A stretch of 64,000 bases of DNA from assembly GCF_025685545.1 (NCBI RefSeq), contig NZ_JAGSYC010000023.1:62001-126000 (forward strand). Direction: 5' to 3'. Shown piece after piece: positions 1 through 64,000 of the stretch. The position numbers and the translations under genes were made by a program. The notes under the pieces were generated by a model. It saw nothing but the letters and a program-made list of their open reading frames with translations, did not search any database and had not been told where the DNA came from. This stretch comes from Granulicella paludicola. Its GTDB lineage: Bacteria; Acidobacteriota; Terriglobia; Terriglobales; Acidobacteriaceae. Positions within the stretch are counted from its first letter, which is position 1; the number at the start of each line of letters is the position of its first letter.

Positions 1-1606
1 TCTGCGGTGTCTGAAACAGCACCTGCTGGATGTTTACGACTTCCGTTCTACCGAGGTACTTGGCAATCACGGAGCCGGAGACAGGAATGTTCGATAGCGC
101 GCCTTTGCGTCTCGTCCCTGTTGGCGAAAGAGCCAGATTGGCCCCCACCTGCACCGTCGTTGAAACATTCGGCACAGCACCGATCCATTCAACCGACACA
201 GGTCCAGTGATCGAGGTATCGAAGCCGAGGTCACCATAATGCTCCGGAGCTGTGACGTCCATGATGGTGCGTAATGGGATCCTCGTCACCGTCGCATTTA
301 CATAGGCATGATTTGGCGCTGGTACCACTTTGCCTTCGAGTGAGCCATGCGTTGCGTCGACTGGAGCCGTACCTAGCCAGTTCTCGATACGCAGCGACCC
401 CTGTGCCTCACCGCCCGTTGGAAACACACCAAGCAAATCCGGGAACGCAAGGGTCTCCGGTGTGATGTGCAGGACAGCATGACCGTTAATGCCGTGCAGT
501 CGCACATCCTCGGTCACATAATCGGCACCATGCAGCAGGATGTTCCCGCTCACCAAGTAGGCAGTGTTGCAATCAGGCGCGGCGGCTGGAACCTTGCTCG
601 CCGGTATCGTCGCTTTGCGTTTTTGCCAAAAGTGGGGCTTCTTTGCGGGCGCAGGCGGGCTCGCCAGGCAGGTGTGTCCCTGCATGTCGATGTCTGCAAG
701 GCCGCCGTTTAATCCATCGACGTCCGCAAGATATCCCACCTGCTTCAGGTCGACCTTGCCCTTCGCAAACACCTTCCACGCTGGTTTATTGAAGTGGTTC
801 AAACTCCCAGCGATCGTCAGCTTCGTATCCGTGCCGGAAGCGAAGGTGAGCGTCTTCAAGTCGGCCGCGTCGCGACCCACTTCCGCAGAGAGATGCAATC
901 TGGACTGGACCTCGGGCTTCACTGCCATCTGCGTGCGCAGGTTGCCAAGATCCACCGTGATGCCATAGCGATCCGACTTGCGGATGTATGCTACCTCCGC
1001 TTGCAGGTCGTTTGCGGCGAGGTTTAGTGGGATTGCCTTGTCGTTCACCACAGTAATGCCGTTGACCAACTCCACCTTCGTTGCCTGCAAATCGAGCAGC
1101 GTGTCTTGAATGGGCTCTGTACTGGCGCTGGGGTGCTTCGGTACCGGTGCGTTCGTGTGCCCGTCTTTATCCACGATCAGGTGGAAGTGAGGCTGCTCTA
1201 CGCGAAGCAAATTTAAGCCGATGCGCGAATGCACCGTCTGGCCCGCAACGTGATTCATGAAGGTGTTGATCTTCACGCGAACAAGAATTTTGCCGACCGA
1301 CAGGTAGGGCGATTCACCAGCGGGCTCGCTGCCGTGGACGACGAGGTTGTCCGCTTCGATTGCAAGGTGCCACAGGCTGAACTCGATGCGACCAAGTTCT
1401 ACGTGGCCTCCCAGTGAATCTTCCAGAAGGCTGGTCACCTCTTTTCCAACGCGACGCTGGAAATCATCTGTGGTGGTATAGAGAGCCGCCGCTCCCAGAA
1501 GCACCACGATGCCTCCGACCACCCACGCGAGTAAGGTCAGCACACGCCGAGTTACAGAATGCGTGGGCGGAGTCGCGTTCGAGTTAGTCTCCGGTGTCTG
1601 AGTCAT
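1..1606 (-). CDS. TamB/AsmA-like translocation-assembly protein, N-terminal part, cut by window edge
   Basis: The frame is open from an ATG at 1606 to the window edge, about 535 residues, so the C-terminus lies outside. The protein starts with a short polar tail and one membrane anchor (about residues 20-42). An AsmA-like segment follows (around LGRIEFSLWHLAIEADNL), then long beta-rich sequence typical of TamB-type proteins, which span the periplasm and pass lipids or barrel substrates to the outer membrane. Its ATG overlaps the TGA of the SurA-like gene (ATGA at 1606-1603), so the two are translationally coupled. Being last in an operon behind an Omp85 protein supports a TamA-TamB-like pairing. 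The TamB name is a family inference because the diagnostic C-terminal domain is not visible. Confidence 0.75.
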   Translation of the reverse strand, partial: MTQTPETNSNATPPTHSVTRRVLTLLAWVVGGIVVLLGAAALYTTTDDFQRRVGKEVTSLLEDSLGGHVELGRIEFSLWHLAIEADNLVVHGSEPAGESPYLSVGKILVRVKINTFMNHVAGQTVHSRIGLNLLRVEQPHFHLIVDKDGHTNAPVPKHPSASTEPIQDTLLDLQATKVELVNGITVVNDKAIPLNLAANDLQAEVAYIRKSDRYGITVDLGNLRTQMAVKPEVQSRLHLSAEVGRDAADLKTLTFASGTDTKLTIAGSLNHFNKPAWKVFAKGKVDLKQVGYLADVDGLNGGLADIDMQGHTCLASPPAPAKKPHFWQKRKATIPASKVPAAAPDCNTAYLVSGNILLHGADYVTEDVRLHGINGHAVLHITPETLAFPDLLGVFPTGGEAQGSLRIENWLGTAPVDATHGSLEGKVVPAPNHAYVNATVTRIPLRTIMDVTAPEHYGDLGFDTSITGPVSVEWIGAVPNVSTTVQVGANLALSPTGTRRKGALSNIPVSGSVIAKYLGRTEVVNIQQVLFQTPQ

Positions 1607-2394
1607 GGCGCTGGCTGTCCTGGGTGAAAGATGACGACACCGCCCTGAGCACGCAGGGTCTGCAGCCAGTCGTTCAGAAGCTTCGAAACCTCCTGCTCGA
1701 TGAGCACTTGCGCGATACGGTCCTGCACCTTCTCTAGCGGCGGTGCCTGCGCCTTCGCGGCTTTATAACGCGGCAACATCGTCTTCTCGTAGTAGTCCGC
1801 AACGGTCTTGTCGTCGACTCGAACGCCGCTGCGGAACCGCGCCTCGATGAACGAAAGCACCTGCAAGCGCAGTCGCCATTGATCCCGAAAACTAGCTGCG
1901 GTAAACCCCTGAGTGTTCAAGTATTGATTCCAATTTGTGTCGCTGTCGCATTGGTGTTGCGAACACGCTGGAATCGTCTGCCGCAACAAACCAATCTGTT
2001 TGTCGAGTTCGTCATCCGCGATGGGAGGCTGGTCCTGTAATTGGATCTGCTGCAGAATGAGCTGCCGATTGATCAATCGCTCAATCGCCGCATCGCGTGA
2101 GGAAGCCACAGTGTGCGAAGCTTCTTTATCCGCGTTGGGATCGAAGTTCAATTCCTGGAAACGCAATTCCTTGTCGACATCGCTATCGAGAATCAGATCG
2201 CCATTCACCACCGCCACCGAGCGGTCAAATTGGTTCGACCCATTCGAACTATCCGCTACCGAACGAGCGGGCGTTATCACCACCGGCTTCTTCGGAGCAG
2301 CCGATGTCTGCGCACCGCAAGGAAGCAGGAACAAGAGCGCCAGAGCCGGCGACAGCGTGAGGGCTTGCAAACGAGTTGGAAAGATGCGGCTCAT
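1603..2394 (-). CDS. SurA N-terminal domain-like periplasmic chaperone without PPIase domain
   Basis: 263 residues. A signal peptide is visible at residues 1-32 (hydrophobic run LSPALALLFLLPCGAQ). A SurA/PpiC N-terminal fold follows, with the typical opening FDRSVAVVNGDLILDSDV, the INRQLILQQ helix and a C-terminal helix ending in a VIFHPGQP-type strand. SurA proteins escort unfolded outer-membrane proteins to the BAM complex. Full SurA (about 430 residues) has one or two parvulin domains. I see none here, so this should be a holdase only. It begins 4 bases after the BamA-like gene and overlaps the TamB-like gene by 4 bases, so the three form one operon. Confidence 0.8.
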   Translation of the reverse strand: MSRIFPTRLQALTLSPALALLFLLPCGAQTSAAPKKPVVITPARSVADSSNGSNQFDRSVAVVNGDLILDSDVDKELRFQELNFDPNADKEASHTVASSRDAAIERLINRQLILQQIQLQDQPPIADDELDKQIGLLRQTIPACSQHQCDSDTNWNQYLNTQGFTAASFRDQWRLRLQVLSFIEARFRSGVRVDDKTVADYYEKTMLPRYKAAKAQAPPLEKVQDRIAQVLIEQEVSKLLNDWLQTLRAQGGVVIFHPGQPAP

Positions 2395-2398
2395 ACGC

Positions 2399-5300
2399 TT
2401 AGAAGCTCTGACCGATGCTGAAGAAAAAGTTGAAATGGCTGGCCTGTCCTACATACGGCAGAGCGCCGGTATAGTCGTCGAAGACCGGATAGATCGGCGG
2501 ATTGAGGTTATAGCTGAAATCTGCACGTAGAGGCCCAACCGGTGTGTTGTATCGAAGCCCAACTCCGAGGGCATGGGAGTAGTAGTTGAAGCTGCAGGTT
2601 CCTACAGCGTTGTCCTGCTGCGTTGCGGTAGGAGTCGTTCCTGGAGCTACGCCTGCAATAGTCAAATTACGGCAGGTCCCGCGATTGGGCTGGCGGAAGT
2701 TTTTAATGCTCTTGAACATGTCCCCGGGCTTCTGGAAGGCATTTCCCATGTCGTGAAATAGAACGAAGGAGACGCTATCGCCGACAATGGGCAAGGTCGG
2801 CGGAGGCAGGCGCAGTTCGAATGAATTTACGACTACCGCAGAGCCACCGACCGGGTAGCCCGTCGTAAGATCGCGGGGGCCGGCGTCGTTGATACCGAAG
2901 CCGCGGTGGGAGGTTGCGCCGCCCGCGTAGAGGCGCTCCGGTAAGGGAATCGCGTTGCAGGTCGGGTTGGTGTTGAGCAGCGTGCCTGCGCAGGCGGTGG
3001 AGCTGACGCCAATCTGTCCGCCGGCGTTATCGGCGTTGGGGTTGGGCCCCCAGCTGTTCTCAAATCCGATGCGCGTGTTGCGGGCAAACACATACTTCTT
3101 CTTGCCAAAGGTGTAGTACGTCGACTCTGACAGATCGACCTTATTGAAGTCCGTTCCAGAACCGAACTTGGACGACGCGAAGAACTCCTGCAACGAAAAA
3201 AATTGCCCCTTGCCCGCATTCAGCGGGCTTGGATCGCGCGTATCGTGCAGCCATGTGAATGCCGGACCGCCTACGATCACCGGCTCCGAAAGCTGGTTGA
3301 TGAGGTTCGGCGTGATCTCCAGCGAGTTCTGGTCGATCGACACGCGCCGATATTGGAAGTCGTAGATAAAGGTGTCCGCGCGCTTTACCTTCTCCGTGAT
3401 GCGGAAGTCGCCCTGCAACGTCTTGGAGGAAAAGGTCGTGATGTCCTGCACGTTGGAGTAGCCGCCCGAAAGCGTAGCCGTGAGCTTCGGACGTCCAAAG
3501 AACTGAGGGCTGTTGTAGCTCAGGTTGGCAATCTCTTCCAGCAGACCGTAGGTCGTATGCAGCGTGATCGAGTCTTGCGTTCCGCGCACATTGATGCGGG
3601 ATATATCCAGCGAAACCCGTGGACTGACGCCAGCCTTGCCATTTTGCGCCGCAGTCGAGCCGCGCGTCTCGCCCGGCACAACGGCAGGCGTTCCCGTCTG
3701 CGCCTCAAAGCCGAAGCCATAGGTTACGTCCCAGCGCTTTGCCTCATAGAGCTGCACCAACACGTTCTTGTACGGAGCGACACCATCGGGGTCCTGCGTG
3801 GCGACGTTGACCTCGTTGAACTCGGCCAGGTTGTACAAGTTGCGCTGCGTCTGAAGCAGTGCTGCCTGATCCAGCGGCTGACCTGCTTTTACCTTTAGCT
3901 GGTTCTGCACCACTGACGGTTTCGTGTGCTCGATGCCCGTCAGCAGCACGCGGTCGATGTTGACCTTCTGGCCTTCCACGATCTTCAGCGATACATCCGT
4001 CTTATCGCTGCCTTCCACGTTGCTGTCACGAGCAATATCGACACGCGCGTGATCGTAGCCAAGGGAAAGGTAGTAGCTGAAAACCGCATCGCGGTCACCT
4101 GAGAGAGTTACGAATGAAAATGGCTGACCTGTCTGCGAGTTCAGCAACGCCTTCACCGCATCCATTCGAGCCGGATCGACTCCCACAAGCTGTACCATAC
4201 CAAATTTGCGTTGCTTACCTTCTGCGACCTTGAAAGTGACCTGGATCTGCGCGGTTTTCAACTTCCGGCCATCGGACGCGGTGTCCATGTCCTTCACCGT
4301 CGGCGTGACCTTGACATCTTCGAAGCCATTGGCGCGATAGAGACCTTCGATGGAGGAGACATCGGCGCTGAGAAGAGTCGAGCTGTAGCGTCCACTACGC
4401 TGGTAGTTATCGCCCTTCTTCACGCGAAGCAACTCTTCAAGGGTGTCGTGGTCGAAGTACTTGTTGCCGACGATCGAAACCTGCGTGACCTTATGTGTCG
4501 TTCCCGGCGTCACGTCGTACTGCACAGTGACCTTCTTCGTATCTTTGCCGGTCATGGCGACGGTGACCGTCGCGTCGAAGTACCCTCGCTGCTGCAAGTA
4601 GTCGCGGATGTTGAACGACCCTTCGTTCAGCAGGTCGTTATCGACTGTGCCTTCCTGATAGATCGGCACCAGCAACTTCATGCGTGACTTCGAAAGCTTG
4701 GCACCGTTGATTATGATCTCGACAATCGGACCCTGGTTCGCGGCAAAGTCATAATCCATCTGGCTGCGCGGCTGGTTATAGGCCGAGTCCTGCAGACTGA
4801 TCGTGCCTTCAAGCCGCTGGTTCTTCTGGTAGTACGAACGCACGCCCGATAAGGCATTGCTAACTGTATTGCGTGTCACCTTGGCATGGCAGGTCTTGTT
4901 CAGCTTGGTCGCGATGCGGCCACAGTTCAGGCTGCCCTTCTTGCGGAAGTCCGTTACCGAAATACCCGCGTCAGCACCATCAACCTTCACATCGCCTACG
5001 CGTGCCTGCACGCCAACGTTGACGGTAAAGGTCGCATCGACCTGGAAGCCTAGATCATCCACTTTCGTCTGCTGTGTGATGACCGGCTCTTGATAGCCAT
5101 TTTGCGCAAGCACCTGCTTGATGCCGTCGACTGCGGCGGGAAGGTCAGCCTCAGAGAATGGTGCTCCGGGGTCGAGTTTTGTCGACGACTCCAGCAGCGA
5201 GGAGAGACGATCTTCCCTGACGCCAATGATGGTGACACGGCCCACGAAGTATCGCGGAGTTCCGGAGAAGACCAGCACCAGCGTCTTGCCGCTGTTTGCA

Positions 5301-5713
5301 CCGGGCTGCCCGTAAACGGAGATGTCGCGATATCTCCCCGTGGCGAAAAGCTTCCGCAGATCAGCGCGAACATCTTCGGCGTTCAGCGGCGTGCCAGCCT
5401 TCTGCTTCAGGTCGCCGATGATGGGGTCGGTATCGCTGAAAGTGACACCCTCGAAGCGAACCGCTTCTACCTGAACTCCCTGCTGTGACCAGATGCTGCT
5501 AGACAACGCGGGCAGAGGATTTTGAACAGCTGTGTCTGCTGCTGGCTGTGTCGTGGCAGCATCAGGCGATTGAGCGAGAGCAAGATTCGTGCAAAGCGCA
5601 AATGACGCGGCACAGAGGAGCGCAGGCAGTCGATACGCCTTGCGTGCAAGCACCCAGGGAGAGAAGAGATGATGTCCGTTTTTTTGAAAGAGTGCAAATA
5701 CCGGACGAGCCAC
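2399..5713 (-). CDS. Omp85 family outer-membrane assembly protein (BamA/TamA-like)
   Basis: 1104 residues, longer than E. coli BamA (about 810). The start is GTG at 5713 with AGAGGA seven bases upstream. A signal peptide ends near residue 48. Repeated POTRA-like beta-alpha-alpha-beta-beta units fill roughly residues 75-680, more than the usual five. A C-terminal barrel carries the Omp85 lid-loop motif SHRGFGINDAGPRD and ends in a terminal Phe (FSIGQSF). The protein should insert beta-barrel proteins into the outer membrane. The SurA-like and TamB-like genes directly downstream leave open whether it acts as BamA or as TamA. The divergent gene starts about 200 bases away, so the promoter lies in 5714-5916. 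Confidence 0.9.
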   Translation of the reverse strand: MARPVFALFQKNGHHLFSPWVLARKAYRLPALLCAASFALCTNLALAQSPDAATTQPAADTAVQNPLPALSSSIWSQQGVQVEAVRFEGVTFSDTDPIIGDLKQKAGTPLNAEDVRADLRKLFATGRYRDISVYGQPGANSGKTLVLVFSGTPRYFVGRVTIIGVREDRLSSLLESSTKLDPGAPFSEADLPAAVDGIKQVLAQNGYQEPVITQQTKVDDLGFQVDATFTVNVGVQARVGDVKVDGADAGISVTDFRKKGSLNCGRIATKLNKTCHAKVTRNTVSNALSGVRSYYQKNQRLEGTISLQDSAYNQPRSQMDYDFAANQGPIVEIIINGAKLSKSRMKLLVPIYQEGTVDNDLLNEGSFNIRDYLQQRGYFDATVTVAMTGKDTKKVTVQYDVTPGTTHKVTQVSIVGNKYFDHDTLEELLRVKKGDNYQRSGRYSSTLLSADVSSIEGLYRANGFEDVKVTPTVKDMDTASDGRKLKTAQIQVTFKVAEGKQRKFGMVQLVGVDPARMDAVKALLNSQTGQPFSFVTLSGDRDAVFSYYLSLGYDHARVDIARDSNVEGSDKTDVSLKIVEGQKVNIDRVLLTGIEHTKPSVVQNQLKVKAGQPLDQAALLQTQRNLYNLAEFNEVNVATQDPDGVAPYKNVLVQLYEAKRWDVTYGFGFEAQTGTPAVVPGETRGSTAAQNGKAGVSPRVSLDISRINVRGTQDSITLHTTYGLLEEIANLSYNSPQFFGRPKLTATLSGGYSNVQDITTFSSKTLQGDFRITEKVKRADTFIYDFQYRRVSIDQNSLEITPNLINQLSEPVIVGGPAFTWLHDTRDPSPLNAGKGQFFSLQEFFASSKFGSGTDFNKVDLSESTYYTFGKKKYVFARNTRIGFENSWGPNPNADNAGGQIGVSSTACAGTLLNTNPTCNAIPLPERLYAGGATSHRGFGINDAGPRDLTTGYPVGGSAVVVNSFELRLPPPTLPIVGDSVSFVLFHDMGNAFQKPGDMFKSIKNFRQPNRGTCRNLTIAGVAPGTTPTATQQDNAVGTCSFNYYSHALGVGLRYNTPVGPLRADFSYNLNPPIYPVFDDYTGALPYVGQASHFNFFFSIGQSF

Positions 5714-5916
5714 CGGGAAATCCTCTCAGACTTTGGCGTGCAATCTACAGTTTGCGGTAGTGAGAGGCGAGCTGCCCATAACCGACGGAGAGGACAATTT
5801 CAGCTTCTAATATGAGCCGCGTCAGATTCTTCGTATCTAATCTTACAGATACAGGTTCGGTCTCGCAGGTTGCCTGATCGCGACTGTGCGGTGTTGACGA
5901 CCTTATACTTTAGACG

Positions 5917-6972
5917 ATGCCTGTTTCAGCTCATGACCCCGCCGTGATTGACGATCGAGAGAGATATTCGCGCCAGGTTCTGTTTGCCGGGATCGGCGAT
6001 GCGGGACAGCAGCGGCTCAGAGCTGGTCGCGTCGCGATTGTGGGCGTTGGAGCGACTGGAGCGGCGACTGCGGGGCTCCTGGCGCGCGCAGGCGTCGGTC
6101 AGCTGACACTGATTGATCGCGACTTCGTAGAGCCTTCGAACCTGCAGCGGCAGATGTTGTTCGATGAGCAAGATGCGCTGGATGCATTGCCAAAGGCTGA
6201 GGCAGCGCGGAGGCAGCTAGGACGGATTAATTCGAGCGTGTCGGTAAACGCGCAGATCGCTGATCTCGTTCCGGCGAACATTGAGGCGCTTTTGTCAGAG
6301 AGCGATCTGGTTCTGGACTGCACCGACAACTTCGAAACACGCTATCTGCTGAACGATTACGCGGTTGCCAACGGAAAACCGTGGATTTATGCGGCAGCTG
6401 TTGGCGCTTTCGCGGTGACAATGAATATTCTGCCTGTGGGCGAAGAGCGGACAGCTTGCCTTGCGTGCATCTTTCCGGCGATGCCGAGCGGAAATGTGGA
6501 AACGTGCGATACAGCTGGGATTTTGTCGACTGCGGTGAATTATGCAGCGTCAATCCAAGTGACTGAGGCGATGAAGTTTCTGACTGGGCAAGCGAAGCTG
6601 ATGCGGCGATCGCTGATCTCGGCTGATCTTTGGAGCGGCGAACGATCTGAGATTGCGACTGGAAAGCCGCGGAAGGATTGCGATGTTTGCGGAAAGCGCG
6701 TGTTCAAGGCGCTTTCAGGCGAAGGAAGACCTCACATTACGCTTTGCGGGCGGAACTCGGTGCAGATTCATGAGCATTCGCGGCCGACAGATTTAGCGGC
6801 TTTGAGAGCGCGATTGGAACCTTTGGGAACTGTTCGCGCGAATGGAATGCTTTTGCGGTTTGAACGTTCGCCTTACACAATTACAGTTTTTCCGGATGGA
6901 AGAGCTTTAGTTCAAGGAACGACTGATGTTGGTTTGGCGCGGTCGCTGTATGCGCGATTCATCGGCAGCTGA
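5917..6972 (+). CDS. ThiF/MoeB/HesA-type adenylyltransferase (E1-like)
   Basis: 351 residues. The Rossmann ATP-binding loop GVGATG is at residues 43-48 and the acidic/Arg patch IDRDFVEPSNLQRQ at 66-79. The catalytic Asp region DCTDNFETR is at 134-142. Two zinc CxxC pairs are at 181/184 (CLAC) and 255/258 (CDVC), and the candidate thiol-acceptor Cys is at 197 (ETCDTAG). Such enzymes adenylate the C-terminal Gly-Gly of a small sulfur carrier (ThiS or MoaD) for thiamine or molybdopterin synthesis. The last 80 residues are family-variable. No carrier gene is adjacent, so the pathway cannot be assigned. A TATACT hexamer ends 7 bases before the ATG and there is no clear RBS, so the message could be leaderless. 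Confidence 0.9.
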   Translation: MPVSAHDPAVIDDRERYSRQVLFAGIGDAGQQRLRAGRVAIVGVGATGAATAGLLARAGVGQLTLIDRDFVEPSNLQRQMLFDEQDALDALPKAEAARRQLGRINSSVSVNAQIADLVPANIEALLSESDLVLDCTDNFETRYLLNDYAVANGKPWIYAAAVGAFAVTMNILPVGEERTACLACIFPAMPSGNVETCDTAGILSTAVNYAASIQVTEAMKFLTGQAKLMRRSLISADLWSGERSEIATGKPRKDCDVCGKRVFKALSGEGRPHITLCGRNSVQIHEHSRPTDLAALRARLEPLGTVRANGMLLRFERSPYTITVFPDGRALVQGTTDVGLARSLYARFIGS

Positions 6973-7032
6973 GATACCCCTCTCCCTCCCATACTTTTGG
7001 AGCTAAACTCTTCTAAGGATTGGATTTAGGTC

Positions 7033-7255
7033 TGGACCGGAGGTGCAGAGAGATTGAACCCACCGTTCTTTCTCTCTGCTGTTATTTTAGCAGTGGGGTC
7101 GGTCTTAGTCGAGCAAATTCTCGCGCTGGCGAGCGACGAATCACCAGCTTAGCTGACGGTAAAACTGTTCGCGCTGAAGGGGCATCCAGGGTTGCGGGGA
7201 CCCGAGTTCCACAGGCAGGATGCAACCTTCGGCGGAAAGGCTGCCTCTTAGCCTT
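7033..7255 (+). ncRNA. ssrS: Probable 6S RNA
   Basis: This gene-free stretch folds like 6S RNA, the long hairpin that mimics an open promoter and sequesters RNA polymerase. A closing stem pairs GAGG-CAG (7040-7048) with CTGCCTC (7241-7247). The 5' bubble strand reads TTGAACCCACCG (7054-7065), resembling the CTGAACCGAT block of other 6S RNAs. The small bubble hairpin CTGCT/AGCAG is at 7076-7093. The apical hairpin CTCGC-GCTG-GCGAG is at 7120-7133, and the 3' bubble side contains TTCGGCGG (7229-7236). Ends are approximate. The identification is by eye; a covariance-model search would decide it. The length of about 200 bases fits. Confidence 0.55.
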
Positions 7256-7341
7256 ATAGACACCCTCTGCACTGTTCCGATAATTTCGGTATGGTGAAGT
7301 TGCGGTTCATCTTGCTTCATTCCGCAAGGCAATCGATTTCC

Positions 7342-8004
7342 ATGAACCTACAAGGCACAACAAGCATGCAGACCAAAGCCGCACCTGGGTTCTTTAAGCG
7401 GAACCCACCGATCGAAGGCGAGGCAGAGGCCATCGAGCGCGCCAAAAATGGCGACGCCGAGGCGTTCTCGTTCCTGTACGGGTTGCACAAGCGCCGCGTA
7501 TATACCCTGACCCTGCGTATGCTGGGCAACGTCTCCGAGGCGGAGGACATGACGCAGGAGGCTTTCCTGCACCTTTTCCGCAAGATCGGCAGCTTCCGCG
7601 GCGAGAGCGCGTTTTCGACCTGGCTTCACCGCCTGACGGTGAACCTTGTGCTGATGCACTTGCGCAAGAAGGGCCTGCAGTTGGTCTCGCTCGAAGAGAC
7701 GATCAATCCTTCCGAGGATGATGCTCCGAAGCGTGATTTTGGCGCGCGCGACCCGAGCCTTGCCGGATCAGTGGACCGTGTGACGCTCGAGCGCGCGGTG
7801 GCTTCCCTGCCGCCGGGATACCGCATGGTGTTCCTGCTGCATGACGTAGAAGGATTTGAGCACAACGAGATCGCAACGATGCTCGAGTGCTCGACTGGCA
7901 ACAGCAAGTCGCAGCTGCACAAGGCCCGCCTGAAGCTGCGCGAGCTGCTGCGCCAGCCCGAAAACCTGGTCGCGCTCGAAGCCATGAAGGAGGCGAAACG
8001 ATGA
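7342..8004 (+). CDS. RNA polymerase sigma-70 family sigma factor (ECF/RpoE-like)
   Basis: About 220 residues. The sigma-2 region includes LTLRMLGNVSEAEDMTQEAF and FSTWLHRLTVNLVL. The sigma-4 region contains LPPGYRMVFLLHDVEGFEH and a helix-turn-helix ending in STGNSKSQLHKARLKLRELL. It redirects RNA polymerase to a dedicated promoter set. Three in-frame starts are possible (7291, 7342, 7366). I chose 7342; 7366 has an AAGG about ten bases upstream and is equally credible. Its stop overlaps the ATG of the next gene (ATGA), so a coupled partner, probably regulatory, is made with it. The probable 6S RNA lies directly upstream. Confidence 0.92.
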   Translation: MNLQGTTSMQTKAAPGFFKRNPPIEGEAEAIERAKNGDAEAFSFLYGLHKRRVYTLTLRMLGNVSEAEDMTQEAFLHLFRKIGSFRGESAFSTWLHRLTVNLVLMHLRKKGLQLVSLEETINPSEDDAPKRDFGARDPSLAGSVDRVTLERAVASLPPGYRMVFLLHDVEGFEHNEIATMLECSTGNSKSQLHKARLKLRELLRQPENLVALEAMKEAKR

Positions 8005-8276
8005 AAGACCTCTCGACTGCAAACTTTGACACGATGACGACGGACGAGTTCCAGGAGTACCTGCCGGAGCTGTTCGCCGAAGGTGGCGGCAACGTCAGCA
8101 AGGACCCGCGGTTCGCGAAGTTTCTGGAGAACAATCCGGTGTGCGCCGAACTGGTGCATGACCTGGAGACGATCGCCGAGACGGCCAAGAGCCTGTTCGA
8201 GCCGACGCACGAGCCCAGCGATGATCTGTGGAACAAGATCGCTGGCAAGCTGCATGAGCCTGAAGAAGAGAACTAG
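8001..8276 (+). CDS. Small protein coupled to the sigma factor, possible anti-sigma regulator
   Basis: 91 residues, soluble and acidic. It begins at ATG 8001, which overlaps the sigma-factor stop and has GAAGGAGG upstream. It is predicted to be mostly helical, with DEFQEYLPELFAEGG near residue 16 and a C-terminal LWNKIAGKLHEPEEE. There is no zinc (HxxxCxxC) motif and no membrane segment, so it is not a standard anti-sigma factor of the ZAS class. Translational coupling to the sigma gene and a shared strong terminator suggest it modulates that sigma factor. This is inference; I do not recognise the family. Confidence 0.8.
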   Translation: MKDLSTANFDTMTTDEFQEYLPELFAEGGGNVSKDPRFAKFLENNPVCAELVHDLETIAETAKSLFEPTHEPSDDLWNKIAGKLHEPEEEN

Positions 8277-8289
8277 TTTGGTTGATGGA

Positions 8290-8317
8290 AAGGCCCCGCG
8301 AGAGCGGGGCCTTTTTT
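8290..8317 (+). terminator. Intrinsic terminator after sigma-factor operon
   Basis: Perfect 8-bp stem GGCCCCGC / GCGGGGCC with loop GAGA, followed by six T. It lies 14 bases after the small coupled gene. Confidence 0.9.
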
Positions 8318-8408
8318 GCTTTGTTTGCCCCTTACAAACATCTGGCCAAATGTCACATTGTTGGTACACTACCGGCTACCACAACCCTGATGAGCAAAGT
8401 GGCTTAAG

Positions 8409-8831
8409 ATGGCTACGACGCATTTCTATGGCGACGCAGAGCGATGGAATCGATTGCTGCTCTGGCTCGGCTTCAGCGTTCTCATGTCACTGGCACCGTT
8501 GGGTATCAACTTTCTTCTCGTGCGTGGCGAAGCAGGGTTCAACTTTGCCAAAACCTACGATAAAGGTGAGTTGTTTCTGATCGCCACGGCGCTTTGCGCC
8601 GACGCGACGGGCAGGCTATTCAATCACAAAGGGAATACAAAGGTCCTGACGACCCTGTTCATGATCGTGACTGTCTTTCTTTTGTGCTGGAGTACAATCG
8701 AGTGCGGATTGGTGGCGAGGCAGGTGTATCTAGATCAGCCGATCAGCCTCACCATAGGCAGCGATTCCCTGAAGTGCTTTTTAGGAACTGTCTGTGTCGG
8801 TCTTGGCGCCATTCTGTTGGAGGATTCATGA
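8409..8831 (+). CDS. Hypothetical polytopic membrane protein
   Basis: 140 residues with about four hydrophobic segments: roughly 17-38 (LLLWLGFSVLMSLAPLGINF), 53-66, 80-98 (VLTTLFMIVTVFLLCW) and 120-137. The family is not recognised. The stop TGA overlaps the ATG of the next small gene (ATGA at 8828-8831), so the pair is co-translated. The codon mix is less GC-biased than in the neighbouring sigma-factor operon. The pair sits between two nearly identical terminators, which suggests it was inserted or duplicated into this spot. RBS support for the start is weak. Confidence 0.7.
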   Translation: MATTHFYGDAERWNRLLLWLGFSVLMSLAPLGINFLLVRGEAGFNFAKTYDKGELFLIATALCADATGRLFNHKGNTKVLTTLFMIVTVFLLCWSTIECGLVARQVYLDQPISLTIGSDSLKCFLGTVCVGLGAILLEDS

Positions 8832-9043
8832 TTCCTAATCTCGCTCTTTTCGCTGGAGTTATCTCGCTACTGGCAGCTGTAGCGAAATACAGTATGGATC
8901 GGCATCGAGGGCGGGCGGGTTCCTCGAAGCTTAGGGTATCCATCGGAGATCAGTCGATTGATGTGAGCAATCTATCGGCTGAACAGGTGACCGCTCTGGT
9001 AACTGCTTTGACAGAACAGACCAGCACGCGAAAAGCTGCATGA
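8828..9043 (+). CDS. Small single-pass protein with beta-beta-alpha tail
   Basis: 71 residues. An N-terminal membrane helix (residues 2-20, IPNLALFAGVISLLAAVAKY) is followed by a basic linker. A compact tail, LRVSIGDQSIDVSNLSAEQV and onward, looks like two strands and a helix. Its layout recalls the small effector-associated constant component (EACC1) proteins of conflict systems, but I could not test this, and no effector gene is adjacent. It is coupled by ATGA overlap to the upstream membrane protein. Confidence 0.65.
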   Translation: MIPNLALFAGVISLLAAVAKYSMDRHRGRAGSSKLRVSIGDQSIDVSNLSAEQVTALVTALTEQTSTRKAA

Positions 9044-9076
9044 GCCTGATTTAGAGAAATGGGTTTTGATTTTGAG

Positions 9077-9101
9077 AAGGCCCCGCGAGAGCGGGCCTTT
9101 T
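9077..9101 (+). terminator. Terminator after the two-gene membrane cassette, near-copy of the one at 8290
   Basis: AAGGCCCCGC-GAGA-GCGGG-CCTTTT. It has the same stem and loop as the terminator at 8290-8317, apart from one missing G and a shorter T-run. Confidence 0.85.
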
Positions 9102-9146
9102 GTATTTGAACGAAGTTGCGCAGAGCTAACCAAACAGTCGGTTTTG

Positions 9147-9818
9147 TTAGCTAACCTTTGGTTTCGATCGAGGAAGCGGCGCTATCAGCGGTTGATCAAA
9201 AAGATACTTCATAAGGCCAGGCAAGTCCGCAAAACCATAGAGTTCTGCTTTTTTTGCATCTGGGAATCGAGCCCATTGATGGATCTTGAAAATCTGATGT
9301 TGGGTCAGCAACATGCTGCGCTCAGACGCTTCCGCACCGGCAGCGATGACAGCTTGTATGAAGGTCGCTCCGAAGAGCACTTTCCAGCAATAACGGGCCT
9401 GCCATCTTCCTTGATCGGTGTGGAAGTGGCCCCAGACTGAACTAATTTTATGGGTTTTCGCATCGCTCTTTCGGAAGCCAGGGAGCATCACGGGGGTCAC
9501 TTCTATCATGGCTCCCCACTCATCACAGGAGTATCCTTCGACGCGAAGCAAAGTGACCTGCCTCAGCTCGATCAAGACACCGAAGGTGCCTACACGGGCG
9601 TCGGCCACGGTCATGAATCTCAGGTGAGCTGTCTTATCGAAACCCTTGAGTTTTTTTTGTAAGGCTACTGGCGAATTTGCCCGACGCGCTGGTGGGGCAT
9701 CCTTGCTCTGCAAATTTATTTGTAGAGTGGATGGGCCGCTCTCGATCTCCACGAATCTTCGAATCAACCACACGAGGAATAATGCGATGGAGAGGGTCGG
9801 GAAGGAAAGATGGGCCAT
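9147..9818 (-). CDS. Hypothetical membrane-anchored protein
   Basis: 223 residues. An N-terminal signal anchor is visible at residues 5-22 (SFPTLSIALFLVWLIRRFVE). A soluble domain follows, with no motif I recognise and a basic C-terminus. The reading frame is long, has a coherent amphipathic composition, and is more plausible than any overlapping frame on the other strand. It is convergent with the terminator of the 8.4-9.0 kb cassette. Function unknown. Confidence 0.55.
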   Translation of the reverse strand: MAHLSFPTLSIALFLVWLIRRFVEIESGPSTLQINLQSKDAPPARRANSPVALQKKLKGFDKTAHLRFMTVADARVGTFGVLIELRQVTLLRVEGYSCDEWGAMIEVTPVMLPGFRKSDAKTHKISSVWGHFHTDQGRWQARYCWKVLFGATFIQAVIAAGAEASERSMLLTQHQIFKIHQWARFPDAKKAELYGFADLPGLMKYLFDQPLIAPLPRSKPKVS

Positions 9819-10132
9819 ATCAGCGATACCAAAACTCCGGTGTCAAATGGTCAGTCGTCAAGCCTGTTTAGCTTTCAATCGCGGAACGTATTTCTTCCTC
9901 CCTGCATTCGCCCGTGTGACTCTTCGCCGCTTAGCTGCTGCGATGGCAAACACCATAAAGACGGAAATGAACGTAAGCTCGACGAGAATCGCGGTTATGG
10001 CTCAGCTCCGAGTCGATGCTACTCCAGTTTGAAAGGTAGACCAACGAGTTTGGATCAGGAGTTTTCGGAGAGGGTCTTATCGAACTTGCCGATAATCCGA
10101 CTTTTCGGGACTCGAACCGTCTACTGAATATT
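9819..10132. other. Intergenic, nothing clear
   Basis: A 314-base gap between divergent genes that should hold both promoters. I found no convincing -35/-10 pair, hairpin or small gene. A short hydrophobic reading frame on the minus strand near 9870-10010 lacks a proper start codon. Confidence 0.4.
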
Positions 10133-11083
10133 ATGAAAATTCTGGCTTTTTGTTTGGCGATGGCTGGCGTGTTTCCAACCTCCGCAACGAGCATGGCAGC
10201 GCCATCTGCGCGGGACCAAAACAACGCGTCTCCCTCCCCCGGTCTATCTTTTGAGGTGGCAACCATCAAGCCTGTTGATCCCTCATATCATTTCGATGGC
10301 ACACGTTTCTGGGCTCACGTAAATCCGGGAGGCGCTGCTTATTGGTACATGTCACCCATCACCCTTGTTGCGTACGTCTACGATGTAGATTCATTCCAGG
10401 TCGTCGGCCCGGAATGGGCGAAGACCGAGCACTTCGACATTGAAGGCAGATTCCCGGAGGGAGCTGATCAGAAGGACGACCGCAAGATGCTGCTGGCCCT
10501 CCTGAAAGACCGCATGAAACTGGCTTTCCATATTGAGAAAAGAGAGTTGGAAGGCTACGCTTTGGTTGTTGGGAAGCACGGCGAAAAGTTGAGGCCGTCG
10601 CCTCCTGATCCGGTGAGTCCTAACGCCGAGTCTCCTCTCAAGTCAGGGGACAACAATGCTGGCGAGGTATCCGCGAAACCGAAGGCAACCAGAAACCCGG
10701 ATGGTTCCAGCACCATCGACATGGGTAAAAGAGGAACCCAAACGGTGAAGTTCGACCAGGAAAAGTGGGTCGCCCATTGGGAACGCAGCAAAATGACGAT
10801 GGCAGAACTGGCTCAGATTCTGACCCCCTGCCTGGGCAGTGGTGAACAGAAGGTCGCAGATGAGACCGGATTGACGGGGATGTATCAGGTCGCGTGGGAC
10901 TGCCCCTTGGCAGTGAGACGGCAATCGTCCGCAGGCACAGATGCTAGCGCAGCGCCCTCCGATCCGCAGGACGCCTCCACGCTCTTTCGGTCGCTTGAGG
11001 CGATGGGGTTAAAGCTGGAAAAGCGCAAGACGCTACAGGACGTCTATGTCATCGATCACGTTGAAAAGCCATCAGCGAACTAA
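10133..11083 (+). CDS. TIGR03435 family protein (acidobacterial paralogous family)
   Basis: 316 residues. A signal peptide covers about residues 1-22. The family hallmarks are present: SFEVATIKPVDPS near residue 38, a central KDRMKLAFHIEKRELEGYAL region, MTMAELAQILTPCLG, the ADETGLTGMYQVAWDCP strand and the ending VYVIDHVEKPSAN. The family is strongly expanded in soil Acidobacteriota and has no proven function; it is presumed exported. The gene stands alone between a hypothetical gene and aroK, followed by an intrinsic terminator. The strong match makes it a useful taxonomic pointer. Confidence 0.93.
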   Translation: MKILAFCLAMAGVFPTSATSMAAPSARDQNNASPSPGLSFEVATIKPVDPSYHFDGTRFWAHVNPGGAAYWYMSPITLVAYVYDVDSFQVVGPEWAKTEHFDIEGRFPEGADQKDDRKMLLALLKDRMKLAFHIEKRELEGYALVVGKHGEKLRPSPPDPVSPNAESPLKSGDNNAGEVSAKPKATRNPDGSSTIDMGKRGTQTVKFDQEKWVAHWERSKMTMAELAQILTPCLGSGEQKVADETGLTGMYQVAWDCPLAVRRQSSAGTDASAAPSDPQDASTLFRSLEAMGLKLEKRKTLQDVYVIDHVEKPSAN

Positions 11084-11263
11084 CAAGGTAAATAGTGTTG
11101 CAATTCCCATTGGCGAGGCGTACATTCGCTAGCGATGACGATGTTTTCGAGCTACGCGCGATTTACCTATGGCTACTGGTGGCAACCAGCGGCTTCGCGT
11201 AGCAGTGCCCGTCTCCGAACGACGTAGAGGTACCCCGAGACAAAGTAAGCACACACTACACCG

Positions 11264-11293
11264 AGCCGCCACCCCCAAGGGTTGCGGCTTTTT
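11264..11293 (+). terminator. Intrinsic terminator between TIGR03435 gene and aroK
   Basis: Stem AGCCGC / GCGGCT with an inner CCC/GGG pairing, then TTTTT. It lies 40 bases before the aroK start, so it ends upstream transcription; if aroK is transcribed through it, it could act as an attenuator. Confidence 0.75.
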
Positions 11294-11332
11294 CAGTTTT
11301 GTCAGCAAAACCGGCAGCACGGAGAGACGACG

Positions 11333-11926
11333 ATGAGTGCAAGGGCAACACTGGAAGCTGTGGACGAGATGGAGATAACGAAAACGGGCGGACGGGCGAG
11401 CGGGCAGGTGAGCCTGCCGGCGACGGTGGATCGGGTGGTGCTGACCGGGTTCATGGGGTCGGGCAAGACGACCACCGGCAAGCTGCTGGCGGAGTTGCTG
11501 GGGTGGGAGTTCCGCGACCTGGACCGCGAGATCGAACGGCGGGACGGGCGGACGGTGCCGCAGATCTTTGCCGAGAGCGGTGAGGAGGCCTTCCGTCGGC
11601 TGGAGGCGGGGGCGCTGGCTTCGCTGTGCGGCAGGCGGCGGGTGGTGATCGCGCTGGGTGGAGGCGCGATCGAGGAGCTGCGCAGCCGGCTGCTGCTGGA
11701 ACAGACGCCTCGGACGGCGGTGGTGTACCTGCAGGCTCCGCTGGAGACGCTGCTGGAGCGGTGCGCGAAGGATGAGGGGACGGCGAGGCCTCTGCTGGGC
11801 GAGGCGGAGGCACGGTTCAAACGGCGGCATCCGCTGTATGAGCGGGTGGCGCGGCATAAGGTAACGACGACGGAGCTGGCGGCGGAGGCGGTGGCGGAGG
11901 CGGTCGTGGCGGCGCTGCGGGGTTGA
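11333..11926 (+). CDS. aroK: Shikimate kinase
   Basis: 197 residues from the ATG at 11333, which has GGAGAG eight bases upstream. It phosphorylates shikimate at the 3-hydroxyl with ATP in the chorismate pathway. The Walker A loop GFMGSGKTTTGK is at residues 39-50. The shikimate-binding block FRDLDREIERRDGRTVPQIF follows, then ESGEEAFRRLE and the GGGA motif (ALGGGAIEE). The lid Arg lies in ARPLLGE and the base-binding tail is RRHPLYERVARHKV. An N-terminal extension of about 30 residues before the P-loop strand is unusual but common in this phylum. The gene is very GC-rich. Confidence 0.95.
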   Translation: MSARATLEAVDEMEITKTGGRASGQVSLPATVDRVVLTGFMGSGKTTTGKLLAELLGWEFRDLDREIERRDGRTVPQIFAESGEEAFRRLEAGALASLCGRRRVVIALGGGAIEELRSRLLLEQTPRTAVVYLQAPLETLLERCAKDEGTARPLLGEAEARFKRRHPLYERVARHKVTTTELAAEAVAEAVVAALRG

Positions 11927-11936
11927 GATGGTTCAG

Positions 11937-11980
11937 CCCACCTTAGCGACGATAAGGCCGCCGCGAAGATGGGGCACCCA
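11937..11980. repeat. Dispersed intergenic repeat, copy A
   Basis: It reads CCCACCTTAGC-GACGATAAG...GCGAAGATGGGGCACCCA and matches the element at 15063-15107 almost base for base. Its ends (CCTTAGC / GCGAAGATGG) can pair imperfectly, so it looks like a REP-type hairpin unit. A shorter relative, TTGGGGCACCCGGCG, lies at 12049-12063. Confidence 0.65.
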
Positions 11981-12119
11981 AAGGTGTGGGAGTTCATGGG
12001 GCGGAATAAGTTTGTGGAGCCTTCGTGTGACATAAACCAGTCGGCGAGTTGGGGCACCCGGCGTTAGGGTTTCGTGCATCTGAAAGCAAATAAAAGCTCA
12101 GCAGCAAGAATGGGGACCG

Positions 12120-13187
12120 ATGAACGCGACGAACGAGAACGAGTGGCAGGACAAGATCAGGCAGGGACGGAGTTTGATCCTGTTCGCGTTTGCGGTGGCG
12201 CTGGGGTTGGCGCTGGCCTGGCGGCTGCGGCCGGTGCTGGAGCTGGTGTATGTGAGCGCTCTATTTGCCGTGGTGCTGATGCCCATGGTGCAGCACATTA
12301 TGAGCTGGAGGATTCGCGGGTGGAGCCCGTCGCGGGCTGTGGCGATTGTGGTGCTGGTGGCAGGGGTGTTCCTGGGGCTGACGCTGTTCCTGGTGATTGC
12401 GCTGCCGCCGGTGCTGAAGGATATCCAGCATTTTGCACAGGATCTTCCACAGCGGGTGCCGGAACTGATCGGCAAGTTGAAGCAGAAGGTGCCGGTGACG
12501 AACAAGATTGGCGTGGACTCGATTGCGATGAAGGCCGAGGGGATGGCGGCAAGCTTCGCGCAGTATGTGGTGAGCGCGGCTCCGGAGCTGCTGGGCAAGG
12601 TGTTCGACTTGGTGACAGCGTTTATCCTGTGCCTTTACTTCATGATGGAAGGCGAGTTTGCGTACTACTTCTTCTTGTCGCTGTTCCGTGACGAGACGCG
12701 GGACCGGCTGTCGAAGACGCTGCTGAAGGCTGAGCTGCGGATGAGCAAGTGGCTGATCGGGCAAGGGTTGTTGATGCTGACGCTGGGTGTGACCAGCACG
12801 ATCGTGTTTGGAGCACTGCATCTGCGGTACTTCGTGTTGCTGGGTGTATTGATGGGACTTTTCAACATCATCCCGATTGCGGGTGGAGTGATTACGATTG
12901 CGCTGGCGGCGGGGGTGGCGGCGCTGGATTCGTGGAGCAAGATGGCGGGGGTGCTGATCTTCTACCTGATCTACACGCAGGTGGAGACGGGATTTCTGAC
13001 GCCTCGGATCATGCGCAGCAGCGTGAATCTGATGGGGCTGACGGTGCTGATCGCGCTGCTGGCGGGTTCAGAACTGGCGGGAATTGTTGGTGCGCTGGTG
13101 GCGGTGCCGACGGCGGCTCTGGTCGCGGTGCTGGCGCAGGAGTACCTTGTGCAGAGTGAAGAGCCGGAACCGATGAAAGAGGAGTAG
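12120..13187 (+). CDS. AI-2E family transporter (PerM/YdiK-like)
   Basis: 355 residues with about eight membrane segments. Two lie at residues 18-50, one near 68-92, a long soluble loop follows (LPQRVPELIGKLKQKV), and the rest lie between 150 and 340. Family signatures include SAAPELLGKVFDLVTAFIL and GLFNIIPIAGGVITIALAAG. The C-terminal part contains TQVETGFLTPRIMRSSVNL. Members export small molecules or exchange ions; the original AI-2 label (TqsA) holds for few of them. The ATG has GGGG five bases upstream. The gene stands alone and is followed by an 11-bp perfect hairpin. Confidence 0.9.
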   Translation: MNATNENEWQDKIRQGRSLILFAFAVALGLALAWRLRPVLELVYVSALFAVVLMPMVQHIMSWRIRGWSPSRAVAIVVLVAGVFLGLTLFLVIALPPVLKDIQHFAQDLPQRVPELIGKLKQKVPVTNKIGVDSIAMKAEGMAASFAQYVVSAAPELLGKVFDLVTAFILCLYFMMEGEFAYYFFLSLFRDETRDRLSKTLLKAELRMSKWLIGQGLLMLTLGVTSTIVFGALHLRYFVLLGVLMGLFNIIPIAGGVITIALAAGVAALDSWSKMAGVLIFYLIYTQVETGFLTPRIMRSSVNLMGLTVLIALLAGSELAGIVGALVAVPTAALVAVLAQEYLVQSEEPEPMKEE

Positions 13188-13204
13188 AGGCAGCTGAGAG
13201 GAAA

Positions 13205-13242
13205 ACGCGGTATTTGCCTGAGAATGGCGGGAAATACCGCGT
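13205..13242. terminator. Perfect hairpin between permease and sigma operon
   Basis: ACGCGGTATTT (13205-13215) pairs exactly with AAATACCGCGT (13232-13242) around a 16-base loop. There is no T-run, so it may be a weak terminator, an mRNA-stability hairpin or an operator for the sigma operon that starts 46 bases on. Confidence 0.5.
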
Positions 13243-13287
13243 GATCCGATGTAATCTTGAGATATTAAGCACACGTCTATTCAAGAT

Positions 13288-13869
13288 ATGCAGCTAGCTC
13301 TCGAAGCAACTATGCAGAGTGTTCAAGGCGCGGAACGGACCGGCTCAGAGCTGGACGATATCGACGCGCTGGTGCGGACGTATCGTCCGCGGCTGCTGCG
13401 GTTTGTGACGTTTTCGATCGGCGACCAGGACATGGCCGAATCGATCACGCAGGACTGCTTTCTGAAGGCTTACAACGGGCGGGCAAATTTTCGCGGCGAT
13501 TGCTCGGTCAATACGTGGCTGACGAGTATTGCGGTGAACCTGATCCGCGACCAGCAGCGGCTGCAGAAATTTCGTTTCTGGCGGCAGGCGCGGGCGACGG
13601 CGATTGACATTACAGACGCAGCGAGCTTTCTGCCAAGCGCGGAGTGCTCACCCGAGAACCGGATGCTGGTGCAGGAGAAGGCGCAGCAGGTGCAGACTTC
13701 GTTGCTGGCACTTTCCGAGAAGCAGCGGACGGTGTTCCTGATGCGTTTCATCGAGGAGATGGAGTTGTCCGAGATTGCTGCGGCGACGAACATGCCTCTG
13801 AACACGGTCAAGACGCATTTACATCGCGCGCTGAAGTCAGTCCGCGCGCAGGCGGGGAAAACGATATGA
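13288..13869 (+). CDS. ECF RNA polymerase sigma factor
   Basis: 193 residues. Region 2 includes LVRTYRPRLLRFVTFSIGDQ, ITQDCFLKAYNG and the NTWLTSIAVNLIRDQQR helix. Region 4 includes LSEKQRTVFLMRFIEEMELS and ATNMPLNTVKTHLHRALKSV. The stop overlaps the ATG of a membrane anti-sigma factor, the classic ECF/anti-sigma layout. A periplasmic Spy/CpxP-like protein follows, so the operon probably senses envelope stress. The next in-frame ATG at 13312 is an alternative start. Confidence 0.94.
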   Translation: MQLALEATMQSVQGAERTGSELDDIDALVRTYRPRLLRFVTFSIGDQDMAESITQDCFLKAYNGRANFRGDCSVNTWLTSIAVNLIRDQQRLQKFRFWRQARATAIDITDAASFLPSAECSPENRMLVQEKAQQVQTSLLALSEKQRTVFLMRFIEEMELSEIAAATNMPLNTVKTHLHRALKSVRAQAGKTI

Positions 13870-14402
13870 CAGGTGCGACGATGAACCACCTGACGGATGA
13901 ACAGATAGACGATGCCCTGCTGGGCGATCTGGCGGCGGAGGCTGCCGGGCACCTGGCATCGTGCGCCGTGTGCCAGCAGCAGTTGATCGCGGCCCGGATG
14001 CCGCTGGAGAGCTTCAAGGCGGTGACCCTGGCGTGGAGCGAGCGTCGGTCGGCGACGATGCCTGCCTCTCTGCAGGAGCGGATGCTGCATAACGCGAGCG
14101 GATCGCGTCGACGAGCCTGGGGGACAGCAGCGGTAGCTGTGCTGGCGCTGATGGTGGCGCTGCCTTTCGGTATGCATCATGCGAATGGAGTGCGTGAGCA
14201 AAGTTCGACGCAGGCGGCTGCGCCAATTGCGCAGTCGCTGCAGACTGAGGCAAGCGCCGAGCAGATCGACAGCGATAACCAGATGCTGCACGAGATTGAG
14301 ACGGAGTTGAGCTCCAACCGGACGAGTTCCGAGGCGATGGAGTTGCAGGAGATCGGCGACCAGGGTGACGGACATGGGTCGGCGCGCATGGTTCGAGACT
14401 AG
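13866..14402 (+). CDS. Membrane anti-sigma factor with ZAS-type HxxxCxxC motif
   Basis: 178 residues from the ATG at 13866 (ATGA overlap with the sigma gene). The N-terminal domain carries the zinc anti-sigma motif HLASCAVCQQQL (residues 34-45). One membrane helix lies around 83-100 (WGTAAVAVLALMVALPFG), followed by a periplasmic tail of about 75 residues. ZAS proteins hold their ECF partner at the membrane and release it on an envelope or redox signal. The periplasmic tail may do the sensing. Confidence 0.88.
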   Translation: MTGATMNHLTDEQIDDALLGDLAAEAAGHLASCAVCQQQLIAARMPLESFKAVTLAWSERRSATMPASLQERMLHNASGSRRRAWGTAAVAVLALMVALPFGMHHANGVREQSSTQAAAPIAQSLQTEASAEQIDSDNQMLHEIETELSSNRTSSEAMELQEIGDQGDGHGSARMVRD

Positions 14403-14473
14403 CTGGTTCGTTTACGACATAGAGATAAGACTGCTCCCGGGATAGAGGGCGGCGAAGTTTCAGGAAGGCACTT

Positions 14474-14995
14474 GTGAGGCAGTTCAGAACAACCCGGCTG
14501 ATGGTGCTGGCAGGCGCGCTTTCGTGCGCGGCTGCGGCTCATTCTCAGCATGGGGGTGGAATGGGCGGCATGGGTGGTGGTCGCATGGGCGGCGGCATAG
14601 GGAACATGAACCGCGGCCTACGGGGCAACAATGCCTCCAATCCATCGCCGGGAGCTCATCTGGGACTTTCGGGACGCTGGTGGGACGAGCGGAAGACGAT
14701 CAAGTCTCTGAACCTGAGGGACGATCAGAAGCAACGGATGGACGAGGTGTTTGCCAGCAATAAGGGCTCCCTGGTAACGCTGCTGGGCAATCTGAAGCAC
14801 GAAGAAAACGCACTTTCGTCGATGAGCAAGCAGGACCGGCAGGACGAGACGAAGGTGTTTGCGGCGATCAATCGCGTAGAGACGGCCCGAGGGGAGCTGG
14901 CGAAAGAAATTGCACACGTGCAATTGCAGATACGGCAGCAGCTTGATCCCGACCAGGTGATAAAGCTGGACGCAGCGATCGCAAGTCAGCAGTAG
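14474..14995 (+). CDS. Periplasmic Spy/CpxP-like protein
   Basis: 173 residues from the GTG at 14474, with AGGAAGG about ten bases upstream. A signal peptide (residues 1-25) is followed by a Gly/Met-rich stretch (GGGMGGMGGGRMGGGIGNM). A helical domain comes next, with LNLRDDQKQRMDEVF and IRQQLDPDQVIKLD, the LTxxQ-type repeats of Spy/CpxP/CnrX proteins. Such proteins are periplasmic chaperones or metal sensors. The Met-rich stretch could bind metal (inference). As third gene of the ECF operon it is a likely effector or co-sensor. Confidence 0.8.
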   Translation: MRQFRTTRLMVLAGALSCAAAAHSQHGGGMGGMGGGRMGGGIGNMNRGLRGNNASNPSPGAHLGLSGRWWDERKTIKSLNLRDDQKQRMDEVFASNKGSLVTLLGNLKHEENALSSMSKQDRQDETKVFAAINRVETARGELAKEIAHVQLQIRQQLDPDQVIKLDAAIASQQ

Positions 14996-15062
14996 GCTCG
15001 GTTGCTTTTAGTCAACTGATACGTGACGGTCGACAGGCATCTACCAGATAAGATCCCTCCTT

Positions 15063-15107
15063 CCACCTTCGCCGACGATGAGACTATCAGCGAAGATGGG
15101 GCACCCA
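15063..15107. repeat. Dispersed intergenic repeat, copy B
   Basis: CCACCTTCGCCGACGATGAG...CAGCGAAGATGGGGCACCCA, the partner of copy A at 11937. Here the arms CCTTCGC and GCGAAG match exactly and could form a hairpin. Confidence 0.65.
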
Positions 15108-15221
15108 GCGGTTAGACAGCTACCTGAATTGCAATAGGACACTTGTTTCACGATAGGATGGATGCGCTGAAGACCTTCGTTCCACGAGGTTCAGCGCATC
15201 TTTTCTTTGCAGGAGTTTCCC

Positions 15222-16478
15222 TTGTTCCTTTCGCGATTCGCTCAGCACAGACAGCTACACAAACAGCTACTTTCTGTTGTATCCACCGGTATTCTGCTGG
15301 CCGGGATGTTGCCGATGGCGCAGGCCCAGGGAGGAGATGATCACTGGGTTGGAACGTGGGCGACCTCGCCGATGGGATTTCCGAATAAGGGCGGCTCACT
15401 GGGAGACGATAAGGGGACGACGCTGCGGGAGATCGAACATATCTCGGTGGGTGGGTCGACGGTGCGGGTGACGCTGAGCAACGAGTTTGGCGTGGAGCCG
15501 TTGACGGTGAATGCTGCTTCGATCGCTGTGCGTCAGAGCGGGAGCACGGTGAGCGGAACGGTGCCGCTGCTGTTTGGCGGGCGACCTGCGGTGACGATCC
15601 CAGCGGGGGCGCTGGTGGTGAGCGATGCGGCCGCGCTAACGGTGAAGCCGCTGAGCGATGTGGCGGTGAGCCTGTTTCTGCCGATGCAGCCGCAGACGCT
15701 GGTCACTCGTCACGGATTCGCGGACCAGACGAACTACCGGGTAAGCGGCGATGCGACCTCGAGCGCGGAGCTGACCGAGGCAAAGACCTTTACCTCGTGG
15801 GAATATGTGAAGGGCATCGATGTGAAGGGGGATGCGAAGAGCGCGTCGGTGGTGCTGTTTGGCGACAGCATTACGGATGGCGCACTGAGCACGCTGGACA
15901 AAAACGCCCGGTGGCCGGATGTACTGGCGGCGCGGCTGGCAGCGGATAAGCGGACAGCGAAGGTGGGCGTGCTGAACGAGGGTATCGGCGGCAACCGCGT
16001 ACTGCATGATACGACGGGGCCGAGCGCGCTGGCACGGTTCGATCGCGACGTGATCGCGCAGACCGGGGTGAAGTACGTGGTGATTATGGAGAGCATCAAC
16101 GACATTGGCCATGCGGCTGATCCTGACCCGAAGAGGCGCTACGACATCATCACGGCGCAGGACCTGATCGTCGGGTTCGAGCAGCTGGCGCGGCGCGCGC
16201 ATACGCACGGCATCAAGGTCTATGGAGCCACGCTGACACCGTATGTCGGAGCGAAGTATCAGTCCGATGAGGGCGAGGCGATGCGGCAGGCGGTGAACCA
16301 GTGGATCCGGACGTCGAAGGATCTCGATGGCGTGATCGACTTCGACAAGGTGACGACGGATCCTGCGCATCCGGGGGTGTATCTGCCGGCGTATGACAGC
16401 GGCGACCATTTGCACCCGAAGGACGCGGGTTATAAGGCGATGGGCGAATCTGTCGACCTAAAGTTGTTCACGAAGTAG
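15222..16478 (+). CDS. Secreted SGNH/GDSL hydrolase
   Basis: About 418 residues. I chose the TTG at 15222 because AGGAG ends seven bases before it. A signal peptide ends near residue 36 (GMLPMAQAQ). After a beta-rich N-terminal domain with WVGTWATSPMGFP come the four SGNH blocks: VLFGDSITDGA (nucleophile Ser), GIGGNRVL (Gly), ESINDIGH (Asn) and DHLHPKDAGY (Asp/His). Enzymes of this architecture are exported esterases acting on acetylated or acylated polysaccharides; the substrate here is unknown. The gene stands alone with its own terminator. Confidence 0.92.
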   Translation: MFLSRFAQHRQLHKQLLSVVSTGILLAGMLPMAQAQGGDDHWVGTWATSPMGFPNKGGSLGDDKGTTLREIEHISVGGSTVRVTLSNEFGVEPLTVNAASIAVRQSGSTVSGTVPLLFGGRPAVTIPAGALVVSDAAALTVKPLSDVAVSLFLPMQPQTLVTRHGFADQTNYRVSGDATSSAELTEAKTFTSWEYVKGIDVKGDAKSASVVLFGDSITDGALSTLDKNARWPDVLAARLAADKRTAKVGVLNEGIGGNRVLHDTTGPSALARFDRDVIAQTGVKYVVIMESINDIGHAADPDPKRRYDIITAQDLIVGFEQLARRAHTHGIKVYGATLTPYVGAKYQSDEGEAMRQAVNQWIRTSKDLDGVIDFDKVTTDPAHPGVYLPAYDSGDHLHPKDAGYKAMGESVDLKLFTK

Positions 16479-16555
16479 CCGATAGAAGGTTCAACGGCGA
16501 ATGCGGCCTCCTCTCCGAAGGCGGCAGACGCTCCTCGACAAACCTGGGAACTCTC

Positions 16556-16590
16556 ATGGGCGATCGCTGGCAGGCGGTCGCCCATCTTTT
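16556..16590 (+). terminator. Terminator after SGNH hydrolase gene
   Basis: ATGGGCGA (16556-16563) pairs with TCGCCCAT (16578-16585), followed by CTTTTG. Confidence 0.75.
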
Positions 16591-16667
16591 GTCGGTGATG
16601 GCTGAATGGAAATGCAGATTCCTCCGCTGCGCTGCGGAAGGACAAGTTTGAAAGGTATGCGAATGCA

Positions 16668-16701
16668 AACAGGCCCTGCGCTGAGAAGCGCAGGGCCTGT
16701 T
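16668..16701. terminator. Strong hairpin downstream of ndk
   Basis: A perfect 15-bp inverted repeat, AACAGGCCCTGCGCT / AGCGCAGGGCCTGTT, with loop GAGA. It lies 17 bases past the ndk stop on the minus strand and may stop transcripts from both sides. Confidence 0.85.
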
Positions 16702-16718
16702 GTTTGTTGCGGCGAAGT

Positions 16719-17135
16719 TTAGGCGAGCTCGAGGCCGGCGAAGAAGTAGCCGATCTCGAAGGCTGCGGTCTCTTCGGCGTCAGAGCCGTGGACGGCGTTC
16801 TCGCCGATGGAGGAGGCGTACTTCTTGCGGAGGGTGCCTTCGTCCGCCTTAGCCGGATCGGTCGCGCCCATGAGGGTGCGGAGGTCGGCGATGGCGTTGT
16901 CCTTCTCTAGAACCATGGGGAAGATGGGGCCGGAGGCCATGAACTCGGTGAGTTCGCCGAAGAAGGGGCGAGCGGCGTGGACATGGTAGAAGCCCTCGGC
17001 CTGGGCCTTGGAGAGCGAGATTTTCTTGATGGAGACGATCTTGAAGCCCGCCTTTTCGATGTCGGCGAGGATGGCGGCGGCGTAGCCCTTCTTGACTGCG
17101 TCCGGCTTGATGATGCTGAAGGTGCGTTGTGACAC
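16719..17135 (-). CDS. ndk: Nucleoside-diphosphate kinase
   Basis: 138 residues. The start is GTG at 17135 with AGGAG six bases upstream. It transfers the gamma phosphate between nucleoside di- and triphosphates through a phospho-His. The catalytic His is residue 116 in NAVHGSDA. Other family blocks are [10 protein letters not shown] at the N-terminus, [12 protein letters not shown] and [10 protein letters not shown]. Full length for the family (about 140). It is monocistronic with a strong hairpin behind it. Confidence 0.97.
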
Positions 17136-17260
17136 GAGATTCTCCTGAGGCTGTCGGTGATATACGGGCGACTTACAGAGGGGATCGCCTGCGTTTGGAC
17201 AGCTCTACCAGTGTAACTGGACTGGAGCGCCGCTGCGGAATCGCGGGGGGAGCTTAAATG

Positions 17261-17289
17261 CCACAGCCTGCCTGAGGGGCAGGCTGTGG
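17261..17289 (-). terminator. Hairpin downstream of sucD
   Basis: Perfect 12-bp stem CCACAGCCTGCC / GGCAGGCTGTGG with a 5-base loop, 28 bases beyond the sucD stop. The following T-content on the minus strand is modest. Confidence 0.75.
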
Positions 17290-17316
17290 TGCGTAGAAAC
17301 GCTTGTCTGCAAACGG

Positions 17317-18204
17317 CTACTTGCCGAGGAGCTTTGCCATCGCGTCGCCGATCTCAGCTGGGGATTTGACGACGGTGATGCCGGCGGCGGCCATCGCGGC
17401 CATCTTGCTGGCGGCGGTGCCTTCGCCGCCGGAGATGATGGCTCCGGCGTGGCCCATGCGACGGCCCGGAGGCGCCGTCTGGCCGGCGATGAAGCCGACG
17501 ACGGGCTTTTTGACGTGGGCCTTGATGTACTCGGCTGCGGCTTCTTCGGCGGAGCCGCCGATTTCACCGATCATGATGATGGCTTCGGTGTCGGGGTCTT
17601 CGTTGAGGAGCTTGAGCGCATCGATGTGCGTGGTGCCGATGATGGGGTCGCCACCGATGCCGATGGCGGTGGACTGGCCGATGCCGCGCTGCGTGAGCTG
17701 GTAGACGGCCTCATAGGTGAGCGTGCCGGACTTCGAGACGATGCCTACCTTGCCTTGAAGATGGATGCGGCCGGGCATGATGCCGATCTTGGCCTTGCCG
17801 GGCGAGATGACGCCGGGGCAGTTGGGGCCGATCAGCGTGGACTTCGAGGCTTTCACCACCGGGTAGACCTTCGCCATGTCGAGCACAGGGATGCCCTCCG
17901 TGATGCAGACGACGAGCGGGATGCCCGCGTCGACGGCTTCGAGGATGCCATCGGCAGCTGCCGGGGGCGGGACGAAGATGACGGTGGCGTTTGCGCCGGT
18001 GGCGGCGACGGCTTCCTCGACGGTGTTAAAGACCGGCCAGCCTTCGTGGGTCGTGCCGCCCTTACCGGGGGTCACGCCGCCGACGACGAGTTTGTTTCCA
18101 AACTGCTTCGCGTACTCATCGCAGCCCTTGGCGTGGAAGGTGCCTTCGCGGCCGGTGATGCCTTGAACAATGAGTCGTGTTTCTTTGCCTACGAGAACTG
18201 ACAT
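17317..18204 (-). CDS. sucD: Succinate-CoA ligase, alpha subunit
   Basis: 295 residues. With SucC it converts succinyl-CoA to succinate while making ATP or GTP in the TCA cycle. The CoA-binding Rossmann part begins with [35 protein letters not shown] is conserved, and the phosphorylated His is residue 252 in GHAGAIIS. Full length. It is separated from sucC by an unrelated GIY-YIG gene and follows that gene by 31 bases, so it is probably still transcribed from the sucC promoter. Confidence 0.97.
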
Positions 18205-18235
18205 ATGTCTTTACCCTCTGTGTTTTACAGAAATG

Positions 18236-18826
18236 CTATTTGGCCTTGATGCGCAACGTCTTACGGAGCGCTGCGGCCGGTTTTGGCTCGGGCTCATTCC
18301 GGCTTTTCTGATCGGTATACCCAGGCACACGGAGCTTTTCAAAAAACCGCTTGTGACTTGAATTGAGCAAATCCGGATTCTTGGCACGGCACGCTCCTAT
18401 AAGAGCGAATTCGAGTTCCTTAATAGAAGGCACAGGCTTACGACTGCGACGTTTCTTCTTTGCTGCGGCCTCACCCCTCACCTTCTTGGGTTGCACAAGT
18501 TTGTCTTTGTCGGTCACTCTTCCTATAAGCAAAATCTCGACGTCACCAGCAGGAAAGAGGTCTGCCAACTTTCGGAAGAGTGGCTTCTTTATTTTGGAGT
18601 TGTAATGCTGATCGAAGCGCTTTGCAAAACCCTTGTCAGTTCTACCGACATATAAAGGGATAGTGTCACCATCCGATTGGACCGAGATGATGTAAACGCC
18701 TATCCCACGACAAATATCTTTATCGGCTACCTCTACGTCCTTCCAGAACTTGCTCAGCTCGCTCGGGCTTACAAATGCAGCCCTCCGCTTGATTCGATAC
18801 GGCCCATAAGTAGCGAACCTTGGCAT
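18236..18826 (-). CDS. GIY-YIG domain protein inserted between sucC and sucD
   Basis: 196 residues. Residues 41-75 give a GIY-YIG-like core: GIGVYIISVQS, then LYVGRTDKGFAKRFDQH with the expected Arg and His. A basic Lys/Arg run (KKKRRSRK) follows, and the tail is also basic. The domain is a nuclease fold found in UvrC, homing endonucleases and small restriction-like proteins. It starts 5 bases after the sucC stop and uses an AAGGGA RBS inside the end of sucC. Two 60-base samples inside it are 29/60 GC, against 35/60 in a sucC sample, hinting at a later arrival. Whether it is an active nuclease is unknown. Confidence 0.8.
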   Translation of the reverse strand: MPRFATYGPYRIKRRAAFVSPSELSKFWKDVEVADKDICRGIGVYIISVQSDGDTIPLYVGRTDKGFAKRFDQHYNSKIKKPLFRKLADLFPAGDVEILLIGRVTDKDKLVQPKKVRGEAAAKKKRRSRKPVPSIKELEFALIGACRAKNPDLLNSSHKRFFEKLRVPGYTDQKSRNEPEPKPAAALRKTLRIKAK

Positions 18827-18831
18827 TTGTC

Positions 18832-20004
18832 TTATCCCTTCGCGGCAGCCACAGCCAAGTCGGCGGCTTCCTTCATGGTTGCGCCGATCTGAACCTTAAG
18901 TCCCGAATCCGCGATGATCTGTCTTCCCTCTTCGACATTCGTGCCTTCGAGGCGGAGGATAATGGGCAGCTTAACATCCAGCTTGCGAGCCGCTGCGACG
19001 ACGGCCGTTGCCAGCACATCGACGCGGAGGATGCCGCCGAAGATGTTGATGAAGATGGCCTTCACGTTGGGGTCGGAGAGCAGGATGCCGAAGGCGTTTT
19101 CGATCTGCTCCTGGTTGGCGCCGCCGCCTACGTCCAGGAAGTTCGCTGCCTTGCCACCGGCGTATTCGATGATGTCCATCGTCGCCATGGCGAGACCTGC
19201 GCCGTTGACCATGCAGGCGATCGAGCCGTCGAGCTTGATGTAGTTGAGCGCGAACTTCGAGGCTTCGACTTCGAGCGGGTCTTCTTCCGAGATGTCGCGG
19301 AGTTCCTTCAGGTCCTTGTGGCGGAACATGGCGTTGTCGTCGAAGTTGATCTTGCAATCGAGCGCGACCAGCTTGCCATCCTTGGTGGTGATGAAGGGGT
19401 TGATCTCCATCAGCGTGCAGTCGGTCTCGATGAAGGCTTTATAGAGGCCCATCATGAACTTGACCGCCTCGCCAACCTGCTCCTTGGTGAGTTCGAGCTT
19501 GAAGGCGAGCTTGCGGGCCTGGTAGGCCTGCAGACCAAGGCCTGGATCGATGTATTCCTTGAAGATCTTTTCGGGGGTGTCGTGCGCTACCTCTTCGATC
19601 TCCATGCCGCCGGCCTGCGAGGCCATGAAGACGACCTTGGAGGAGGCGCGGTCAAGGACGAGACCGAGGTAGAGTTCGCGATCGATCGCAGATCCCTCTT
19701 CGATGAGCAGGCGCTGGACTTTCTGGCCTTCGGCACCGGTCTGGTGCGTGATCAACTGCATGCCGAGGATCGCCTTCGAGGCTGCATCGGCTTCTTCGAT
19801 GGTCTTGGCTAGCTTGACTCCGCCGCCCTTGCCGCGGCCACCGGCGTGGATCTGCGCCTTGACCACGACGACCTTATTCCCAGCGGAGAACAGCGCCTTG
19901 GCGGCCTGATCGGCCTGTTCCAGGGTGGTGGCCATCTCGCCGTTGGGGACGGTGACGCCGTATTTGCGAAGGATCTCTTTGGCTTGGTACTCGTGGATCT
20001 TCAT
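18832..20004 (-). CDS. sucC: Succinate-CoA ligase, beta subunit
   Basis: 390 residues, starting [17 protein letters not shown]. It has the ATP-grasp domain with [19 protein letters not shown] and [17 protein letters not shown], and a C-terminal ligase domain containing [13 protein letters not shown] and [10 protein letters not shown]. It binds the nucleotide and completes the SucCD enzyme of the TCA cycle. ACGGAG precedes the ATG. The GIY-YIG gene and sucD follow on the same strand. Confidence 0.97.
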
Positions 20005-20224
20005 GCTGGCTCCGTGTTGGTGCGATGGTAGCGAAGGCGACTGCTTGCGATGTCATGGTAGCGAGTGGCTGCAAGGTGCGGCAAGCGAGCTCTCCGATTA
20101 TCGGCAGGGATGGGCGAAATGCTACTCTTCACGCCTTTCGCGCTTTTCCATTCGAACCCTCAGACCTCAGCATTCTGCTTTGAAACACGCAGGCCCCCAA
20201 GCGCTTTGATAGGCTCAGAGGGTT

Positions 20225-21250
20225 ATGTCCATTCAGCTAGAGTTGCGTCGGATTGTCGAGGGGCACGAGACCCTCACGTTAGAGGAAGCCTCGACGCTGA
20301 TGCGCAGCATTCTGCTGGGCGAGGCGAGCGATATGGAGCTGGCGACCCTGCTGGGCGCGCTCGCTGCTCGTAAGGAGACCGCTGCGGAGGTCGCCGGATT
20401 TGTATTGGCGATGCGCGAGGTGGCACAAACCCTGCCGCTGACCGACGCGGAGCGCGAGGTGCTGGTTGATACCTGCGGAACCGGTGGCGATGCCAGCGGC
20501 AGCTTCAATGTGTCCACCGGGGCCGCGCTGGTGGGCGCTGCTGCCGGAGCGACCGTGGCCAAGCACGGCAATCGTGCTGTCACCTCGACGTGCGGCTCTG
20601 CCGACGTGCTAGAGGCACTGGGTATTCCCATTCTGCTGCCTCCCGATCAGGCAGCCGAGGCGCTGCGGCGGCACCGGTTCTGTTTTCTGCTGGCACCCTC
20701 GCACCATCCAGCTATGAAGGCCGTGCTGCCGGTGCGGCGAGCGATCAAGGTGCGCTCGGTGCTGCATGTGCTGGGGCCGTTGCTGAACCCTGCTGGAGCG
20801 CGGCGACAGGTGATGGGCGTGTATCGCTCGCGGCTGATCCCGCTGGTAGCGGAGGCGATGACTTTGCTAGGCACGGAACACGCCTTTGTCGTGCATGGCG
20901 ATGCCGGACCGAACGGAGGGCAGGATGAGTTGGCGCTGAGCGGACCGAGCGAGGTGGCAGAGGTGCGCAGCGGTGCTGTAAACAGCTACGTGGTGACTCC
21001 CGAGCAGTTTGGTCTACAGCGGGCGCCGGTGAGTGCACTCGAAGGCGGAGATGCCAGCTTCAATGCGGGAATTCTAACGAGTGTGTTTGCCGGAGAAGCT
21101 GGACCTCGGCGAGACATCGTGCTGTTGAATGCGGCAGCGGTGCTGGTGACCGCGGGGCTGGCGAAGGATATCGCGAATGGCGTGCACACGGCGGCGGAGG
21201 CGGTTGATAGCGGCGCTGTGACCAAGCTGGTTGAAGCGCTGCGCGTATAG
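20225..21250 (+). CDS. trpD: Anthranilate phosphoribosyltransferase
   Basis: 341 residues. It joins anthranilate to PRPP in tryptophan synthesis. The PRPP loop DTCGTGGDASGSFNVST is at about residues 80-96. KHGNRAVTSTCGSADVLEAL and GPLLNPAGARRQVMGVY are also family blocks, as is GDAGPNGGQDE. Full length. The gene is not next to other trp genes here, so the pathway genes are dispersed. It diverges from sucC across 220 bases. Confidence 0.96.
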   Translation: MSIQLELRRIVEGHETLTLEEASTLMRSILLGEASDMELATLLGALAARKETAAEVAGFVLAMREVAQTLPLTDAEREVLVDTCGTGGDASGSFNVSTGAALVGAAAGATVAKHGNRAVTSTCGSADVLEALGIPILLPPDQAAEALRRHRFCFLLAPSHHPAMKAVLPVRRAIKVRSVLHVLGPLLNPAGARRQVMGVYRSRLIPLVAEAMTLLGTEHAFVVHGDAGPNGGQDELALSGPSEVAEVRSGAVNSYVVTPEQFGLQRAPVSALEGGDASFNAGILTSVFAGEAGPRRDIVLLNAAAVLVTAGLAKDIANGVHTAAEAVDSGAVTKLVEALRV

Positions 21251-21270
21251 TTGCTCGCAGAGGTGCTGTA

Positions 21271-21651
21271 ATGGCTCGAGTAACCGGTGTGGGTGGTGTG
21301 TTCCTGCGGTCGAAAGACCCCGGTGCGATGGCGAAGTGGTATGCCGAACACCTCGGTGTGGTGCTGAACGACTTCAACGGCGCGGCCTTTCAGTGGAGCG
21401 ACGAAGTTCCGAAAGGCACCGGCATGACGGTGTGGTCAGCGTTCCCGGAGAAGACCGAATACTTTGGCGAAGGTCAGCAGGCGGTGATGCTGAACTATCG
21501 CGTGGATGACCTGGATGCGCTGCTCGAATCGCTGACGGCCAAAGGTGTGTGGGTGGACCCGAAGCGGCAGGACGAGGGCTATGGCAAGTTTGCGTGGATC
21601 AAGGACTGCGATGGGAACCGCGTGGAGCTTTGGGAGCCGCTGGCGGATTAG
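21271..21651 (+). CDS. VOC family protein (glyoxalase/bleomycin-resistance type)
   Basis: 126 residues, one VOC module. The N-terminal strand RVTGVGGVFLRSKDPGAMA is followed by WYAEHLGV, and the C-terminal half ends with DCDGNRVELWEPLAD, whose Glu is the usual metal ligand. These small proteins bind metals in dimers and act in isomerase, dioxygenase or resistance roles; the substrate cannot be read from sequence. It follows trpD by 20 bases and may be co-transcribed. Confidence 0.88.
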   Translation: MARVTGVGGVFLRSKDPGAMAKWYAEHLGVVLNDFNGAAFQWSDEVPKGTGMTVWSAFPEKTEYFGEGQQAVMLNYRVDDLDALLESLTAKGVWVDPKRQDEGYGKFAWIKDCDGNRVELWEPLAD

Positions 21652-21711
21652 CAGCGATCTTTCCCGGAGCAACCTGTTCTACGGCAGCCGAAATTGCGGG
21701 ACACTTTAGCT

Positions 21712-22203
21712 ATGACTTCGTCGAAGCGATCGTCGCTGGCTGCGGCCATCAAGCAGAGCAAACCGTTCAAATCTCCGCAGCAGGAGTTGTACGTCAGCAT
21801 CGCGAAGACCGCGTCGGAGCTGTCGCTGTCGATTGAACGCTTTATGCGGACGTATGGCATCACGCAGATTGCCTACAACGTGCTGCGCATCCTGCAGGGG
21901 AGCGCGCCGGAGGGGCTGGGGCGGAACGAGATCTCGGAGCGCATGATTACGGCTGCGCCGGACATGACGCGGCTGCTCGACCGGATGGAGCGGGACGGGC
22001 TGGTGGTGCGGACGCGAGGCCAGGAAGACAAGCGACAGGTCGCAACGACGATTACCCAGGCGGGGAAGGATCTGCTGGCGCGGGTGGAAGCGCCGCTGCT
22101 GAAGCTGCACGCCGACCAGTTTGCAAAGTTGTCGGCGGCGGAGGTGCGGGCGGCGACCCAGTGGCTCGGCGTGCTGCGGGATGCGAACTCTGGAAAAGAG
22201 TGA
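21712..22203 (+). CDS. MarR family transcriptional regulator
   Basis: 163 residues from the ATG at 21712 (a TTG 18 bases earlier is less likely). It has the MarR winged helix: a dimer helix at the N-terminus, ITQIAYNVLRILQGSAPEG, the recognition region ISERMITAAPDMTRLLDRME, and the wing RTRGQEDKRQVATTITQAGK. The next gene is a two-domain VOC dioxygenase starting 52 bases downstream, which the regulator plausibly controls in response to a phenolic ligand (inference from MarR/dioxygenase pairs). Confidence 0.92.
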   Translation: MTSSKRSSLAAAIKQSKPFKSPQQELYVSIAKTASELSLSIERFMRTYGITQIAYNVLRILQGSAPEGLGRNEISERMITAAPDMTRLLDRMERDGLVVRTRGQEDKRQVATTITQAGKDLLARVEAPLLKLHADQFAKLSAAEVRAATQWLGVLRDANSGKE

Positions 22204-22255
22204 ATCCGGAAGCGTGTTACAACACTCATATGGATGTTGAAGCACGGAGGTCCCC

Positions 22256-23200
22256 ATGCCTGCATCGCAATCCGCACCCTCGATCTCTGACGACATCGGC
22301 CTTCATCCGCCGAAGTATCGCCTACCTGCAAGCACCCATGTTGGGCGGGTGCGGCTGGCGGTGTCCAGCCTGGGGCAGTCGATTGCGTTTTACTCGCGCG
22401 TAATCGGGCTTTTCGTCCTGCGGCAGGAGCCGAGGTTTGCGCAGCTGGGGGCGCGGGGTAGCGACGAGGTGCTCCTGGAGCTGGAAGAGATGGCGGAGGT
22501 CACGCCGATCACGCGGCGGTCGCGGCTGGGGCTGTATCACACGGCGTTCCTGCTGCCCAGCCGCGAGGACCTGAGCAGCTTTGTGCGGCATCTGGCGGCG
22601 CAGGGTATGCAGTTCGGCGCGGGAGACCACATCTACAGCGAAGCGCTATACCTGACCGATCCGGATGGGCTGAGCGTGGAGGTGTATGTCGACCGCCCGA
22701 AGAAAGACTGGCAGTATGAGGGCCGCGAGATTGTGAGTGCAACGAACCCGGTTCGGTTCGAGACGCTGCCGCCGGTCGCTGAAGATAGCTGGCAGGGAGC
22801 GCCTGCCGGGACGACGATCGGCCATCTGCATTTTTATATCGGCGACCTGAAGCAAGCAGCGGCTTTTTATAACGCGGGACTCGGGCTGGACATTGTGACG
22901 TGGCGGTATCCGGGTGCGTTGTTTACGTCTGCTGGTGGATATCACCATCATGTGGGGCTGAACGTGTGGGCTGCGGGCTCTCCATCGGCAACGAGCGAGG
23001 ACGCTCGGCTGCTGTTCTGGGAGATGGTTCTGCCGACGGAGCAGGAACGCGAGCGAGCTTTGCAGAACCTGCTGGAGGGCGGCTTTGCGCGAGTAGAGAG
23101 CGCCTATGGCAATCCGTCTGTGGTCGATCCGTGGGGCATTACGGTGTCGCTGGTGGTGCGTGCCGAGGCTGAACCGAGTCTCGAGAGCTCAGGCGTTTAG
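22256..23200 (+). CDS. Two-domain VOC protein, CatE-like ring-cleavage dioxygenase
   Basis: 314 residues. Two VOC modules are seen: residues 25-150 (VGRVRLAVSSLGQSIAFYSR, then LYLTDPDGLSVEVYVDRP) and residues 185-305 (IGHLHFYIGDLKQAAAFYNA, HHHVGLNVWA, VDPWGITVSLVVR). Metal-ligand positions are occupied by His28-region, His and Glu residues typical of extradiol dioxygenases such as Bacillus CatE. GGAGG sits five bases before the ATG. It lies immediately downstream of a MarR regulator, so a role in catechol or quinone detoxification is likely but not proven. Confidence 0.85.
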   Translation: MPASQSAPSISDDIGLHPPKYRLPASTHVGRVRLAVSSLGQSIAFYSRVIGLFVLRQEPRFAQLGARGSDEVLLELEEMAEVTPITRRSRLGLYHTAFLLPSREDLSSFVRHLAAQGMQFGAGDHIYSEALYLTDPDGLSVEVYVDRPKKDWQYEGREIVSATNPVRFETLPPVAEDSWQGAPAGTTIGHLHFYIGDLKQAAAFYNAGLGLDIVTWRYPGALFTSAGGYHHHVGLNVWAAGSPSATSEDARLLFWEMVLPTEQERERALQNLLEGGFARVESAYGNPSVVDPWGITVSLVVRAEAEPSLESSGV

Positions 23201-23258
23201 CGAACAGAGATTCTGTTTGATGGCCTAGAATGGCTGCGCACGCCATCCCGGAGGGCGC

Positions 23259-24032
23259 ATGTCGTCTCAATCGAAGCTCAGGACTATCCAGCAGGCCATC
23301 TTTCTTCTCGTAGTGTTCTCTGCGGCTCTTTCGAGCCCGGCGCAGAAGGTGCCACCGCATAAAGCAGCCAGCGTTCTGTTCAACGGCCACGATCTCTCGA
23401 CCTTCGATACCTACATCCGCGGCGAAGGGCTCAACTCCGATCCGAACCATATCTTCACCGTGGAGAAGGGTCTGATCCATGTCTCAGGGAATGGTTTTGG
23501 CTACCTCATCACGCGCGAGTCGTACAAGGATTTTTATCTGACGGCGGACTTCAAGTGGGGTGACGGTACCTTTCTCGAACGCCATGGACAGGCGCGTGAC
23601 TCCGGCATCCTGTTCAACGTGCAGGGCGAGCAGAAGGTGTGGCCGCGCTCGATCGAGTTCCAGATCACCGAAGGCGGGACCGGCGACTTCTGGCTTACTG
23701 ACGGAGCGGCGCTGACCGGCATCGCGAAGGACGGCACGGTGTTGCAGCATGTGACGGGGCCTGCGGGTTCGGCGGTGAATATTCCCCGGTACAACAAGGG
23801 GCAGGCACCGAACGTCACGGGAGTACGCGACCCGACTGGTGAGGTGGAGAGACCGCATGGCGAGTGGAACCACCTGGAGCTGATCTCGCAGGGAGGACAC
23901 ATCTGGCAGTACGTGAATGGCAAGCTCGCGAACGAGGGCAAGGACGCCTTCCCGGCTGACGGCAAAATTCTCTTCCAGTCGGAGGGCGCAGAAGTGTTCT
24001 ACCGCAACCTGAGGCTTTACCCGCTGAAGTAG
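23259..24032 (+). CDS. Secreted DUF1080 protein (3-keto-disaccharide hydrolase family)
   Basis: 257 residues. The signal peptide ends near residue 28. DUF1080 is a lectin-like jelly-roll domain. Hallmarks here are SVLFNGHDLSTFDTYI, YLITRESYKDFYLTADFKWG, DSGILFNVQG, SIEFQITEGGTGDFW and the closing FQSEGAEVFYRNLRLYPLK. Characterised relatives hydrolyse 3-keto-glucosides. It is single-domain and presumably periplasmic or extracellular. It sits between a VOC gene and hisA with no obvious operon partner. Confidence 0.9.
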   Translation: MSSQSKLRTIQQAIFLLVVFSAALSSPAQKVPPHKAASVLFNGHDLSTFDTYIRGEGLNSDPNHIFTVEKGLIHVSGNGFGYLITRESYKDFYLTADFKWGDGTFLERHGQARDSGILFNVQGEQKVWPRSIEFQITEGGTGDFWLTDGAALTGIAKDGTVLQHVTGPAGSAVNIPRYNKGQAPNVTGVRDPTGEVERPHGEWNHLELISQGGHIWQYVNGKLANEGKDAFPADGKILFQSEGAEVFYRNLRLYPLK

Positions 24033-24064
24033 GAGACACGCGCCCGACCCGGTAAACTAGAGGG

Positions 24065-24739
24065 ATGCTGATTCCTTCGATTGACCTGATGGGCGGGCGG
24101 ATTGTGCAACTCGTGCAGGGTGAGACGCTAAAGCTCGCCTTTGATGATTTTGATTACTGGATTGACCGCTTTTCGAAGTACCCGCTGGTACAGCTGATCG
24201 ACCTGGACGCTGCGATGCGGCAGGGATCGAACGCGGAGCTGGTGGCGATGATCTGCAAGCGGCTGCCGTGCCAGGTGGGCGGTGGGCTGAAGACTGCCGA
24301 GGATGGACAGCGGCTGCTCGATGCCGGTGCGAAGCGAGTGATCTATGGGTCTTCGCTGTTTGGTGAGGGCGGCGTGCAAAAGGCATTTGCTGCGGGCCTG
24401 AAGAAGGCGTTGGGCGAAGAGGCTCTGTGCTTCTCGGTCGATACCAAGGGTGGCAGGGTCGCGGTAAAGGGCTGGAAGGATTCGGTAGACCTGACGCCAG
24501 AAGAGGCTGTGACCTGGCTCGAAGATTACTGCGCGTCATTCCTGTACACGCACGTCGATACGGAAGGCACGATGCAGGGATTTCCGATGGATGCGGCAGC
24601 GATTCTGCGGGCCTGCACGGCGCGACAACTTATCGTGGCGGGCGGCATCAAGGAACGCGCCGAGGTGGATGCACTCGATGCCATGGGCGTGGATGCAGTG
24701 GCGGGGATGGCTGTGTATTCGGGGGCTATGGAGGCGTAG
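24065..24739 (+). CDS. hisA: HisA/HisF-related TIM barrel, probable ProFAR isomerase
   Basis: 224 residues, somewhat shorter than E. coli HisA (245). The N-terminal acid Asp7 is in IPSIDLMGG, and phosphate-binding QVGGGLKTAEDG aligns with HisA. A second catalytic-type Asp is in SVDTKGGRVAVKGW, then THVDTEGTMQGFP and IVAGGIKERAEVD. HisA isomerises ProFAR to PRFAR in histidine synthesis. The half-barrel phosphate sites look intact, so it should be active. No other his gene is adjacent. TAAACT ends 6 bases before the ATG, overlapping an AGAGGG that could also be the RBS. Confidence 0.85.
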   Translation: MLIPSIDLMGGRIVQLVQGETLKLAFDDFDYWIDRFSKYPLVQLIDLDAAMRQGSNAELVAMICKRLPCQVGGGLKTAEDGQRLLDAGAKRVIYGSSLFGEGGVQKAFAAGLKKALGEEALCFSVDTKGGRVAVKGWKDSVDLTPEEAVTWLEDYCASFLYTHVDTEGTMQGFPMDAAAILRACTARQLIVAGGIKERAEVDALDAMGVDAVAGMAVYSGAMEA

Positions 24740-24756
24740 TCGGGCAGTTTGCATCT

Positions 24757-25212
24757 TCAGTCACAACCTGAAGGCTCTGGAAGAATGTTTATGCGTTCGC
24801 CGCCGACACGAACGTTGAGTACCTGCAAATACCATGTGCCTTCCAGTCTGGTTGCGACTACATGCATGCGGCCGGCGTTCTTCGGGCCGGAGACAGAGAA
24901 GTCGAGATCGGCACTACCTTCGGCGTTCGTGGTTCGCATCCCGCCGTTGATAAACCACCCGGCTTTGAGCGGTAAGCCGAGGCTTTGCACTACGCATGGC
25001 GAGAGTTCGGCGTCTTGCATGGCGAGTCGATAGGCATCGCTGTGTCGCATGCCAGCCGAGATGAGAAAGATCATCCCCGCGGCACAGCAGCCTCCGAATA
25101 GCGCGATGAACCCCACTAAAAGAGAGATACCCAAACACCCCAACGACGGCTTGCGCTTGCCGGACGGGGGTTCAAGCTCGTCGCCAGGGGCTGGCTGCGT
25201 CGTGTGCGACAT
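24757..25212 (-). CDS. Coa1-like membrane protein
   Basis: 151 residues if started at the ATG 25212 (25233 is an alternative). A cytoplasmic Pro-rich N-terminus leads to one membrane helix (residues about 26-52, GCLGISLLVGFIALFGGCCA). The C-terminal domain contains SDAYRLAMQDAELSPCVVQS, KAGWFINGGMRTT and YLQVLNVRVGGERINIL. This matches the bacterial version of the cytochrome oxidase assembly factor Coa1 domain. No oxidase genes are nearby, so a respiratory role is only inferred from the family name. Confidence 0.75.
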   Translation of the reverse strand: MSHTTQPAPGDELEPPSGKRKPSLGCLGISLLVGFIALFGGCCAAGMIFLISAGMRHSDAYRLAMQDAELSPCVVQSLGLPLKAGWFINGGMRTTNAEGSADLDFSVSGPKNAGRMHVVATRLEGTWYLQVLNVRVGGERINILPEPSGCD

Positions 25213-25250
25213 GGTTGCCGCAATGATACACATCCCCGCAGGTTGGGAGC

Positions 25251-26324
25251 CTACTGATCCAGGTTATCGCCGGCAATGGCGTAGTAGCCCTTGCGGGCCT
25301 GGATATCGAGGCCCTTGCCGCAGTCGAGCTTGATCTTGCGGAACTTGCCGTCGGCGTTCTTGTTTTCGGGCGTGTAGCTGGCAAGATATTGCGTGCGCAG
25401 TTCGTCCTGGATCTGGTCGAAGGCGTCTTCGAGCTTGCGACCGTTGTTGCCAACGTCGATGACGCGGCCGCCGGTGTCGTGGGCGAGGGATTCCATCTGC
25501 GAGCGACCGTTGAAGGCTCCGCCCATGCCGCCATAAAACGGGTGGTCCGCGATGAGGATGACGTAGATGATGGCGTTGGACTTCTGCGCTGCCTCGGTGG
25601 CAGACTTCAGGGTCTCCTGCGAGCCCTGATCGCCGCCGTCGGTCAGCATGACGATGATCTTGCGACCGGTCTGGGCACTGAGTTTGTCGTGTGAGGCGAG
25701 GTACACGGCGTCGTAGAGCAGCGTGCCGCGTGGGTTGTTGGTGGGCAGCGGGCCGCCACCGATACCTGGGATTCCGGCAGAGGAGCTGGCGGTATTGATG
25801 CTGGCCTTGTCGATGGCGCGACCCAATTCGCGGGGCGAGTTGGTGAAGTCGGCGAGGAGATCGACGTTCACATCGAAGGAGATGAGGAAGGCCTCGTCCT
25901 TGGGGGTAATAACCTCGCGCAGGAAACGGTTGCCGGACTCCTGCTCCAGCGGCAGCACATGCTGCTGCGAGCCGGAGGTGTCGAGCAGAATGCCGATGGT
26001 GAGCGGCAGGTTCTTTTCCGCGGTGAGGTTCTTGATGGTCTGAAGCTTGCCCTCTTCATAGAGCTGGCACTCGTCTTTGCTTAGTCCGGTGACGAAGCCA
26101 TTGTGGTCCTTGGCGGAGAAGTAGATATCGACGAGGTTGACGCTGACCTTGAGGGTCTGCGAGGGGTCGATGATGACCTCTTCCTGCGGCTTGGCCTTGC
26201 TGGGCGGCGGTGGAGCGTCCGGTGAGATGGAGTCCTGGGCGCGCACGGCGAGCGGCGCGGCAGCAAGGCCGAGCAGGACGACCAACGGCAAGGCGAGGCT
26301 GAAGGGACGGCGAAGCAGGGTCAT
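25251..26324 (-). CDS. Secreted VWFA-related acidobacterial protein (TIGR03436 type)
   Basis: 357 residues. A signal peptide covers about 1-29. The family opening LKVSVNLVDIYFSAKDHNG is followed by a von Willebrand A domain with an intact MIDAS, DTSGSQ, near residue 115, a downstream TLLYDAVYLAS, and IVMLTDGGDQGSQ. It ends with DELRTQYLASYTPENKNADG, then a beta-rich tail ending QARKGYYAI. These exported proteins are expanded in Acidobacteriota and are presumed to mediate protein-protein contact. It is divergent from a paralog across about 215 bases. Confidence 0.92.
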   Translation of the reverse strand: MTLLRRPFSLALPLVVLLGLAAAPLAVRAQDSISPDAPPPPSKAKPQEEVIIDPSQTLKVSVNLVDIYFSAKDHNGFVTGLSKDECQLYEEGKLQTIKNLTAEKNLPLTIGILLDTSGSQQHVLPLEQESGNRFLREVITPKDEAFLISFDVNVDLLADFTNSPRELGRAIDKASINTASSSAGIPGIGGGPLPTNNPRGTLLYDAVYLASHDKLSAQTGRKIIVMLTDGGDQGSQETLKSATEAAQKSNAIIYVILIADHPFYGGMGGAFNGRSQMESLAHDTGGRVIDVGNNGRKLEDAFDQIQDELRTQYLASYTPENKNADGKFRKIKLDCGKGLDIQARKGYYAIAGDNLDQ

Positions 26325-26541
26325 ATTGACCTATTAGACGACGAGCGGTGCGGTTTTCGCTACAGGTGCGTCTATAGGAGGAGGTGCCCATAAAGAACCG
26401 GTGTTGATGCAACGGAAGTCCTGCGCTGGTAGTCTCAAAGGGTATACGCATTTGGTTCGATGGGAGGCGGCGCGGTTCGCAGCAGCCCCCCCTCCGCCCA
26501 AAGCAGAAGCCTGCGGACAGGCGAAGGAAAGAGGATTACGG

Positions 26542-27903
26542 ATGGTGTTCGGCAAAGAGATCTTCAGTAGACAGCGAGTGGGAACACACGCAGGAGCAAA
26601 CCGCGTGGGAATGAAGCTGGCTGCTATGGCGGTGTGCGGCGTGATGAGCGGGGCCCTGTGGGCACAGGCGCAACAGCAGGTACCCGATGCTCCGGCACCG
26701 CAGCAGCTGCCCAAGCTGAACACCTTGACGGGAGTGGCTCCAGCGCTGCCGAATGCTCCGACCGCGGCACCGATCACGGCTGATCCGAACGCAGTACCCA
26801 GCTCACTGCAGAGCACCAAGCCGGCTCCTCAGGAAGAAGAAAAGCATCCGGATGACGGGCAGGCACCGGACATCAATAGCTACCAGGCCTTCAAGCTGGC
26901 TCCCGTTACCGTTCAGTTCGTCCAGATCCCTTTCACGGTAAAGGACAGCAAGGGCAAGCTGGTCCCGGGTCTGACGTGGCGCGATGTACGCATATACGAG
27001 AACGGACTGCGTCAGTCGCCAAAGTTCTTTACAACCGATCCCTTCCCTCTTTCCGTTGCTCTCGTCATCGATCAAAGCGTGACACAGGACACGATGGAGA
27101 AGATCAACGACTCGCTGAGCTCTCTGCAGGGCGCGTTTTCGCCGTATGACGAGGTCGCGGTGTTCACGTACAACAACGGCGTGACCAAGCAGACCGACTT
27201 TACGGCTGCGCAGAGCGCTCGGCTGGGCGTGATCCTGGAACGGAGCAAGGGCGTAGGCCGCGAGGCGATGATGCCTGGCGGTGGTCCGCTGGCGAGTGCC
27301 GGTACGATCAACAATCGCCAGATCGACCCGAACTTTAACCGGCAGGAACAGAACGGCATGCAGCTGAATCCGCCGAAGGAGTACCACACGCTGCGCGACG
27401 CTATCTTCGCTGCGGCGCAGAGCACGTACAAGGTTGGTCGTGAACGTCGTCGCCTTGTGTATGTGATCTCCGACGGCAAGGAGTATGGCAGCAAGATCAC
27501 CGAGAAACAGCTGATCAAGTATGCGCAGACCAACCACGTCGAGGTGTACGCGACGTTGGTGGGCGATTCGGCTGTCCCGGGACTCGGTTTCCTGGATCGC
27601 ATCCATCTTCCGATGACGATGCGGGATGACGAACTGCCGCGCATTGTGGCCCAGACCGGCGGGCAGACCGATCCCGAGTTCCGCCTGAAGGGCATTCAGG
27701 CCAGCTTTGCCAAGATCACCGAAGAGGTACGTACGCAGTACACCATCGGCTACTACACGCATGAGTCTCCCTTCAACGAGAAGTTCCGCAAGGTCGAGGT
27801 CCGCGTCCTGCGTCCTGGCCTGACGGTCATCGCTCCCGACGGCTACTATCCTTCGGCGGCTGACAGCAAGCCTGCTGCGGTGACGCCTTCGGCTGCCCCG
27901 TAG
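26542..27903 (+). CDS. Secreted VWFA-related acidobacterial protein, divergent paralog
   Basis: 453 residues from the ATG 26542, which has AGAGGA nearby; the frame is open further upstream without a better start. The export signal is at residues 24-48. A Pro-rich linker (VPDAPAPQQLPKLN) is followed by VQFVQIPFTVKDSKG and a VWA domain with altered MIDAS DQSVT instead of DxSxS. Family blocks YHTLRDAIFAAAQSTYK, RRLVYVISDGKEYGSK and EEVRTQYTIGYYTHES are present. Its last codon overlaps the GTG of the permease gene. The pair with the gene at 25251 looks like an old duplication with divergent transcription. Confidence 0.9.
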   Translation: MVFGKEIFSRQRVGTHAGANRVGMKLAAMAVCGVMSGALWAQAQQQVPDAPAPQQLPKLNTLTGVAPALPNAPTAAPITADPNAVPSSLQSTKPAPQEEEKHPDDGQAPDINSYQAFKLAPVTVQFVQIPFTVKDSKGKLVPGLTWRDVRIYENGLRQSPKFFTTDPFPLSVALVIDQSVTQDTMEKINDSLSSLQGAFSPYDEVAVFTYNNGVTKQTDFTAAQSARLGVILERSKGVGREAMMPGGGPLASAGTINNRQIDPNFNRQEQNGMQLNPPKEYHTLRDAIFAAAQSTYKVGRERRRLVYVISDGKEYGSKITEKQLIKYAQTNHVEVYATLVGDSAVPGLGFLDRIHLPMTMRDDELPRIVAQTGGQTDPEFRLKGIQASFAKITEEVRTQYTIGYYTHESPFNEKFRKVEVRVLRPGLTVIAPDGYYPSAADSKPAAVTPSAAP

Positions 27904-28772
27904 TGCCGGGACTGGATCCAGCTGCGCTGATCGCGCTTGCCGCCGCCGCCTCATGGGGCGGCGGCGACTTTTGTGGTGGTATGAGCTCGAAGGCCGTGGA
28001 CGGGGGCATGTCCGCGACGATGCGGCTGGTCATGCTGGCACAGGGATCGAGCCTTGCGGTGCTGGTGGGGCTGCTGATCGCGCAACACGCGGCGCTGCCG
28101 CATGGCGCACCGATGCTGTGGGCGCTGCTGGCGGGCGTCTGCGGTGGTATCGGCTCGGTGGCGTTCTTCAACGCTCTCAGCCGGGGGGGCATGGGAGCTC
28201 CTGCGGCAGTCAGCGGGTTGCTGGCTGCCGCGCTGCCGGCGGCAGTTTCGATTGCAATGGATGGAGCTCCCGGTGCGTTGAAGCTGGCGGGGTTTGTGAT
28301 TGCGGCCGTCGCCATTTGGCTAGTGGCAGCGGGAGAGTCTCCCGAGAGCCCGACTGGCGGACGCGGAGCAATGGGACTGGCGATCTTTGCGGGCGCTGCG
28401 TTCGGCGTCTATTTTCTCGCGCTGAAGCTGGCGAATCCGCTCGGCACCCTGATGCCCGTGGCTCTGGCGAGGAGCGGTGGCATTGTTTCACTGGCCATTG
28501 CGTTGATCTTCACGCGCAATCAGCCCGCAGGCGTGCGCTGGACGGCAGGCTGGCGATGGGCGATGGGGCTGGCGCTGCTCGATACCGGCGGCAACCTGCT
28601 GTTTATCGCCGCGACCCGCATCGGTCGGCTGGATGTGGCTTCGGTGTTGGCGGGGCTGTATCCGGCGGGGACGATCCTGCTCGCCGCGTGGCAGCTGCAT
28701 GAGCGGCCAACGCGGCGACAGATGGTAGGAATGGTGAGCGCGCTGGTGGCCGTGGTGATGATTACTGTCTAG
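27903..28772 (+). CDS. DMT superfamily (EamA) permease
   Basis: 289 residues with ten predicted membrane helices in two EamA halves (residues about 6-135 and 150-288), including ALAAAASWGGGDFCGGMSSK and ASVLAGLYPAGTILLAAWQL. DMT permeases export or import small metabolites such as amino acids or sugars; the substrate is unknown. The GTG start at 27903 overlaps the TAG of the VWA gene (TAGTG), so translation is coupled. It is convergent with PPK2, with only 2 bases between the two stop codons. Confidence 0.88.
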   Translation: MPGLDPAALIALAAAASWGGGDFCGGMSSKAVDGGMSATMRLVMLAQGSSLAVLVGLLIAQHAALPHGAPMLWALLAGVCGGIGSVAFFNALSRGGMGAPAAVSGLLAAALPAAVSIAMDGAPGALKLAGFVIAAVAIWLVAAGESPESPTGGRGAMGLAIFAGAAFGVYFLALKLANPLGTLMPVALARSGGIVSLAIALIFTRNQPAGVRWTAGWRWAMGLALLDTGGNLLFIAATRIGRLDVASVLAGLYPAGTILLAAWQLHERPTRRQMVGMVSALVAVVMITV

Positions 28773-28774
28773 GT

Positions 28775-29653
28775 CTACTTCTTCTTTCTTGCCTTGGCAG
28801 ATTCCTTTTCCATCGCCCTCGCCGCAGCGGCCTTGTCGGAAAGCTTGTTCAGATCGATGCCACTCGGGTTGAAGCTGGGCTCGGGATACGTCAGTTTGAG
28901 TGAGCGCATCGCCTCAATGACGATGGTGCTGACCGCTGCGTTGCGATACCACTTGTGGTCGGCGGGGATGACAAACCACGGCGCATCCTCGCAACTGCTG
29001 TTCGAGAGCAGATGCTCGTACGCGTTCGTGTATTTGTCCCAATACTGCCGTTCGACCAGATCTGCGGCGGAGAGCTTCCAGTGCTTGTTCGGATCGTCGA
29101 TGCGTGCCTGGAGGCGGGCGGTCTGTTCTGCGCGCGAGACGTTCAGATAAAACTTCAACACGACGACGTTATTGTCGACGAGAGTCTGCTCCCACTTGTT
29201 GATGTCGTGCAGACGTTTTTTCACGGTCTTCTTGTCGATGGTTCCGTGAACGAAGGGTGCGAGGACGTCCTCATAGTGGGAACGGTTGAAGATGCCGATC
29301 ATGCCACGGGCGGGGGTCTGCGACTGGATACGCCAGAGGAAGTCGTGGCGCGCCTCTTCGGGTGTAGGGACCTTGAAGCTGGAGACGTTGCAGCCCTGCG
29401 GATTGATGCCGGAGAAGATGTGGCGGATGACGCCGTCCTTGCCGGCGGTGTCCATGCCCTGCAACACGATCAACAGGGCTTTGGTTTGCGACGCGTAGAA
29501 CCGCTGCTGTAGTTCGGAGAGCTCCTCGGTATGCTTCGCGATCATGAGCTCGCCGGCGGCTTTGTCCTTGATGCCATCCGTGGTGGTGGTGGAGAAATCG
29601 CTGAGACGAACCTTCTTACCGGGCTTTACGAGATAAGGCGACGAAAACTTCAT
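28775..29653 (-). CDS. Polyphosphate kinase 2 family protein
   Basis: 292 residues. Walker A GMDTAGKDG is at 66-74. The Walker B/lid region is GIFNRSHYEDVL at about 120-131. The family segment INPQGCNVSSFKVPTPEE is present, as is NKWEQTLVDNN. PPK2 enzymes phosphorylate nucleoside mono- or diphosphates with polyphosphate; the single-domain form and the RSHYED motif fit the ADP- or AMP-acting classes. The C-terminus carries an Ala/Lys-rich tail. Its stop is 2 bases from that of the DMT gene, so a shared bidirectional end is expected, though I see no hairpin. Confidence 0.92.
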   Translation of the reverse strand: MKFSSPYLVKPGKKVRLSDFSTTTTDGIKDKAAGELMIAKHTEELSELQQRFYASQTKALLIVLQGMDTAGKDGVIRHIFSGINPQGCNVSSFKVPTPEEARHDFLWRIQSQTPARGMIGIFNRSHYEDVLAPFVHGTIDKKTVKKRLHDINKWEQTLVDNNVVVLKFYLNVSRAEQTARLQARIDDPNKHWKLSAADLVERQYWDKYTNAYEHLLSNSSCEDAPWFVIPADHKWYRNAAVSTIVIEAMRSLKLTYPEPSFNPSGIDLNKLSDKAAAARAMEKESAKARKKK

Positions 29654-29732
29654 AGAGATTTGGATGCAACGAACTTTGATACAGCGAACATGGTTGGCGA
29701 TTATCGCTGAGGTTTTTGAGATTCAAAAGCAA

Positions 29733-29757
29733 AAGGACGAGCCCTTGGCTCGTCCTT
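29733..29757 (-). terminator. Terminator after tatA
   Basis: Stem AAGGACGAGC / GCTCGTCCTT with a 5-base loop, followed on the minus strand by TTGCTTTTG. Confidence 0.85.
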
Positions 29758-29780
29758 CGCAGAAAGTATGGATGTCGCGA

Positions 29781-30008
29781 TTAGGCGACAGGGGGCTTGA
29801 TGTCATCGCCGGGCTTCGGGGTTACGACGTGAGCGTCGGTAGGCTTAGAGGCTTCCTTCACTTCGTCGGTGACGCCCTTCATGCCTTCCTTGAAGCCGCG
29901 GAGACCTTCGCCGAGACCCTTGCCGAGCTCCGGCAGCTTGCGGCCACCGAACAGCAGAACAGCGATACCAGCGACGATGATGAGGTGCCAAGGTTGAAAG
30001 AGTTCCAT
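29781..30008 (-). CDS. tatA: Twin-arginine translocase subunit TatA/TatE
   Basis: 75 residues. One membrane helix (residues 6-20, PWHLIIVAGIAVLLF) is followed by the TatA hinge FGGRKLPELGKGLGEGLRGF and an amphipathic helix, then a polar tail. TatA oligomers form the pore for folded proteins carrying RR signal peptides. TatBC are not in this window. GAGAATC-type RBS sequence precedes the ATG, and a clear terminator follows. Confidence 0.95.
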   Translation of the reverse strand: MELFQPWHLIIVAGIAVLLFGGRKLPELGKGLGEGLRGFKEGMKGVTDEVKEASKPTDAHVVTPKPGDDIKPPVA

Positions 30009-30373
30009 GGTGGTGATTCTCCTTGCGTGGCCGACTGCGCCGGTCCATAAACTTAGAACTTGCGGAACAGTCCGCTAAAACGACCGAGTCCCGAACACTG
30101 CCATTGTCGCACGTTCGGAGACTGTCTGTGGGGATACGCGCCCGGCGAGGGATTGGATGCGCCATTGAGTGCGCCGGGGAGAGCTTTGGCGGTATATCCT
30201 GAAGGGGTTCGGATTTTCGACAAAGACGGTGGATCGTGAAATGGCGATTGCCGACACTTGTGGCTGTTGTGCGTCTAATCAGATAGTCGCCACCGTCAGA
30301 GATTTGGGCACCACCGAGTTTGGTTCTATCCAATTTGCAACCCCATGCGCGGAAACTGCGCGCCAAGAGGAAG
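30009..30373. other. Intergenic region between divergent tatA and outer-membrane protein gene
   Basis: 365 bases. It must carry the tatA promoter (minus) and that of the gene at 30374. I could not find a credible -35/-10 pair or a structured RNA. Weak upstream start codons at 30320 would extend the next gene, but the extension is rich in His/Arg/Lys and lies outside any signal peptide. Confidence 0.4.
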
Positions 30374-31144
30374 ATGCTTCAACCGATGAAGACCATGATT
30401 TTGCCCGCAGGGCGTAGCCTGCGCCTTTTTGCCACTTGCGCCAGCCTGATGCTGGCTGCGATCTTTAGCAACAATGCCTCCGCCCAAGTAGCAGCGCCTG
30501 GCACAATTGCAGTGAAGCCAGGCTCGGCCGCGGCGCTGGCTCCGGGAACAGGCCCAAGCTACGACAACAGCTGGGACTTTTACGGCGGTCTGAGTTTTAT
30601 GAACGGCCAAGCCGGACAGCAGCTGCCCAAGCGGTACAACATGGGCGGCGGCGAACTGGAGGCCACGTACTGGCTCGGTACGCCTCGCAACGGCGGTTAC
30701 CTGAAGCGCCACCTTGGCGTAACGGGCGACGTTCGGTTTGAGGCCGGTACTACGCCTGTGCTACCCAACCAGTACAACCTGAACCGCGTATTGGCGCAGC
30801 AGGCCATCGGCGCTGGCGGCGTGAGCCTGCGCGGACCGAAGAACCGCTACGTCGCCATCGATCTGCACGCCATTGCCGGCGCTTCTCACGGTGTGTTCGA
30901 TCATGCAATCACAGGCTACCCGCCCAGCAGTGTGGGCGTTACTCCCCCCACGGTCGACACTATCGGCGTCTACAGCAACCGGACGACTCCATGGGGCGCC
31001 GCTGGCGGTAGCATCGACTTCAACCAAGGCAAGAAGTGGGCCGTGCGCCTGTCACCGGACATGATCTTCGAACATTTCGGTACAGAGACACGCGAGTACT
31101 TCTCGATTTCGATGGGCGCACTGTATCGATTTGGAAAGAAATAG
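30374..31144 (+). CDS. Predicted outer-membrane beta-barrel protein
   Basis: 256 residues from the ATG at 30374 (30386 is an alternative; AGAGGA lies just before). The signal peptide has a hydrophobic core LRLFATCASLMLAAIF and a cleavage region NASAQ. The mature part alternates polar and hydrophobic residues as barrel strands do: WDFYGGLSFMNGQAGQQLP, LEATYWLG, and the ending YFSISMGALYRFGKK. This resembles the small OmpA-type barrels common in Terriglobia. No ligand can be deduced. It is monocistronic with a strong terminator. Confidence 0.8.
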   Translation: MLQPMKTMILPAGRSLRLFATCASLMLAAIFSNNASAQVAAPGTIAVKPGSAAALAPGTGPSYDNSWDFYGGLSFMNGQAGQQLPKRYNMGGGELEATYWLGTPRNGGYLKRHLGVTGDVRFEAGTTPVLPNQYNLNRVLAQQAIGAGGVSLRGPKNRYVAIDLHAIAGASHGVFDHAITGYPPSSVGVTPPTVDTIGVYSNRTTPWGAAGGSIDFNQGKKWAVRLSPDMIFEHFGTETREYFSISMGALYRFGKK

Positions 31145-31175
31145 CAAAAAAGTAAAGAGAAAGCAGTAAAAGTAT

Positions 31176-31200
31176 GGCCGCCCTCATGGAGGGCGGCCTT
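31176..31200 (+). terminator. Intrinsic terminator
   Basis: Perfect 10-bp stem GGCCGCCCTC / GAGGGCGGCC around ATG, then TT and CTGCATTTG. It ends the outer-membrane protein gene and may also serve convergent glgC. Confidence 0.85.
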
Positions 31201-31240
31201 CTGCATTTGACGCACTTGCTACTTTCTACTTATCGCTTCA

Positions 31241-32500
31241 CTACTTCTGATCCTGCAGAAACGCTGGCGACACAGGGTTCTCATAGATCGAGTAATCGCG
31301 TGTAACCACAGTGAGGCCGCCGGAGGAGACGAAGTAGTTCTTCTTGTCCTGCTCCGGGTCGTAGCCAATAACCGTGCCATCCGGGATGTGGACGTCGCGG
31401 TCGATGATCGCATTGCGGATGTGGCAGTGGCGACCGATATTGACGTGCGAGAAGATCACACTGGAGTCGACATCGGAGTAGCTATTGACGCGCACATCGT
31501 GCGAGAGCACCGAGTTGCGAACGACCGAACCCGAGATAATGCTGCCCGAAGAGACGATGGAGTTGATACCCATGCCCGTGCGGCCCGGTTCGCCGAAGAC
31601 GAACTTCGCCGGCGGGTACTGGTAGGCGCGCGTACGCATCGGCCAGGCTTTGTCGTAAAGGTTGAAGACTGGCGAGACGGAGGCGATGTCCATATTGGCG
31701 TTGAAGTAAGCGTCAAGTGTGCCGACATCGCGCCAATAGAGCGCGCGCTGCTTGTTCTCATCAACGAAGTTGTAGGCGTTGACCTTGTAGCGGCCGAGTA
31801 GCTTGGGCAGGATGTTATGGCCGAAGTCATGCTTGGAATCGGGGTCTTCCGCATCCTTGACCAACTCCGGCAGCAAAACATCCGTATTGAAGAGGTAGAT
31901 GCCCATGGAGGCATCAACCATCTCAGGATTGAAGGGCGAGCGGATATCGGTGGACTTCGGTTTTTCTACGAAGCCGACGACCTCACCCTGACGAGATACT
32001 TCGACAACGCCAAACTCGGCGACTTTGTCGGGATCGATCGGCAGCGTGGCGATGGTGACGTCTGCGCCTGAGTCTTTATGCTGTTGCACCATCAGGGCGT
32101 AGTTCATCTTGTAGATGTGGTCGCCGGAGAGGATGAGCACGTACTTCGGTTCTTCCGAGCCGATGGAATAGATATTCTGGTATACCGCGTCGGCTGTGCC
32201 CTGATACCAGGATTTCGAGACGCGCTGCATGGGTGGCAGAATTTCGATGAATTCGCCGAGTTCACTCGCGACGACTGGCCCCCATCCCTCACGGATGTGT
32301 CGGTTAAGGGACAAAGCCTTGTACTGCGTCAGGATGTAAACGTGACGAAGATCGGAGTTGATGCAATTGGAGAGGGTGATATCGATGATGCGATATTGCC
32401 CAGCGAAAGGTACTGCAGGTTTAGCGCGATCGCGCGTGAGCGGGAAGAGCCTTTCGCCCGCGCCACCAGCGAGCAACACACCAAGAACGTCTCTCATCAT
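31241..32500 (-). CDS. glgC: Glucose-1-phosphate adenylyltransferase (ADP-glucose pyrophosphorylase)
   Basis: 419 residues. It makes ADP-glucose from ATP and glucose-1-phosphate, the committed step of glycogen synthesis. The nucleotidyltransferase signature LLAGGAGERLFPLTRDRAKP is at the N-terminus, followed by PAVPFAGQYRIIDITLSNC, WYQGTADAVYQN, LSGDHIYKMNY and the FVEKPKS motif. A left-handed beta-helix tail is at the C-terminus. A glycogen phosphorylase-family gene is also in this window (45808), so both synthesis and breakdown are represented, though not in one operon. Confidence 0.96.
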   Translation of the reverse strand: MMRDVLGVLLAGGAGERLFPLTRDRAKPAVPFAGQYRIIDITLSNCINSDLRHVYILTQYKALSLNRHIREGWGPVVASELGEFIEILPPMQRVSKSWYQGTADAVYQNIYSIGSEEPKYVLILSGDHIYKMNYALMVQQHKDSGADVTIATLPIDPDKVAEFGVVEVSRQGEVVGFVEKPKSTDIRSPFNPEMVDASMGIYLFNTDVLLPELVKDAEDPDSKHDFGHNILPKLLGRYKVNAYNFVDENKQRALYWRDVGTLDAYFNANMDIASVSPVFNLYDKAWPMRTRAYQYPPAKFVFGEPGRTGMGINSIVSSGSIISGSVVRNSVLSHDVRVNSYSDVDSSVIFSHVNIGRHCHIRNAIIDRDVHIPDGTVIGYDPEQDKKNYFVSSGGLTVVTRDYSIYENPVSPAFLQDQK

Positions 32501-32731
32501 CCACCATCCTTACCGAACTGAAGCCAACCTCAAACAGGCCGAGCAAGGCGGGCCCACCGAAGTCCATGTACCCAAGCCATACGATGCCAGATTGCGCGAC
32601 TATGCCGCCCGAGTGTAGCACCCGAAAGTGTTGGCCTGTCCAGCAAGAAAATGCTGGAGAGATGGAAAGGGCAAGACCTATCGATACAGATCGTAGAAGA
32701 AACAAGGCGCGAGGAGGCGGCAACGATATCG

Positions 32732-33046
32732 TTACTGGCTGCCGTCGCCTAACGCTCCCTGCCGGGGGACGTCATGCTCTTCCGTAGTAATGCGCAGTGA
32801 GCGTAAGAAGTTGAGGTCGTTGTTCGTGAAGGGACCATCGGCCACCTCCTCGCCTGACTCGGCATCTGCCACTTCGGCGTCCTCGGCTACTTCGTTGAGG
32901 CCAATTGTGGCTTCCAGCATCAGGAGGACGTCAAAGCCCTGTTCACGGATTTCGCGAACGACGCCGGAGATCTGGTCCGACTCACTCACTGACTCGTGAA
33001 TCGCTTCGCCTAACTTCTGGATGAGTTCTTTTACCTGCTGGTTCAA
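32732..33046 (-). CDS. Small acidic hypothetical protein
   Basis: 104 residues if started at the TTG at 33046, which has GGGAGG five bases upstream; a GTG two codons earlier is possible. The N-terminal half is a long amphipathic helix (VKELIQKLGEAIHESVSESD, then VVREIREQGFDVLLMLEATI). The C-terminal half is strongly acidic. Upstream codons in the same frame look non-coding. The family is not recognised. Confidence 0.7.
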   Translation of the reverse strand: MNQQVKELIQKLGEAIHESVSESDQISGVVREIREQGFDVLLMLEATIGLNEVAEDAEVADAESGEEVADGPFTNNDLNFLRSLRITTEEHDVPRQGALGDGSQ

Positions 33047-33193
33047 TGCCACCTCCCACGTTCTCCGCGGAAACCCTTTGTTCACCGGAGACCCAGGCGA
33101 GACGCGACCGTCTGGGCTGCCGTATACCACCGCAATGGGTATTCCCGTATGACCTGGGAACGGCAGATGCGATGGTTTTAAGATAAACCCGAT

Positions 33194-33205
33194 GCGGTAT
33201 ACCGC
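33194..33205. promoter_or_regulatory. 12-bp palindrome GCGGTATACCGC
   Basis: A perfect palindrome in the gap upstream of the gene at 32732, with a related partial copy, CGTATACCACCGC, near 33121-33133. It could be an operator. There is no supporting regulator gene nearby. Confidence 0.35.
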
Positions 33206-33267
33206 CAAGACCCAGTTTTCCAGAGGGCAACCATTCTTTCAGCTGGAGCTCCGCAAAATCAAAGAAA

Positions 33268-33411
33268 TCAGGCGATCGTGTGATGGTCAGCCCAGGCGTC
33301 CTCGAGACGATGGGCTAGCTCAGGTACCGCCGGACGGCTCTTGCTGTTCCACACCAGGACGCCCACCACTGCTGCGCAGGCACCGCCGACAAGCCAAAAC
33401 AGGTTCTTCAT
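33268..33411 (-). CDS. Small single-pass membrane protein
   Basis: 47 residues from the ATG at 33411; GGGAGC sits eight bases upstream. It has one membrane helix (residues 3-21, NLFWLVGGACAAVVGVLVW) followed by a short polar tail with LAHRLEDAWADHH. This resembles YtxH-type small stress proteins in layout only. It lies in tandem with the small gene at 32732, about 220 bases apart. Confidence 0.6.
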   Translation of the reverse strand: MKNLFWLVGGACAAVVGVLVWNSKSRPAVPELAHRLEDAWADHHTIA

Positions 33412-33539
33412 ACAATTGCTCCCGGGCTGGTCAAATTCTCGTCTCAGCCAGCACTTTTTGATGCACAAATGATCGGAGGGATGCCTTCTGATGTCCCTGC
33501 GTGCACGACGAAGCTTTCACTCCGTACACTGGAGGAACC

Positions 33540-34043
33540 ATGGATCGAGTGAAGTTTGGACGAGCACTGGGGTACGGAGCGCGCCACGCCGCGAAGGCGC
33601 TGACGCAGGCAGTCGATGCCGCCACAACGCCGAGTGCTGCTCCCGCTCCTTCGCGGCCAACGTCGACGCAACCCGTTTCCACGGCGCCGCGGCATGACGT
33701 TCGGCAGGACCTCGCCGATGCTGCACGGACGGTGATGCAGACCCATCAGAGCGTACAGCAGACGAAGTCGCGCGTCCGGGGCGCGGCGAAGATGGCAGGC
33801 AAGTCCGCGCTGGCTCCGGTGGCAAAGTTTTCCAGCGTCCTGTGGCTGGAGGTGACGGGCACGTTCTTCGCGCTCGTTGCTCTCGCGATGTGTGACGCCG
33901 TGTGGAAGCTGCGCGGAGCGTGGAAACTGCCCGCCATCAACAACGAGCGGCTGAAGCTGTATTTCTGCGCGGCGCTGGCGACGCTGTTTCTCTATTTCAC
34001 CATCAGCAACTTCGTCCGGGCCGCCCGGCGTCAGCGGCGCTAA
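33540..34043 (+). CDS. Hypothetical membrane protein
   Basis: 167 residues. The ATG at 33540 has GGAGG upstream. A Ser/Pro/Ala-rich soluble N-terminus (residues 1-100, with PSAAPAPSRPTSTQP) leads to two membrane helices near 105-130 (LWLEVTGTFFALVALAM) and 140-160 (LYFCAALATLFLYFTISNF), ending in an Arg-rich tail. The family is not recognised. It shares orientation with the secreted hypothetical gene 63 bases downstream. Confidence 0.78.
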   Translation: MDRVKFGRALGYGARHAAKALTQAVDAATTPSAAPAPSRPTSTQPVSTAPRHDVRQDLADAARTVMQTHQSVQQTKSRVRGAAKMAGKSALAPVAKFSSVLWLEVTGTFFALVALAMCDAVWKLRGAWKLPAINNERLKLYFCAALATLFLYFTISNFVRAARRQRR

Positions 34044-34106
34044 CTTTTCCGAGACTTTTCCTCAGCGCCCCTCGTCGATTGCAATGAACTCTCACGGAGG
34101 CTTTCG

Positions 34107-34652
34107 ATGCGAAAGGCTTGGCTGTTGGCGGTAGTGGTGGCGGTGCTCGCAGCACCCGGAATGAGCGCGCAGGTGCGCATGGCGCACGGGTCGGGTTCGA
34201 CAACAAAAGAAGCAGACCGACCGCAAGGGACTAGCGCTCCGCTGCCGGGACAACTATCGCAGGTGAAGCGAGTGTTCCTCTCGAACGGCGGTTCCGATGC
34301 TGGACTGTTCCCTCACCCGTTCACAGGAACGCAGGACCGCGCTTACGGCTACTTCTACGCAGCTTTGGCGGGCAACACGCGATACCAGCTGGTGAGCCAG
34401 CCTTCGCAGGCGGATGCTGTCGTTGAGTTGGCACTGGCCGCTCCGCTGGGCTCGCTTGGCGGCGACAAGAGCAAAGGCACCACCGATCCGCTGCCGACCT
34501 TCAAGCTGACCATCTACGATCGGCCCACACATTACGTGCTTTGGACGATTTCGCAGACGATCGACCCGGCGAACCTACAGAAGACCCACGATAAAAACTT
34601 TGATACGGCACTGGACTCCTTACTGAGTCAGTTTGAGGCGGTCACAAAGTAG
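34107..34652 (+). CDS. Hypothetical secreted protein
   Basis: 181 residues. A signal peptide (residues 1-21, LLAVVVAVLAAPGMSAQ) is followed by a domain with VKRVFLSNGGSDAGLFPH and FYAALAGNTRYQLVSQPSQA. It continues with VVELALAAP and the ending FDTALDSLLSQFEAV. The layout (family opening, then a strand ending on a YDRPTHYVLWTI strand) resembles small periplasmic or lipoprotein-like proteins of unknown role. GGAGG precedes the ATG. It lies 60 bases upstream of gcvT and could share transcription with it. Confidence 0.78.
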   Translation: MRKAWLLAVVVAVLAAPGMSAQVRMAHGSGSTTKEADRPQGTSAPLPGQLSQVKRVFLSNGGSDAGLFPHPFTGTQDRAYGYFYAALAGNTRYQLVSQPSQADAVVELALAAPLGSLGGDKSKGTTDPLPTFKLTIYDRPTHYVLWTISQTIDPANLQKTHDKNFDTALDSLLSQFEAVTK

Positions 34653-34712
34653 CGAAGCTGGCGGTTACACTTGAAGCTGCCGCGCAACCCGCGCTGTAAG
34701 TGAGTGAGACCT

Positions 34713-35873
34713 ATGACCGAAACCGCCAACATCATGGATGCCCTGCCTCTTCGCAAGACAGCCCTTCACGCAACCCACCACGGCCATAAGGCCCGTATGG
34801 TCGACTTTGGCGGCTGGGACATGCCTGTGCAGTACAAGGGCCTGATCGAAGAGCACATGGCCGTGCGCACCGGCGTCGGCATCTTCGATGTGAGCCACAT
34901 GGGCGACATTCAGCTGCGTGGACCGAACTCGCTGGCCGCTGTGCAGAAGCTGCTGATGAACGATGCCAGCAAGCTGCAGATCGGTCAGGCGCACTACTCG
35001 GCGATGCTGTATCCGAACGGTACCTTCGTGGATGACGTGGTGCTGCACAAGCTGGGCGAGAATGATTACCTCATCGTGATCAACGCAGGCACGCGCGAGA
35101 AGGACGTGCAATGGGTGCGGCAGACGATCGGCTCGATGGGCGGCCTACACATCACCGATGTCAGCGACTACTACACGCAGATCGCGATCCAGGGGCCGAA
35201 GGCGAAAGACGTACTGCAGAAGCTGACCAAGACCGACCTTACGCCGATCAAAAACTACTGGTTTACTTGGGGCGAGGTCTGCGGCTGCGCCAACACCATG
35301 ATCGCCCGCACCGGCTATACGGGTGAAGACGGCTTCGAGATTTATATCCCCGCCGACGAGGCGACGAGTGCCCGGGTGTGGGGCGAGATCCTCGCAGCCG
35401 GCGAAGAATTCGGGATCATGCCGTGTGGGCTGGGCGCTCGCAACACGCTGCGACTCGAGTCAGCGATGGCACTATATGGCCACGAGATTTCGGACACGAT
35501 CAACGTCTTCGAGGCGAACCTCGGGCGCTATTGCAAGCTCGACAAGGGCACGGACTTCGTTGGCCGCGAGGCTCTGCTAAAGGTTCAGGAAGAGGGCGGA
35601 CCGAAGCGCCGTCTTGTGGGGCTTGAGATGGTCGACCGCGGCATCGGACGCGATGGCTATCCGGTGCTCTCGCTCGACGGTAAGGTGATCGGCGAAGTGA
35701 CCTCCGGCTCGCCGGGACCTTTCATCAAGAAGAACATTGCGCTGGCCTACGTGCCGATGGAGTACACAGAGCTGGGCACCGAGGTCGCGGTAGAGATTCG
35801 CGGACAGGGCGTGAAGGCGAAGGTGGTGCCGACCCCCTTCTACAAGAAGCCAAAGCCAGCATCCGCTGTATAG
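34713..35873 (+). CDS. gcvT: Glycine cleavage system T protein (aminomethyltransferase)
   Basis: 386 residues from the ATG at 34713 (GTG 34704 is less likely). It takes the aminomethyl group from H-protein to tetrahydrofolate, releasing ammonia. Family blocks are [20 protein letters not shown], the active-site region [30 protein letters not shown], and [19 protein letters not shown]. Full length. A terminator follows directly and the next three genes run the other way, so gcvT is detached from gcvH-PA-PB. Confidence 0.97.
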
Positions 35874-35890
35874 CTTGTACAAGCAGAAGA

Positions 35891-35920
35891 GGCCTCGTCA
35901 GTGCAATGGCGAGGCCTTTT
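35891..35920 (+). terminator. Terminator after gcvT
   Basis: Stem GGCCTCG / CGAGGCC followed by TTTTG. It also lies between the convergent gcvT and the MarR operon. Confidence 0.85.
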
Positions 35921-35939
35921 GCATGTCTGCTGGAAATTA

Positions 35940-36443
35940 CTACCGGTTTCGAGAAGCAGCCTGGGCCGCGAGGCCAATGGTCTTGAGGCCTCGCCGCAGT
36001 TCTGCACGTTCGGCTGGCGGCACGTCCTTCATCACCTCGTCGAGGTCCTTCAGATGACGCGGGTAGAGGCGCTTGATGAGCGCTGTGCCGTCCGGCGTGA
36101 GTTGCACGAGTCGCACGCGGCGGTCGGTCTTGTCGGCCGTGCGTTCGACGAACTTCTTCTCTTCGAGGCGATCGATGGCCGAGGTCATCGAGGCATTTGC
36201 CAGGAGCGCAGCGTCGCATAGCGCGGTCATCGTCATGGGGCCCTTATGCAGCAGTGCTTCGAGGATCATGAAGTCGCTAAGGCCGATGCCCAGCGAGGCG
36301 ACGGAGTGCTCGACGAAGCTTTCCATCGCGCGGTAGGCGCGGGCGAGCACGACCCATAGAGCTGCGCTGCTTCCTGCATTGCCGGTCGTATCGTTCGCCT
36401 GCGCCATCGTTCCCTCGCTCTGCATCATGGTACGCGTCGTCAT
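35940..36443 (-). CDS. MarR family regulator, MhqR-like
   Basis: 167 residues. The winged helix includes VASLGIGLSDFMILEALLHK, the recognition helix ANASMTSAIDRLEEKKFVE and the wing RTADKTDRRVRLVQLTPDG. It is the last gene of a three-gene operon (dioxygenase, hydrolase, regulator), and its ATG overlaps the hydrolase stop (ATGA). The same trio in Bacillus (MhqO, MhqD, MhqR) responds to hydroquinones and quinones, with MhqR as repressor. Autoregulation of this operon is therefore likely. Confidence 0.9.
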   Translation of the reverse strand: MTTRTMMQSEGTMAQANDTTGNAGSSAALWVVLARAYRAMESFVEHSVASLGIGLSDFMILEALLHKGPMTMTALCDAALLANASMTSAIDRLEEKKFVERTADKTDRRVRLVQLTPDGTALIKRLYPRHLKDLDEVMKDVPPAERAELRRGLKTIGLAAQAASRNR

Positions 36444-37081
36444 GCGCCGAAGGCTTGCTGTAGCAGCTTGCGAGCGTGCTCGACTTCGGGCATAGACACC
36501 GTGTGCGGGCGACCGGGGTAGCGGATCGCCTCGACGACTGCACCCATGCGGTTCAGCTCACGGGCGGAGTCTTCGACGCGCTGCCATGGGACGTGCGGAT
36601 CGGGGTCTCCGCTGAGTAGGAGTGCCGGCGTTCCGGCAAGCAGGCCTTCATGGTGCAGATCCATCTCGGGTGGGCCGATCAGGCCGCCGGTGAAAGCGAT
36701 CAGGCCTGCGTACCGCGCGGGGTTGGCCGCGACGAACTCCGTGGTGAGGCATGCGCCTTGTGAGAAACCGGCGATCACGATGCGGTCGCGCGGGATACCT
36801 GCGGCTTCGATGTCCGCGACGACAGACGCGACCTTGGCAAGCGCAGACGACAGGAAGGGCTCGTTGGCTGCGCGGGGCGCGAGGAACGAATTGGGATACC
36901 AGGTGTGCCCTGCGGCCTGCGGTGCGACGAGCGCGAGTTCTGACCGCTGGAAGGCTTCGCCAAGTGAGAGGATGTCTTCCGCAGACGCTCCGCGGCCGTG
37001 CAGCAGAACGATGGCGCCCTTCGCGGAGGCGAGCGGCGCGCCTGCGTAGCGGACGGGTTGAGCTAGGTGTGGGCTGGTCAT
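36440..37081 (-). CDS. Alpha/beta hydrolase, phospholipase/carboxylesterase family (MhqD-like)
   Basis: 213 residues from the ATG at 37081, six bases after AAAGGA. It has GAIVLLHGRGASAEDIL (oxyanion region), the nucleophile elbow GFSQGA, the catalytic Asp region LLSGDPDPHVPW and His in GRPHTV. Short carboxylesterases of this type include MhqD of the Bacillus quinone-detoxification regulon. It is located between the dioxygenase and the MarR gene; it overlaps the latter by 4 bases. Confidence 0.9.
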   Translation of the reverse strand: MTSPHLAQPVRYAGAPLASAKGAIVLLHGRGASAEDILSLGEAFQRSELALVAPQAAGHTWYPNSFLAPRAANEPFLSSALAKVASVVADIEAAGIPRDRIVIAGFSQGACLTTEFVAANPARYAGLIAFTGGLIGPPEMDLHHEGLLAGTPALLLSGDPDPHVPWQRVEDSARELNRMGAVVEAIRYPGRPHTVSMPEVEHARKLLQQAFGA

Positions 37082-37151
37082 TTTCATTCCTTTCAGGGAT
37101 CGCTGCGAGCCCATATCCACTTCTCTGGCTATGGGCTCGCAGGCACTCAGA

Positions 37152-38135
37152 TTACTTTTGCGAGGTGGAGCTCTGGCTGAGAGTGATCGGCAGTAGACGC
37201 GCCTCGATCAGCGAGCGGCTGGCTTCGAGCCACTGCGGCACGAGCAGCGCCTCGCCGAGTGTCTCGATTGGCTCGTCGATGTCGAAGCCAGGGTTGTCGG
37301 TTGCGAGTTCGAAGAGCACGCCGCCGGGCTCACGGAAGTAGATCGAGTGGAAATAGTCGCGATCCTGCACCGGCGTCACCGAGAGGTGCTTGGCGATCTC
37401 CTCGCGCCACGCCGCCTGTGCTGCATCGTCCGATGCGCGGAAGGCGATGTGATGCACCGATCCAGCGCCGCTGCTGCCGTAGTTCGCGCCTGGGTCAACG
37501 ACCACATCGATGTGGTTGCCCAGCGTCGTTCCATCGGGAGAGCTGAAGCGAACACGGTTGCCCTCTTCGGCGACCTTCTGGAAGCCCAGTACATTCAGAG
37601 CTTTCTCCGTCGGAGCAAGCGCGGTGTGCAGCATCGTCACGCCGAAGAAGCCGCGCAGAGCATACTCGCGTGGAACATCGGCATAGCGCGCGGGCTTGAT
37701 GTCGGGAGCGTTCACATGGGCGACTAACTCAAGCTTCATGCCGTCAGGATCGGCGAGCGTCAGCACCTCTTCGTCGAAGCGCTTGCCGGTGCGCTCGGCG
37801 AGGATGCCATTGTCCGCGAGGCGCTTCTCCCAGTAATCGAGCGAGCCAGCAGGCACGCTATAGGCGGTGTGCGTTGTCTCTCCGGCACCGGCGCGGCCGC
37901 GGCGGGCGCTCGGCCAGGGAAAGAACGTGATGATCGTGCCGGGCGAACCGGCGTCGTCGCCGAAGTAGAAGTGGTAGGTGCCGGGATCGTCGAAGTTCAC
38001 CGTGCGCTTGACGAAGCGGAGACCCAGGACCTCGGTGTAAAAGTCGAGATTGCGCTGCGGGTCGGAGGCGATGGCGGTGACGTGGTGCAGGCCGACGATG
38101 GGGGTAAGGATCGGGTTTGAGGTCGAGGTCGTCAT
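37152..38135 (-). CDS. Ring-cleaving dioxygenase of VOC superfamily (MhqO-like)
   Basis: 327 residues. Two VOC modules: residues 15-140 (VGLHHVTAIASDPQRNLDFY, then VLTLADPDGMKLELVAH) and 160-285 (GVTMLHTALAPTEKALNVLG, SVHHIAFRASDDAAQAAW, SIYFREPGGVLFELATDNPG). The His and Glu metal ligands are in expected places. It is first gene of the operon, with a hydrolase and a MarR regulator downstream. The three match the Bacillus mhqO/mhqD/mhqR set, so quinone or catechol detoxification is the best guess; the substrate is untested. Confidence 0.92.
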   Translation of the reverse strand: MTTSTSNPILTPIVGLHHVTAIASDPQRNLDFYTEVLGLRFVKRTVNFDDPGTYHFYFGDDAGSPGTIITFFPWPSARRGRAGAGETTHTAYSVPAGSLDYWEKRLADNGILAERTGKRFDEEVLTLADPDGMKLELVAHVNAPDIKPARYADVPREYALRGFFGVTMLHTALAPTEKALNVLGFQKVAEEGNRVRFSSPDGTTLGNHIDVVVDPGANYGSSGAGSVHHIAFRASDDAAQAAWREEIAKHLSVTPVQDRDYFHSIYFREPGGVLFELATDNPGFDIDEPIETLGEALLVPQWLEASRSLIEARLLPITLSQSSTSQK

Positions 38136-38270
38136 GGGTTGGGTGCTCCTTTCGAGCGGGCTGGCGAATTACTTTCACTCAATAAGATTCGATACCGTAA
38201 TAAAAGATTCAAAGTCCGATTTCCTATCACCCGCAGCCTTCGGAAGAAAGCTTTGGGCTGAGCAAAACCC

Positions 38271-38293
38271 GTCTTCAAAAGACGCTCTACAAT
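38271..38293 (+). promoter_or_regulatory. Likely gcvH -10 region with inverted repeat
   Basis: TACAAT (38288-38293) lies 7 bases before the gcvH ATG, so transcription could start at or beside the start codon (leaderless). The inverted repeat GTCTT-CAA-AAGAC (38271-38283) lies just upstream and could be an operator. No good -35 box is visible. Confidence 0.4.
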
Positions 38294-38300
38294 TAGGGTT

Positions 38301-38690
38301 ATGAGCTATCCCGAAAAGTACCGTTACGCGAAGTCGCACGAGTGGGTGGAGCTGGATGGCGCCACCGCAACCATCGGCATTACTGACTACGCCCAGAGCT
38401 CGCTGGGCGACATTGTGTTTGTCGAGCTGCCGAAGGTGGGCCAGGAGCTGACCGCCGGGTCGACCTTTGGTTCGGTTGAGTCGGTCAAGGCCGTGAGCGA
38501 CCTGTATTCGCCTGTAACAGGCACAGTCACCGCGATCAATGAGCCCCTGAACGACGCGCCCGACACGATCAACAGCGACGCGAACGCGACCTGGATGATC
38601 AAGGTCGAGACCAAGGGCGCGGATGATCTGAGCTCGCTACTTTCGGCTGCGGACTACGAGAAGTTTGTCTCGGAAGAGACCGGCCACTAA
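38301..38690 (+). CDS. gcvH: Glycine cleavage system H protein
   Basis: 129 residues. The lipoyl domain carries the methylamine arm between the P, T and L proteins. The lipoylated Lys is residue 63 in VESVKAVSD. The opening YRYAKSHEWVELDG and the end LLSAADYEKFVSEE fit the family. It is the first gene of the gcvH-gcvPA-gcvPB operon, whose upstream region also serves the divergent mhq-like operon (about 165 bases between them). Confidence 0.97.
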   Translation: MSYPEKYRYAKSHEWVELDGATATIGITDYAQSSLGDIVFVELPKVGQELTAGSTFGSVESVKAVSDLYSPVTGTVTAINEPLNDAPDTINSDANATWMIKVETKGADDLSSLLSAADYEKFVSEETGH

Positions 38691-38769
38691 GAAGAACTGG
38701 TAGCCCGGGTCCGAGAATCCGGACCCGGGGCACCCGGACCCAGTACCCAGATTTGAGGGAGTACAAGAA

Positions 38770-40134
38770 ATGCGTTACCTGCCCAAGTCCCCCGCTGACC
38801 GCGAGGCGATGCTGGCCGAGATCGGCGTGCCGTCGATCGAGAGCCTGTTTGAGACAATCCCCGCCGAGTACCGGCTGACCGAAGACCTGAAGATCCCGCG
38901 TCAGCACAGCGAGAGCGAGGTGCTGGACCGCTTCCGCGCCTTCGCAGGAAATGTCGCGAGCGGTGACATCGCCGAGCTGGCGACGAAGCCCGCCGCGAAG
39001 GCGTATGCGAGCTTCCTTGGCGCAGGCGCCTACCGCCACTACCGACCGGTCATCATCGATTCGCTGGTGCAGCGCGGCGAGTTCCTCACCAGCTACACGC
39101 CGTACCAGCCGGAGATCTCGCAGGGAACGCTGCAGGCGATGTTCGAGTTCCAGACTATGATCTGCGAACTGACCGGCATGGAGATTGCGAATGCCAGCAT
39201 GTACGACGGCTCGACTGGCGCGGCTGAAGCGATGCTGATGGCCTGCCGCGTGACCGGACGCCTGGGCGCGGTCGTCGCGAAGACTGTCCACCCGGAGTAC
39301 CGCGAGGTGATGAAGACCGCCACGCAGCACCAGGGGATTCCCATCTCCGAGTTCGGCTATGACGCGAAGACCGGCCAGGTCGATCTGTTTGCTCTGGAGG
39401 CTTCCATCACCGACGAGACGGCTGCGGTGCTGATCCAGTCGCCGAACTTCTTCGGCGTGATTGAAGATGTCGCCGCGATTGCAGAGATTGCCCACAAGAA
39501 GGGCGCGCTGCTGATCGTTTCGATCGCTGAGGCTATCTCGCTCGGTATCGTGAGGCCTCCGGTTGAGGCGGATATCGTCTCGCTCGAAGCACAGAGCTAC
39601 GGCGTTGCTGTCGGCTACGGTGGACCGTACTGCGGCGTCATCGCCTGCAAGGAGAAGTTCCTGCGCCAGATGCCGGGGCGGCTCGTGGGCGAGACCAAGG
39701 ACAAGAACGGCAAGCGCGGCTTTGTGCTGACGCTCTCGACTCGCGAGCAGCACATTCGCCGAGAGAAGGCGACCAGCAACATTTGCACGAACCAGGCGCT
39801 CGTCGCGATGATGGTGACGATCTACCTGACGGTGTACGGCAAGCAAGGCCTGCAGGACCTGGCGGAGCAGAACCTTGCGAAGTCAGAGTACCTGAAGGAT
39901 GCGCTCGCCAAGGCTAGAGCCAAGTCGCTGTTCAGCGGACCGACCTTCAATGAGTTCGCGATTGCTCTACCCGCCGCTGCTGATGCGGTGAATGCGAAGT
40001 TGCTCGAGAAGCAGATCATCGGCGGTGTGGCATTAAAACAGTGGTACCCCGAGTTGAGCGAGAGCGCTGCGCTTTGGTGCGCGACCGAGCTGACGACGAA
40101 GGTGCAGATGGACGCAGCAGCGGCGATTCTCTAA
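38770..40134 (+). CDS. gcvPA: Glycine dehydrogenase (decarboxylating), subunit 1
   Basis: 454 residues, the N-terminal half of the split P-protein. It has [20 protein letters not shown] at the start, [40 protein letters not shown], and [20 protein letters not shown] with [20 protein letters not shown] near the C-terminus. Together with gcvPB it decarboxylates glycine and loads the aminomethyl group on H-protein. The split form is common in Gram-positives and Acidobacteria. A small unknown gene separates it from gcvPB. Confidence 0.96.
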
Positions 40135-40173
40135 AGCAAAGGCAGAACGCAAACGTACGCAGAGGAAGACACG

Positions 40174-40518
40174 ATGGATGTAACTGCAATCGAAGGACGG
40201 GAGCTGACGGCAGTCGAGTTTGTGCGCGATCATCTGCGGCTGTGCTTCGATGATCCGACGTTTACACTCTTCGCCTGGCCGCACCTTCTGTTCGAGGAGT
40301 TTTCAGTCGCGTACGGTGAGCCGGAATACAGGAATGCCCTCTGCTCGCTCATTGGCGAGACGGTCGCGAAGGCTTCATGCGAAGAGTTCGAGGCCCTGAC
40401 GATCGAGTTCGATACAGGCACGGTCATCGCGCTTAGTCTGCGCGAAGAAGATCTGGAAGGGCCTCAGTCGGGAAGCTATTCAGAGTCAGGCAGAACCGAG
40501 GACGAAGAAGAGTTCTAG
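40174..40518 (+). CDS. Hypothetical protein inside the gcv operon
   Basis: 114 residues, soluble. It has EFVRDHLRLCFDDPTFTLFA and AWPHLLFEEFSVAYGEPEYR in the first half. A beta-strand region, LTIEFDTGTVIALSLREEDL, follows, and the tail is acidic and low in complexity (SESGRTEDEEEF). GGAAG precedes the ATG. It sits 39 bases after gcvPA and 54 before gcvPB on the same strand, so it is co-transcribed with glycine decarboxylase. The family is not recognised. The strand pattern at the end recalls small immunity-type or adaptor proteins, with no further support. Confidence 0.75.
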   Translation: MDVTAIEGRELTAVEFVRDHLRLCFDDPTFTLFAWPHLLFEEFSVAYGEPEYRNALCSLIGETVAKASCEEFEALTIEFDTGTVIALSLREEDLEGPQSGSYSESGRTEDEEEF

Positions 40519-40572
40519 CAGCACATTCCTCCGCCTAGTTGCGGAGCGCAAGGTTTAAGTTTGGAGATTCCA

Positions 40573-42120
40573 ATGGCAGACGAGAAGTTTGTAGGCACAC
40601 CGCGCAAGGTGACGACGCACGTCAATCAGAACGAAGACCTGATGTTTGAGAAGTCTTCCGCAGGCAAAAAGGGTTACCGTCTGGCAGAGCTGGACGTACC
40701 CGCTGTCGATGCCGCTTCCCTGCTGGGCGCAGCGAAGCGCACCGACGGCCTCGGCGTGATGCCAGAACTGAGCGAGATTGAGATCGTGCGCCACTTCACG
40801 CGGCTTTCGACGTGGAACTATGCCATCGATCTCGGCATGTATCCGCTGGGCAGCTGCACAATGAAGTACAACCCGCGCATCAACGAGGCCGTTGCTCGCC
40901 TCGAAGGTCTTGCCGAGGCGCATCCCTATCAGCCGGAGTCGCTGTCGCAGGGCGCGCTCGGCATCATGAAGATCCTGAGCGAGGCGCTGATCGAGATCAC
41001 CGGCATGGACGCGATCACGCTGCAGCCCGCTGCCGGCGCACAGGGCGAGTTCACCGGCATCCTGCTGGCGCGCGCGTATCACACGGCCAACGGCAACCCG
41101 CGCAAGAAGATCATCGTGCCGGACTCCGCGCATGGCACGAACCCCGCGACAGCTGTGATATGTGGGTATGAGGTGGCGAACCTCAAGTCGAACGCGCTGG
41201 GCATGGTGGACCTTGCCGAGCTCGAGCGCATGGTGGATGAAGATACCGCCGCGCTCATGCTCACGAACCCGTCGACCATCGGTGTGTTCGAGAGCGACAT
41301 CCATAAGATCGCGGATATCCTGCACGCGAAGGGCGCGTTGCTGTACATGGACGGCGCTAACATGAACGCGCTGGTGGGCAAGACGCGGCCGGGCGACTTC
41401 GGTGTGGACGTAATGCACCTCAACCTGCACAAGACCTTCTCGACCCCGCACGGCGGTGGTGGCCCGGGTTCGGGCCCGGTGGCATGCAAAAAGCACTTGG
41501 AGCCGTTCCTGCCGAAGCCTGTTGTCGTGACGAAGGCCGATGGCTCGCTGGCGCTCGACTTCGATCGTCCGCAGACGGTAGGCCGTGTTCGCGCCTGGTA
41601 CGGGAACTTCGGTATGTTTATCCGCGCGCTGGCGTACATCCTTGCGAACGGTCCGGATGGCCTGCGCCTGACGACGGAAGATGCCGTGCTGAACGCGAAC
41701 TACATCCGCGCCAAGCTGCTGGACACCTTCGAGCTGCCGTTCAAGTCGCCGTCCCTGCATGAGGTCGTCTTCAGTGACAAGCTGCAGGCGAAGAACGGTG
41801 TGAAGACCGGCGATATGGGCAAGCGCCTGATCGACTATGGTTTCCACGCCTACACGGTGAGCTTCCCGCTGGTCGTATCGGGCGCGATGATGATCGAGCC
41901 GACGGAGAGCGAGAGCCGCGAGGAGCTCGACCTGCTCATCGACGCGCTGAAACAGATTGCGCGCGAAGCCGAGGAAAATCCGGAGCTGGTGCAGAGTGCG
42001 CCGCATACGACGCGCCTGCAGAGGCTGGATGAGACGACAGCTGCCCGCAAGCCTGTACTGCGCTGGAAGGGACCCGCTGAGGATGGTCTGACGCTGGGGA
42101 CTGCCGCTAAGGAGTGGTAG
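40573..42120 (+). CDS. gcvPB: Glycine dehydrogenase (decarboxylating), subunit 2
   Basis: 515 residues from the ATG at 40573 with GGAG seven bases upstream. It carries the PLP-binding half: LGSCTMKYNPRINEAVARLE, QPAAGAQGEFTGILLARAYH, and the PLP-Lys block HLNLHKTFSTPHGGGGPG. Also seen are DSAHGTNPATAVICGYEV and the C-terminal EPTESESREELD. With gcvPA it forms the heterotetrameric P-protein. A perfect 14-bp hairpin ends the operon. Confidence 0.97.
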   Translation: MADEKFVGTPRKVTTHVNQNEDLMFEKSSAGKKGYRLAELDVPAVDAASLLGAAKRTDGLGVMPELSEIEIVRHFTRLSTWNYAIDLGMYPLGSCTMKYNPRINEAVARLEGLAEAHPYQPESLSQGALGIMKILSEALIEITGMDAITLQPAAGAQGEFTGILLARAYHTANGNPRKKIIVPDSAHGTNPATAVICGYEVANLKSNALGMVDLAELERMVDEDTAALMLTNPSTIGVFESDIHKIADILHAKGALLYMDGANMNALVGKTRPGDFGVDVMHLNLHKTFSTPHGGGGPGSGPVACKKHLEPFLPKPVVVTKADGSLALDFDRPQTVGRVRAWYGNFGMFIRALAYILANGPDGLRLTTEDAVLNANYIRAKLLDTFELPFKSPSLHEVVFSDKLQAKNGVKTGDMGKRLIDYGFHAYTVSFPLVVSGAMMIEPTESESREELDLLIDALKQIAREAEENPELVQSAPHTTRLQRLDETTAARKPVLRWKGPAEDGLTLGTAAKEW

Positions 42121-42138
42121 TTTTTGGAAGCAGCAATA

Positions 42139-42172
42139 GCGAAAGGCCCGGCATGGATGCCGGGCCTTTCGC
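42139..42172. terminator. Bidirectional terminator between gcvPB and the DUF2911 gene
   Basis: A perfect 15-bp inverted repeat, GCGAAAGGCCCGGCA / TGCCGGGCCTTTCGC, with loop TGGA, between convergent genes. Confidence 0.9.
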
Positions 42173-42187
42173 TTGCCCTAAAAAAAG

Positions 42188-42757
42188 CTACTTCGTAGCC
42201 ACAACGGGGACGTAGACGTCAGTCGTCTCCCATTTGATGTGTAGCTGGGTCTTGTTGCCCATCGTCTTCTCGAAAGCGACGGTCATATCTTCCATCGGCG
42301 AAGAGAGCTTTTCTTTCTTCATCGGTGTGCGGCCGAGGTCGCTGCCCTTGGGGTACGGGATGCCCCACTCGCCAGTCTTGGTGCTGACGATGAACTGCCA
42401 GACGCCCTCGCTTGGCAGCGTGAAGAGCGTGTAGGTACCGGCCGGGACCTTGAGCGTGCCGATCATTAGATCAATCGGGGTGATCAGCGTGGTGGCGGGG
42501 TTTGCTCCCGTACGCCACTCTTCGCCATAGGGGACGACGCCACCCATGATCTTGCGGCCGCGCATCCGCGGAGAGTTGTACTTGACGGTGATGGTCTGTC
42601 CGGCGAGCTGAACCTCGGCGGTGGCAGCGGGCGAGGCCAGCGGCTTGCCGTTTTCGGAGACGCCATGGTCGGTCATGGGCATATCCTGCGCGAAGAGCGC
42701 AGTAGGAATGGCGAGGAGGCTGGCGGCGAGGAGGGTACAGCGTGCGAGTGTCTTCAT
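42188..42757 (-). CDS. Secreted DUF2911 protein
   Basis: 189 residues. A signal peptide (1-23) is followed by the DUF2911 domain: VQLAGQTITVKYNSPRMRGR, GEEWRTGANPATTL, PAGTYTLFTLPSEG, the Trp-rich WGIPYPKGSDLGRTPM, and the closing LHIKWETTDVYVPVV. The family is exported, has no known function and is common in Bacteroidota and Acidobacteriota. It is monocistronic between the gcv terminator and tRNA-Arg. Confidence 0.92.
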   Translation of the reverse strand: MKTLARCTLLAASLLAIPTALFAQDMPMTDHGVSENGKPLASPAATAEVQLAGQTITVKYNSPRMRGRKIMGGVVPYGEEWRTGANPATTLITPIDLMIGTLKVPAGTYTLFTLPSEGVWQFIVSTKTGEWGIPYPKGSDLGRTPMKKEKLSSPMEDMTVAFEKTMGNKTQLHIKWETTDVYVPVVATK

Positions 42758-42840
42758 GGGCTTATGCTACTCCGGTCAAGGTAGGTTCTTGGTGTAGACG
42801 TTTCGTCCGATGGAACGTTTCTGCTAGGCTAGTAAGCAGG

Positions 42841-42917
42841 GCACCCGTAGCTCAGCTGGATAGAGCGGCAGCCTCCGAAGCTGTAGGTCAGAAGTTCGAA
42901 TCTTCTCGGGTGCACCA
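42841..42917 (+). tRNA. tRNA-Arg (anticodon CCG)
   Basis: A full cloverleaf. The acceptor arm is GCACCCG / CGGGTGC with CCA encoded. The D arm is GCTC/GAGC. The anticodon stem GCAGC/GCTGT encloses loop CTCCGAA, giving CCG. The T arm is AGAAG-TTCGAAT-CTTCT. It reads the CGG codon. Confidence 0.97.
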
Positions 42918-42939
42918 TTTTCCTTTTTTACAACTGAGT

Positions 42940-43674
42940 TCAACCCCAGGCGTCAACCGTGACGGGCTTGATGCCCTGCTGTGACCAGCGCTGCAGCAGG
43001 GTCGCAGTGGCAGCGATAGTGGCGGAGCGATCCGCGCCCATCGCGATGTCTCCGCCGTCGTGCAGCAGAAGATTTGCGCCTCTGCCGCGTTGCTGAGCAC
43101 GTGCCATGCCGCGGTCAAGGTTTGCCACTATGCGCTCGGCCCCGATGGGCCGCCAATCTAGTCCCATCGCGTTCCACTGGACCACCTTCAGCTCAAGCTC
43201 CTCTGCCGCGCGGAAAACGGCCGGTCGACGCGCCCCATGCGGTGGGCGGAAGTAGTGCACGGCGCAGCCAAGGGTGTCTTCGATGGCATGCTGGCAGCGC
43301 TGGAGTTCTTCGCGGATGACGCGGTCGGACTGCCAGGCGAGCCAGGGATGCGTCTCGGTATGGTTGCCGATGAGGTGTCCAGAAGCGTGAATGCGGCGGA
43401 CTAGCGCGTGCTGCTGACGGACGTATTTGCCGATCATGAAAAAGGTCACGCGGGCGTTGTGGGCTGCGAGGAGATCGAGCAGATCGTCGGTCACGGCATC
43501 GTTCGGGCCGTCGTCATAGGTAAGTGCGGCTTCGAGTGGGTTGTTGCCGGCAATGATCGTGCGACCGAAGAGCTGCGAGCCCGGGTGCAATGCTGCGTAC
43601 GTCAGCGTGCCTCCGATGGAAGCGACAGCGGCGGTGGCAGCAGCGGCGATGGCAAGCTGTTCAGTGGGACTCAA
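42940..43674 (-). CDS. Polysaccharide deacetylase family protein
   Basis: 244 residues. A hydrophobic N-terminus (residues 6-30) may anchor or export it. NodB-domain blocks: ALTYDDGPND (catalytic Asp pair), the metal site GNHTETHPWL, the Arg/Pro motif YFRPPHGARRP and the C-terminal LLLHDGG. It should remove N-acetyl groups from chitin-like or peptidoglycan polymers. It ends 22 bases from tRNA-Arg on the opposite strand. Confidence 0.9.
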   Translation of the reverse strand: MSPTEQLAIAAAATAAVASIGGTLTYAALHPGSQLFGRTIIAGNNPLEAALTYDDGPNDAVTDDLLDLLAAHNARVTFFMIGKYVRQQHALVRRIHASGHLIGNHTETHPWLAWQSDRVIREELQRCQHAIEDTLGCAVHYFRPPHGARRPAVFRAAEELELKVVQWNAMGLDWRPIGAERIVANLDRGMARAQQRGRGANLLLHDGGDIAMGADRSATIAATATLLQRWSQQGIKPVTVDAWG

Positions 43675-43709
43675 AAAAGTTCCTTCGTGACGGATATCCG
43701 AGATGAAGA

Positions 43710-43737
43710 ACGGCCCAAGGCTATCGCCTTGGGCCGT
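43710..43737 (-). terminator. Terminator after bcp
   Basis: ACGGCCCAAGGC pairs with GCCTTGGGCCGT around loop TATC; it lies 13 bases past the bcp stop. Confidence 0.8.
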
Positions 43738-43750
43738 GTTGAGGCAATGC

Positions 43751-44206
43751 CTACTTGCTGAGTAACGCCAGAACCTCTTCGGCGTGGCCTTCCGGCTTCA
43801 CGTTCTCGAAGACGTGAATCAATTTCTGGTCGGGACCGATGAGATAGGTGGTGCGGGCAACACCGGTCACGGGCTTGCCGTACATCTTCTTCTCTTTGAG
43901 AAGGTCGAAGCGCTTGATGAGTTCCATCTCGGCGTCGGCGAGCAGCGGGTATTGAATGTCGTACTTGGTGGCAAACTTCTTCTGCTTCGCGACGGTGTCT
44001 CGCGAGATGCCGAGGACGACGACGCCTGCCTTCTTGAGCTTGGCGAAGTGGTCGCGAAAGCCACAAGCTTCGATGGTGCAGCCGGGAGTGTCGGCGCGAG
44101 GGTAGAAGAAGAGAACGACGGGCGAGCCGGCGAAGCTGGAAAGGGTGATCGAGTTTCCATCCTGGTCAGGGAGGGTGAAGTCTTCTACGAGGTCGCCGGG
44201 CTGCAT
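43751..44206 (-). CDS. bcp: Thioredoxin-dependent peroxiredoxin (Bcp/PrxQ type)
   Basis: 151 residues from the ATG at 44206, five bases after AGGAG. It reduces peroxides through the Cys in TPGCTIEACGF; peroxidatic Cys43 and resolving Cys48 are five residues apart, as in the Bcp alpha-helix type. Other blocks: DFTLPDQDGNSITLSSF, VVLFFYPRADTPGC and GVARTTYLIGPDQKL. Full length. Confidence 0.95.
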   Translation of the reverse strand: MQPGDLVEDFTLPDQDGNSITLSSFAGSPVVLFFYPRADTPGCTIEACGFRDHFAKLKKAGVVVLGISRDTVAKQKKFATKYDIQYPLLADAEMELIKRFDLLKEKKMYGKPVTGVARTTYLIGPDQKLIHVFENVKPEGHAEEVLALLSK

Positions 44207-44404
44207 GGTGTCTCCTGCAGAGATTATAGCGAGTGGTTTGAGCTCTGCCGATAGCGAACAGCTGGTGCGGGCGGCAGTCGATGTAGCCAGTGAAGACGGT
44301 CTCAAATAAAACGATCGCGGTGTGCAAATGAGCACAGAGACGGCTCCGCACGTTCGGATAATGTCAACTCAACGCCGGACTCCGGAAATCCAGTAAGGAA
44401 ATTT

Positions 44405-44668
44405 ATGCCTCTTAAGCAAGTTGGCCAGTTCGTGCATCGACTCCAGCTTGATGGAACATTCGATTCCATTTGCCTTCATTGCTTCTGCACCGCGGTTCGA
44501 TCCAAGCAGGAGCGAACACTCGAGGTAGAAGAAAAGTTTCACCGATGCGATCCCGCGACCTTGCGGCGACTCGAATTGTTCAACTCTGGATATACACGAG
44601 CAATGCACACGGGCCAGATTGTTGAGCTTGACGAAATCGGAGGAACTTCACATTGCACCAATCCATGA
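44405..44668 (+). CDS. Small Cys/His protein, likely zinc-binding, conserved in Terriglobia
   Basis: 87 residues. The centre reads FDSICLHCFCTAV (CxxC near residue 24) and then EEKFHRCDPATL, giving four possible zinc ligands (two Cys, His, Cys). Small proteins with an FDSIC-x-x-CF opening followed by an HxC site are common in this class and have no assigned role. Its stop overlaps the ATG of the broken XRE gene (ATGA), so the two were once co-translated. The GC content is below that of its neighbours. Confidence 0.65.
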   Translation: MPLKQVGQFVHRLQLDGTFDSICLHCFCTAVRSKQERTLEVEEKFHRCDPATLRRLELFNSGYTRAMHTGQIVELDEIGGTSHCTNP

Positions 44669-44937
44669 GCATGACGTCTCAGCAGACGAAGTTGGCACCG
44701 ACTTCCGAAGATATGGGACTTCGCAGAATCAGCCTCGAAGCACGTTTCGGACAACGGCTCCGTGAGCTACGCCGCGCACAAAATATGACATAGCTTCGCA
44801 TGGCAGTGGACTTCGGAATCGACCGAAGCTTTATCTCGGATGTTGAACGAGGGAAAAAGTCCATCTCACTTGTGTTTCTCGATGTGATAGCGCTCGGTCT
44901 CAAAGTTGAGCTCTCCGAACTTCTCCGTGGTGTGTAG
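44665..44937 (+). pseudogene. XRE-family helix-turn-helix regulator interrupted by an amber codon
   Basis: One 91-codon frame from the ATG at 44665 to the TAG at 44937 carries a clear XRE domain. It holds RFGQRLRELRRAQNMT, then TAG at 44791-44793, then LRMAVDFGIDRSFISDVERG, then KKSISLVFLDVIALGL. In intact relatives this position is Gln (TQxxLA), so CAG to TAG is the likely change. Reinitiation at the ATG 44800 could give only a helix-turn-helix fragment. The ATG overlaps the stop of the small Cys-rich gene upstream. Confidence 0.8.
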
Positions 44938-45235
44938 AGATTCACGCATAACTCGATACCTTGTCTGGAAGTCACATACGTTCTTTGTGCGGGATTCCCA
45001 GTGCTGGCGAATCCTATGCGCCACACGCTCACAATCGGCATCGACTCAGCCGACCAGAGCGGTGGGAATCAGAACAGGTCTGAGCGACGCAAATAATCCA
45101 TCTCATGAAAGTTCATACGGCGATGGCTGGAACTTCACAATGCGGGCAGCTAACAGTAGATGAGTTGATGGCATCTAGCTAAAGAACGGATCGCGGCACT
45201 CTAGTTAGTGGCTCGATCAACAAGGAGAATTTCGA
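44938..45235. other. Intergenic stretch before the PA2169-type gene
   Basis: 298 bases without a convincing gene. It ends in AAGGAG for the next start. A 25-codon frame at 45105-45182 has no RBS and is not called. No hairpin with a T-run is visible. Confidence 0.4.
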
Positions 45236-45706
45236 ATGGCGAATACATTGGATGGATCGACAAAGAACAAAGAGATGGAGAGCGTTTTGCTCGATGTAAT
45301 TAAGAGCCTTCAGGATGGCCAGAAAGGTTTCTCCGATATCGGTGAGCACCTGAAGGATGACAAGCTGAAGCGTTACTTCCTAGCTGAGAGCTTGAAGCGC
45401 GCAGAGTTTCGCGGCGAACTGGAAAGTGAGCTGCATCGCGCAGGCATTGCTGATATTTCTGAGTCCGGCTCCACTGCGGGTTCGTTCCATCGCGCCTGGG
45501 GTGAATTGAAGGCCAAGTTGGGTGGCGGCGACCACACGCTTTTGGAGACGGCGGAACAAGGCGAGGATGAGGCCAAGAAGGCTTATAAGGATGCTCTGGA
45601 GCATGACCTTCCTTTGCCGATTCGCGAGCTACTGACCACGCAGCAGGCACACGTGATAAACGCGCACAACTACGTGCGTGACACACGCGATGCTCTCGCA
45701 AAATAA
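45236..45706 (+). CDS. PA2169/DUF2383 family four-helix-bundle protein
   Basis: 156 residues, all helical. The start is well supported by AAGGAG nine bases upstream. The family pattern shows as LLDVIKSLQDGQKGFSDIGE, KRYFLAESLKRAEFRGELES, GGDHTLLETAEQGEDEAKKA, and the ending HVINAHNYVRDTRDALAK. Members are ferritin-like bundles without full metal sites and are often stress-induced. A strong hairpin terminator follows. Confidence 0.88.
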   Translation: MANTLDGSTKNKEMESVLLDVIKSLQDGQKGFSDIGEHLKDDKLKRYFLAESLKRAEFRGELESELHRAGIADISESGSTAGSFHRAWGELKAKLGGGDHTLLETAEQGEDEAKKAYKDALEHDLPLPIRELLTTQQAHVINAHNYVRDTRDALAK

Positions 45707-45734
45707 CTCAATAACTCAATCAGTTTGGTACGAG

Positions 45735-45770
45735 AAAAGGCGGCCAGAGATTAGTCTCTGACCGCCTTTT
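45735..45770 (+). terminator. Terminator after PA2169-type gene
   Basis: AAAAGGCGGCCAGAGA pairs with TCTCTGACCGCCTTTT with a single mismatch and loop TTAG. T-rich on both strands, so it may serve both this gene and convergent glgP. Confidence 0.9.
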
Positions 45771-45807
45771 CTTAAACGAAAGCAACGCTCGATGTTGAGG
45801 CCGGGCC

Positions 45808-47577
45808 TTACACCAATGCGGCCTGATAAACCTCTTCACGCATAGCGCTGCGATCGATCGTCGGGTTTGAGGCTTCGAGCGGGAAGTAGGCGTTGGCGAT
45901 GTACTGCGCCAGCATACGGTTGGTGTTGAAGAAGCTGCCGTTCATGCCGATGCAGTGACGCCGCATCTTGGCCCAGGCCGCTTGATCGGCGAACAGGGGC
46001 GCAATGGAGTGCTCTAGCTTTGTGTAGAGAGCGTCGGCTTCGTCAGCTTCGTTGTCGAGGTCGGGGATTGCCCATCCAGTGGCGCCTTCAGCACAGCCCT
46101 CAATCCACCAGCCATCGAGTACAGAGAGAGAAGGTACGCCATTCAGTGCCGCCTTCATGCCACTCGTGCCGGAGGCCTCATAGGGACGAAGCGGCGTGTT
46201 GAGCCACACGTCTACACCGTTGGTGAGTTGTTCGCCGAGATCCCAGTCATAGTTTTCGAGGTAAAGGATGCGCAGCTTGGAGTTGTTAAGCTTGGCTGCA
46301 TCGGCGAAGACCTCGCGGATGAAGGCTTTGCCAGCATTGTCGGCGGGATGTGCCTTGCCAGCAAACACAATCTGCAGGCCGCCGAGTTTTTCGGCGATCT
46401 CGATCAAGCGTTCCGGAGTATGGAAGAGCAATGTTGCGCGCTTGTAGGTGGCGACGCGGCGGGCAAAGCCGAGTGTCAGCACATTGGGGTCGAGCTCGAT
46501 GCCGGTGCGTTCCTTGATGGTGGCAAAGAGGCGCTGCTGGCCGCGCTGATGGGTCTGCTCGATAATCTGTGGCTCGATGCCGTAGACCGAGCGGAAGTAG
46601 TTGTTGTCGGTGCGCCAGTCGGGGATGCGCTTGTCGAAGAGTTTCTGAAAGTCCGCTGAGAGCCAGGTCGCCGCGTGAACGCCGTTGGTGATGGCATGGA
46701 CATCGTACTCGGGGAACATAGCCTGCGAGACCTTGCCGTGCTGCATGGCGACGCCGTTTATGTAGCGGGCGAAGCGGAGGGCGAGGTAGGTCATGTTGAG
46801 CAGGTTGTTGTGCAGACAGCCGAAGCGGTCGATGGTGGCAGCGCGCTCGTGACCGAGGACGTTGACCATCTGGTCGACACCGAACTTGTCATGTCCGGCG
46901 GGGACGGGCGTGTGGGTGGTGAAGACGCACTGCTGCTTGATGGCCTCGGCGTCGGCATCCGTTGCGGCAGATAGCGGCGACGGAGCGAGGCGAGCTTCGA
47001 GCAGGCCGATGGTCAGCAGTGAGGCGTGGCCTTCGTTCATGTGGCAGACTTCGGGCTGACAACCGAGAGCGTGCAGCAAGTGGATGCCGCCGAGGCCGAG
47101 AATAGCTTCTTGGCAGAGACGGTAGTAGGTGTCGCCACCGTAGAGGTGGTCGGTGAGGCGACGGTCCCAGGGATCGTTGCCTTCCACATCAGAGTCGAGC
47201 AGGAAGACGGGGATGACATGGCCCGTGACACCAACGACATCGAAGCGCCAAGCCTGGATGGCGATGTCCCGGCTCTGCAGGCGGAGGACGATAGTCTGCC
47301 CGGCAGAGGGCAGCGACTCAGGCTGCCAGGGCACGTCGGTTTCGGTCTGCTGGCCAACGGCATCGAGGTGCTGTTGAAAGTAGCCCCGGCGATGCACGAG
47401 GGAGACTGCGACGAGGTTTGCGCCCATGTCCGCTGCGGAGCGAAGGGTATCGCCTGCCAGCATGCCAAGGCCACCGGAGTACGTGGGAAGGCTCTTGGAG
47501 AGGGCGATCTCCATAGAGAAATAGGCTATTTTGCGCTCTGTAATGTCGAAGGGGGAAGAGGCGGGGGTAAAGGTCAT
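45808..47577 (-). CDS. glgP: Alpha-glucan phosphorylase (GT35, short type)
   Basis: 589 residues, the compact form of glycogen phosphorylase. It releases glucose-1-phosphate from alpha-1,4-glucans. IAYFSMEIALSKSLPTYSGG and GMLAGDTLRSAADMG open the protein. TTHTPVPAGHDKFG and ITNGVHAATWLS follow, with FARRVATYKRATLLF further on. The PLP-Lys site is EASGTSGMKAALNG, followed by LDGWWIEG. Together with glgC (31241) it implies glycogen turnover. Confidence 0.93.
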   Translation of the reverse strand: MTFTPASSPFDITERKIAYFSMEIALSKSLPTYSGGLGMLAGDTLRSAADMGANLVAVSLVHRRGYFQQHLDAVGQQTETDVPWQPESLPSAGQTIVLRLQSRDIAIQAWRFDVVGVTGHVIPVFLLDSDVEGNDPWDRRLTDHLYGGDTYYRLCQEAILGLGGIHLLHALGCQPEVCHMNEGHASLLTIGLLEARLAPSPLSAATDADAEAIKQQCVFTTHTPVPAGHDKFGVDQMVNVLGHERAATIDRFGCLHNNLLNMTYLALRFARYINGVAMQHGKVSQAMFPEYDVHAITNGVHAATWLSADFQKLFDKRIPDWRTDNNYFRSVYGIEPQIIEQTHQRGQQRLFATIKERTGIELDPNVLTLGFARRVATYKRATLLFHTPERLIEIAEKLGGLQIVFAGKAHPADNAGKAFIREVFADAAKLNNSKLRILYLENYDWDLGEQLTNGVDVWLNTPLRPYEASGTSGMKAALNGVPSLSVLDGWWIEGCAEGATGWAIPDLDNEADEADALYTKLEHSIAPLFADQAAWAKMRRHCIGMNGSFFNTNRMLAQYIANAYFPLEASNPTIDRSAMREEVYQAALV

Positions 47578-47917
47578 GGATTAAGGAAGTCCTTTGAGTC
47601 GGCTAGTCTCGCAAATGCTTACAGGCGGTTCAAGGTAGTGCGGTGAATCTTCGAACTCGTGCCATGTGCCAGCCGCAGGGGCGGGATCTGTTGTAAGCCC
47701 GACTGCCCTGCCTGATGTTTACCAATGTAGCAAGGTTTGAGAGCAAAAGAGCTCTTAATCGGTGCTCGTGAGGGGCATAGGTGAGTGCCCCTTTTGTGGG
47801 GAGCTATCGGACATTCTTGACGGGGAGATACCGGCGTCGCATTTCAGCACACAGCGGGGCCGACCGCCATCTATGGCGGGATGCGATGCATCTTTCAAGT
47901 GGTTTGAAGAGAGCCAG
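47578..47917. other. Intergenic region with an orphan plus-strand terminator
   Basis: 340 bases between two minus-strand genes. It must hold the glgP promoter. The only clear element is the plus-strand hairpin at 47772-47795. No coding frame is convincing. Confidence 0.45.
47772..47795 (+). terminator. Plus-strand terminator without an annotated gene
   Basis: GGGGCA / TGCCCC with an 8-base loop and TTTT. Both flanking genes run the other way, so it implies an unannotated plus-strand transcript starting within 47578-47770, or it is a chance hairpin. Confidence 0.5.
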
Positions 47918-48208
47918 TTAGAGGCTACGGAAGGGAAACTTCGAGGCCAAGCCGATAATTAGCGCGAGAACCAAGGCGATGGTGGAGTTGATGGCGGCCC
48001 GCGGGAAGCGGCGACGGGCTGCTCCGATAGCGAGGAGCAGTATATACAGGAAAATCAGAAGGTATACGCCGTCGAGGACAAATAGACCCGAGGGGCTAGT
48101 GGTGACAGACCACAGCGGCAGGATATGGAAGACAGGCAAAAAGGAGCCGACGAGGAAGACGACGAGCATCAGCAGGAACTGAAAGAAGATGATGAGGATG
48201 CGCTTCAT
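47918..48208 (-). CDS. Hypothetical membrane protein
   Basis: 96 residues with three membrane helices: 4-27 (ILIIFFQFLLMLVVFLVGSF), 43-62 (LFVLDGVYLLIFLYILLLAI) and 72-90 (INSTIALVLALIIGL). The family is not recognised. GAAAGGCACCG precedes the ATG, giving a fair RBS. Confidence 0.75.
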   Translation of the reverse strand: MKRILIIFFQFLLMLVVFLVGSFLPVFHILPLWSVTTSPSGLFVLDGVYLLIFLYILLLAIGAARRRFPRAAINSTIALVLALIIGLASKFPFRSL

Positions 48209-48329
48209 GGTCGGTGCCTTTCAGGCGTGGTGAGGTCAGTATAAATGTGGGCAATTGAATAGCTGTAGTGGTGGCGACAGGAAAGCAGATTCCCTGCGGG
48301 AATGACAAAGCAAAGAATCCTAGCTGAGT

Positions 48330-49937
48330 TTAGTGCTGCTCTGCCTCGAAGGTGGCAAAACGGAATTCGAGCTCCAGTTCCTGGAGAGCTTTCTCATTGG
48401 CCATGACGAAGTCCTTACACGCGCCGGTAAGGTGACTGGCGGGTGCAGGGGTAACGGAGCCGCAGACAGCCTTGCGATGGGCGAAGTCGTCCGGCTTCGC
48501 CCAAAGGCTTTCGCCGGCGAGGAACGAGTGCTCCAGCGCGGTGCGAGCGGAGCGCTTGAGGTCGGCGTAGGTGAGGTTCTGCTCGAAGGCTCCCTTGACG
48601 TATTCGCGGGTGAGATCACTGCGGTTGACGCCTTCATCATCGGTGGAGAGCGCCCAGGGAACGTGCGCGGCCATGTAGCTGTGCAGCGGATGGTCGATGC
48701 CCTTCACGCCGAGGATGCCGTCGTTGGAGGTGAGGTTGATCTCGACCATAGTGTGCTGGTCCGCCATCTGCTTGAGGAGCGCGGCAGGATCAGTCTCGTA
48801 CATAACGTCGACGCCATGGCCGATGCGGGAGGCATGGCCGAGGTCGATGGCCTCACGGATGTGGAAGCTCATGCCGTCGGGGGGTACTAAGCCCGGAGCC
48901 AGTTCGCCCGCGTGCAGCGAGAGCTTTACGTCGGGATAGACGGAGTGCAGATAGTCGAGCATCTGCATCTGCAGGTGATAGTCAGCCATGGCGCGGCGGT
49001 CGTCTTCTGGCTGCACGAAGTTGATGCCAACGACGATCGGGCTAGCGGGGTTGGCCTTGAGAGCAGCTTCAGCAACTTCGAAGCCGAGGAGCGTCTGGGC
49101 GAAGACCTGCTCGGGTGGGAAGGCGCGGAGGATCTGGTAGAGGAAGTGGATCTGGATAGAGCACGGCGCAAAGTGTGGATGAGCCGGATCAATCATCAGG
49201 ATGGAGCCGCCACAGTGCTCAATGGTATTGCGCGCGTTGAGAGATGCCTGGAGGTCGTTGATGTCGGTGAGAACTTCTTCTTTGAGGCCGTCGGCGAGGA
49301 GTTTGCTGCGCAGGTCGGCGAGCTGTTCGCGTGAGATGTGCTCGGTGGCACCCGCGGGCCAGCCGAGTTTGTAGCCGAGACCAGCGGCGTGCGCGAAGGG
49401 CGGAGTCTGCATGATCTCGAGGTACTGCTCGTTTTGGGCAGCGGCGCGGGTGGCGACCTCGTCGAGCCATTGGCCGGGGTTCTTCGCAGCGCCGAAGCGA
49501 GCGAAAGTGGCGAAGAACTGGTCGTGGCCGGTCACGCCGGGCGTGGGAACAAAGCCGCGCATGGAGAAGCTGTCGATGAGCGCGTCGTATAGGTGCTGGT
49601 CTTTGAGGACGAAGCTGGCAGCGATTTCACCCTTCGCGCAGTCATGATCCTTCTGCGCAACGTCTAGCGAGAGCGTGGCGGGGTTGACGCAGAGGCCCTG
49701 ATCGACGGCTTCGCGCAGAAAGGTCTCAGCGTAGATGGCGCCGGACAGATGCATGTGGAGATCGGCCCCCTTGGGCATGGACGCGAGAAACGCATAGAGA
49801 GCGGGGGTGCCGGTCTTCTTCGCGGCTTCGAAGGCGAGAGAGGTCCGCGGCTCGGCGTAAGGAGCTTGCGCGCAGAGCGAAGTGCAAGCGGCGAAAAGCA
49901 GGAGCGACGTAGAGATGCGGCGGGCGAGGAGAGACAT
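48330..49937 (-). CDS. Secreted adenosine-deaminase family protein
   Basis: 535 residues from the ATG at 49937, seven bases after GGAGG. A signal peptide ends near residue 24 (AACTSLCAQ). ADA metal-site motifs are all present: HMHLSG (HxH), the SLHAGE region, the IGHG block and STDDEG near the C-terminus. Such enzymes deaminate adenosine or related nucleosides. The export signal and the long N-terminal insert make it resemble ADGF/CECR1-like extracellular deaminases rather than cytosolic ADA (about 340 residues). No purine-salvage gene is adjacent. Confidence 0.9.
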   Translation of the reverse strand: MSLLARRISTSLLLFAACTSLCAQAPYAEPRTSLAFEAAKKTGTPALYAFLASMPKGADLHMHLSGAIYAETFLREAVDQGLCVNPATLSLDVAQKDHDCAKGEIAASFVLKDQHLYDALIDSFSMRGFVPTPGVTGHDQFFATFARFGAAKNPGQWLDEVATRAAAQNEQYLEIMQTPPFAHAAGLGYKLGWPAGATEHISREQLADLRSKLLADGLKEEVLTDINDLQASLNARNTIEHCGGSILMIDPAHPHFAPCSIQIHFLYQILRAFPPEQVFAQTLLGFEVAEAALKANPASPIVVGINFVQPEDDRRAMADYHLQMQMLDYLHSVYPDVKLSLHAGELAPGLVPPDGMSFHIREAIDLGHASRIGHGVDVMYETDPAALLKQMADQHTMVEINLTSNDGILGVKGIDHPLHSYMAAHVPWALSTDDEGVNRSDLTREYVKGAFEQNLTYADLKRSARTALEHSFLAGESLWAKPDDFAHRKAVCGSVTPAPASHLTGACKDFVMANEKALQELELEFRFATFEAEQH

Positions 49938-50300
49938 CGTAAAGCCTCCGAGAGCGGCGGGTGGGTTGGCTTCCATCGTACCTGCTGCGGCGATGTGGAC
50001 GGCAGATTCACGCCGAGACAAAAGCAGGTCCTTCGGCTACGCCTCAGGATGACAATCGATAGGGTGAGCGAAATGCGGCTGGTTTGCACAGGTCAGTAAG
50101 GATGGGTTTGGCGCGAGGGCGAAGGCTTGCTATACTAAGTATGACGTTCTCGATGGCGGCGCGGTGACGGAGTATGACCCGCAAAAGCCAGTTCCCCTCC
50201 CCACAGGCAGGCGACGTTTCGAAACGCACGAGCTTCACGGGCGGACTTGGCTGCGTGTGAAGTAGCTCGGGGGATTTCCCTTGCGCATGTTTCTCCCCAA
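49938..50300. other. Intergenic region upstream of tRNA-Phe
   Basis: 363 bases. A promoter (50108-50136) is followed by about 160 untranslated bases before the tRNA. That stretch contains a hairpin CTTCAC / GTGTGAAG (about 50231-50261) and no coding frame, so it is either a long tRNA leader or a small RNA. Confidence 0.45.
50108..50136 (+). promoter_or_regulatory. Sigma-70 type promoter
   Basis: TTGGCG (50108-50113), a 17-base spacer and TATACT (50131-50136). The best consensus-like promoter seen in the window; it points toward tRNA-Phe. Confidence 0.6.
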
Positions 50301-50375
50301 GGCCAGATAGCTCAGTGGTAGAGCGCGGCCCTGAAAAGGCCGGCGTCGGCGGTTCGATCCCGTCTCTGGCCACCA
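50301..50375 (+). tRNA. tRNA-Phe (anticodon GAA)
   Basis: Acceptor GGCCAGA / TCTGGCC with CCA encoded. D arm GCTC/GAGC. Anticodon stem CGGCC/GGCCG with loop CTGAAAA, giving GAA. T arm GGCGG-TTCGATC-CCGTC. Confidence 0.96.
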
Positions 50376-50613
50376 CTCCCACATATCCTTGTGTCTCCTA
50401 CGGTAGCTTCCGCCTAGCGATCAGCGGGAATGGTCGCAAAGTCTTCCCGGGTGCCCGCGGCGGTGGTCGATCGGTTGAACCCAGGCCGAGGCAAATGCCA
50501 TTGTAAAGACGATCCAGCTCTCATACACTTTCTCATTACCCTTTGACATGCGATCCCATGCCACGCGTCCGTCTCGGGTGAATCCGAGTAGGGATGGGGT
50601 CGCAAGCAAAGTA

Positions 50614-51504
50614 TCAAGGCGAACGGAATAGTCGCAACGCAACCAGAGGAGGGCTCTGCCAGTGGTTGGAGGCAATGAGATGTGCGATCTGCTCGGTTCT
50701 TTCAGTGACGGGTGGGTGGCTTCGAAAGTAGCCGCCCAAAGTAGCAAGTGAAAGGTGGGCTGCCTCGTCAAGGGGATTAGTGGGTGAGGCAACATCGGTG
50801 CGCTCGAGTCTTGCAAACTCGGCGAAGAGTTGCAGAATGCCCTGGGAAGAGTAGCCAGCTTCGACGGCGAGTGTGGTGCCATCGCGGTCGGCTTCCAACT
50901 CCTGATCTTTGCTGTAACCAGCCATGAAGATATCCACGGGGAGAGAGAATAAGCCGCCTGTGGGGTCGAGGTGACGGAGGTGGGCTTCGGTCTGATAGCG
51001 GTCGGCGCAGTGGCGGAGGTCAATGTGTTCGATCTCGTGACCGAGCACTGCGGCGAGCGCATCTTCGGAGTGCATGAGTGTGAGCAGACCAGCGCCGACA
51101 AAGACGTGTCCACCGGGAAGAGCGAAGGCGTTGATGAAGTGGTCGTCGGGGATGTAGTGGAAGCGCCAGGGTAGGGTGCGCCGGGTGTGGGTGGCAGCGC
51201 GAAGGCCGACGGTTCGCAGGTACTGCTCGATAGCCTTGTTGCGGGCGGAGTCTTTGATGGTGTCGAGTTCGCTGGAGTAATTCGCGGCGAGGGTGTTGCC
51301 GAGGGCGATCTCGTCGGAGTCGGACATAAGATCAAAGTGGGTGGGGATGCGGACGAGCTCGTGTTGCGCGTCGGCTGCTGCGGAGAGAAGAGCTTGTGGA
51401 GAGGGCTTCGTGGTGATGTGCTGGCGCTGCACGCGCACGATGGCGAGGATGCCAGTGAGCAGAATCATTGCGAGAGGGAGCAATCGTTTGCGGGATTCGT
51501 TCAT
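50614..51504 (-). CDS. M48 family metalloprotease
   Basis: 296 residues from the ATG at 51504. A membrane anchor or signal (residues 9-23, LPLAMILLTGILAIV) precedes a zincin domain with the HExxH site GHEIEHIDLRH and the third ligand in ELEADRDG. The region FALPGGHVFVGAGLLTLM is typical. It belongs to the BepA/YfgC-like exported M48 proteins that handle misassembled outer-membrane proteins. The frame stays open far upstream, but that part is His/Pro/Arg-rich antisense-like sequence over the DUF2339 gene. It starts 8 bases after the DUF2339 stop. Confidence 0.9.
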   Translation of the reverse strand: MNESRKRLLPLAMILLTGILAIVRVQRQHITTKPSPQALLSAAADAQHELVRIPTHFDLMSDSDEIALGNTLAANYSSELDTIKDSARNKAIEQYLRTVGLRAATHTRRTLPWRFHYIPDDHFINAFALPGGHVFVGAGLLTLMHSEDALAAVLGHEIEHIDLRHCADRYQTEAHLRHLDPTGGLFSLPVDIFMAGYSKDQELEADRDGTTLAVEAGYSSQGILQLFAEFARLERTDVASPTNPLDEAAHLSLATLGGYFRSHPPVTERTEQIAHLIASNHWQSPPLVALRLFRSP

Positions 51505-51512
51505 GGTGTTGG

Positions 51513-54500
51513 TCAGAGGAGCTTGAGGAGAGTCTCGCGATAACGGGAGTAGAGAAAGCTGACGAGGAGCAAGGCGGCTCCCATGATGATGAGGGTAAGG
51601 TAGCGCTCGTTGGCGGGGACGTGCCAGACGTCCCATAGCAGGACCTTGGCGACGCCGAGGAGGAGGAGCGCGAGGCCGCAGAGGCGGTAGCTGCGTTCCT
51701 TGACGGCGAGGGCAAAGAGGAAGGTGAGAACTCCGAGGGCGACCCACGCTATGGTGATGGCTCCTCCCGTGAAATGGACGTAGAGAAGGAGCGTGAGAAG
51801 CAGCAGTGGCGCGAAAAAGAAGGGCTGTTCGGGGTGGTGGAGGATGGTTGAGAGCGAGGAGACGGTCCCAAATGCAGGGATCTTTCCGCCGCGGCCTGCG
51901 GCCTCCGGTCGAGATGTCAGCAATGTCGTGAAATGGTTGCGGAGGTAGAAGGCGATGGGGAGCGCGAGCAGCAGGAGTGCACTGGTGAGGCCGATGGTGA
52001 AGAGGCGCGAGGTGATGAAGGTGGTCGCGAGTGGAGCGGGGTAGAAGAGGTGGTAGGCGATGCCTCGGCCAGTGACGAAGAGGAGCGTGAGGAGTGATTG
52101 CGCGATGAAGATCGTGCGCTTGAGGATGGCTGCGAGTGCGAGGACCGCGATGGAAAGCAGTGTCCACGCTAAGAGGATCCAGCCGGGGCGTAGTTCGAAG
52201 TAGAGAAGCGTGCCTGCGGCGATGAGGGCGCACCAGCTGAAGAGGGTGCCTGCGTACAGATCGAGAGTAGAGTGTCGAACTGTAGGACTGTCTGCTACGC
52301 TGCCGTCTGGTTGAAAGGACAAGCTGTTGGCGGAAGCAAGTGATTGCGTGCGTTCGTAGAGGTAAGCGAAGGCGGCGATGAGGGGAAGAACCGTGTAGAG
52401 GCTGGGGCTGAGGTCTCCACTGGTGTCAGGGACTTGCATGTTTGCGAAGAAGATGCGGATGAAGGCCGCGAGGAGCAGCACGTAGGACTGGTGGCGCAGG
52501 TAGCTTCTGCGGAAGAGGATGCCGAGTTCAAAGAGAACGAGTCCGAAGATGCCCCAGGCGACGGCGACGCTCACGGGTTCGAGCTGATACCAGCAAAGCA
52601 GAGCGGCGAGCGCGCCTGCGATCCATGTATAGGCGGGTGCGATGGCGTTGGTTGTGAGTAGGTAGCTTGCGGCCTTTCGGCGCATGGAGAGATAGAGCAG
52701 CGCTGCGAGGATGCCGACGGTGAGCAGGCGCGTGGAGAAGCCGTGTGTGTGTTCGGTGTTGAGGAAGAGATTGACGGCGCAGGAACGCACGATCGCGGCT
52801 AGTGCGAGGAGGTCGGCCTGCGTTGCGAGGTGGGTAGAGCGCAAGCGATCTGCGGTGAAGCTGAGAGCGAGCGCTAGCAGCATCCATGCGATGCCGAGCC
52901 ATGCAGAGTTAGGATGCAGCAGGAAGGCGAGGCCGAGCGCTGCGAGGATTGGAGCGAGGTAGCCGCTGAGATGGAGAGCGCGGAGGTCGAGTACGTTGTG
53001 GGAGGTTGACCAGCGGCGTGTGGTGAACTCGGCGTTGAACCAGACGAGGAGGGCTGCGGCGAAGAGGACAACGACCTTGTGACCGATGAACGTTGCAGCC
53101 GCGGCGGAGTCGATGAGGAGGACCGATGAGACCGCGATGACAGCGAGGGACGCGAGGAGACTGGTGGCGAAGCCAAGGCGACGGAAGACGACCTCTGGAA
53201 TGCGGATGCCGGTGAGAAAGAAGGCTTCGGCTTCAAGGAACCAGAAGAGGATCCAGCTTGAGCCATGGAATTTAAAAGGGATGGCCGCGAGGAGCAGCAC
53301 GCTGGCAAGCGTGGAAAGCGTGATGAAGGCGATGCGGTTGGGCTGCGCCTCGGCATCGGACATGAGGGAGCCGCGAGCGACGAGAGCGAGCGCCAATTCT
53401 GCAAGGCCGATAGCGATCAGCCCGTAGAAAGCCCATTCGGGGTGGCTGGACTGGTATTTCATGAGGCCGAGGAGGCCTGCGGAGTTGAGCAGAGCGGCTA
53501 GCGTTGCGAGTGTGTGATTGGCGTCGTGCGAGGCGTCGTTCTGCGGTGGGCGAAGGACGTAGATGAGGCGGAAGATGAGCCAGTAGGCAAGCAGGAGCAG
53601 GGTGCTTGGAAGGAAGTCGGAAAAGGGGTGACCGTACTGATGCAGGTAGGCGATGCCGCCGCCCGGCAGGACTCGGTGCAGCCAAAGGAAATGGTTGGTG
53701 TAGACGCCGATGAGTCCGGCGAGGCCGAGCGCGTACCAGCGCTCGCGGTAGACGATGAAGGCGAGTGCGGCAGTGAGGAGCGCTCCGGCGACAAGCGAGA
53801 AGAGCGTGACGTTGCTGAGGCCGACGGTGATAAAGGCCAGCAGGAACGCGAAGGTGGTGACCACCTGGGAGTGGTAGCGCAGAGAGTGCGCGACCATCGC
53901 AGCGGCGACGGCAAACATCAGGACGAGGTCGAGGGTTTCGGAGTGCAGCACCTGAAGCAGCGTGACGTTGTAGAGCGCATAGCTGAGGAAGAAGGTGAGC
54001 GCCCAGCCTCCGCCGATGAGCACGCGCGCAAAGAGCTTGTACGCGGGTTTGCGTTCGAGGAAGATGCCGAGGCCAAGGATGCCAATGGCGAGCGCGAAGC
54101 CGATGGCGTCTTTGCCTGCCGGGCCGATGTTGACGATGAGTTTGCCCAGGCCAAGAGCGAGGCCGATGACGAGCGCGGTGATGCCGAGCTTGTTGAGCCA
54201 GTTCTGGCCGAGGCGCGCTTCGAGCGAGAGGTGCGGCTTGGGAGAGACCGGTGTGTTGAAGGTCGGAGGTGGCGGCGCAGGGCGACGCGGCGATTCCACC
54301 TCTGGCGAGGGAGCAGCGGCAGAGGGTTGTTCAGAGGGTGTGGCTGTGCGGAGAGGAGCAGCGGCAGGCGGTGGTGTTGGGGCAGGTGGGATGAAGGCAG
54401 GCTTGTACGGGGATGCGGCTGGCGAAGCGATGTGCGCGGCGGCCGGCTGCGCCGAGTGAGCGATAGGCGGGGGAGGTGGGAAGGCCGCTGTCCGCTGTGC

Positions 54501-54623
54501 GGCAGGTCTGGGTGTGCGCGAGAGTTCTTGCTCGAGATCCTTGACGCGGGTGCTCAGACGGCTGACGCGGATAGATACCCAGACGAACGCAACGACGAGT
54601 ACGAACAGCAGAAAGTCTTCCAT
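51513..54623 (-). CDS. DUF2339 polytopic membrane protein
   Basis: About 1036 residues from the ATG at 54623. It opens with one hydrophobic helix and a coiled stretch (RVSRLSTRVKDLEQELS), then a long Pro/Ala-rich linker. Residues from about 140 on carry more than twenty membrane helices. The family signature is seen in LEARLGQNWLNKLGITALVI and GIFLERKPAYKLFARVLIGG. Function is unknown; the family is widespread in environmental bacteria and often adjoins proteases. Here an M48 protease follows 8 bases downstream. Confidence 0.92.
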   Translation of the reverse strand: MEDFLLFVLVVAFVWVSIRVSRLSTRVKDLEQELSRTPRPAAQRTAAFPPPPPIAHSAQPAAAHIASPAASPYKPAFIPPAPTPPPAAAPLRTATPSEQPSAAAPSPEVESPRRPAPPPPTFNTPVSPKPHLSLEARLGQNWLNKLGITALVIGLALGLGKLIVNIGPAGKDAIGFALAIGILGLGIFLERKPAYKLFARVLIGGGWALTFFLSYALYNVTLLQVLHSETLDLVLMFAVAAAMVAHSLRYHSQVVTTFAFLLAFITVGLSNVTLFSLVAGALLTAALAFIVYRERWYALGLAGLIGVYTNHFLWLHRVLPGGGIAYLHQYGHPFSDFLPSTLLLLAYWLIFRLIYVLRPPQNDASHDANHTLATLAALLNSAGLLGLMKYQSSHPEWAFYGLIAIGLAELALALVARGSLMSDAEAQPNRIAFITLSTLASVLLLAAIPFKFHGSSWILFWFLEAEAFFLTGIRIPEVVFRRLGFATSLLASLAVIAVSSVLLIDSAAAATFIGHKVVVLFAAALLVWFNAEFTTRRWSTSHNVLDLRALHLSGYLAPILAALGLAFLLHPNSAWLGIAWMLLALALSFTADRLRSTHLATQADLLALAAIVRSCAVNLFLNTEHTHGFSTRLLTVGILAALLYLSMRRKAASYLLTTNAIAPAYTWIAGALAALLCWYQLEPVSVAVAWGIFGLVLFELGILFRRSYLRHQSYVLLLAAFIRIFFANMQVPDTSGDLSPSLYTVLPLIAAFAYLYERTQSLASANSLSFQPDGSVADSPTVRHSTLDLYAGTLFSWCALIAAGTLLYFELRPGWILLAWTLLSIAVLALAAILKRTIFIAQSLLTLLFVTGRGIAYHLFYPAPLATTFITSRLFTIGLTSALLLLALPIAFYLRNHFTTLLTSRPEAAGRGGKIPAFGTVSSLSTILHHPEQPFFFAPLLLLTLLLYVHFTGGAITIAWVALGVLTFLFALAVKERSYRLCGLALLLLGVAKVLLWDVWHVPANERYLTLIIMGAALLLVSFLYSRYRETLLKLL

Positions 54624-54968
54624 GGCTTTGCGAAGAGTATTCCATAGAAACAGAGTAAGGGAGCAGTGAGTATCAGATTCCATGCTGAACTGGCAGCGCT
54701 GATCCCGCTCTTTTACAGGACAAGATCAACGATGAGGAGATGTGTCTGCTCCAGATTCACAGGGCATACTGCGGGTGTCTGCTGCGGGTGTTCGAACAAG
54801 AGCAACGATCTCAAGCCACGAGGATGACAGGCGGATTAGCTGACGGAATTTCGGCTGCCGGGGAGCGATCCGCAGGCTCTGTCATCTGGTGACAGGCCGA
54901 TACGCCCAGCGCAATGCCTTCTACCCCTTCGTTGGATCTCTAGCCATGTGATGGGCACGTCTCATCAG

Positions 54969-56324
54969 CTAACGAAGCATCTCGTTCAACGGCGGTAACT
55001 CAGCCTCGGGAAGCTGAATCCCTAGTATTTTCGCAATCGTGGGCGCCACCCGCAAATTCGAGATTGCATCCATTTTGACGCCGGGGCGAATAGCAGCTCC
55101 CGAGGCCACAAATAAAGCTTGCATGTCTGAGTTTGAATTCAGGTAACCGTGCGCTCCTTTCGGTGGATGCGTCGTTATTAGCTCCCCGTCTACGTTGTCG
55201 CCGAATGCGAAATCCGGCTTGGCTGTCAGGTACAGCTGAGGTGCCTGATCCGTATCTCTTTCGGAAGGCATGCCAATCGAGCGCGCTTCTTCGTTCGTGT
55301 AGGCATGTTGGATACCTTCGACTCTCTCAAAATATGACTTGAGCTTCGGAACGAGTGCTGCGCGTTGCTTTTCATTACGAATGAACAACTCCGCCGCGCC
55401 ACCTTCGGCCTTGACCCAGACGTCTCCGAAGTATGCGCTGTTGCTCTTGCGCAGCAGTCCCATCTTTACGAGGGCTGCGTTCGGGCTGATCGTGTGCGTG
55501 TACGTCGAGAAACCATGATCGGACAGGACAAAGAAGGTGGTGCGATCGAGCGCTCCCGTCTCACGTACGGCATCCACTACTCGTTCCAGGCAGTGATCGG
55601 CATACGCGTACGCAGCGTATGCAGCTGGCGTCAGGGGCGCGTATGCGTGCTGAATGGAATCAGTCTCCAGCAGATGAAGAAGAAGCAGATCTGGCGTGTG
55701 GTGCTCGATCATATCCACGGCCGCGTCCGTCCATACCTGATCGCGCCAGGCGGGACTGCTCTTTTCGCCAAACTCCAAGACCTCTTCGCGAGTCACCATC
55801 CCACTCGTGATCAGTTCGCGCGCGATCGGGCTATCCGCATTCGGCTTCTCACCAAACTGCCAGTTGACGCCTTTCGCGCCATAGATGGCTACCCAGTCCA
55901 CCTGCCCTGTGGTCAAACCCTTAGCAGCGGCAGCTTCATAGAGTGTCTCTGCGTGGACCAGCTTTGACTTATCCGTCCAGGGTTCAATCGTCGGCTGACC
56001 TTGATCGTCCGGAAATGTAATCAGACCATTGGCGACTACGTGGTGCTTGCTGGCATCCACTCCTGTAATCAAGGTCGTGTGATTCGGCCAGGTCACGGTG
56101 GGATTGATCGGCTGCATGCCGCTTGCCACCGTACCTTTCGCAATTAGAGCCCGCAGCGTCGGCATGGGGAGGCGCGGGTCGAGAAGAGCTCGTGCAGGAA
56201 AACCATCCAACGTGATCACAATGACGACGGACTTCTGCGCGTCAGGCTTTGACACTTTCTGAGACATGCTTGCAGCGCTGGTGACCAAAGCTAAAGCGAA
56301 AAGACACAATCCTTTTTTCAACAC
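54969..56324 (-). CDS. Exported type I phosphodiesterase / nucleotide pyrophosphatase family
   Basis: 451 residues, probably from a GTG at 56324. A signal peptide is present (CLFALALVTSAASMSQ). Metal and nucleophile motifs: VITLDGFPARAL (Asp), NPTVTWPNHTTLITG (Thr nucleophile), LETDSIQHAYAP (Asp/His), LSDHGFSTYTHT (Asp-His) and a final His in ELITTHPPKGAHGYL. Relatives cleave phosphodiester or pyrophosphate bonds outside the cytoplasm. It lies 104 bases after a TonB-dependent receptor on the same strand, suggesting uptake of its product or substrate. Confidence 0.9.
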   Translation of the reverse strand: MLKKGLCLFALALVTSAASMSQKVSKPDAQKSVVIVITLDGFPARALLDPRLPMPTLRALIAKGTVASGMQPINPTVTWPNHTTLITGVDASKHHVVANGLITFPDDQGQPTIEPWTDKSKLVHAETLYEAAAAKGLTTGQVDWVAIYGAKGVNWQFGEKPNADSPIARELITSGMVTREEVLEFGEKSSPAWRDQVWTDAAVDMIEHHTPDLLLLHLLETDSIQHAYAPLTPAAYAAYAYADHCLERVVDAVRETGALDRTTFFVLSDHGFSTYTHTISPNAALVKMGLLRKSNSAYFGDVWVKAEGGAAELFIRNEKQRAALVPKLKSYFERVEGIQHAYTNEEARSIGMPSERDTDQAPQLYLTAKPDFAFGDNVDGELITTHPPKGAHGYLNSNSDMQALFVASGAAIRPGVKMDAISNLRVAPTIAKILGIQLPEAELPPLNEMLR

Positions 56325-56428
56325 TGCTCATTTCTGCGGCTCACCCTCATGCAACCTCCTGCCGCGATGGATATTTGATGGAGGAATTGAGGAGCCACCT
56401 CTTGGCAGCTCCTCGCCAAGATGCAGTT

Positions 56429-59400
56429 TTAGAAGAGGAGCTTCAATCCGAACTGGACCTGCCTGGGTGTGTTGGCCTGGGAAGTGATCTGCCCGAAAGC
56501 CGTATCCGTTACACCCGTGTCCGGATTGCCGAACTGCACATGGTTGAACACATTGAACGTCTCTGCACGGAACTGCACCTTGAGTCTCCAGACCGGACTG
56601 AACTCTTTGAATAGCGAGAGGTCTGTACTGTCCAAACCGGGACCACGAAGGTTGTCATAATAAGCCGGACCATTGCCCAGCGTGAAGGGTGCGGGCTGGC
56701 TGAAGACTGCCGTGTTGAAGTACTTCTTCAGCCTTTGATGGATATCACCGTGCAGGGTGGCGTTCTGACCTGTGGTGTTCGCGAAGAGAGTTTGGAAGTC
56801 GAAGTTGGAAAGCGTATTGCTCGCAGATATCTGCAGAGGCGTTCCTCCCTGCACGGTTGTGATGCCGTTGACCTGCCATCCTCCCAGTACAGCGTCTTCG
56901 GCCCTGGAGATATGGCTACCGAACATGCGTCCTCGTCCAAAAGGAAGATTGTAGATATAGCTCACAATGAAGCGCTGGTGGATGTCATACGAGGCGACAG
57001 CGTAATCCTTCAGCGGATCGAAGCTGTCTTGGTGGTTGGTTCCGTTGTCATAGATCTTTCCGAGCACATAGGAAGCCTGCACCTGTAACCCTGCGGCAAA
57101 GCGCTTGTTGAGGCGAAGCTGCAACGCGTCGTATTGATTGTCGCCGCCTGAAAGAAACAGTGGGAGCATGCTTGTGTATTGCGGATAACGAGTAAGCAGT
57201 TGCGCACGAGTCGTTTGCGGTCCCGTGAGAGCGGCTCCGTTGGTAATCGCACCGTAGAAGGGGTTTGCGACGGACGCTTGAAGTTGTGACCCCAGCGCGA
57301 GATCAGCAACCGGCAGCTGATCAAAGTCGATGCCACCTTCCCTACTCTGTTGTTGTTTGCGACCACGATCTCCGACATAGGCGACATCGACAGTCGTGTC
57401 GTACGGAAGAGCCTGCTGGATATCGAGGTTGTATTGGATGACATACGGTGTCGGCGTGTTCTGCAATACGCCTTCGATCTGTCCGCCAATACCGGTCAAG
57501 AGACCATTCGCGGCTCCCGGTGGCGGTTGGAAGCCCTGAGGAATCGGATTATCCAACAAGGTGCCGTTGGGGGTGATGCCGTTATTATTCGTCGTGCTAA
57601 CCCAGTTGGTCTGTACGCGGAAGCCGTAGGGTCCTACCGTTCCAGCCGCTGCCTGCGCTGAAGGACCGTACACGATCGCTCCGCCACCATGGATGACCGT
57701 GTTCTTGATGGGCTCATAGGAGAATCCGACACGCGGGGCGAGGTTGTTTGCATCCATGTGGTACTGATGACGGCTGTTGCCATTCACACCGACAAAGACC
57801 AGCCCCCTTGAAGACCGGGAACGTAGCTTGCCAGGGGCGATGCAATTGTTGGATTGAAATAATTCATCCGGTTGAAGCGATCAGTGCGTGGCGTGTCAAT
57901 GTCATACCGAAGACCGAGATTCAACGTCAGCTTTGGGTTCACGCGCCAGTCGTCCTGACCGTACCCTGCAAGGTAGTAGCTCTGCGAGGCGTCATCCTTA
58001 TACTCCTGGATCACGTCGCCCGTGCCGATGCCAAGCAGAAACGTTGCGAGTCCGTTACCTGATGTTGAATTGGCAATATTGGGAAGCTGAGTAAAATTCG
58101 TTCCAAAGCTGAAGTTGCCCGCACTGTCCGCGCTCTCATGATCGTTCACGCGAATCAACCGGCCATCAAATCCCACTTTGACCGAATGGGGGCCATGTAC
58201 CCACGTGAGAGAGGAGACAAGGCTGTAGGTCATGAAGGCATTGTGGCGATTGCCATTATTTCCGAGTCCCGTATAGCCCGCCGGCGACAACACCGGGAAT
58301 AGCGGAGTGCTGGTTGCCGCGTCAATATTCGAAGGCAGACCCAGCGTTGAGTCCTGAAACCCAAGGCTGTTGTTCAGATAGTTGTAGAGTGTGCGCGCAA
58401 AGCCGATGCGAGCGTCGTAGATCATGTTCGCCTTCGGAAAAGCCGTGTATCCAATCGTCACACCACGCGAGAAATCCTGACCATCGATCAGACCTTCTGC
58501 GACGGCGTCTGCTGCCGGCCAAAGAGCTTCGGGATAGGACTCATAGAATCGATTCGAGTAACGAGCGAAAACTTTCTGCCTCTCGCTAATCGTGTGATCG
58601 ACGCGAACGTCCCACGCTGTCGTCTGTGTTGGCTCGCCTCCATTCGCAAAATAGTTATTGGTCGCTCCTGCACCCGGCACGTTTGGTAATGGGTAGTACG
58701 AGATCGCCTTCAGAGCAACAGCATTCAGTGGGATATTGATCTTTCCACCTGCAAAGAGGGAGCGGGTGTAGCCGCTGGTGCATGGGTTCTGTCCCGCGAC
58801 AATGCAGGTAGTGGTGAACGGGTTATATATCTGTATGGGTTGGCCGTTGGGTGCCAGGGTCTGAGAAAAGTCACCAGTGCGTTGCAGGGCTGTCGGCACC
58901 GTGGAATACCCTTCATTCTCCTGATTGGCGCGCAGCAACTCCGTCGAAACCATGAAGAAGGTTTTGTTCTTATAAATGGGTCCGCTCAACTCGCCACCGT
59001 ATTGGTTGCGATGGAAGAGCGGTAATGGAACCTTGTTAAGGTTGGAGAAATAGCTGTTTGAATCCAAAGCCGAGTTGCGGATGAACTCAAAAAGCGAACC
59101 ATGAAACTGGTTTGCTCCAGACTTGAAGACGACATTAATGATGCCGTCAAGAGACCGGCCATATTCTGCAGGATAGTTCTGCTCAAATACATGAAACTCG
59201 CCGATCGCGTCGATGGAAGGAAAGACGCCGATACCCGCATTCCCATTGACCGTAGGAAAACCTGCCGGCGTTCCATCGACGATGGTGTCGTGGTAACCCT
59301 GGCGCCCACCGCTGAGCGAAAAACTATTTGAGTTGTAGTCATCACCGACCGAGCCGGAGAAACCCGGGATTAGTTCCAGTAGTGCAAACGGATTACGAGC

Positions 59401-59871
59401 ATTGAGCGGCAGGTCACGAAGGGACTGGCCGTTGACCTCATCGCTGATGACCGAAGTCACTGTATCCAGTCCCGAGACGTCCGCATTGACGCTGATTGTT
59501 TGAGAGACCTGGCCTAGCGCAAGACTGACATCCTGGGTTGCATGCTGGTTCAGTTCAAGCCGGATACCGGTCTGGTCATAGCCCCGAAAGCCTGATGCCT
59601 CGATGTGAAGTGAATAGGTTCCGGGTGCAAGGTTCAGAAGCGAATACTCACCTTTGCCGTTGGCCTGCTGGGTGGTTCGCGCGTTAGTGCCTACATCCGT
59701 AGCAGAGACAGTCGCCCCCGGCACCATGGCGCCAGCGCTGTCTCTAACGATACCGACGAGGCTTGCGCCCGTCTCCTGTCCAAAGCTTGCATGAGCGAAT
59801 ATCGCTACGAAGAGCACGCTCAGAATTCGTAGTCGAACTGAATCGAGGTATTTCATATTTGTAGCCTCCAC
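56429..59871 (-). pseudogene. Oar-like TonB-dependent receptor, interrupted by a frameshift
   Basis: Two abutting reading frames on the minus strand (57784-59871 and 56429-57787) together give one receptor of about 1150 residues. The first half has a signal peptide, a carboxypeptidase-regulatory domain (GIVRDSAGAMVPGATVSATD) and a plug (NARNPFALLELIPGFSG). The second half is the barrel end, closing in VQFGLKLLF. At 57803-57807 (five C on the plus strand) one missing base breaks the frame; adding it restores the usual family reading LQGG-LVFVGVNGNSRHQYH. So it is a mutation, a homopolymer sequencing error or a programmed shift. GGAGG precedes the ATG at 59871. Confidence 0.88.
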
Positions 59872-59962
59872 TAGCCAAAAGCGATCAGCGAATCGAAAAA
59901 CTCGTGCCTGAAGTCATCTCCAGACGCCATCGCGAACGTAGTCGATGTGTCGAAGTAAAGTT

Positions 59963-59986
59963 CAGTGATTTCTCCGAGATTTACTG
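59963..59986. promoter_or_regulatory. Imperfect inverted repeat between receptor and regulator
   Basis: CAGTGATTTCTCCGAGATTTACTG, with a perfect central TCTCCGAGA. It lies in the divergent region upstream of the receptor and may be a control site. Confidence 0.35.
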
Positions 59987-60067
59987 TCGTTGCAAGCTTC
60001 CTGCAGAAAAGAAACAGTACTCGCCGATCCGAGAGCTCAAGGTTTTGGGGGGTGAAGCGGAGGTGAT

Positions 60068-60098
60068 TTACAGATCTGTAACCGCAGCTCCGTTACAG
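60068..60098. promoter_or_regulatory. Palindromic operator candidate TTACAGATCTGTAA plus half-site
   Basis: A perfect 14-bp palindrome at 60068-60081 and a further half-site TTACAG at 60093-60098, 25 bases on. Located 23-53 bases before the regulator ATG at 60121. The arrangement fits a dimeric DNA-binding protein controlling this gene and perhaps the divergent receptor. Confidence 0.55.
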
Positions 60099-60120
60099 TG
60101 AAGCAACAAGGCGACAGGCA

Positions 60121-61548
60121 ATGAATACGGGGTTCCCATCAGAGGCGCTCGAACAGAAAGAAAACATGAGCGCATTGTGGGCGAGCGACCCACGCTATCA
60201 GCTAGCGCAGCGGATCCTTGCAACCCCTGATTTCGTTCGCTCGCCGCAACTCGCCAAATTCCTTCTCTATATCTGCACCATCGCTTTTGAAGAAAATAGG
60301 CAACCACTCACTGAGCAACATATCGGGGTGACGGTCTTCGGACGAGAACCCGGTTACGACTCCGCGGCAGACACAATCGTTCGCTCTCACGCGCTTCGTC
60401 TAAGGCGTCGCCTTGAACAGTACTTTCAGAAAGCGGGTCGGCACGAAGTCCTGCACCTCACCATTCCAAAGGGTAGCTACACTCCTCTGTTTGTTCCGGC
60501 ACCGCCTTCGAACAGTCCCGATGCGCAATCATCAGAACGAGGCCTCACGGAAACGGAGTTTCAAAGAGGCGATCTCGAAGCCGTGCCGCTAACCCCATCC
60601 ATCTCTGACCAGCCAGTGGCGGAAGCTCTCCGCCCAACTGCTTCCATCGCTCCATGGGTCGGGGTGCCGAACGGAAGCAGAAAAAGCCTCTCGCTCGTTT
60701 GGCGATATAGAGTAATCACTGGTTTCCTCGTTGCATTTTCGTTTGTGGTGACTATTGTCTTTGCTCTCCACCTAAGAACACACCTGCGACAGAGCCGGCG
60801 GCATATCCTTTGGGGCAGACTCTTCAATGAAGATCAGCCGACGCAGATTGTTCTTGGCGATTCGGGGTTGGTCCTCTTCCATGCGGTCACGAAGCAATAT
60901 GTAAGCCTGCACGACTACTTGAGCAACGACTACAGCAAGCAGATGCCCTACGTTCAGCACACCGATCCTGAATTTGCTGACTTCCTTCGGCATCGCAGAT
61001 ACACGTCGATGGTGGACGCACTGACACTGGCGCATCTCGTTCGTCTACCTGAAGCGGCCCCGGAGCGCACGCTAGTGCACTATGCGCGCGACATGCACAT
61101 CGAGGATTTTAGTAGTGATAATTTGATCTTGATTGGAGCGGAGGAAGCTGTTCCGTGGGTCGAGCTCTTTGAGAATCACATGAACTTTGTCTTTAGCATC
61201 GATCATCCAGACCGGCATTCGTCGTTTATCAATCGCCGTCCTTTACCTGGAGAACTCGGAGAATACAGTCCAGACTCTGACGGGAAGAAAGGGAAAGCTT
61301 ACGGCGTCATCGCGTTCCTACCAAACCTCGGTACATCAGGCAATGTACTCATCCTCGAAGGCCTCTCCATGGTAGGTACCGAAGCAACCACCGATCTGGC
61401 GATGGATGATAAGAGGCTGCTTCCTTTACTCAACAGCATGCGAAGAAAGGATGGATCGTTACCTCACTTCGAGATGCTGTTGGAGAGTGACTCTCTCGGC
61501 GATGGCCCCGGACCTGCACGCGTGGTCGCGATCCATCTGCACGACTGA
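60121..61548 (+). CDS. Transmembrane regulator-like protein with N-terminal DNA-binding-type domain
   Basis: 475 residues. The cytoplasmic N-terminus (about 23-126) contains RILATPDFVRSPQLAKFLLY, REPGYDSAADTIVRSHALRL and RRRLEQYF, and ends in LHLTIPKGSYTPLF. This looks like a winged-helix type domain, as in CadC/ToxR-like proteins. A linker of about 70 residues is followed by one membrane helix (196-218). The C-terminal 255 residues would be periplasmic, including LGDSGLVLFHAVTKQYVSLH. It is divergent from a TonB-dependent receptor and a phosphodiesterase. Role as a one-component sensor is inferred; the family is not named. Confidence 0.75.
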   Translation: MNTGFPSEALEQKENMSALWASDPRYQLAQRILATPDFVRSPQLAKFLLYICTIAFEENRQPLTEQHIGVTVFGREPGYDSAADTIVRSHALRLRRRLEQYFQKAGRHEVLHLTIPKGSYTPLFVPAPPSNSPDAQSSERGLTETEFQRGDLEAVPLTPSISDQPVAEALRPTASIAPWVGVPNGSRKSLSLVWRYRVITGFLVAFSFVVTIVFALHLRTHLRQSRRHILWGRLFNEDQPTQIVLGDSGLVLFHAVTKQYVSLHDYLSNDYSKQMPYVQHTDPEFADFLRHRRYTSMVDALTLAHLVRLPEAAPERTLVHYARDMHIEDFSSDNLILIGAEEAVPWVELFENHMNFVFSIDHPDRHSSFINRRPLPGELGEYSPDSDGKKGKAYGVIAFLPNLGTSGNVLILEGLSMVGTEATTDLAMDDKRLLPLLNSMRRKDGSLPHFEMLLESDSLGDGPGPARVVAIHLHD

Positions 61549-61652
61549 AAGTCGGTTCGCCTAATTCCTGCCATAAATTTCCAGAAAGGCATCCACAGCG
61601 GATTCGGCTACAGCTTCCATCTGGCTTCGCATCGCGATCGCCGCCTGCCCGA

Positions 61653-61686
61653 GGGCCCGAGCTGATGTAGCCCGGGCCCCTTTTTT
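61653..61686 (+). terminator. Terminator after regulator-like gene
   Basis: GGGCCCG / CGGGCCC around a 13-base loop, then C and six T. Confidence 0.85.
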
Positions 61687-61701
61687 CTAGAGCGGACAGC
61701 C

Positions 61702-64000
61702 TTAGAACTCGACACGGACGGAGACCTGTCCGGTGCGAGCTCCACCGAAGTCCGAGCCTCGCGCTGAAGTAATGACCCCGAAGTTGGGGTTTGAGATATC
61801 CAGCTGCGGATCGGCGAGGTTGGTGTGGTTTAGAACGTTGGTAAAGGTGCCCTCGGCCCGCAGCTTGACGCCCGCAGTAATCGCAAAGCTCTTGCTCAGG
61901 CCCGCCGAGAGGTTGACAGTGCCGGGACCGACGATGTCGCCCACCTGGGCGTTGCCGAAGCGACCGATAGGGGCCGGTGCGGTGTCGGACTTGCCATCGG
62001 CAAACTTCTGCGTGGTGCCAGGCGCTGCACCCGTGATGCAGGGGTTGCCGGGCTCCCAGTTCGGATCGCCTGGGCAGACGAAGGAAGCTTTGTTGATCCA
62101 GTTCGCGCGGCCCTGATTAGCAGGTTTGGCCGCCCCTACCCGGTCCACATGCTGAGCTCGGCCTGGGTAGGTTCCGCCCTGGAAGTTCGAGCTCAAGCCT
62201 GAGCCGGTACCGGAGGGATCGCCTTGTCCACCGCTGAAGTAGGGCGTGAGGAACGGGCCCGTCTGCAGCAGGAAGATGCTACTGACCTGCCAGCCGCCGA
62301 GCAGCGCGTCTTCAAAGCGGTTGATATTGTTGCCGAAATCCCGGCCCCGACCATATGGAAGTTGATAGACCACCGTTGTGTTCCAACGATGACGGCGTGT
62401 GCCATAAACCTGTCCGAAGTCGATGGCTCGATTGGACGCCCAGGAGGCGCGAGCGCCGCCGGTCTCGCCGGAGAAACTACCGCTGTTCGGGCCCTGGTTA
62501 TCGGCGAGATTCTTGGCCAGGGTGTAAGTGGAATCGAAGGTGAGACCGCGTGAGGCGTGATGACTCACATTGATCTGCACGGACTGATAGTTGGCATTTG
62601 CACCAGTAGAGCGAGAGTTGACGATACCCCAGTTCGGGAAGGGGCGAGCGCTCAGCGGCTGGTTGTAGGCCGAGGTCGTCTTCGACTCACTGGTGAGGTC
62701 GTTGTAGTTCGGAGCCCACTCCAGATCGTTCGACTCCATCCCGATGTACGAGATCCGAGTGCCGTAGCCGCCGGCAAACTCGTGGTCAATGGAGAGCGTG
62801 GCCTGCTCCGAGTAAGGGTCCTTCCAGTGGATGTCGTTGGCTGTGCCGAAGTAGGCTGTGCCGAGTGTTGCGGTGTTGGAGCTGGTACCCGAACCGGCAA
62901 AGATCTGTGGCCAGCTGTAGGCAGGACCCTTTGCTGTCTCGCTGTTTGCATAGATCGTTGTACCGGACTGGAGAGTGCCTGTCAGCGAGTAGAAGCTGCC
63001 ACCAAGGCTAGAGATGCTGTACATGGCGAAGCCGCCACGAATGGCTGTGCGCGCATCGTTGAACGGACGGTAAGCGAAACCGAATCGCGGCATGAAGCGC
63101 TTTGTCTCGGTTGTGCGCAGGCTGGAGGAGAGACCGGCCTGCGTATTATCGAGCACCGGCGTGCAAGGCGCGCCATTCGCCGAAGCGCCCGTGGTCGTGC
63201 CGATCGCGCAGGCGTTGAACGAGGCAAGATAGCCCGCGTTCAGGTTCTGCTCGCCGCCATCGGGGTAGATCACTTGGGCGGAAAGGGGCACCGCGGGATT
63301 GAAGTTGCCGATGTTGCGGCCGCTATCGTGGTAGCCGGGCTGCAAATCGTAGCGAAGTCCGAAGGTGAGTGTGAGGCGCTGTGAGGCCTTCCACTGATCC
63401 TGGGCATAGAAGGAATAGTGCATATCCACGCCGTCGTTGTCTGACGTGACGACGTCGTACGCGGTGGCCTGTGGAACACCGGCGAGAAAGTCGCCGAACT
63501 CCTGGCCGGTGAAGGTCTGTGCCTGTGCATAGTTGAAGGTGCCATAGTTGTCAGCGCCGTAGAAGCCGAGCGGCGTGAGCGCCTCAAGATGGCGGACATC
63601 GGCACCGAACTTCATGGTGTGGGCACCCTTCGCCCAGGTGAGAGAGTCGGCGTATTGAAAGAGGCGAGACTTCGTCGTCGAAGCAAGCCGGTCGGCATTC
63701 AAGCTGCTGAGTGTCTTGAAGTCGAGTTCGGAGATGCCGTTGAAGAACAGGTTCTGCAATCCTTGAAGACCTGTGCTGGCGGCAAAGGAAGAACCGTTGA
63801 AGCCGTTGGAGGTGCCGGTTGTGTCCAGCGTGAAGCCGAAGCGAAACTCGTTCACCAGATTCTGCGTGAAAGAGTAGTTCGCCGCCGCGACGAAGACGCG
63901 ATCCTGGCCAATGGACGAACCGGAGGGAACATTAAGCGGCTCGGGATTAATCTGATTGATGTTCTTCCAGGTATAGCGGGCGAAGACGAGCGCCTTCTGG
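61702..64000 (-). CDS. Oar-like TonB-dependent receptor, C-terminal part, cut by window edge
   Basis: The frame is open from the window edge to the stop at 61702, about 765 residues; the signal, regulatory domain and plug lie outside. The barrel carries family blocks such as YDLQPGYHDSGRNIGNFNPA, FMPRFGFAYRPFNDARTAIR, YQLPYGRGRDFG and the closing GGARTGQVSVRVEF. It is related to the frameshifted receptor at 56429 but clearly different in sequence. Such receptors take up large substrates, often glycans, with TonB energy. The substrate is unknown. Confidence 0.9.
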   Translation of the reverse strand, partial: QKALVFARYTWKNINQINPEPLNVPSGSSIGQDRVFVAAANYSFTQNLVNEFRFGFTLDTTGTSNGFNGSSFAASTGLQGLQNLFFNGISELDFKTLSSLNADRLASTTKSRLFQYADSLTWAKGAHTMKFGADVRHLEALTPLGFYGADNYGTFNYAQAQTFTGQEFGDFLAGVPQATAYDVVTSDNDGVDMHYSFYAQDQWKASQRLTLTFGLRYDLQPGYHDSGRNIGNFNPAVPLSAQVIYPDGGEQNLNAGYLASFNACAIGTTTGASANGAPCTPVLDNTQAGLSSSLRTTETKRFMPRFGFAYRPFNDARTAIRGGFAMYSISSLGGSFYSLTGTLQSGTTIYANSETAKGPAYSWPQIFAGSGTSSNTATLGTAYFGTANDIHWKDPYSEQATLSIDHEFAGGYGTRISYIGMESNDLEWAPNYNDLTSESKTTSAYNQPLSARPFPNWGIVNSRSTGANANYQSVQINVSHHASRGLTFDSTYTLAKNLADNQGPNSGSFSGETGGARASWASNRAIDFGQVYGTRRHRWNTTVVYQLPYGRGRDFGNNINRFEDALLGGWQVSSIFLLQTGPFLTPYFSGGQGDPSGTGSGLSSNFQGGTYPGRAQHVDRVGAAKPANQGRANWINKASFVCPGDPNWEPGNPCITGAAPGTTQKFADGKSDTAPAPIGRFGNAQVGDIVGPGTVNLSAGLSKSFAITAGVKLRAEGTFTNVLNHTNLADPQLDISNPNFGVITSARGSDFGGARTGQVSVRVEF

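Follow-up and report, generated by a model that had tools for sequence, protein, structure and literature searches.

A putative CadC/ToxR-like membrane regulator divergent to an Oar-type receptor and phosphodiesterase module in an Acidobacteriaceae genome

Regulators of the CadC/ToxR type combine an N-terminal OmpR-type winged helix, a single membrane helix and a C-terminal sensor part, and have no phosphorylation domain. In the FecI/FecR/FecA system, a sigma and an anti-sigma factor couple a TonB-dependent receptor to expression of the gene that encodes it. In the polysaccharide utilisation loci of Bacteroidota, SusC/D are accompanied by SusR, hybrid two-component or ECF regulators. Here we describe a locus in a 64-kb window (the whole stretch of DNA analysed) from a genome of 4.96 Mb, the named relatives of which belong to Acidobacteriaceae, for example Granulicella and Bryocella. 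Its regulator appears to share the CadC/ToxR architecture, but the winged helix is too divergent for Pfam Trans_reg_C, the sensor domain has no Pfam match or close solved relative, and the presumed target genes encode a TonB-dependent receptor of the outer membrane and a hydrolase, within a large paralogous expansion. As in FecI/FecR/FecA, a TonB-dependent receptor would be coupled to the expression of the gene encoding it, although one protein takes the place of sigma plus anti-sigma. Like the Bacteroidota loci, it unites a regulator, a CarboxypepD_reg-bearing TonB-dependent receptor and a substrate-cleaving enzyme in one locus; it differs in its one-component regulator and divergent gene order. 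A search of the open-access literature, with subscription journals and preprints outside its coverage, found no prior description of this regulator–receptor arrangement.

Three genes lie between 54969 and 61548 (Table 1). The receptor and phosphodiesterase genes are on the minus strand and the gene for the 475-residue regulator is on the plus strand, divergent to the receptor gene at a spacing of about 250 bp. All three were found where a sequence-only reading of the window had placed them, back to back. An adenosine deaminase gene (48330–50021) was rejected as part of the module, since it is absent near orthologous modules within the flanks examined.

Table 1. Features of the locus, in window coordinates
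Feature	Coordinates	Strand	Basis
Exported type I phosphodiesterase / nucleotide pyrophosphatase, third module gene	54969..56324	-	PF01663 (E 1.2e-44); NPP-family structures
Oar-type TonB-dependent receptor, C-terminal barrel part, different frame	56429..57787	-	PF25183 424-838
Oar-type TonB-dependent receptor, N-terminal part (CarboxypepD_reg, plug, first barrel part)	57784..59871	-	PF13620, PF07715, PF25183 1-413
Conserved element A (TTCAGTGATTTCTCCGAGATT), towards receptor gene	59961..59981		Nine-orthologue alignment
Conserved operator element B, GGTGAAGCGGAGGTGATTTACAGATCTGTAAC (candidate)	60051..60082	+	Orthologue alignment, family motif, second-set test
TACAGT, -10-like box (TAnnnT)	60094..60099	+	T..T about 10-11 bp past second half-site in 31 promoters
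One-component membrane-bound regulator (putative), 475 aa, ATG start	60121..61548	+	ORF, AlphaFold model, profile and structure comparison
Regulator domains: winged helix ~20-126, linker 134-188, hydrophobic helix ~195-220, C-terminal sensor domain ~226-475 (~250 aa)

Scans of the regulator against Pfam and NCBIfam returned no meaningful match, and a profile search against PDB sequences gave nothing useful. An AlphaFold model built from 24 homologues (pLDDT 82.6) shows a confident helical N-terminal domain with a terminal beta hairpin, followed by the disordered linker, a helix (residues 189–224) and an alpha/beta C-terminal domain. Trans_reg_C was found below its cut-off in nine of 24 family members (best E 0.0023). 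When the N-terminal domain was compared by hhalign with 16 OmpR-type domains from this genome, the match reached 92.7% (E 4.2e-7) and spanned their recognition-helix region and wing. Modelled alone (pLDDT 94), the domain gave two SaeR DNA-binding domains as its best structural matches (prob 0.91 and 0.89, E 0.08 and 0.17), with RpaA and CovR lower among the matches and no structural match at E < 0.001. Because these structural E-values are weak, we built the fold assignment on the agreement between profile and structure, according to which the N-terminal domain appears to resemble an OmpR-type winged helix. This is consistent with the DNA-binding-type domain proposed earlier.

The single membrane helix suggested by the same reading corresponds to a single strongly hydrophobic stretch, picked up by 19-residue windows that start at residues 195–204. 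A hydrophobic segment follows the winged helix in 130 of 131 distinct family members, and more than one peak was seen in one member. Charges flanking the helix are similar on either side (+1.7 on the N side, +1.35 on the C side). The best structural matches of the whole model were to BcsB, a periplasmic cellulose synthase subunit, over about 200 columns (prob 0.97–0.99, E 3e-3, TM-score about 0.22 for the whole query). We take this match, as no more than a hint, to fall in the C-terminal domain, and it is not evidence of common function.

The receptor has the CarboxypepD_reg domain, plug and OMP_b-brl_4 barrel of the Oar type, spread over two frames, the plug match being weak and below the Pfam cut-off. 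A Pfam scan of the receptor up to E 1 revealed no STN domain, and a search of the whole genome for FecR (PF04773, E <= 0.001) gave no match, in line with the proposal that the locus is unlike the FecR-type route. The two frames are separated by a frameshift near 57784–57810, close to five consecutive G at about 57800, which may be an assembly error or a real mutation; four orthologous receptors that were compared are single continuous frames. Hence the receptor does lie beside the regulator as had been read, but as a split gene and not as one open frame in this assembly, and the module may therefore be non-working in this strain. The genome encodes about 64 Oar-type receptors, most of which have no such regulator adjoining.

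The three-gene module is conserved, with the phosphodiesterase following the receptor in all orthologous loci (65–69% identical, some loci being counted twice). In paralogous loci the post-receptor gene often encodes a hydrolase, including GH78-like and GH106 rhamnosidases, GH92, GH31, GH2 and GH1 enzymes, and an alginate lyase, an amidohydrolase and a 2H-phosphodiesterase also occur at this position. Among 20 hand-picked post-receptor genes that were scanned, 16 had a match, mostly to such enzymes. The simplest reading is of uptake loci that are each specific for a substrate and equipped with a membrane-bound switch of their own.

Receptors recur beside homologues of the regulator, which the sequence-only reading had named as a check. 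Of 100 sensor-type members sampled, 66 have a divergent receptor no more than 1.5 kb away, numbers that are not fully independent because a few of these first-set loci were counted twice, from different collections. A second set, drawn mostly from other genera, gave 23 of 37, and in six further members a receptor gene follows immediately downstream in the same orientation. By a strict count in this genome, eight of 11 members are paired, compared with none of 12 response regulators, and given 64 receptors in the genome about 1% would be expected from random pairing. Roughly one-third of members have no divergent receptor nearby. Since the member loci were picked by similarity to the window protein, the pairing rates are valid for this part of the family.

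The family has 11 members in this genome, and some relatives show about 30 family hits, where one protein can yield two. A family match was present in 19 of 149 genomes sampled across the phylum; 14 of these 19 belong to the same taxonomic family, so the expansion is mainly one of Acidobacteriaceae. One paralogue (L023 9105, plus strand) also faces a receptor and carries a C-terminal part, TolB/TPR-like by its sequence, in place of the sensor. TolB-like/TPR winged-helix proteins share the N-terminal domain, whereas their C-terminal part is unrelated to the window sensor domain. This genome also encodes six larger one-component proteins that carry a canonical Trans_reg_C domain, and two of them, G000:C13:10334 and G000:C24:14589, likewise lie divergent to Oar-type receptors.

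The sequence-only reading had proposed a perfect 14-bp palindrome as the operator. This sequence, TTACAGATCTGTAA at 60068–60081 within element B, occurs once in the genome. Three perfect 14-bp palindromes were observed in the window against about four expected (64000/4^7), so that such a palindrome is by itself unremarkable and draws its weight from the conservation of the surrounding sites. Alignment of nine orthologous intergenic regions showed that GGTGAARYG-AGGTGATTYAC-N5-TGTAAY is kept in eight, and a second conserved block, CAGTGATTTCTC-GNGAT, is found on the receptor side of the first, at a distance of about 100 bp. The proposed site is therefore conserved, but the exact palindrome is not: it is inexact in orthologues, and a pair of half-sites spaced by 11 bp (TTTAC at 60067–60071 and GTAAC at 60078–60082) fits better. 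Elements A and B have GTGATTT in common, and two of its three occurrences in the window are these.

Motif discovery in 59 non-redundant promoters gave a best log-likelihood of 197, compared with 98–100 for shuffled sequence. The resulting family motif, ATTYAC-N6-TTTCAT-N10-TAnnnT (elsewhere WTTYAC-N6-TTCAT), is present in 31 promoters. The half-site signal is confined to offsets 0 and +11 (z 9.1 and 7.0), and a tandem array of three or four 11-bp repeats, suggested by eye in a few promoters, was unsupported family-wide. Applied to 43 promoters of the second set, the first-genome profile scored 14 above the null 95th percentile (about 2 expected, p 3e-6) and 10 above the 99.5th percentile (about 0.2 expected). 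About half of the first set and a third of the second have a strong version of the shared operator, and the remainder score like shuffled sequence. The additional half-site that had been noted before the regulator is present as sequence (60092–60100), but coincides with the -10-like TAnnnT box of the family, and the TACAGT within it may be the -10 element of the regulator's own promoter. A genome-wide regulon on the same site was considered and rejected; the wider-family pattern had two hits and the orthologue pattern one exact hit, which suggests that the site is local.

Recurrent receptor pairing, the conserved site and the OmpR-type winged helix together favour the earlier proposal of a one-component sensor beside an uptake gene. 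We consider that the protein is probably a CadC/ToxR-like one-component regulator with an undescribed sensor domain, which would sense a periplasmic ligand and switch the adjacent receptor–phosphodiesterase operon. The cytoplasmic winged helix would bind the two half-sites of element B before its own promoter, and may also bind the related element A, closer to the receptor. The C-terminal domain, presumed to lie in the periplasm, would sense a ligand, probably the compound imported by the adjoining Oar-type receptor or a product of that compound; for this module, a phosphodiester compound is suggested. The regulator would thereby alter transcription of the receptor–phosphodiesterase operon, most likely upwards, and each paralogue would mainly serve its own adjacent receptor–hydrolase locus.

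Element B is situated at the promoter of the regulator itself, so control of the receptor, if direct, would rest on element A and on adjacency. The regulator might thus act through element B on its own gene only, with another factor driving the receptor operon through element A and adjacency reflecting joint inheritance. The fixed distance between element B and the -10-like box, and the partial similarity of element A to element B, are in keeping with this arrangement. We nevertheless regard it as unlikely, since the shared GTGATTT is rare in the window, and the divergent arrangement is repeated across many paralogues with varied receptors and enzymes, which joint inheritance explains poorly. 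The direction of control bears on a further alternative, in which the protein is a repressor relieved by ligand. Divergent regulator–target pairs are often under repressor control, and the half-sites are near the -10-like box. However, their 11-bp spacing and distance to this box recall PhoB boxes: half-sites that precede the -10-like box by about 10 bp, in the absence of a clear -35, have the layout of OmpR-family activators. We consider repression unlikely.

It is also conceivable that the N-terminal domain no longer binds DNA and that the protein is an inner-membrane-anchored periplasmic accessory of the receptor. In favour of this, the window protein lacks a Pfam match and the E-values of its structural matches are weak. 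The OmpR-type profile match, the Trans_reg_C hits among family members, the nature of the structural matches (SaeR, RpaA and CovR) and the presence of a conserved operator within the same intergenic regions all argue against this idea, which we judge very unlikely.

On a broader scale, Acidobacteriaceae may run a large share of their nutrient-uptake loci by private one-component membrane regulators, one per receptor, that read periplasmic substrates via an undescribed sensor domain and replace sigma/anti-sigma or hybrid two-component systems; we would give this generalization an even chance. Acidobacteriota rank with the most abundant bacteria of soils, and little is known of their polymer sensing. 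Adjacency of regulator, receptor and enzyme would let genomes reveal substrate specificity, a sensor family that reaches about 30 copies in some genomes would supply a resource for biosensors, and the shared operator renders the idea testable. The regulator gene has a second Oar-type receptor gene on its other side (61702–64000, minus strand), which ends convergently about 150 bp from it, an unusual double flanking.
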